Virus record (IMG/VR): IMGVR_UViG_3300030101_002058 | Span: 1 to 21,099 of that record | DNA: 21,099 nucleotides | Direction: 5' to 3' (one strand) | From: a virus | Part shown: in pieces, positions 1 through 21,099 of the stretch | How positions within the stretch are numbered: position 1 is the stretch's first letter | Layout of the letters: the number at the start of each line of letters is the position of its first letter | Translations under genes and position numbers: made by a program | Notes under the pieces: generated by a model | Database searches by the model: none | What the model saw: the letters and a program-made list of their open reading frames with translations, nothing else | Told to the model about the DNA's origin: nothing

Positions 1-447
1 GAAGAAAGAGCTGACTGTCTTAAATGGGCAGAGTCAAAACTAAAGAATCCTAAGAGAGCTGTATTGAAACCAACTCCTTGGGAAGAAGTAGAAGATGGTA
101 AATACATAATTAAATTCTCATGGGCTGAGGATAAGAAACCTCCTGTTGTAGATACAGAAGGTACACCCATAACCAATACAGATACACCAGTATATGAAGG
201 GTCAAAAGTTAAAATTGGGTTTATACAAAAGCCTTATATACTTCGTGATGGCACTACCTATGGTACTAGTGTTAAGTTATCGGGCATACAAGTTGTATCA
301 GTCCAAACCGGAGCTGGGGTTGATACTGGGGACTTGGATGAAGCAGGCGTAGCAGAGCTTTTCGGAACTACTGCTGGCTTTAAGGCTGATGATCCTAATG
401 TCACTCCTGACACAACTCCCAGTTCAGTAGAAGAAGACGACTTCTAA
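1..447 (+). CDS. ssDNA-binding protein, T7 gp2.5-like (3' part only)
   Basis: The reading frame is open from the first base, so the start lies upstream and 148 C-terminal residues are visible. The last residues are strongly acidic and end in phenylalanine (SSVEEDDF). This is the signature tail of T7 gp2.5-type and bacterial SSB proteins, which docks DNA polymerase and primase-helicase and competes with DNA for the binding cleft. The body has the beta-rich, lysine- and glycine-containing look of an OB fold (for example VKIGFIQKPYILRDG). The gene directly overlaps an endonuclease I gene by one base (TAATG), the same gp2.5-gp3 order as in T7. The internal TTG at position 64 is not the start, because coding continues upstream of it. 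The assignment rests on tail plus gene order; the family name is likely but the N-terminal half is not visible. Confidence 0.8.
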   Translation, partial: EERADCLKWAESKLKNPKRAVLKPTPWEEVEDGKYIIKFSWAEDKKPPVVDTEGTPITNTDTPVYEGSKVKIGFIQKPYILRDGTTYGTSVKLSGIQVVSVQTGAGVDTGDLDEAGVAELFGTTAGFKADDPNVTPDTTPSSVEEDDF

Positions 448-797
448 TGTTTAAGTCAGGATTAGAGGAGAAAGTCTCTGATCTTTTATGTCAGTTAGGT
501 GTGGATTATGAGTATGAGGGAAAGAGTTTTTCTTATACAATCAAACATCAATACACACCTGATTTTATATTGCCTAATGGAGTAATCCTAGAGACTAAAG
601 GATATTGGAAGCCAGAAGATAGGCGTAAAATAAAACAGGTAATTTTAGAAAATCCGGAAATAGATTTACGTCTTGTATTTCAAGACCCTTATAAAAAAAT
701 AAATAAAAAATCAAAGACAACCTACGCAAAGTGGTGTCAGAGATATGGAATTAAATGGTGTGCTTTTCACGCCATACCAATTGATTGGCTTCGATGA
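447..797 (+). CDS. Endonuclease I (Holliday junction resolvase), T7 gp3-like
   Basis: The 116-residue product would cut branched DNA: Holliday junctions during packaging and recombination, and host DNA for nucleotide recycling. The catalytic set of T7 endonuclease I (E20, D55, E65, K67) has clear counterparts: E7 or E8 in the N-terminal SGLEEKV segment, D39 in YTPDF, and E49 and K51 in ILETKGYW. This PDF...ExKG pattern is the PD-(D/E)XK nuclease core. T7 gp3 is 149 residues, so this version is shorter, mainly at the C-terminus. The start ATG overlaps the stop of the ssDNA-binding gene and the stop overlaps the next gene's ATG (ATGA), which implies translational coupling. The lysine-rich stretch at residues 74-82 fits DNA binding. 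The function is confident from motif and position. Confidence 0.92.
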   Translation: MFKSGLEEKVSDLLCQLGVDYEYEGKSFSYTIKHQYTPDFILPNGVILETKGYWKPEDRRKIKQVILENPEIDLRLVFQDPYKKINKKSKTTYAKWCQRYGIKWCAFHAIPIDWLR

Positions 798-2362
798 CTG
801 AAAGCGAATTTATTAGACACGAACCATGTCCAGACTGTGGCTCGTCTGATGCCTTAGCGGTATATACAGACGGCCACACTTATTGTTTTAGTTGTCAAGC
901 TAGAACTGCTGGAGATGGGCAAGAACAACAACTACCCATGCAAGCAAATGTTAATTTCAAAGGCTCAGCCCAAAGGCTGCAAAAACGAAGAATTAGCGAA
1001 AAGGTATGCCAGTTTTACAAAATCTATAGAGACGATGCATACTTACGCTTCCCTTATTTCGACAGTGATGGACGAATTAAAGGATTCAAAATAAAAACTA
1101 AAAGTAAAGACTTTAAATATGAAGGGCAAACCACCGATACCCTATTCGGTCAGCATTTATTTCCTGCTAGCGGCAACCGTATTGTTATTACTGAGGGCGA
1201 ACTAGATGCTGCGAGCTGTTATGAAGCGATGGACGGATGGCCGATGGTTTCGTTACCACATGGCGCAGCGTCCGCACAAAAAGACATTAAAAAACAAATA
1301 CCTTTACTACAAGGCTACGAGAAGATTGTCCTGTTCTTCGACAACGATGATGCCGGACGAAGAGCTACAGAACTTGCAGCGCAAGTCTTACCAACAGGTA
1401 AGGTCTTCATTGCAAGAATGGACAAATATAAGGATGCGTCAGAAGCACTCCAAAACGAAGATTCAAAGGCTATATGCAGGGCTATCTGGGATGCGAAGCC
1501 TTATCAGCCGGATGGCATCGTTGATGGTAAGACGCTACTTGAAGCAGTAACCACACCCAGTCCTCCATGTAATCACCAATATCCCTTTCCTGGACTGCAA
1601 TCTATGACTCATGGCATACGCTATGGGGAACTTACAACTATAACAGCCGGCACAGGTCAAGGGAAGAGTACCTTTTGCCGACAGCTGGCAACTGAGTTAC
1701 TAAATGCCGGCACAAGAGTAGGGTATATCGCATTAGAAGAATCTAACAGGCGCACAGCATTAGGGCTTATGTCCGTAGCTGTGGGTAAAGCTTTACATCT
1801 TGGAGAACATGAATACACCACCCTGAAAGATGCCTATGACAAAACTATTCAAGACTGGAATCTTTATTTATACGACCACTTTGGTAGCTTATCTAGTGAT
1901 GTTATCTACAGTCGTATCGAATATATGGCTCTGGGTTTAGATATAAAAATAGTTTTCCTCGATCACCTATCAATATTACTTTCTGGCTTAGATGGAAATA
2001 TGGATGAGAGGAGAACAATAGATAAAACCATGACTGATTTAAGAAGTCTGGTTGAACGTACAGGAATTAAATTATTTTTAGTTTCTCACTTAAGACGAGC
2101 GCAAGGAGATAAAGCGATAGAGGATGGACAGAAAGTTTCGATTGGTATGCTTCGCGGATCTGCAAGTATAAGCCAGTTATCCGACACCGTACTCGCCTTG
2201 GAACGCGATCAGCAGAATCCCGATGATGTCTCAACTTTAAGAGTTTTAAAGAACAGATATTCAGGAGAGACAGGTGTGGCTGCTGAACTCAAATACGATA
2301 AAGCCACCTGTAAATTTAATGAAACTACAAACACAATTTTCAGTCCCACCACAGACTTCTGA
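794..2362 (+). CDS. Primase-helicase, T7 gp4-like
   Basis: The bifunctional replication protein has 522 residues (T7 gp4 is 566). The N-terminal zinc-binding primase domain has C12-x2-C15 and C31-x2-C34. The TOPRIM primase core follows, with E134 in VITEGELDA and D183/D185 in FFDNDDAG. The RecA-like helicase half has Walker A at about residues 286-293 (GTGQGKST), Walker B D390 (IVFLDH), and the SHLRR and GSASISQLSD segments typical of DnaB-type helicases. It ends in TTDF; in T7 the gp4 C-terminal phenylalanine contacts the polymerase. I chose ATG 794 over the in-frame TTG 785 because it makes an ATGA overlap with the endonuclease stop and because the zinc domain begins right after it. All catalytic residues I checked are present. 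Confidence 0.96.
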   Translation: MTESEFIRHEPCPDCGSSDALAVYTDGHTYCFSCQARTAGDGQEQQLPMQANVNFKGSAQRLQKRRISEKVCQFYKIYRDDAYLRFPYFDSDGRIKGFKIKTKSKDFKYEGQTTDTLFGQHLFPASGNRIVITEGELDAASCYEAMDGWPMVSLPHGAASAQKDIKKQIPLLQGYEKIVLFFDNDDAGRRATELAAQVLPTGKVFIARMDKYKDASEALQNEDSKAICRAIWDAKPYQPDGIVDGKTLLEAVTTPSPPCNHQYPFPGLQSMTHGIRYGELTTITAGTGQGKSTFCRQLATELLNAGTRVGYIALEESNRRTALGLMSVAVGKALHLGEHEYTTLKDAYDKTIQDWNLYLYDHFGSLSSDVIYSRIEYMALGLDIKIVFLDHLSILLSGLDGNMDERRTIDKTMTDLRSLVERTGIKLFLVSHLRRAQGDKAIEDGQKVSIGMLRGSASISQLSDTVLALERDQQNPDDVSTLRVLKNRYSGETGVAAELKYDKATCKFNETTNTIFSPTTDF

Positions 2363-2459
2363 GGAACTGAAGAAACCAAATTTACCTAGTAAAGAAGCAG
2401 TCAAAAAAGCCAAGTTTAAAGATAAAACATATGTCGGAAAAACAAATGCTCGTATTTGA
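2319..2459 (+). CDS. Possible small lysine-rich protein between helicase and polymerase
   Basis: A 46-codon frame fills the gap between the primase-helicase stop (2362) and the polymerase exonuclease start (2431), overlapping both by 44 and 29 bases. The product is lysine-rich (KKPNLPSKEAVKKAKFKDK) with no recognisable domain. T7 and its relatives carry small gp4.x genes at this place, and phage genomes rarely leave 68 bases empty. An in-frame TTG or GTG further upstream cannot be excluded, but ATG 2319 gives the smaller overlap. No clear Shine-Dalgarno sequence precedes it. I do not recognise the protein; it may also be a chance frame. Confidence 0.4.
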   Translation: MKLQTQFSVPPQTSEELKKPNLPSKEAVKKAKFKDKTYVGKTNARI

Positions 2460-2964
2460 CTGCGAAACAAACGGATTATTACATGACGTTTCTGAGATAC
2501 ATTGCGTTGCCATCTACGACTCCCAAACGGAGGAAACCACCGTCTTTAACAATAACGGTGGAAAGTGCAGACCGATCACGGAAGCTTGTCATTGGCTCAG
2601 TACAGCTGATGTCATTGTTGGTCATAACATCATTGGTTATGACTTACCTGTTTTTCGGAAAGTATATCCTTTTTTTAGTACTACTGCTGAAGTTGTGGAT
2701 ACTCTTGTGCTATCTCGCTTATATCATCCAAACATGATGGAGATAGATAAGAGAAGAAATATAGAACGCATGCCATTACAACTTTATGGTCGCCATTCTT
2801 TAGAAGCTTATGGCTATAGGCTTGGCGAATATAAAGGAGATTTTGGAAAAACAACTGACTGGAAAGACTGGTCACAAGAGATGCAAGATTATTGCGTACA
2901 AGACGTACACGTTACAACTAAATTATGCGAGCACTTCCGCCCTTACATGACTGGCTCGCGTTAG
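2431..2964 (+). CDS. DNA polymerase, 3'-5' exonuclease part (T7 gp5 N-terminal domain)
   Basis: The 177-residue frame encodes the proofreading domain of a family A (T7 gp5-type) DNA polymerase and nothing else. Exo I is D10 and E12 in VFDCETNG, Exo II is H65-N66 and D71 in GHNIIGYDL, and Exo III is Y154 and D158 in YCVQD, so the proofreading site looks intact. The frame ends just after the position where T7 gp5 passes from exonuclease to polymerase domain. The polymerase domain continues in the -1 frame at 2925, with a 40-base overlap. I saw no canonical X XXY YYZ slippery heptamer in the overlap. Two separate polypeptides that assemble, non-canonical frameshifting, or an error in the sequence are all possible. 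Confidence 0.93.
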   Translation: MSEKQMLVFDCETNGLLHDVSEIHCVAIYDSQTEETTVFNNNGGKCRPITEACHWLSTADVIVGHNIIGYDLPVFRKVYPFFSTTAEVVDTLVLSRLYHPNMMEIDKRRNIERMPLQLYGRHSLEAYGYRLGEYKGDFGKTTDWKDWSQEMQDYCVQDVHVTTKLCEHFRPYMTGSR

Positions 2965-4193
2965 AACACCGAGTCGCAGAAATTTTAACAGAACAAGAAA
3001 TACATGGATGGTACTTTGATGAATCAAAAGGTCAGCAACTTGAATCACATCTCAGAAGAGAGATGGAAGAAACTGCTGCAATACTTCGAGGACAATTCCC
3101 TTTCGTTGGAGGAAAGATGTTCACTCCTAAACGAAATAACAAGTCCACCGGTTACATCGAAGGATCAGAATCACAAAGATTAATTGAATTTAACCCAACT
3201 TCACGAGATCACATAGCATGGATACTTCAAAACCGTCTGAAGATTACGTTGACCCAGACTACAACGACTGGGAAGCTAATTATAGACGAGATTACATTGA
3301 AGGAGATAGATCATCCCTTTTGCAAATTATGTGCGAAAGCTTTGGATCTGAAGAAGAAGCTAGGAATGATATCGCAAGGCGTGAACGCATGGCTCAAGCT
3401 ATGTACGACATCTAGCCGATTGCATCATCATTGCTCAGTTTCCACTAACACTTTTCGCTGTGCTCACCGCAAGCCTAATCTTGCTCAAGTACCAGCTGAC
3501 GAAAAGTTTAGACAACTATTTAAAGCAAGTCCAAACAAAGTAATGGTAGGTGCTGACCTATCTGGGATAGAGCTACGAATGTTAGCTCATTACTTGGGAC
3601 GATATGACGGAGGTCGATACGCCGACATATTACTCAATGATGATATTCATCAAGTTAATGCTGACAAAATAGGAATAACTAGAAGACAAGTTAAGACTGT
3701 AACTTATGCCTTCCTTTATGGGGCTGGAAATTTAAAACTAGGTTTGTCGTACGATAACTCCTTAACTCCAGCTAAAGCCAGTAAGAAAGGACAAGAAATT
3801 AGAAAGGCTTATGTTGAAGCTATTGATGGATTAGCCGAGCTATTAGCAGCAGTAAATACTAAAGCTAAACAAGGTTATCTGACGGTTATAGATCAACGTA
3901 AAGTCTTAGTTGATAGTCCTCACAAAGGACTGAATTACCTTTTACAGTGCGGAGCTGGTGTGGTAGCCAAACGATGGATGGTTATTGCTGACGATGTTTG
4001 TAAAAACCATATTCACACTAAACAACTTGCCTTCGTACACGATGAATTGCAGTACGAAACAAATCCAGATGGAGCAAAGATTCTTATGAGTGTTCTTGAA
4101 GAATCAGCACGGCTAGCTGGAGAGTATTACAACTTACGTTGTCCCATAGCAGCTGAAGCAAAGCAAGGCGCAACATGGGCTGACGTTCATTAA
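2925..4193 (+). CDS. DNA polymerase, polymerase part (T7 gp5 C-terminal domain)
   Basis: The 422-residue frame holds the whole palm-fingers-thumb of a T7-type family A polymerase. Motif A is D211...E216-L-R218 (ADLSGIELR), motif B runs from R253/R254 and K257 to FLYG at about residues 263-266, and motif C is H372-D373-E374 (VHDEL). FNPTSRDHI near residue 90 and PNLAQVP near residue 184 align closely with T7 gp5. The segment that in T7 carries the long thioredoxin-binding loop (between the thumb helices, before FNPSSRDHI) is much shorter here, at about residues 57-92. ATG 2925 lies inside the exonuclease frame without an obvious ribosome binding site, so expression would depend on coupling to the upstream frame. 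Together the two frames equal a normal gp5 minus that loop. Confidence 0.93.
   Translation: MRALPPLHDWLALEHRVAEILTEQEIHGWYFDESKGQQLESHLRREMEETAAILRGQFPFVGGKMFTPKRNNKSTGYIEGSESQRLIEFNPTSRDHIAWILQNRLKITLTQTTTTGKLIIDEITLKEIDHPFCKLCAKALDLKKKLGMISQGVNAWLKLCTTSSRLHHHCSVSTNTFRCAHRKPNLAQVPADEKFRQLFKASPNKVMVGADLSGIELRMLAHYLGRYDGGRYADILLNDDIHQVNADKIGITRRQVKTVTYAFLYGAGNLKLGLSYDNSLTPAKASKKGQEIRKAYVEAIDGLAELLAAVNTKAKQGYLTVIDQRKVLVDSPHKGLNYLLQCGAGVVAKRWMVIADDVCKNHIHTKQLAFVHDELQYETNPDGAKILMSVLEESARLAGEYYNLRCPIAAEAKQGATWADVH
3218..3415 (+). CDS. Possible overprinted acidic small protein inside the polymerase gene
   Basis: A 65-codon frame runs wholly within the polymerase frame, shifted by two bases. Its product is acidic and looks like a natural small protein, with DYVDPDYNDWEANYRRDYIEGD and FGSEEEARNDIARRERMAQAM-type helical content. 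Its codons are the ones the neighbouring genes prefer (GAA, GAT, AAA, AGA, GCT). In the same stretch the polymerase frame uses unusual G-ending codons (ACG, TTG, CTG, AAG in series), as expected when a second frame constrains the first. The polymerase frame is still aligned with T7 gp5 on both sides, so it is real too. No good Shine-Dalgarno precedes the ATG. It may be a chance frame; I do not recognise the product. Confidence 0.3.
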   Translation: MDTSKPSEDYVDPDYNDWEANYRRDYIEGDRSSLLQIMCESFGSEEEARNDIARRERMAQAMYDI

Positions 4194-4197
4194 ATAT

Positions 4198-4962
4198 ATG
4201 AAATTACTAATTGATTGCGACTATATAGTATATAAATGCTGTGCAGCTGCTGAAACAGAATTAGATTTTGGTGACGATGTAATAGTAGTTACTTCACAAT
4301 TTAGTGAAGCTATGAAATGCGTTGAAAGAGACCTAGATAAAATTAGAAATGAATTTCCTTTTCATAAGGATATAATTTTATTTTTCACAAGTCCTAATAA
4401 TTTTAGGAAAAAAATTTTACCGGAATACAAGGGTCATCGAAATAGAAAAAAACCATGTGGGTTTAAAAGAGTCATAAATGAACTTAAGAAACACTACAAG
4501 GTAATTATTAAAGATAATCTCGAAGCTGACGATAGCTTAGGGATTTACGCCACTAAATATACAGGCAATATTATTGTCTCTCCTGACAAAGATATGAGGC
4601 AAATTGCTGGTAAATTATATGACTTCAATGAAACAGTTGACATTACACCTGAAGAGGGTGCTAAATGGCATTTGGTTCAGACGATGGCAGGCGATAACAC
4701 TGATGGATACAGCGGTGTGCCAGGAATTGGTATAAAACGTGCTGAGAAAATCTTTCAAGAAAAAGGCTACACATGGAAAGCAGTTGTAGAAACTTTTGAG
4801 GAGAAAGGCATGACTGAGGAAGATGCATTAACTAATGCTCGACTCGCAAGAATATTAACCTACGAAGATTATGACTCAGACAAACAAGAACCAATCCTTT
4901 GGACCGCCACCTCCAATTACAAAATTAACGATGGAGCAAGACTTGAAGCTACGACAGCTTGA
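4198..4962 (+). CDS. 5'-3' exonuclease, T7 gp6-like (FEN/PIN superfamily)
   Basis: The 254-residue protein is a structure-specific 5' nuclease that removes RNA primers and degrades host DNA in T7-type phages. The acidic metal-binding set of the family is visible: D6 and D8 (LIDCDY), E109 with D111/D112 (LEADD), D130 and D132 (VSPDKDM), and D166/D169 (GDNTDGY). The helical-arch basic residues appear in LPEYKGHR (K78, R81). The helix-3-turn-helix DNA-binding motif is GVPGIGIKRAEKI at about residues 173-185. T7 gp6 is about 300 residues, so length is slightly reduced. It starts 4 bases after the polymerase stop, the T7 gene order gp5-gp6 with the small intermediate genes missing. Confidence 0.94.
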   Translation: MKLLIDCDYIVYKCCAAAETELDFGDDVIVVTSQFSEAMKCVERDLDKIRNEFPFHKDIILFFTSPNNFRKKILPEYKGHRNRKKPCGFKRVINELKKHYKVIIKDNLEADDSLGIYATKYTGNIIVSPDKDMRQIAGKLYDFNETVDITPEEGAKWHLVQTMAGDNTDGYSGVPGIGIKRAEKIFQEKGYTWKAVVETFEEKGMTEEDALTNARLARILTYEDYDSDKQEPILWTATSNYKINDGARLEATTA

Positions 4963-5182
4963 GATCTTACTCGCAAAACCTGAGACAAGAAAAGAAGACA
5001 TCATTACTGTAATGATTGCTCTTCAAGAACAAGCCTTTGTCTTATCAAACTGTATAACAAACCTTATAAAAAAATGGCCGAAACCACCAACGACCAAGGA
5101 CCAGAATACTACAAACGAGGTTCCATTGATGTTTGGGATTTTATTAGAGACCAAGGACTCGGATTCCACCTCGGAAACGTAA
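4931..5182 (+). CDS. Small hypothetical protein after the exonuclease
   Basis: The 83-residue frame starts at ATG 4931, overlaps the exonuclease by 32 bases and the following DUF3310 gene by 109 bases. The first 50 residues look like a compact helical protein (LRQLEILLAKPETRKEDIITVM and VLSNCITNLIKKW), and this part is the only coding explanation for 4963-5073. The last 35 residues, in the overlap with DUF3310, are low in predicted structure (PPTTKDQNTTNE) and may simply be a tail. The longer frame from 4871 would add a large overlap with the exonuclease and is less likely. No domain is recognised; position suggests an accessory role in replication or nucleotide metabolism, but nothing in the sequence shows one. 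Confidence 0.6.
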   Translation: MEQDLKLRQLEILLAKPETRKEDIITVMIALQEQAFVLSNCITNLIKKWPKPPTTKDQNTTNEVPLMFGILLETKDSDSTSET

Positions 5183-5292
5183 TTAAATATGTATGTAGAG
5201 CCGGTTATAAAAATAACGATATAGAAGATTTATCTAAAGCCATCCACTACCTATCAAATGAAATCGAATTTAGAACAAGCAAAAGAGTTTAG
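5074..5292 (+). CDS. DUF3310 family protein (often annotated nucleotide kinase)
   Basis: This 72-residue protein has the family pattern Y-[YK]-[KR]-x-G-x-I-[DE]-V-x-D-F-I near the N-terminus (residues 12-24), then the very typical FHLGNVIKYVCRAG (31-44) and EDLSKAIHYLSNEI (51-64). The DUF3310 fold is common in phages, and I recall that T7 gp1.7, a nucleotide kinase without Walker motifs, is annotated in it; that activity is not shown by the sequence here. It lies in a cluster with a MazG-like protein and ribonucleotide reductase, which supports a role in the nucleotide pool. It begins inside the preceding small gene and overlaps the MazG-like gene by 35 bases. The small size is near the minimum of the family, covering the core only. 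Confidence 0.85.
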   Translation: MAETTNDQGPEYYKRGSIDVWDFIRDQGLGFHLGNVIKYVCRAGYKNNDIEDLSKAIHYLSNEIEFRTSKRV

Positions 5293-5632
5293 AAAAGCAT
5301 ACAACATTGGTAACTCACCATCTATGCCAGTTAAAACTTATCAATTAGGTTTAATTATTGAAGAATTTAAAGAGTTCTTAGAAGCCGAACGCATGCTTTA
5401 TAGAAAAAGCGAAAAGATTCATGCAGATTGTTTAAAAGAATTAGGTGATTTAGTTTATGTTTGCTATCAATATTCAGTCAATATGGGCTGGGATCTTGAT
5501 AGAGCATTAGAGCGAATACATCAAAGCAATCTTTCTAAACTCGATGAACAAGGTAATCCCATAAAAAGAGAGGATGGGAAAGTACTTAAAGGACCAAATT
5601 ATAAAGAACCATATTTAGAGGACTTAATATAA
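5258..5632 (+). CDS. MazG-like nucleotide pyrophosphohydrolase
   Basis: The 124-residue protein has the all-alpha NTP pyrophosphohydrolase signature: E35-E36-x2-E39 in IIEEFKEF and E61-x2-D64 in KELGDLVYV, the residues that bind the magnesium ions. The C-terminal part (NLSKLDEQGNPIKREDGKVLKGPNYKEP) is typical of phage members related to phosphoribosyl-ATP pyrophosphohydrolase. The family hydrolyses (d)NTPs to monophosphates; cyanophage MazG proteins have been discussed as nucleotide pool sanitisers and as effectors of ppGpp, but substrates differ and cannot be read from the sequence. It overlaps DUF3310 upstream and its TAA is immediately followed by the ATG of the reductase gene, so it is in the same translational unit. 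Confidence 0.85.
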   Translation: MKSNLEQAKEFRKAYNIGNSPSMPVKTYQLGLIIEEFKEFLEAERMLYRKSEKIHADCLKELGDLVYVCYQYSVNMGWDLDRALERIHQSNLSKLDEQGNPIKREDGKVLKGPNYKEPYLEDLI

Positions 5633-7027
5633 ATGGCTAATATGATCGCTCGAACTGGCAGAGTCCAGTCTTGGATTGATAATCCCACTTCACGTCTACC
5701 CGTTTCATGCACTGTCTTTGTAGTAGAAGACTCAATGGAAGGAGCTAATGGAATCGAAGCGAGCTGGCGATTTGTATCGCATGCTCTCAGATATGGAGCT
5801 GGCGTTGCAGTCCACCTGTCGAAACTTAGACCCAGCGGAACAAAAACTTCTAAAGGAACTGATGAACTCGTTGCTTCAGGACCAACATCATTCGGAAAAA
5901 TTTACTCAACATTAAATGAAATACTTAGGCGCGGGGGCACGTACCGGAACGGTGCTGTTGTGCTCCATCTTGATATTACACATCCCGATATTAATATTTT
6001 CATCGAAACTCCTCGGCACGATTTACCGTGGGTTAAACGGTGTATCGACATTGGAGAAGAACAAGACTGGTCTAGTCAATCAGCTGAAACAAAGACAGCA
6101 ATCCTACAAGGAATTGCTAGGGGAGACATCTGGCTCAACAAAATAAAACACGATAATAATGGAAACAGAATCTATGGGAATGTATGCCTCGAAGTATATT
6201 TGCCCTCACGCGGAACGTGCCTCCTCCAACATATTAATTTGTCAGCCTGTCGTATCGGGAACATTCGAGAGGCTATGCGTGCAGGTATGTCAGAACTGTG
6301 CGATCTCCATAGCAAAACAGGTGTTGGATCAAGTGGAGAATATCTCCCACCCGAAAAGGATCGCCAAGTCGGACTTGGATTCCTTGGACTAGCTAACTTT
6401 TTAGCTAACAATAATATTACATACGCTCAGTTTGGCGAAGCTTTGCAATCAGTTAATGATGGTGAAAGCTACGAGGGTTACGCAGGAATGGCTGCTCGCG
6501 AACTTTATCTGGGCGTTACTGAAGCAGCCAATATAGCAAGAGAGAACAACATGGTTAGAGCATTTGCCATAGCTCCAACAGCTAGTTGTTCTTATAGAAG
6601 TAAAGATCTCAAAGGCTTCACAGCAACTCCAGAGATCGCACCACCGATAGCTCGTACAGTTGATAGAGATTCGGGGACATTAGGGGTAGAAAGAGTTGAA
6701 TATGGCAACGTAGAAATAGCCAGCGAGGTAGGCTGGGATGTTTATAAAAAAGTAGCGGATGAACTTATGGTCATGCTACGAAGAACTGATTTGCTTCATG
6801 GCTACAGCTTCAATTCTTGGAGCGACATGGTGACTTACGATGAAGCATTTATAGACGAGTGGCTAAAAAGTCCACAAACGTCTCTCTATTATTCACTACA
6901 AGTAATGGGTGACGTTCAGGACAAGTCAGATGCTTATGCTGCACTTGACCAATCTGATGTTGACCAATACTTGGCAGACATAATGAGCAACAAACCCGAT
7001 GAAATAGGCTGTGACTGTCAACAATGA
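5633..7027 (+). CDS. nrdA: Ribonucleotide reductase large subunit, minimal NrdA-like
   Basis: The protein (464 residues) reduces ribonucleotides to deoxyribonucleotides. Visible active-site parts, by comparison with E. coli NrdA: C26 (C225) in LPVSCTVF, the N183-x-C185-x-E187 finger loop (N437/C439/E441) in NVCLEV, C196 (C462) in TCLLQHINL, the loop around APTAS, the adjacent tyrosines Y419-Y420 (Y730/Y731) for radical transfer, and a C-terminal cysteine pair C460/C462 (CDCQQ) for reduction. The tyrosine pair and the NrdB-like neighbour mark it as class I, although such cyanophage enzymes have been annotated as class II. It starts almost at the first barrel strand: the roughly 200 N-terminal residues of E. 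coli NrdA, with ATP cone and helical domain, are absent. It overlaps the next gene by ATGA. Confidence 0.93.
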   Translation: MANMIARTGRVQSWIDNPTSRLPVSCTVFVVEDSMEGANGIEASWRFVSHALRYGAGVAVHLSKLRPSGTKTSKGTDELVASGPTSFGKIYSTLNEILRRGGTYRNGAVVLHLDITHPDINIFIETPRHDLPWVKRCIDIGEEQDWSSQSAETKTAILQGIARGDIWLNKIKHDNNGNRIYGNVCLEVYLPSRGTCLLQHINLSACRIGNIREAMRAGMSELCDLHSKTGVGSSGEYLPPEKDRQVGLGFLGLANFLANNNITYAQFGEALQSVNDGESYEGYAGMAARELYLGVTEAANIARENNMVRAFAIAPTASCSYRSKDLKGFTATPEIAPPIARTVDRDSGTLGVERVEYGNVEIASEVGWDVYKKVADELMVMLRRTDLLHGYSFNSWSDMVTYDEAFIDEWLKSPQTSLYYSLQVMGDVQDKSDAYAALDQSDVDQYLADIMSNKPDEIGCDCQQ

Positions 7028-7737
7028 ACCCCTACGAAAAATTATTAAATAGAAAAAGAACTTGGACACCGGTCCAAACCACCAAAGGAAAATTTAAAAA
7101 TGGTGCAGAAGAAACCATCTACCGTGCTCTTGCAATACGCCATATGGAATTACCGGTTGGCGATTTCATACAAGATGCTCTCTCGGAGATTCCTAAATTA
7201 TCTAGAGAACTTCTCGTATCGAACGTAACGGATGAGATTAAACATGACTTAGCTCTTGGATACATCACTAACGCTCATGGCGTAGATGATCAAGCTGAAG
7301 CTGAGGCACTACGCCTAAGAGATGCTTGGATGGCTCATCCCGATCACACAATATTAAAAGCATTAGTAATAGAAAGAGCAATATTTTTTGTTTTGCTTCC
7401 TTTCTTTAGATTCAATGGTGATGCTGGTTTAGCAACTGTATCTGCTGACATCTCTCGCGATGAACAGATCCATGTTGCTTCCAACTCTTTGGTATGTGCA
7501 GAGCTAGGTTTCAAACCTAGTCAATCACTGGACAAACTAAGAGTGGCAACAATCAATTGGATTATGCAACCATTAAAAATGCAAAATGACGATCAATATT
7601 TAAGCAAAAAATTTTGGCTTGATTGTAGTGATCGTCTTATGTACGAGGGCAAAGCACCTCAATTAGTTACCACCAAAGCTGCAAGAATGCCAGCATTTTT
7701 TGAACATGACAACAGAAATCTCCCTCAATACGCTTAG
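7024..7737 (+). CDS. nrdB: Ribonucleotide reductase small subunit, divergent NrdB-like
   Basis: The 237-residue ferritin-like protein would supply the oxidising equivalent to the large subunit encoded just upstream (ATGA overlap). Metal ligands recognisable by spacing are E71-x2-H74 (TDEIKH, matching E115/H118 of E. coli NrdB), E117 (VIERAI, matching E204) and E147-x2-H150 (SRDEQIH, matching E238/H241). The first carboxylate ligand (E. coli D84) cannot be placed with confidence; E42 is a candidate. The position of the radical tyrosine Y122, four residues after the first histidine, is L78 here; the nearest tyrosine is Y80. The C-terminus ends in NLPQYA, giving a tyrosine near the end as in NrdB tails that dock to NrdA. 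It is shorter than the roughly 375-residue NrdB. Class I membership is likely, the cofactor type unknown. Confidence 0.85.
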   Translation: MNPYEKLLNRKRTWTPVQTTKGKFKNGAEETIYRALAIRHMELPVGDFIQDALSEIPKLSRELLVSNVTDEIKHDLALGYITNAHGVDDQAEAEALRLRDAWMAHPDHTILKALVIERAIFFVLLPFFRFNGDAGLATVSADISRDEQIHVASNSLVCAELGFKPSQSLDKLRVATINWIMQPLKMQNDDQYLSKKFWLDCSDRLMYEGKAPQLVTTKAARMPAFFEHDNRNLPQYA

Positions 7738-7897
7738 GTTACATAACGAGAGACTCGATAAGTTACTTATAAAGCTAGAGGAAAACTTCGGTTGGAAACC
7801 TATCCATCCAAAAGAAGATACACAAACAATCTTCTACAGAGCTGGTCAAGCCAGCGTTATTGAATATATAAAATCCATAATGGAGGATGAAATCTAA
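7706..7897 (+). CDS. Small hypothetical protein
   Basis: The 63-residue frame is taken from ATG 7706 rather than the in-frame TTG at 7700, since the ATG gives the smaller overlap (32 bases) with the NrdB-like gene. The N-terminal half is a predicted amphipathic helix rich in leucine and charge (LNTLRLHNERLDKLLIKLEE); the C-terminal half contains FYRAGQASVIEYIKSIMEDE, another helix. This helix-turn-helix-like layout with the RAGQ segment is seen in small phage proteins of unknown role. It ends in TAATG, overlapping the next gene by one base. Its place at the border of nucleotide and structural genes gives no clear function; I do not recognise it. Confidence 0.7.
   Translation: MTTEISLNTLRLHNERLDKLLIKLEENFGWKPIHPKEDTQTIFYRAGQASVIEYIKSIMEDEI
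7882..7886 (+). promoter_or_regulatory. Shine-Dalgarno GGAGG for the gp7.3-like gene
   Basis: A perfect GGAGG lies 10 bases before ATG 7897, within the last codons of the preceding gene. It is one of the few strong Shine-Dalgarno sequences in the window and supports this start, the first gene of the morphogenesis block. Confidence 0.7.
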
Positions 7898-8229
7898 TGT
7901 GTGCACCAGTCATGCCATTAATAAGTGCTATAGGTGGCTTAGCAACAGCTGCCTCATCACTTGGAATATTAGGAGGAGATAGAAGAAATCAACCTCAAAG
8001 AGCGCAATTAACACCACCACCTTCGGTTAAAAGTCCAGGACCTGCGGCGTCAGGATCTGGTGATGATGAGAAGACAAAAAAGATGGATGAATCAATACAG
8101 ATTCAACAGAACGCTAAACAAAAAAGAGATAAGCAAACTACTAAAAAAGGTTTAGCTGGATTAGGCGCAGCACCAGCTGTTAATACTGGTATGAATAATA
8201 GCCCAGCTGGAGGAGTTAACGCTCCATGA
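7897..8229 (+). CDS. gp7.3-like small virion protein (probable)
   Basis: The 110-residue protein begins with a hydrophobic small-residue segment (residues 2-27, LISAIGGLATAASSLGILGG), continues with a proline-rich stretch, a charged central helix (DDEKTKKMDESIQIQQNAKQK) and ends KKGLAGLG...GGVNAP. T7 gp7.3, a tail-tip and ejection protein encoded just before the portal gene, has the same design: alanine/glycine-rich middle, lysine-rich segment and a terminal GGGINI. Position directly before portal (ATGA overlap) agrees. The hydrophobic start would suit membrane contact during DNA ejection. Direct sequence identity to gp7.3 is slight, so the name is an inference from architecture and position. 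Confidence 0.55.
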   Translation: MCAPVMPLISAIGGLATAASSLGILGGDRRNQPQRAQLTPPPSVKSPGPAASGSGDDEKTKKMDESIQIQQNAKQKRDKQTTKKGLAGLGAAPAVNTGMNNSPAGGVNAP

Positions 8230-9806
8230 CCGTGGCACGCCAAAGATACAGTCGACTTACCAATGGTCGTACGCAGTTCCTTGACACCGCTGTTGACTGT
8301 AGTGAATTGACGTTGCCCTATTTAATTAAAGATGACATTAATGGTCCTAATCACAAGAGGTTAATTACACCTTGGCAAAGTATTGGAGCCAAAGCGGTTG
8401 TAAATCTTAGTGCAAAGCTCGGCTTAGCACTTCTACCTCCGCAAACCTCATTCTTCAAGTTACAAATAAGAGATGACAAGTTAGGTGTAGACCTACCAGC
8501 TGAAGTAAGAAGTGAGATGGATTTATCTTTCTCCAAGATGGAGAGAATGGTAATGGATTACATCAATGCTTCTACTGACAGAGTGGTAGTAAACCAAGCT
8601 TTAAAACACTTAATTGTATCTGGGAATGCATTAATATTTATGGGCAAAGATGGTCTCAAACACTATCCCCTTAACCGTTTCGTTGTTAATAGAGATGGAA
8701 ACGGGAACGTAATCGAGATTGTCACAAAGGAACTTATCAGTCGACAGGTCCTCAACGCAGACTTAGAGGAACCAATACAACCCAATACTGGGATTGACGA
8801 AGACAAGTCTGATGAAAATGATGTAGAAGTCTTTACCTATGTTCGTTTAGAAAGCGGCAGATGGGTATGGCATCAAGAAGTTTTCGATAAAATTATTGCT
8901 GGCTCTAGAAGTAGTGCGCCAAAGAACGCTAATCCTTGGCTCGTATTGCGCTTTAATACTGTAGACGGAGAAGATTACGGTCGTGGCAGAGTTGAAGAGT
9001 TCCTTGGGGATCTTAAATCTTTAGAAGGTTTGTCTCAAGCACTAACGGAAGGCAGTTCAGCAGCAGCAAAAGTTGTATTTCTAGTCAGCCCTTCATCAAC
9101 TACAAAACCTAAGACCCTTGCTCAGGCAGGGAATGGAGCAATAGTTCAGGGAAGAGCGGAAGACGTACAAGTTGTTCAGGTTGGAAAAACCGCAGACTTT
9201 AGAACAGCAGCTGAAATGATTTCTACTTTAGAAAGAAGAATCAATGAAGCATTTCTTGTTTTACAAATTAGACAAAGCGAAAGAACTACAGCAGAGGAGG
9301 TACGCCTTACTCAGCTAGAACTTGAACAACAGCTTGGCGGACTCTTCAGCCTCCTGACGGTAGAATTTCTCATACCCTACCTCAATAGGACGTTACATAT
9401 TCTTCAAAGAAATAATGAACTTCCTAAGATTCCTAAAGATTTAGTAAGACCTCAGATAGTAGCTGGCGTTAATGCTTTAGGTAGAGGACAGGATAGAGAA
9501 TCACTTACTCAATTCATAACTACATTGGCTCAGACTATTGGACCAGAGGCAGCTATGAAGCATGTAGATGCAGCTGAATATATCAAACGACTAGCAGCAG
9601 CTCAAGGTATAGATGTTCTTAACCTAATTAAGACTAAGGAACAGTTACAGCAAGAGATGCAACAACAACAACAAATGATGCAAGCTCAGGAAATGACTAA
9701 ACAAATGGGTCAACTTGCTAGTGCTCCTTTAATGGACCCAAGTAAGAACCCTGCAATGTTAGAAGAACCTGAAGGTGCAGAAGAACAACCACCTATGGAA
9801 GAATAA
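8226..9806 (+). CDS. Portal (head-tail connector) protein, T7 gp8-like
   Basis: The 526-residue protein forms the dodecameric portal through which DNA is packaged and released; T7 gp8 has 536 residues. Family marks include the N-terminal RQRYSRLTNGRTQFLDTA, the TPWQSIGAKAVVNLSAKL segment near residue 40, GRGRVEEFLGDLKSLEGLSQAL near residue 255, and QIRQSERTTAEEVRLTQLELEQQLGG near residue 345, the classic C-terminal core of T7 portals. The end (residues about 470-526) is glutamine- and methionine-rich and includes a short CAA repeat, then an acidic tail. Start ATG 8226 overlaps the preceding stop (ATGA) and the stop overlaps the scaffold ATG (TAATG). Assignment is firm. Confidence 0.96.
   Translation: MTVARQRYSRLTNGRTQFLDTAVDCSELTLPYLIKDDINGPNHKRLITPWQSIGAKAVVNLSAKLGLALLPPQTSFFKLQIRDDKLGVDLPAEVRSEMDLSFSKMERMVMDYINASTDRVVVNQALKHLIVSGNALIFMGKDGLKHYPLNRFVVNRDGNGNVIEIVTKELISRQVLNADLEEPIQPNTGIDEDKSDENDVEVFTYVRLESGRWVWHQEVFDKIIAGSRSSAPKNANPWLVLRFNTVDGEDYGRGRVEEFLGDLKSLEGLSQALTEGSSAAAKVVFLVSPSSTTKPKTLAQAGNGAIVQGRAEDVQVVQVGKTADFRTAAEMISTLERRINEAFLVLQIRQSERTTAEEVRLTQLELEQQLGGLFSLLTVEFLIPYLNRTLHILQRNNELPKIPKDLVRPQIVAGVNALGRGQDRESLTQFITTLAQTIGPEAAMKHVDAAEYIKRLAAAQGIDVLNLIKTKEQLQQEMQQQQQMMQAQEMTKQMGQLASAPLMDPSKNPAMLEEPEGAEEQPPMEE
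9660..9674 (+). repeat. (CAA)5 simple repeat in the portal gene
   Basis: Five CAA codons in a row encode a polyglutamine stretch within a longer Q/M-rich helical segment of the portal C-terminus. Such a repeat is prone to length change by slippage. Confidence 0.8.
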
Positions 9807-10672
9807 TGGCAGAAACTTTAACAGTAAATGATACTCCTCAACAGGAAGGGCTAACCGCCGAAGAGCAAGATTCTCTACAAGTTGGAGAGAAAATGGTTGA
9901 AGAGCAAGGTGAATTACTTGCTGGTAAATATAAGAATGCTGAAGAATTAGAACAAGCATACGTTGAACTACAAAAAAAATTAGGAGACAAAGATGGCGTA
10001 CAAGAAGGGCGGCAAGAAACCCAAGAAGTAGAGGAAGAATCTACAGAGGAAGAATCTGAAGAGCCAGAATTATACAGAGAAGATGGTTCAGTAAATTATG
10101 AAAGTGTTAACAAAGATTATGGTGAGACTTTAGGTAATTTATTTAAAGATAAGAATGTTGATCCTTATAGTATTGCTAAACATTTTTATGAAAATAATGG
10201 TCAGATAACTCAAGAAATGCATAACCAGTTAACTGGTGCTGGTATTTCTAAAGAAGCAGTTGATGCTTATTTATCTGGACGAGCAAAAGATATGGGAATG
10301 AATGCTGATATCAATCAATCTGCTATTGATTCAATTCACCAATCAGTTGGTGGTCAACGGCAGTATGAAAATCTCATGATGTGGGCAGCTGATAATCTCT
10401 CTGATGATGCAATTAATTCATTTGATAATTTAGTGAATACTGGGGATAAAAACTCCATACAGCTAGCAGTAAATGGGTTAGTAGCTCAATATCAAAATGA
10501 TGCAGGGTATGAAGGAAGAATGCTGCAAGGTAAACCAGCTAAAACAAATACAGATGTTTATCAATCTCAGGCTCAACTTGTTGCAGCTATGAGTGATTCT
10601 AGATATGAAAACGACCCTGCATACAGGCAGGCAGTTATAGAAAAATTAGATAGATCAGATCTTCAATTTTAA
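9806..10672 (+). CDS. Scaffolding protein, T7 gp9-like
   Basis: The 288-residue protein is highly acidic, with an E/Q-rich N-terminal third (for example EVEEESTEEESEEPE near residue 75) and a predominantly helical C-terminal part ending in AVIEKLDRSDLQF. T7 gp9 (307 residues) has the same composition, and its C-terminal helices bind the capsid interior during procapsid assembly before the scaffold leaves. The segment KYKNAEELEQAYVELQKKLG (residues 41-60) is typical of these scaffolds. The gene lies between portal and capsid, as in T7, but here the capsid is displaced downstream by hli, psbA and small genes. The start overlaps the portal stop. Confidence 0.93.
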   Translation: MAETLTVNDTPQQEGLTAEEQDSLQVGEKMVEEQGELLAGKYKNAEELEQAYVELQKKLGDKDGVQEGRQETQEVEEESTEEESEEPELYREDGSVNYESVNKDYGETLGNLFKDKNVDPYSIAKHFYENNGQITQEMHNQLTGAGISKEAVDAYLSGRAKDMGMNADINQSAIDSIHQSVGGQRQYENLMMWAADNLSDDAINSFDNLVNTGDKNSIQLAVNGLVAQYQNDAGYEGRMLQGKPAKTNTDVYQSQAQLVAAMSDSRYENDPAYRQAVIEKLDRSDLQF

Positions 10673-10674
10673 TT

Positions 10675-10803
10675 ATGTCAAAAAAAAATGCATACAAAGA
10701 CTTCAGTAAGATGACTGCTGAGTTTGGTAGTAACTGGAAAAAAATTAAAGAAGCTAAGAAAGCTAAAGAGGCAGCTTATAAAAAAGCACTTGGAGGTAAT
10801 TAA
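10675..10803 (+). CDS. Small basic hypothetical protein
   Basis: A 42-residue frame begins 2 bases after the scaffold stop. The product is strongly basic: about 13 lysines, with NWKKIKEAKKAKEAAYKKAL forming a likely single amphipathic helix. It is bounded tightly by the scaffold gene and the next tiny gene (2-base gap), the spacing of real genes in this operon. It could bind DNA or the acidic scaffold, but nothing shows this; I do not recognise it. Confidence 0.65.
   Translation: MSKKNAYKDFSKMTAEFGSNWKKIKEAKKAKEAAYKKALGGN
10792..10796 (+). promoter_or_regulatory. Shine-Dalgarno GGAGG for the 41-residue gene
   Basis: GGAGG stands 9 bases before ATG 10806, inside the last codons of the previous tiny gene. 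It supports translation of the following small gene from that ATG. Confidence 0.65.
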
Positions 10804-10805
10804 TC

Positions 10806-10931
10806 ATGCAATACACAACACTAAGAGAGCCACCTAAACCACCTTCCCGCCGCTGCCCATCGGGGTTCCGGTGGGACAGCAAGAAAGGCAAATGCGTTCA
10901 AGCTGGTGTAGGCAAAGAATACAAACCATGA
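10806..10931 (+). CDS. Small Cys-containing hypothetical protein before hli
   Basis: A 41-residue frame with a good Shine-Dalgarno ends in ATGA overlapping the hli start. The product is proline-rich at the N-terminus (PPKPPSRR) followed by CPSGFRWDSKKGKC, a two-cysteine loop of the kind seen in tiny phage proteins. Its central codons are much richer in G and C than the surroundings because they also form a strong hairpin (10852-10880). I do not recognise the protein; the close coupling to hli suggests they are translated together. Confidence 0.65.
   Translation: MQYTTLREPPKPPSRRCPSGFRWDSKKGKCVQAGVGKEYKP
10852..10880 (+). other. Strong RNA hairpin inside the small gene upstream of hli
   Basis: GCTG-CCCATCGG pairs with CCGGTGGG-CAGC, giving twelve base pairs with one bulged A (10876) and a GGTT tetraloop (10864-10867). 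The pairing includes only one G-T wobble. It stands 47 bases before the hli start. It is unusually GC-rich for this genome, and could serve as an RNA processing or stability element for the hli-psbA message. Confidence 0.6.
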
Positions 10932-11113
10932 ACAACGAAACAATTGAACAAATTGTGGTTCCTATGCAAATAGTTGAACCACTTCACACAAATACAAATC
11001 CAATAATGACACACGAAGCAGAAAGATTTAATGGCTGGGCAGCGATGCTTGGTTTCGTAGCAGCCATAGGCGCATACGTAACAACAGGACAAATAATTCC
11101 AGGAATTTTTTAA
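10928..11113 (+). CDS. hli: High-light-inducible protein (Hli/Scp, one-helix CAB family)
   Basis: The 61-residue product has a single transmembrane helix of the chlorophyll a/b-binding type: AERFNGWAAMLGFVAAIGAY (residues about 31-50), followed by the typical TTGQIIPGIF end. Hli proteins bind chlorophyll and carotenoid in the thylakoid and protect photosystem II during stress and repair; in cyanophages they accompany psbA. The usual ExxNGRxAM helix motif here has tryptophan in place of arginine (ENGxW). The N-terminal 30 residues are polar and phage-type. ATG 10928 overlaps the preceding stop; the stop is directly followed by the psbA start, so hli and psbA are cotranslated. The longer frame starting at 10871 belongs to the preceding gene's region and is rejected. 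Confidence 0.93.
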   Translation: MNNETIEQIVVPMQIVEPLHTNTNPIMTHEAERFNGWAAMLGFVAAIGAYVTTGQIIPGIF

Positions 11114-12193
11114 ATGGCAGCAATCTCAATAACTAGAGACGCTAGTAATAATTGGCAGAAGTTCTGCGAGTGGGTTACAAGCACAAACAACAGACTATAT
11201 GTAGGTTGGTTTGGTGTTTTAATGATCCCTTGCTTACTAGCTGCAACTACATGTTTCATACTCGCTTTTATCGCAGCACCGCCTGTAGATATAGATGGCA
11301 TACGTGAACCAGTTTCCGGTTCTTTAATTTATGGAAACAATATTATATCTGGAGCAGTTGTCCCTAGCTCCAACGCAATAGGACTGCACTTTTACCCTAT
11401 CTGGGAAGCCGGCACTTTGGACGAGTGGCTATATAACGGTGGACCATATCAACTTGTTGTCTTCCACTTCTTAATAGGAGTAGCAGCATACGCTGGTAGA
11501 CAATGGGAACTTTCATATCGCTTAGGTATGAGACCTTGGATCTTTGTAGCATACACAGCTCCACTCTCAGCAGCTTTAGCGGTTTTTCTCGTTTACCCTT
11601 TCGGGCAAGGGAGTTTCAGTGATGGTATGCCTCTTGGTATTTCTGGTACTTTTAACTTCATGTTCGTATTTCAAGCAGAACACAATATCCTTATGCATCC
11701 GTTCCACATGCTCGGTGTTGCTGGGGTATTCGGTGGATCTCTTTTCGCTGCTATGCACGGAAGTCTTGTTACTTCCTCGCTTATTCGCGAGACGACTGGT
11801 TTGGAGTCACAGAATTATGGTTATAAATTTGGTCAGGAAGAGGAGACTTATAACATCGTTGCAGCTCATGGCTACTTCGGGAGATTAATTTTCCAATATG
11901 CATCTTTTAACAATTCTCGCGCTCTACACTTTTTTCTTGGTGTATGGCCAGTCGTGGGCATATGGTTAACCTCAATGGGTATATGCACAATGGCATTCAA
12001 CCTTAATGGTTTTAACTTTAACCAGTCAATTAGTGACGTTAATGGAAAGATTGTCCCAACATGGGCTGACGTTCTTAACAGAGCTAACCTTGGCTTTGAA
12101 GTAATGCACGAGCGTAACGCTCACAACTTCCCTCTTGATCTAGCATCAGCGGAGTCAACACAAGTTTCATTAATCGCCCCAGAAATTGGTTGA
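11114..12193 (+). CDS. psbA: Photosystem II D1 protein
   Basis: A complete, uninterrupted 359-residue D1. Numbering matches the standard exactly: Q130, redox tyrosine Y161, manganese-cluster ligands D170, E189, H332, E333, D342 and A344, Y161 partner H190, P680 ligand H198, QB/iron ligands H215 and H272, and QB pocket S264. The C-terminal extension after A344 ([15 protein letters not shown]) is the part removed by CtpA during maturation. Q130 rather than E130 is the form usually called low-light D1. Phage D1 replaces host D1, which turns over quickly after host transcription stops, and keeps electron transport running. Translation starts directly at the hli stop. No intron is present, unlike some cyanomyovirus psbA genes. 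Confidence 0.99.
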
Positions 12194-12240
12194 AAAAATT
12201 GTTTTACATTTAACTTTAATTACTAATTTATTTATATGTT

Positions 12241-12260
12241 CCGGTGTCATCAGGCACTGG
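12241..12260 (+). terminator. Hairpin downstream of psbA (possible end or processing site)
   Basis: CCGGTGTC pairs with GGCACTGG over eight base pairs (two G-T wobbles) around the tetraloop ATCA, 48 bases after the psbA stop. The bases after it (AATAATTTAC) are AT-rich but not a T run, so it is not a classic intrinsic terminator. It may stabilise the 3' end of psbA mRNA or mark a processing site. The AT-rich stretch 12194-12240 before it contains TTGTTT/TTTACA and TATATG-like elements that could be a promoter, but this is too weak to call. Confidence 0.4.
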
Positions 12261-12279
12261 AATAATTTACCCGAATATA

Positions 12280-12411
12280 ATGGCAGAGAATCAAAGACAT
12301 TGGAAACAAACTACAACAGGTAGAAAAAATATACCTGTTGAAGAGTTTAACAAAACAACTAAAAAAACTAAAGAGCCTCAATCATTAGAGGAAGCTCTTA
12401 CAGGAGAATAG
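12280..12411 (+). CDS. Small hypothetical protein between psbA and riboswitch
   Basis: A 43-residue frame gives a basic, polar product (RHWKQTTTGRKNIPVEEFNKTTKKTK) ending in an acidic helix (SLEEALTGE). The codon use matches the neighbours, and the frame fills the space between the psbA 3' hairpin and the riboswitch at 12421. There is no clear Shine-Dalgarno. The product is unrecognised. A small gene at this site is plausible for this phage group, but the evidence is only frame, composition and spacing. Confidence 0.55.
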   Translation: MAENQRHWKQTTTGRKNIPVEEFNKTTKKTKEPQSLEEALTGE

Positions 12412-12418
12412 AAGCCAC

Positions 12419-12480
12419 GTCCGTTCATCCCTTCTGGGACGCATGACTCCTAAGCATGGAACGGGGCTTAGGTACTGAGG
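12419..12480 (+). promoter_or_regulatory. Glutamine-II riboswitch (Downstream-peptide motif)
   Basis: P1 is CCGTTC (12421-12426) with GAACGG (12459-12464). P2 is TCCC-TTCT-GGGA (12428-12439). P3 is CATG (12442-12445) with CATG (12455-12458), around the loop ACTCCTAAG. Seven bases of that loop region, CCTAAGC (12449-12455), are perfectly complementary to GCTTAGG (12466-12472) just 3' of P1, which is the pseudoknot of this class. The conserved ACGCATGACTCCTAAG and TTAGGTACTGAGG segments match the motif as I remember it. The class binds L-glutamine and is found in marine cyanobacteria, their phages and marine metagenomes upstream of tiny genes. The Shine-Dalgarno GAGG (12477-12480) lies right after the pseudoknot, so ligand binding is expected to hide the ribosome site of the gene at 12487. 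Confidence 0.88.
12477..12480 (+). promoter_or_regulatory. Shine-Dalgarno GAGG under riboswitch control
   Basis: GAGG is 6 bases before ATG 12487 and 4 bases after the 3' strand of the riboswitch pseudoknot, the arrangement for translational control. Confidence 0.75.
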
Positions 12481-12486
12481 TTAATT

Positions 12487-12585
12487 ATGTCTCCAGTAGA
12501 ATTGCAAGCTCGACTAAAAGAGCAACAAAATTTCAAAAGAGAAATGAAACTAAAGTATCGTGGCATCACATACACAAAAAGATAA
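12487..12585 (+). CDS. Riboswitch-controlled 32-residue peptide (DUF4278-like end)
   Basis: The tiny basic protein has an N-terminal amphipathic helix (VELQARLKEQQNFKREM) and ends MKLKYRGITYTKR. The MKLKYRGxxY part (residues 20-29) matches the start of cyanobacterial DUF4278 proteins. It follows the glutamine-II riboswitch at the distance typical for 'downstream peptides' and has a Shine-Dalgarno under its control. In cyanobacteria, glutamine riboswitches control small basic glutamine synthetase inactivating factors such as GifB; whether this peptide acts on glutamine synthetase is inference only. Its last codons and stop fall in the 5' strand of the next predicted RNA helix (GATAA, 12581-12585). 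The different-frame frame 12456-12638 in the same place is taken as a shadow. Confidence 0.75.
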   Translation: MSPVELQARLKEQQNFKREMKLKYRGITYTKR

Positions 12586-12630
12586 TCGGTAAAGCCGACT
12601 GGGAGGTGCAAGTCCTCCCTTATCAATTTG
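12575..12630 (+). ncRNA. Candidate structured RNA: three-way junction with a T-loop-like hairpin
   Basis: Closing stem GATAA (12581-12585) pairs with TTATC (12620-12624), extended across an AA/AA internal loop by CAAA (12575-12578) with TTTG (12627-12630). Inside, hairpin TCGGT-AAA-GCCGA (12586-12598) and hairpin GGGAGG-TGCAAGT-CCTCCC (12601-12619) abut the closing stem with only CT between them. The 7-base loop TGCAAGT follows the T-loop rule (U at 1, A at 5; C and A as in tRNA T-arms). No tRNA can be built around it. I do not recognise a known RNA family. Function is unknown. Confidence 0.5.
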
Positions 12631-12640
12631 GCTTTTGACC

Positions 12641-12711
12641 CTTACGAGGATACTCATCAGCCGTCATGACGGTGGGATAGACCACAACAACTAATGAGTC
12701 GCGTAAGACTC
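12641..12711 (+). ncRNA. Candidate structured leader RNA upstream of the capsid gene
   Basis: CTTACG (12641-12646) pairs perfectly with CGTAAG (12702-12707), and ACTCAT (12652-12657) with ATGAGT (12694-12699), separated by an AGGAT/CG internal loop; the enclosed part holds the palindrome CCGTCATGACGG (12661-12672) and GTGG/CCAC (12672-12685). A second hairpin, GAGTC-GCGTAA-GACTC (12696-12711), uses the same 3' strand and excludes the first fold. Such alternative pairing is typical of regulatory leaders. It is not a classic terminator, since the T run is separated from the hairpin by GCAAC. The ATG of the leader frame at 12694 is within the first fold. Confidence 0.45.
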
Positions 12712-12762
12712 GCAACTTTTCGTACGACAAGACAAGTAAATATACCTTTAATTTTTAACTGA
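12694..12762 (+). CDS. Possible leader peptide upstream of the capsid gene
   Basis: A 22-codon frame starts within the candidate leader RNA and stops at TGA, 3 bases before the capsid ATG. The product would be basic and hydrophobic (MSRVRLATFRTTRQVNIP...). The capsid gene itself lacks a Shine-Dalgarno sequence, so termination-reinitiation from this frame could load ribosomes on it. The start also has no good ribosome site. It may be chance. Confidence 0.3.
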   Translation: MSRVRLATFRTTRQVNIPLIFN

Positions 12763-12765
12763 AAA

Positions 12766-13893
12766 ATGGCTAATGCTAATCAAGTTGCTTTAGGTAGAAG
12801 TAATCTATCTACAGGCACAGGTTACGATGGTGCAAATGATAAATATAATTTGTACTTAAAATTGTTCAGTGGAGAAATGTTCAAAGGCTTCCAGCACGAG
12901 ACTATCGCAAGAGATCTCGTCACAAAGAGAACCTTAAAGAACGGCAAATCTCTACAGTTCATCTATACAGGTCGCATGACCAGTTCGTTCCATACTCCTG
13001 GAACTCCTATATTAGGAAATAGTGACAAAGCTCCTCCAGTCGCAGAAAAAACAATTGTAATGGACGATCTATTAATCAGTTCAGCTTTTGTTTATGACTT
13101 AGATGAAACACTTGCACATTACGAATTGAGAGGAGAAATATCTAAGAAAATTGGATATGCTCTTGCTGAGAAGTATGACAGATTAATCTTCCGTTCAATT
13201 ACACGCGGAGCTAGATCTGCTTCTCCAGTATCTGCAACAAACTTTGTAGAACCTGGCGGAACTCAGATCAGAGTTGGATCAACAACTAACGAATCTGATG
13301 CTTTCAACGCTGGAAATCTAGTAAACGCATTCTATGATGCTGCTGCGGCTCTTGACGAAAAAGGAGTCAGCTCTCAAGGGAGATGCGCGGTGCTTAACCC
13401 TAGGCAATATTATTCCCTCATACAAGACATCGGTTCTAACGGTCTAGTAAACAGAGACGTACAAGGTACTGCTTTACAAGGCGGTGGCGGCGTTGTCGAG
13501 ATCGCTGGAATACACATTTACAAATCTATGAATATTCCATTCTTAGGTAAGTATGGTGTTAAGTATGGCGGTACAACAGGTGAGACAAGTCCTGGAAATA
13601 CTGGTGATTTCATTGGACCTACACCTGAGAACGCTAACGCAACAGGCGGAGTTAACAATGACTACGGTACTAACTCTGAGTTAGGTGCTAAGTCTTGCGG
13701 ACTTATCTTCCAAAAGGAAGCTGCTGGTGTTGTTGAGGCAATCGGACCACAAGTTCAAGTAACTAATGGTGACGTTTCGGTGATTTACCAAGGTGACGTT
13801 ATATTAGGTCGCATGGCTATGGGTGCAGATTACCTAAACCCAGCTGCTGCTGTTGAACTTTATGTTGGTGCTTCTGCTCCATCAGGGTTCTAA
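12766..13893 (+). CDS. Major capsid protein, T7 gp10-like
   Basis: The 375-residue HK97-fold capsid protein (T7 gp10A has 344-345) forms the head shell. T7-like segments are YLKLFSGEMFKGFQ near residue 30 (T7 LFLKVFGGEVLTAF), NGKSLQFIYTGRM near residue 63, KTIVMDDLLISSAFVYDLDETLAHYELRGE (residues 94-124, T7 KVITIDGLLTADVLIYDIEDAMNHYDVRSE), and the C-terminal GDVILGRMAMGADYLNPAAAVEL. A glycine-rich insertion near residues 268-300 (GGTTGETSPGNTGD) may be a surface loop. Translation start at ATG 12766 has no Shine-Dalgarno but lies 3 bases after a leader frame stop. A strong terminator follows 15 bases after the stop, as Tphi follows gene 10 in T7. No frameshifted gp10B-like extension is visible. 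Confidence 0.96.
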   Translation: MANANQVALGRSNLSTGTGYDGANDKYNLYLKLFSGEMFKGFQHETIARDLVTKRTLKNGKSLQFIYTGRMTSSFHTPGTPILGNSDKAPPVAEKTIVMDDLLISSAFVYDLDETLAHYELRGEISKKIGYALAEKYDRLIFRSITRGARSASPVSATNFVEPGGTQIRVGSTTNESDAFNAGNLVNAFYDAAAALDEKGVSSQGRCAVLNPRQYYSLIQDIGSNGLVNRDVQGTALQGGGGVVEIAGIHIYKSMNIPFLGKYGVKYGGTTGETSPGNTGDFIGPTPENANATGGVNNDYGTNSELGAKSCGLIFQKEAAGVVEAIGPQVQVTNGDVSVIYQGDVILGRMAMGADYLNPAAAVELYVGASAPSGF

Positions 13894-13908
13894 TTTTTAT
13901 ATTTTCAC

Positions 13909-13933
13909 GGGGTCTTCGGGACCCCTTTTTTTT
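13909..13933 (+). terminator. Intrinsic terminator after the capsid gene
   Basis: GGGGTC (13909-13914), loop TTCGG, GACCCC (13920-13925), then eight T (13926-13933): a textbook intrinsic terminator 15 bases after the capsid stop. It matches the position of Tphi in T7 and would lower expression of the downstream tail genes relative to capsid. Confidence 0.93.
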
Positions 13934-13943
13934 ATTCATAAAT

Positions 13944-14603
13944 ATGACTACTCCCACAACAATAGATACCGAGACAGAACTCTCCGCTGTAAATACAATA
14001 CTGGGAGCTATCGGTCAATCTCCTGTCACAACGTTAGGAACAGTGACCTCAAACGTCAGTAATTCAGCTTCAGAAATTGCAAATACTTTTGAAAATCCAG
14101 AGATAGCACTTGTCTATCAAATACTAAAAGAGTGTAATAGTGATATTCAAAACGAAGGTTGGTCTTTTAATAGAGAAGATCACGTTACTTTTACACCTGA
14201 CACAAATAAACATATTGTTATACCTACAAATGTTTTGCGTCTAGATCAAGAAAATCCAGAAGATAAAACAATTGATCCTGTTAGACGTGATGGAAAATTA
14301 TATGACAAGGTAAATCATACTTATGAATTTGATGACGATGTTTTATTAAATGTCGTTTACTTTTTTGAGTATGAAGATTTACCTTCAATATTTAAAAGAT
14401 ACATAACTTATAAAGCAGCTGGGAGAGCGGCAACTCAGATGGTTACTAACACACAATTAGTACAACTTTTAGCTGCTCAAGAGCAAATGGCTAGAGCCTC
14501 ATGTATGGAATATGAATGTAATCAAGGGGATTACAATATGCTTGGTTTTCCTCATCACACAAATTATTCAACCTATAAACCATATAAAGGATTACAGAGA
14601 TAA
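13944..14603 (+). CDS. Tail tubular protein A, T7 gp11-like
   Basis: The 219-residue protein (T7 gp11 196) forms the gatekeeper ring between portal and nozzle. The N-terminal AVNTILGAIGQSPVTTLGT (residues 14-32) is the hallmark of the family, followed by the EGWSFNRED segment (residues 73-81) and the C-terminal RYITYKAAGRAATQMV (residues 153-168). The first gene after the capsid terminator, it begins 10 bases after the T run, without a clear Shine-Dalgarno. The stop overlaps the tail tube B start (TAATG), and the two products form adjacent rings of the tail. Confidence 0.95.
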   Translation: MTTPTTIDTETELSAVNTILGAIGQSPVTTLGTVTSNVSNSASEIANTFENPEIALVYQILKECNSDIQNEGWSFNREDHVTFTPDTNKHIVIPTNVLRLDQENPEDKTIDPVRRDGKLYDKVNHTYEFDDDVLLNVVYFFEYEDLPSIFKRYITYKAAGRAATQMVTNTQLVQLLAAQEQMARASCMEYECNQGDYNMLGFPHHTNYSTYKPYKGLQR

Positions 14604-17476
14604 TGGCAACAGTAACTCAACAAGTACCAAACTATGTATTAGGAATATCAGAGCAACCAGATGAATTAAAATTAGCAGGACAAGTTAAAGACTTGGTTAA
14701 TGCTATACCCGATGTAACTTTAGGTTGTGTCAAAAGAGCTGGCAGTAAATTTATAAAAAAAATTACACCAAATAGTGGAACTTTAAGTTGGTTTCATATT
14801 TATACTGATCAGGATAATCAATATATTGGGAACGTAAATACTTCAGGACAATTCCAAATATGGAGAACGCGCGATGGATTTTCGTACCATGATAATAATG
14901 GCGAAGGAACAAACCTAATAGATTATACAAATGTTTTAGGAAATAATGCTGCTACATATTTACACGGTTGGACTGAAGAAACTGATATACAAGCACTTAC
15001 CTTAAACGAACAGACTTTCTTCACTAATAGAAATAAAGTTACTAGTATGATGCCCGATGTAATTCCAGCAGGGCAGCCAAATGCTGGACAATCAACAGGA
15101 CATCTATCTCCAGCATTAGTTAATGAAGCAATAATAGAAATTAAGACTGTATCTTATGGTAAACAATATGCCTTAAATATATACGACCCTGCAAATCCTG
15201 GAAGTTCAATATCTGAAGATAGAGCTACATCTTTGGCACATACAGATACTTTTAGTCCAAACATAACTGATAGCGAAAATGATGGCTCTTGCAGACGTAT
15301 GACGAGAGAGGTAGTGAATGCAACTGCTAGTGGTAAAAAGAATTTAAGATTTGAAATAGATGCTAGATGTACCCCTGTTGTTGACCCACAAAACCTTGGT
15401 GGTAGTAGTAGTGGTCCTCAATACAATGACTCATACCAAGTTTTTGCAAAACTACAATTTGGTGGTGAAGGTTGGGATACTGATGACACATACGCTTACA
15501 CACTAGAAAATGGTTTTAGTGGAACTGTAAAAGTAAAATCACATGTAAATATTAAATCTTCAGCTAATATTGCGGCAGTAAGACCAGCCGCTACTTCTTC
15601 TAGTGCAGATGAAGCTGTTACTGCTGCTGGAATCTTAGGAGGTATGAAAGATGCGTTAGATGCTATTAGTGGCACTGGAATTACTGCAACTATCACTGGT
15701 AATTGTTTACATCTAAAACGCAGTACAGCGTTTGCTGTTAGTACTCCAGAACCACAGTTAATGAATATTGTCACTAACGAAGCAAACACCGTAGCTGAAT
15801 TACCTACTAATTGCAGACATAATTTTGTAGTGAAGATAGTTAATAGTGGAGATGAAGATGACGATTTTTATTTAAAATTTAAACAAAATAATGCAGGTAC
15901 AGGTAATCAGGATTATTTCGGTGAAGGTGTTTGGGAAGAATGTCCTGCGCCAGGAATTGATATAGAAATAGATCCAGATACTATGCCTATTAGGGTAGTG
16001 AGAGAGTTAGCTGGAAATACATATCCTCAAGGCAGGTTTTTAGTTCAATCAATAAATTATACAAAACGTGATGTAGGAGATGACAACACAAACCCTGTAC
16101 CTAGTTTCATAGGAAGCACTTTAGAAAAAATGCTTTTCTTTAGAAACAGGCTAGTTGTATTAAGTAAGGGTAATGTCATCATGTCTAAAACTAATGATTT
16201 TTTCAATTTCTTTAGTACTACAGCAATGTCAGAATCAACTTCTGATCCTATAGATATTCAAGCTAGTTCAACTTTCCCAACAACTTTGCATGATGGTATA
16301 GAAGTTAACTCAGGACTTTTATTATTTAGTTCTAATCAACAATTTATGTTAACTACGGACAGTGATGCTTTAACACCTTCTACAGCTAAAATAAATTATC
16401 TTTGTTCTTATAACTACAATCCTAAAACTGTACCTTTTTCTTTAGGAACAACATCAGGTTTTATAAATAGTACTGGTAAAAACTCAAGAATTTTTGAGAT
16501 GGCAGATATAAGACGTGAAGGTGAGCCTACAGTTTTAGAGCAAAGTAAAATTGTATCTAAAAAATTACCAATAAATTTAACTAAACCTACAACTTCTAAA
16601 GAAAATAGTTTATTACTTTTAGCATCAAAATATTATGATAACAGTGCTAAAACAAACGAAGTATGGGGATTTAGGTTTTATAGTAATGGAGAAAAACGAG
16701 TACAGTCAGCATGGTTTAGATGGTTGTTATCAGGTAAATTAATACATCATGCAATACTGGATGATGTTTATTATGTAGTTGTTAAAAGTGGAGCAGATGT
16801 TGTAATAGAAGCTATTGATGTAAAGAAACAAGATGATACCACAACTATAGGTGTTGAAGATTTTCCTATTCATTTAGATAGACATAGTCAATTGTCTGCA
16901 TTATCTTCAGGCTCTTATAATGCAACAACTAAAAAAACAACATTTGCAAGACCTACAGGGTATGTAAGTACTCAACAATTAGCTGTTTATAATCATAATG
17001 CGGGTAATGATATTGGAAGGTTTGCAAAAGCAAATACTGTATCAGGTACACAAAATTTAGAAGTAGAAGGTGATTGGACTGGAACTACATTTATGTTGGG
17101 TTATTTATATGATTGGTCATTAAACTTACCTACAATATTTGTTACTAAATCAGTAGGAGATAAAACCAGATCAGATACAAGATCATCTTTAGTTGTACAT
17201 AGAGTTCACTTAACTTTTGGACAACTGGGTAATATTGATACAACTATTAAACGAAAAGGTAGAGTCGATTACACAACTAATTTAAGTGCTTCCGAAATAG
17301 ACTCTTTAAAAGCAAACAATTTACCGATAGTAGAAGACGTTATACAGACAATACCTATATATGAAAGAAATACTAATTTAGATATAGAAATTAAATCAAC
17401 ACATCCTTCACCAGCAACATTATTTTCTATGAACTGGGAAGGTGATTTTAACCCAAGATATTACAGACGTGTCTAA
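14603..17476 (+). CDS. Tail tubular protein B (nozzle), T7 gp12-like
   Basis: At 957 residues it is longer than T7 gp12 (794). The N-terminus is typical: VPNYVLGISEQPDELKLAGQVKDLVNAIPDVTLGCVKRAGSKFI, as in T7 'GISQQP...KLPGQ...N..P....GL..RPG'. Further family marks are FRNRLVVLSKGNVIMSKTNDFFNFFSTTA near residue 515 and SGLLLFSSNQQFML near residue 572, both in the beta-propeller nozzle. The extra length appears to lie in the region of residues 200-450, which includes serine/glycine-rich low-complexity parts (GGSSSGPQYND) and may be an insertion facing outward. Ends in NPRYYRRV, overlapping the next gene. Confidence 0.95.
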   Translation: MATVTQQVPNYVLGISEQPDELKLAGQVKDLVNAIPDVTLGCVKRAGSKFIKKITPNSGTLSWFHIYTDQDNQYIGNVNTSGQFQIWRTRDGFSYHDNNGEGTNLIDYTNVLGNNAATYLHGWTEETDIQALTLNEQTFFTNRNKVTSMMPDVIPAGQPNAGQSTGHLSPALVNEAIIEIKTVSYGKQYALNIYDPANPGSSISEDRATSLAHTDTFSPNITDSENDGSCRRMTREVVNATASGKKNLRFEIDARCTPVVDPQNLGGSSSGPQYNDSYQVFAKLQFGGEGWDTDDTYAYTLENGFSGTVKVKSHVNIKSSANIAAVRPAATSSSADEAVTAAGILGGMKDALDAISGTGITATITGNCLHLKRSTAFAVSTPEPQLMNIVTNEANTVAELPTNCRHNFVVKIVNSGDEDDDFYLKFKQNNAGTGNQDYFGEGVWEECPAPGIDIEIDPDTMPIRVVRELAGNTYPQGRFLVQSINYTKRDVGDDNTNPVPSFIGSTLEKMLFFRNRLVVLSKGNVIMSKTNDFFNFFSTTAMSESTSDPIDIQASSTFPTTLHDGIEVNSGLLLFSSNQQFMLTTDSDALTPSTAKINYLCSYNYNPKTVPFSLGTTSGFINSTGKNSRIFEMADIRREGEPTVLEQSKIVSKKLPINLTKPTTSKENSLLLLASKYYDNSAKTNEVWGFRFYSNGEKRVQSAWFRWLLSGKLIHHAILDDVYYVVVKSGADVVIEAIDVKKQDDTTTIGVEDFPIHLDRHSQLSALSSGSYNATTKKTTFARPTGYVSTQQLAVYNHNAGNDIGRFAKANTVSGTQNLEVEGDWTGTTFMLGYLYDWSLNLPTIFVTKSVGDKTRSDTRSSLVVHRVHLTFGQLGNIDTTIKRKGRVDYTTNLSASEIDSLKANNLPIVEDVIQTIPIYERNTNLDIEIKSTHPSPATLFSMNWEGDFNPRYYRRV

Positions 17477-17945
17477 AGTAACTATCCATCCAGCTACAAA
17501 AGCAGTAGCTTTAGATGTTGCACAAAACTTACGTTCAGACGATTACAGAGAATTAGTAGAGGGTCATGGATTAACACCTGTTGTCCATGTTCCTCTTTTT
17601 TTAAATTCTGGCGACAATATTTATTTCACTATGCCAAACGGCAAGACTGCTGGATTGGCTGGCGTATATCCAGATGGACGTATCTGGATGATATGTACAG
17701 ATGTTATTCATGATTATCCTTATGCATTTTCTAGAAATGCTAAACGATGGTTAGATAAACGTACTGAACCTTTGTTGTGGAATATATGCGATAAACGCAA
17801 CACAACACACCTAAAACTATTAAAGTTTTTGGGCTTTAAATTTCTTAGAGAAGTTTTACATGGTCCAAACTTATTACCATTTATTGAATTTTGTAAAATA
17901 CCATGTGCTCAGGAAACATGTCTCCACAAATGGGAGCAGGGCTAG
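17469..17945 (+). CDS. Internal virion protein, T7 gp13-like (GNAT-like fold)
   Basis: The 158-residue protein resembles T7 gp13 (138 residues) in design: a short N-terminal VTIHPATKA strand (T7 TIRPTK), a middle AGLAGVYPDGRIWMICTD (T7 AIGGNCGDQCWFVTSD), and KLLKFLGFKFLREV near residue 128 (T7 RFLKTIGAVFHEE), all parts of an acetyltransferase-like fold without obvious catalytic function. T7 gp13 is needed for virion formation and is found in low amounts. I chose GTG 17469, which overlaps the gp12 stop; GTG 17442 is an alternative giving nine more residues. There is no ATG start. The C-terminal 43 bases overlap the gp14 gene. Confidence 0.8.
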   Translation: MSKVTIHPATKAVALDVAQNLRSDDYRELVEGHGLTPVVHVPLFLNSGDNIYFTMPNGKTAGLAGVYPDGRIWMICTDVIHDYPYAFSRNAKRWLDKRTEPLLWNICDKRNTTHLKLLKFLGFKFLREVLHGPNLLPFIEFCKIPCAQETCLHKWEQG

Positions 17946-18823
17946 GGTTTGGAATTGATGCTGCTCAAAGTCTTTTTGGTTTTTTCCAAGGAAGACGACA
18001 AACAGCTTATGAAAACTCACTAATCGCTCAACAAAACCAACTTGCTATCAATGCTTATAATACTAAGAATCGTAATGAAGAAAATATTTGGAGAAATAAT
18101 AAACAAGATTTAGACATTAATACCGATCAGAAATATAGAGAGGCTATTGATGCTATGAGTGATGCTCAACTAAAAGCAAGAGAAGTTCAAGGTGATGCAG
18201 CAATATCTCAGCAACGAATATTGTCTCAAATGATTTCAGCAGGAGGAGGAGAGCAGACTGGCAGGAGATCAGGTAGAGGTAACATTGCTGAATTAGGTGC
18301 TGAATATGCAGCGGTTGGTGCAAAGGCTGCCTTTGCCAGAGATGCTTCTATTCTTGCTCAAACTAAATATATGAGAGGTGCTACTGAAGTAGCCCAAAAC
18401 AATTATGTTGAATATATAACTGGTCGTCCTAGCCCTGAAGCACCTCCATTATTAACTCCATTTAAAAAAGGACCAAGCTTCCTAAGTACTGCTTTATCCA
18501 TAGCTGGTTCTGGTTTAAATAGATTTAGCGAATATCAAGCTAATAAAGCCCCTAATCCTTATCAAACTGTTAGTGGTAATATGTCGAGTGATTTTATGTC
18601 TCCTAAGAGTCAAAATCCATTATTACCCCCATCTCAATCTAATCAAGCACCAACACAACAGATGTCTATGGGAGAAGCATATAACACCTTCGATATTCCT
18701 CAATTTAGTAGCCCTGCTTCATTTACAGATAATGAATTACAAACTGAATTAAATGATTACTTTAGTAAACCTTCTGATAGTAATTCGTTGAACTTTGGTG
18801 TACAACAAACATTTGGAAACTAG
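17903..18823 (+). CDS. Internal virion (ejection) protein, T7 gp14-like
   Basis: The 306-residue protein begins MCSGNMSPQMGAGLGFGIDAAQSLFGFFQG; T7 gp14 (196 residues) also begins MC and has a similar small hydrophobic segment. Residues 36-130 form long polar helices (QQNQLAINAYNTKNRNEEN, AREVQGDAAISQQRILSQM), matching the helical gp14 that lines the core and forms the outer-membrane pore at ejection. The C-terminal 130 residues are proline-, serine- and asparagine-rich and have no T7 counterpart. Position between gp13 and a long gp15-type gene supports the call. The start is within the gp13 gene; the alternative M6 is less likely given the conserved MC beginning. Confidence 0.85.
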   Translation: MCSGNMSPQMGAGLGFGIDAAQSLFGFFQGRRQTAYENSLIAQQNQLAINAYNTKNRNEENIWRNNKQDLDINTDQKYREAIDAMSDAQLKAREVQGDAAISQQRILSQMISAGGGEQTGRRSGRGNIAELGAEYAAVGAKAAFARDASILAQTKYMRGATEVAQNNYVEYITGRPSPEAPPLLTPFKKGPSFLSTALSIAGSGLNRFSEYQANKAPNPYQTVSGNMSSDFMSPKSQNPLLPPSQSNQAPTQQMSMGEAYNTFDIPQFSSPASFTDNELQTELNDYFSKPSDSNSLNFGVQQTFGN

Positions 18824-18826
18824 ATC

Positions 18827-21099
18827 ATGTCATACGCAAACGTACTTAGAGGTTTGACGGCTGGTGAAGAAGCCAACGTAAATCGAAAGATTCGCAACGA
18901 TAATATTCTTATATCAAATCAAAGAGAAAGAAATAGAGAAAAACTACAAGCTATTTCAGTTTTCTCTAAATCATTGGATGGGTTTGTTAAAAATAGAGTT
19001 GAGAAAACAAAAAAAGAAGATATAGAAAGAGGTAAGATACAAGCTATTGAAGAAGACCTAGAATCTCGTGAAGGAATAGGTATTACTCAAATACCACCAG
19101 AAGAGGAACAACAGTATTATGTTGATAAAGAGTCAGTCATAACAAATAAAAAGCAACTTAATGAGACTGCTAATAGTGTTATTGAGGAGGGTGGCTCGTT
19201 TCAGGATGGTAAGGATATAAGTAACTTATCTGGTTGGGCTTTATATGCATATGTTCAACAGAAATCAAGGATAGCAGCTGATGGTTATGAAGGTTGGTTA
19301 TCTGGCGAGATGAAAGATAATGACGACTTACAACTTGAATATAAAGGAACTACCTTTACTCCCAGTACTGCTGAAACGTTGAGCCAAAAGGCTATAGCTC
19401 TTAAAGCTTTGCGAAGACGTTATTTAGTTGAGCAAGGTTTATTAGATGTAAATAGATCTCTACTAAATGATAAAGATGTAGGTTTTTACGATAAGGTTTT
19501 AGCTGCTCATACAAAGTTAACAACACAATACGAGACTGCTCAAGATATTGATGATGGCATAAGAACCAGACAAAACGCTGTTGAAGAATTTACTATAAAT
19601 AAAGATTTTGGATTGTTATTAGGTGAGATAAAACGTACTAGAAAAGCTGATGGAACTTCTTATAACAGAAAAGAAGCTTTAGATGAAACTTTTAAAATAT
19701 TAAAAAGTTTAGCTTTAACAGGAGATATAACAATTGAAGATTTAGAAGAAATACAAGAACAAGAGATTGAAATAAATGGTGAAACTTATAAAGCTGGTAG
19801 ATGGAGAACTAGATGGGCACAGCTTGCTATTGATATAACCGAAGCAAATGAAGCTGCAATGGATGCAGAGCAAGATGAGTTTGAGATGCAGGGTAAGAAA
19901 TACATAATGGATATACAGGCTAAAGAAGCAGAAAAATGGAAGAACGGTGAAAAATTTACTGAACAAGAGATAGATGACATGATTGCTAACTGGAACCCAC
20001 AATGGGGAAAGTTAGATACTTACCTTACAGATCTGAAAACACGTTCTACTGAAGATCAAAATGATGACGATATTATTGAAACTTTTGAACAGAAAATTAG
20101 AGATAAACAACCTATTTATCAAACTGATGTAAATAGAATTAAAGATCCAAAAAAATGGGCAGATTGGTCAAAAATAGCTACAGAAGCTGGTAATGCAAGT
20201 TTAATAAAAGCAGAAACAGATTTAAGAGACTCTACTATTAAAGGTGTAATTAAATCAGCTTTTTTTGAAAAAGTTGAACAGCCATCCGGAGATGCATGGG
20301 AAGCTGCAAATTATCAAGCTACTCAAAAATACAATCAGCTTTATGATGCAATGCGTAACGATCATCCTACTTCAGCTAAAACGCATGAAGAAGTTATGAA
20401 ATTACTTGCACCTGAAATTAGAGCTGGTGATTTTAATCAATGGGAATGGGATAAACCAGAAAATCAAACAACAGATCAAACTTTTAAAAAAAATAAAAAA
20501 TTAGCTAGTGACGTAATAAGTGCTGATCCAACTGTTGTTACCACTTCAGTAATTCCTGGAACTGAAGATTCTTTAAAAATATATATGGAATCTAAAGGTA
20601 GGATCGTTCCAAAAATGTATGAAGATCTTAGTGTTTTATGGAATAAAAAAAATCCTAACAACACTTTATCTCCTGATGGATTTGCTGCATTACAAGCAAA
20701 AGCAGCCGGTGAAGATCCTGAAAATATTAAATCTGAAATTACTAAAGAAATTGAAAAACTTCCTAAACATATTCAATATTTATTAAATATGCATCCAGAT
20801 CAATATCGAGTTAAAAGAGCAAAAGTTAAACTTTTAGAAGAAGATGGAGAAATATCAGTTAATGATGTTCAATTTTTATTAAAAGAAGTTTATTCACTTT
20901 TACCTCCAACTCCAGAACTTGGACAAGCAGAACCTCGTATAGGAGATTGGAAAGATATTAAAGGTATGGGATATGTTGTCTGGGATGGAGAAGAGTGGAT
21001 TAGGAAAGGAAATAAAGGTAGATATAGAAAACCTTATCTAGGCGATGTCGAAAACTATAGAGATATTGATAACTTCGTTAAACCATACGATGGTAAATA
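18827..21099 (+). CDS. Internal virion protein, T7 gp15-like (runs off window)
   Basis: An open frame of 757 codons from ATG 18827 to the window end, with no stop seen; T7 gp15 has 747 residues, so little may be missing or the protein is larger. The product is highly charged and helical throughout (for example NRKIRNDNILISNQRERNREKLQ near residue 20, and EAAMDAEQDEFEMQGKKYIMDIQAKEAEKWKNG near residue 342-374), suited to the inner core and the ejection tube that crosses the periplasm. No peptidoglycan hydrolase motif is visible in this part. Identification rests on position after gp14, size and composition; direct motif evidence is poor. It starts 3 bases after the gp14 stop, with no clear Shine-Dalgarno. 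Confidence 0.8.
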   Translation, partial: MSYANVLRGLTAGEEANVNRKIRNDNILISNQRERNREKLQAISVFSKSLDGFVKNRVEKTKKEDIERGKIQAIEEDLESREGIGITQIPPEEEQQYYVDKESVITNKKQLNETANSVIEEGGSFQDGKDISNLSGWALYAYVQQKSRIAADGYEGWLSGEMKDNDDLQLEYKGTTFTPSTAETLSQKAIALKALRRRYLVEQGLLDVNRSLLNDKDVGFYDKVLAAHTKLTTQYETAQDIDDGIRTRQNAVEEFTINKDFGLLLGEIKRTRKADGTSYNRKEALDETFKILKSLALTGDITIEDLEEIQEQEIEINGETYKAGRWRTRWAQLAIDITEANEAAMDAEQDEFEMQGKKYIMDIQAKEAEKWKNGEKFTEQEIDDMIANWNPQWGKLDTYLTDLKTRSTEDQNDDDIIETFEQKIRDKQPIYQTDVNRIKDPKKWADWSKIATEAGNASLIKAETDLRDSTIKGVIKSAFFEKVEQPSGDAWEAANYQATQKYNQLYDAMRNDHPTSAKTHEEVMKLLAPEIRAGDFNQWEWDKPENQTTDQTFKKNKKLASDVISADPTVVTTSVIPGTEDSLKIYMESKGRIVPKMYEDLSVLWNKKNPNNTLSPDGFAALQAKAAGEDPENIKSEITKEIEKLPKHIQYLLNMHPDQYRVKRAKVKLLEEDGEISVNDVQFLLKEVYSLLPPTPELGQAEPRIGDWKDIKGMGYVVWDGEEWIRKGNKGRYRKPYLGDVENYRDIDNFVKPYDGK

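Follow-up and report, generated by a model that had tools for sequence, protein, structure and literature searches.

What would a glutamine riboswitch and a 32-residue peptide do just ahead of the capsid gene of a cyanophage? The locus lies in a 21,099-base stretch of a virus record, here called the window, which is a fragment of a marine T7-like cyanophage near P-SSP7. Judged from its open reading frames (ORFs) and homology, the window encodes a primase/helicase, DNA polymerase, ribonucleotide reductase, portal, scaffold, hli, psbA, major capsid and tail tube proteins; a tRNA search of the window found none. The psbA gene for the photosystem II D1 protein (11114..12193, + strand, as all features below) is the upstream neighbour of the locus. 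A 43-aa ORF (12280..12411) lies in the interval between psbA and the riboswitch, and the T7 gp10-like major capsid protein, 94% identical to that of P-SSP7, is encoded at 12766..13893. The order psbA, riboswitch, capsid gene is common to the window, P-SSP7 and most relatives, and it agrees with the placement of the locus in a phage late region by the original prediction, which had been made from the letters alone.

That prediction had also called a phage-borne glutamine-II riboswitch and suggested an Infernal search with Rfam. Scanning the whole window with cmscan gives RF01704 (Glutamine-II) at 12419-12472, with 48.3 bits against a gathering cut-off of 33 and an E-value of 3.8e-9, and the class call stands; the only other match, MIR827, is far under its cut-off. 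Read from the sequence, the aptamer (Downstream-peptide, type 2; 12419..12472) consists of two hairpins and a pseudoknot, instead of the P1, P2 and P3 first described. P1 pairs UCCC with GGGA (12428-12431 with 12436-12439), and P2 pairs CCUAAGC with GCUUAGG (12449-12455 with 12466-12472). The core is formed by CGCA (12440-12443) and CAUGGAACGG (12455-12464). The pseudoknot joins CCGUUC to GAACGG (12421-12426 with 12459-12464) and is extended by one U.G pair (12420/12465). It had been described as seven perfect bases: the seven pairs are there, but "perfect" is slightly generous, since six are Watson-Crick and one is U.G. The Shine-Dalgarno sequence and tiny basic gene expected behind it are found as GAGG at 12477-12480, 6 nt 5' of the ATG, and 32 codons.

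The hairpins are kept by compensatory change. Relatives were gathered from viral contigs by a DNA pattern that required the pseudoknot core; four viral matches to it (L032, L078, L084 and L121) are due to chance, lack a YRG ORF and were excluded. When 111 distinct phage aptamers are parsed by stem, 95-100% of them have standard pairs at the four outer positions of P1 and at positions 1-5 of P2 (numbered from the loop), and nearly every one of these positions takes two to six pair types. In a 24-sequence alignment, 55 cells are changed on both sides, where shuffles give 14.5; the pairing is lost when the partner strand is shifted. The pseudoknot core is unvarying among the 111 aptamers, which is no evidence for it because the search pattern demanded the core. 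The isolate SS120-1, found outside the pattern, has CGUUU/AAACG, a compensatory change in the pseudoknot. Such changes, which the original prediction had named as the test of itself, are therefore present in P1 and P2, and for the pseudoknot in SS120-1. Two variants stand apart. S-CBP3 (L135, 1291-1348) has an altered aptamer core (GACGGGTTG replacing GACGCATGA, GCTGGAACGC) and retains the YRG peptide; a decayed switch and a changed ligand are candidate readings. Four contigs (L362, L372, L377 and L395) have a longer P1 loop of about 35 nt with no obvious ORF inside.

The gene behind the aptamer (12487..12585, with ATG at 12487 and stop at 12583-12585) encodes MSPVELQARLKEQQNFKREMKLKYRGITYTKR, a basic peptide with nine K/R against three E. 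It matches Pfam PF14105 (DUF4278) with 27.1 bits against a cut-off of 25.3, in keeping with the small basic product with a DUF4278-type YRG motif that had been noticed at first. The best stretch spans 12 of the 57 profile positions; the profile carries a YRG motif near both ends, and the phage peptide has one. The window peptide thus shares the DUF4278 repeat without being a full domain. Among 19 scanned phage and host peptides, 15 match DUF4278 in Pfam at E ≤0.1. YRGxxY is encoded behind every true viral aptamer with enough downstream DNA, and its reading frame begins 12-31 nt (mostly 23-27) after CATGGAACG in the viral relatives. The phage peptides are mostly 13-42 aa long, with a mode of 17; the window peptide is one of a longer class, which has additional residues at the N-terminus (MSPVELQARLKEQQNF...).

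A comparison of 87 distinct codon windows shows no change of Y, R, G or the second Y, while their codons vary (TAT/TAC, CGT/CGC, GGC/GGT); pN/pS is 0.009 for the YRG codons and 0.38 for the six-residue core. The invariance of the YRGxxY letters is partly by construction, because this pattern was used to find the ORF. Independent of it are the synonymous changes and the conservation of further residues, V or I after the G and T followed by K or R at the end; no comparable pattern appears in the other reading frames. By the low pN/pS of its YRG codons and its Pfam match, the peptide is a real coding sequence.

As the DNA pattern is biased, we also made a set of 80 contigs fetched by the capsid protein and scored them with R1, a model of the phage aptamer. 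Where at least 350 nt precede the capsid gene, R1 matches 51 of 64 contigs; where at least 2 kb do, it matches 27 of 35. Among 13 capsid loci lacking the switch, none has the peptide except one at a contig edge. The joint gain or loss of switch and peptide speaks for the peptide as the regulated output; the two make up a single cassette of T7-like cyanophages, probably within the late operon. When the whole records of 22 cyanophage isolates are searched, 13 have RF01704 above cut-off, with one match per positive genome; P-SSP7, P-SSP2, 9515-10a, NATL1A-7, S-RIP2, S-CBP1, S-CBP4, SS120-1 and S-TIP28 are among them. The match is weak in S-SBP1 and S-CBP3, and none is found in S-B28, DSL-LC07, S-SRP01, S-CBP2, S-CBP42, P60, Syn5 or a roseophage relative. 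Any trace of the cassette is missing from about 20% of the capsid contigs and from 7/22 isolates. The cassette is placed, in nearly all viral contigs, behind psbA, hli or scaffold and ahead of the major capsid gene. The proximity to psbA seen at first holds, but a link specific to psbA does not, as hli, scaffold or another small gene also adjoins upstream; what stays constant across relatives is that the capsid gene lies downstream. Cassette and capsid gene are about 1.2-1.4 kb apart, with several genes between them, in 9515-10a, NATL1A-7 and others.

Between the cassette and the capsid gene lie two further RNA elements. The first (12581..12624) folds like part of a tRNA, with an acceptor-like stem GATAA/TTATC, a small hairpin and a T-arm GGGAGG-TGCAAGT-CCTCCC (fold z -3.17), and overlaps the stop codon of the window peptide. 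An acceptor stem of 5 bp or more is formed in 83% of relatives, compared with 41% for shuffled pairs. A real tRNA-Gly or tRNA-Leu occupies the same slot in two contigs (L002 and L267), and a complete tRNA stands in front of the leader in NATL1A-7 and L267. Over 188 contexts, the front of the leader carries a T-arm with acceptor-like stem in 89 and a CACCTCA hairpin in 94.

The second element is a structured leader of the capsid gene (12628..12686; 61 bits with our model R2), made of a stem with an inner UACG hairpin, the palindrome CCGTCATGACGG and the hairpin GTGG-GATAGA-CCAC. Plain MAFFT mis-registered its hairpins of unequal length, so the stems were parsed by script and R2 was built from a gap-free subset. 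R2 has a single match in each of the testable capsid contigs (72/72), ahead of the capsid gene. Among the isolates, its E-value is below 0.001 in 16/22; five more distant isolates, which include several without the riboswitch, match with falling scores (E 0.0016 to 0.13). The non-cyanophage control loci give one match, at E 0.33. Changes on both sides of the leader stems number 97 cells against 24 in shuffles in a model-fitted alignment, which leans towards structure, and 34 against 11 in a gap-free alignment of 16. An independent parse of 142 cores, which chose the best hairpin of each sequence, finds the inner hairpin fully paired, with several pair types at each position. The window's leader core alone folds no better than shuffles (z -0.95).

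No Rfam family matches the leader stretch at E up to 10, save chance matches far under cut-off. The idea that the leader is a Syn5-type RNA polymerase promoter (ATTGGGCACCCGTAA) finds no support, as the window holds no match to that sequence within three mismatches. The palindrome (CCGTC-TA-GACGG) has a two-base loop and cannot close in RNA, so it may act as DNA or as an RNA dimer contact. The region may serve as a processing signal that frees the capsid mRNA. Between the leader and the capsid ATG, positions 12718-12733 hold a perfect palindrome, TCGTACGA, and many relatives have one of different sequence in that place (AAACGTTT, CAGCTG, AGCGCT). The capsid gene has no clear Shine-Dalgarno sequence.

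One branch of relatives carries a gene inside the aptamer. In S-SBP1 (L130, 1106-1315) and five contigs of the capsid set (L360, L365, L373, L381 and L391), the R1 match is split by an insert: the P1 loop holds an ORF of 54-60 aa with its ATG in or next to the 5' strand of P1 (AUCUAUG). The aptamer itself supplies the final codons and the stop, GAC GCA UGA, in or beside the conserved core GACGCAUGA, and the YRG peptide follows. Searching with the nested protein found 79 contigs, of which 76 (L405-L480) were examined. In 68/76, a 54-aa ORF ends at GACGCAUGA or GACGCAUAA and is followed by the YRG peptide; the other eight share its start and seem to be longer by one codon, as spelled out for L416 alone (GAC GCA UAU UGA). 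The nested ORF has a pN/pS of 0.17, and the codons GAC GCA are fixed in 50/50 distinct ORFs. No Shine-Dalgarno sequence precedes it. Its product belongs to phrog_628, a homologue of which is free-standing between uvsY and uvsW in S-SKS1; PDB and Pfam offer at most weak cytochrome b5-like and other chance matches. Translating the nested ORF must open P1 and the core. Translation and aptamer folding may then be mutually exclusive, which would make this a two-output riboswitch. A narrow literature search found no such arrangement.

Behind riboswitches of this class, host Prochlorococcus and Synechococcus encode proteins with mostly two or three YRG repeats (for example MTLIYRGQKYVQNKEAAKKQHNELTYRGKAYTS). 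The phage gene, with its single YRG behind the same riboswitch, therefore reads as a reduced copy of the host repeat, and a host origin seems plausible. Two host relatives point to nitrogen: Yfr6 is reduced on nitrogen depletion (PMC1242208), and PMM1846, like Yfr6, is tied to nitrogen supply (PMC6316151). We consider it probable that the phage type 2 glutamine riboswitch turns on a YRG micropeptide mimicking the host DUF4278 repeat when glutamine is plentiful. By analogy with tested members of the family (PMC6316151), glutamine binding would stabilise the aptamer and turn on expression. The mode would be translational, as the Shine-Dalgarno sequence and ATG stand directly behind P2. When the window leader is folded, the Shine-Dalgarno sequence is paired whether the aptamer is left free or forced, so no Shine-Dalgarno/anti-Shine-Dalgarno switch mechanism is visible by folding. 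The peptide may act in trans on the way the host controls its nitrogen; the simplest route would be to compete with the YRG proteins of the host or to join them, and glutamine synthetase is among the candidate targets. Since most relatives keep switch and peptide just ahead of the capsid gene, the virus probably reads the nitrogen state of its host during particle assembly.

The same position invites a reading in cis, in which glutamine-dependent translation of a tiny ORF into the tRNA-like fold and capsid leader tunes capsid expression and the peptide itself hardly matters. Nearly all relatives have the cassette ahead of the capsid gene, and the window peptide's stop codon falls inside the acceptor-like stem. 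However, selection acts on YRG as amino acids and leaves synonymous change free, the cassette is separated from the capsid gene by the several genes (about 1.2-1.4 kb) of 9515-10a, NATL1A-7 and others, and the leader is kept where the cassette is missing; we regard cis action as unlikely. A functionless passenger captured from the host could explain why a fifth of relatives do without the cassette, yet across very diverged phages the RNA shows compensatory changes, the peptide is under purifying selection and the position is stable, and this account is very improbable.

A special case of the trans reading would make the peptide an inactivating factor for glutamine synthetase, a phage counterpart of IF7/IF17. 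The peptide is small and basic, and the DUF4278 motif occurs also in IF17, which is under a type 1 glutamine riboswitch (PMC6316151). The likeness to Gif proteins drawn at first is weak, however: the general Pfam and NCBIfam profiles give no Gif match to the window peptide, and many phage peptides are merely 13-17 aa. The DUF4278 part of IF17 promotes stability and is reported dispensable for its inhibitory function (review PMC6316151). With that part dispensable and the inhibitory part unmatched in these general profiles, inhibition of glutamine synthetase is a minority option, possible and not supported, which we rate somewhat below cis action. Mimicry of host YRG proteins remains our best guess for the peptide.

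Taken as a whole, the stretch before the capsid gene could be a composite RNA control region, a reading we put forward tentatively: a riboswitch with its YRG micropeptide, a tRNA-like processing arm and a leader that maybe defines the 5' end of the capsid mRNA, with a nested phrog_628-like gene making a two-output switch in one branch. The leader and tRNA-like arm are present in the window, and the nested form occurs elsewhere. Nitrogen limits picocyanobacteria. The cassette is a small, synthesizable object with which to test whether phages sense or steer the nitrogen state of their hosts, and it offers a route to what YRG proteins do. With its nested gene, the riboswitch aptamer would also serve to end a coding sequence, which would be unusual. 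The capsid leader is a candidate for an RNA family, and the marine viruses that carry it are abundant.

Glutamine riboswitches are already known from T4-like cyanophages, where they are mentioned in PMC9602691 and PMC9964418, and the methylophage Melnitz has one together with a tmRNA (PMC9004378); the passages of these three reports drawn on here describe no YRG peptide cassette. As given there, the riboswitches of S-CREM1 and Melnitz are glnA-type and belong to phage families other than T7-like cyanophages. Three things are added here: the riboswitch-YRG cassette, which T7-like cyanophages carry as a near-standard element, the form of it with a nested gene, and the capsid leader. With RF01704 (Weinberg 2010, PMC2864571; type 2, PMC6316151), the phage copy shares all core nucleotides, both hairpins, the pseudoknot and a short ORF immediately downstream; it differs in its phage genome, its fixed place before the capsid gene and a joining region shorter than that of the host copies examined. 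With host DUF4278/Yfr6-type peptides (the 33-aa Yfr6 ORF, PMC1242208; PMM1846, PMC6316151) the phage peptide has YRGxxY and the riboswitch class in common. In contrast to the two or three repeats of most host DUF4278 proteins, the phage peptides carry one, in as few as 13 residues.
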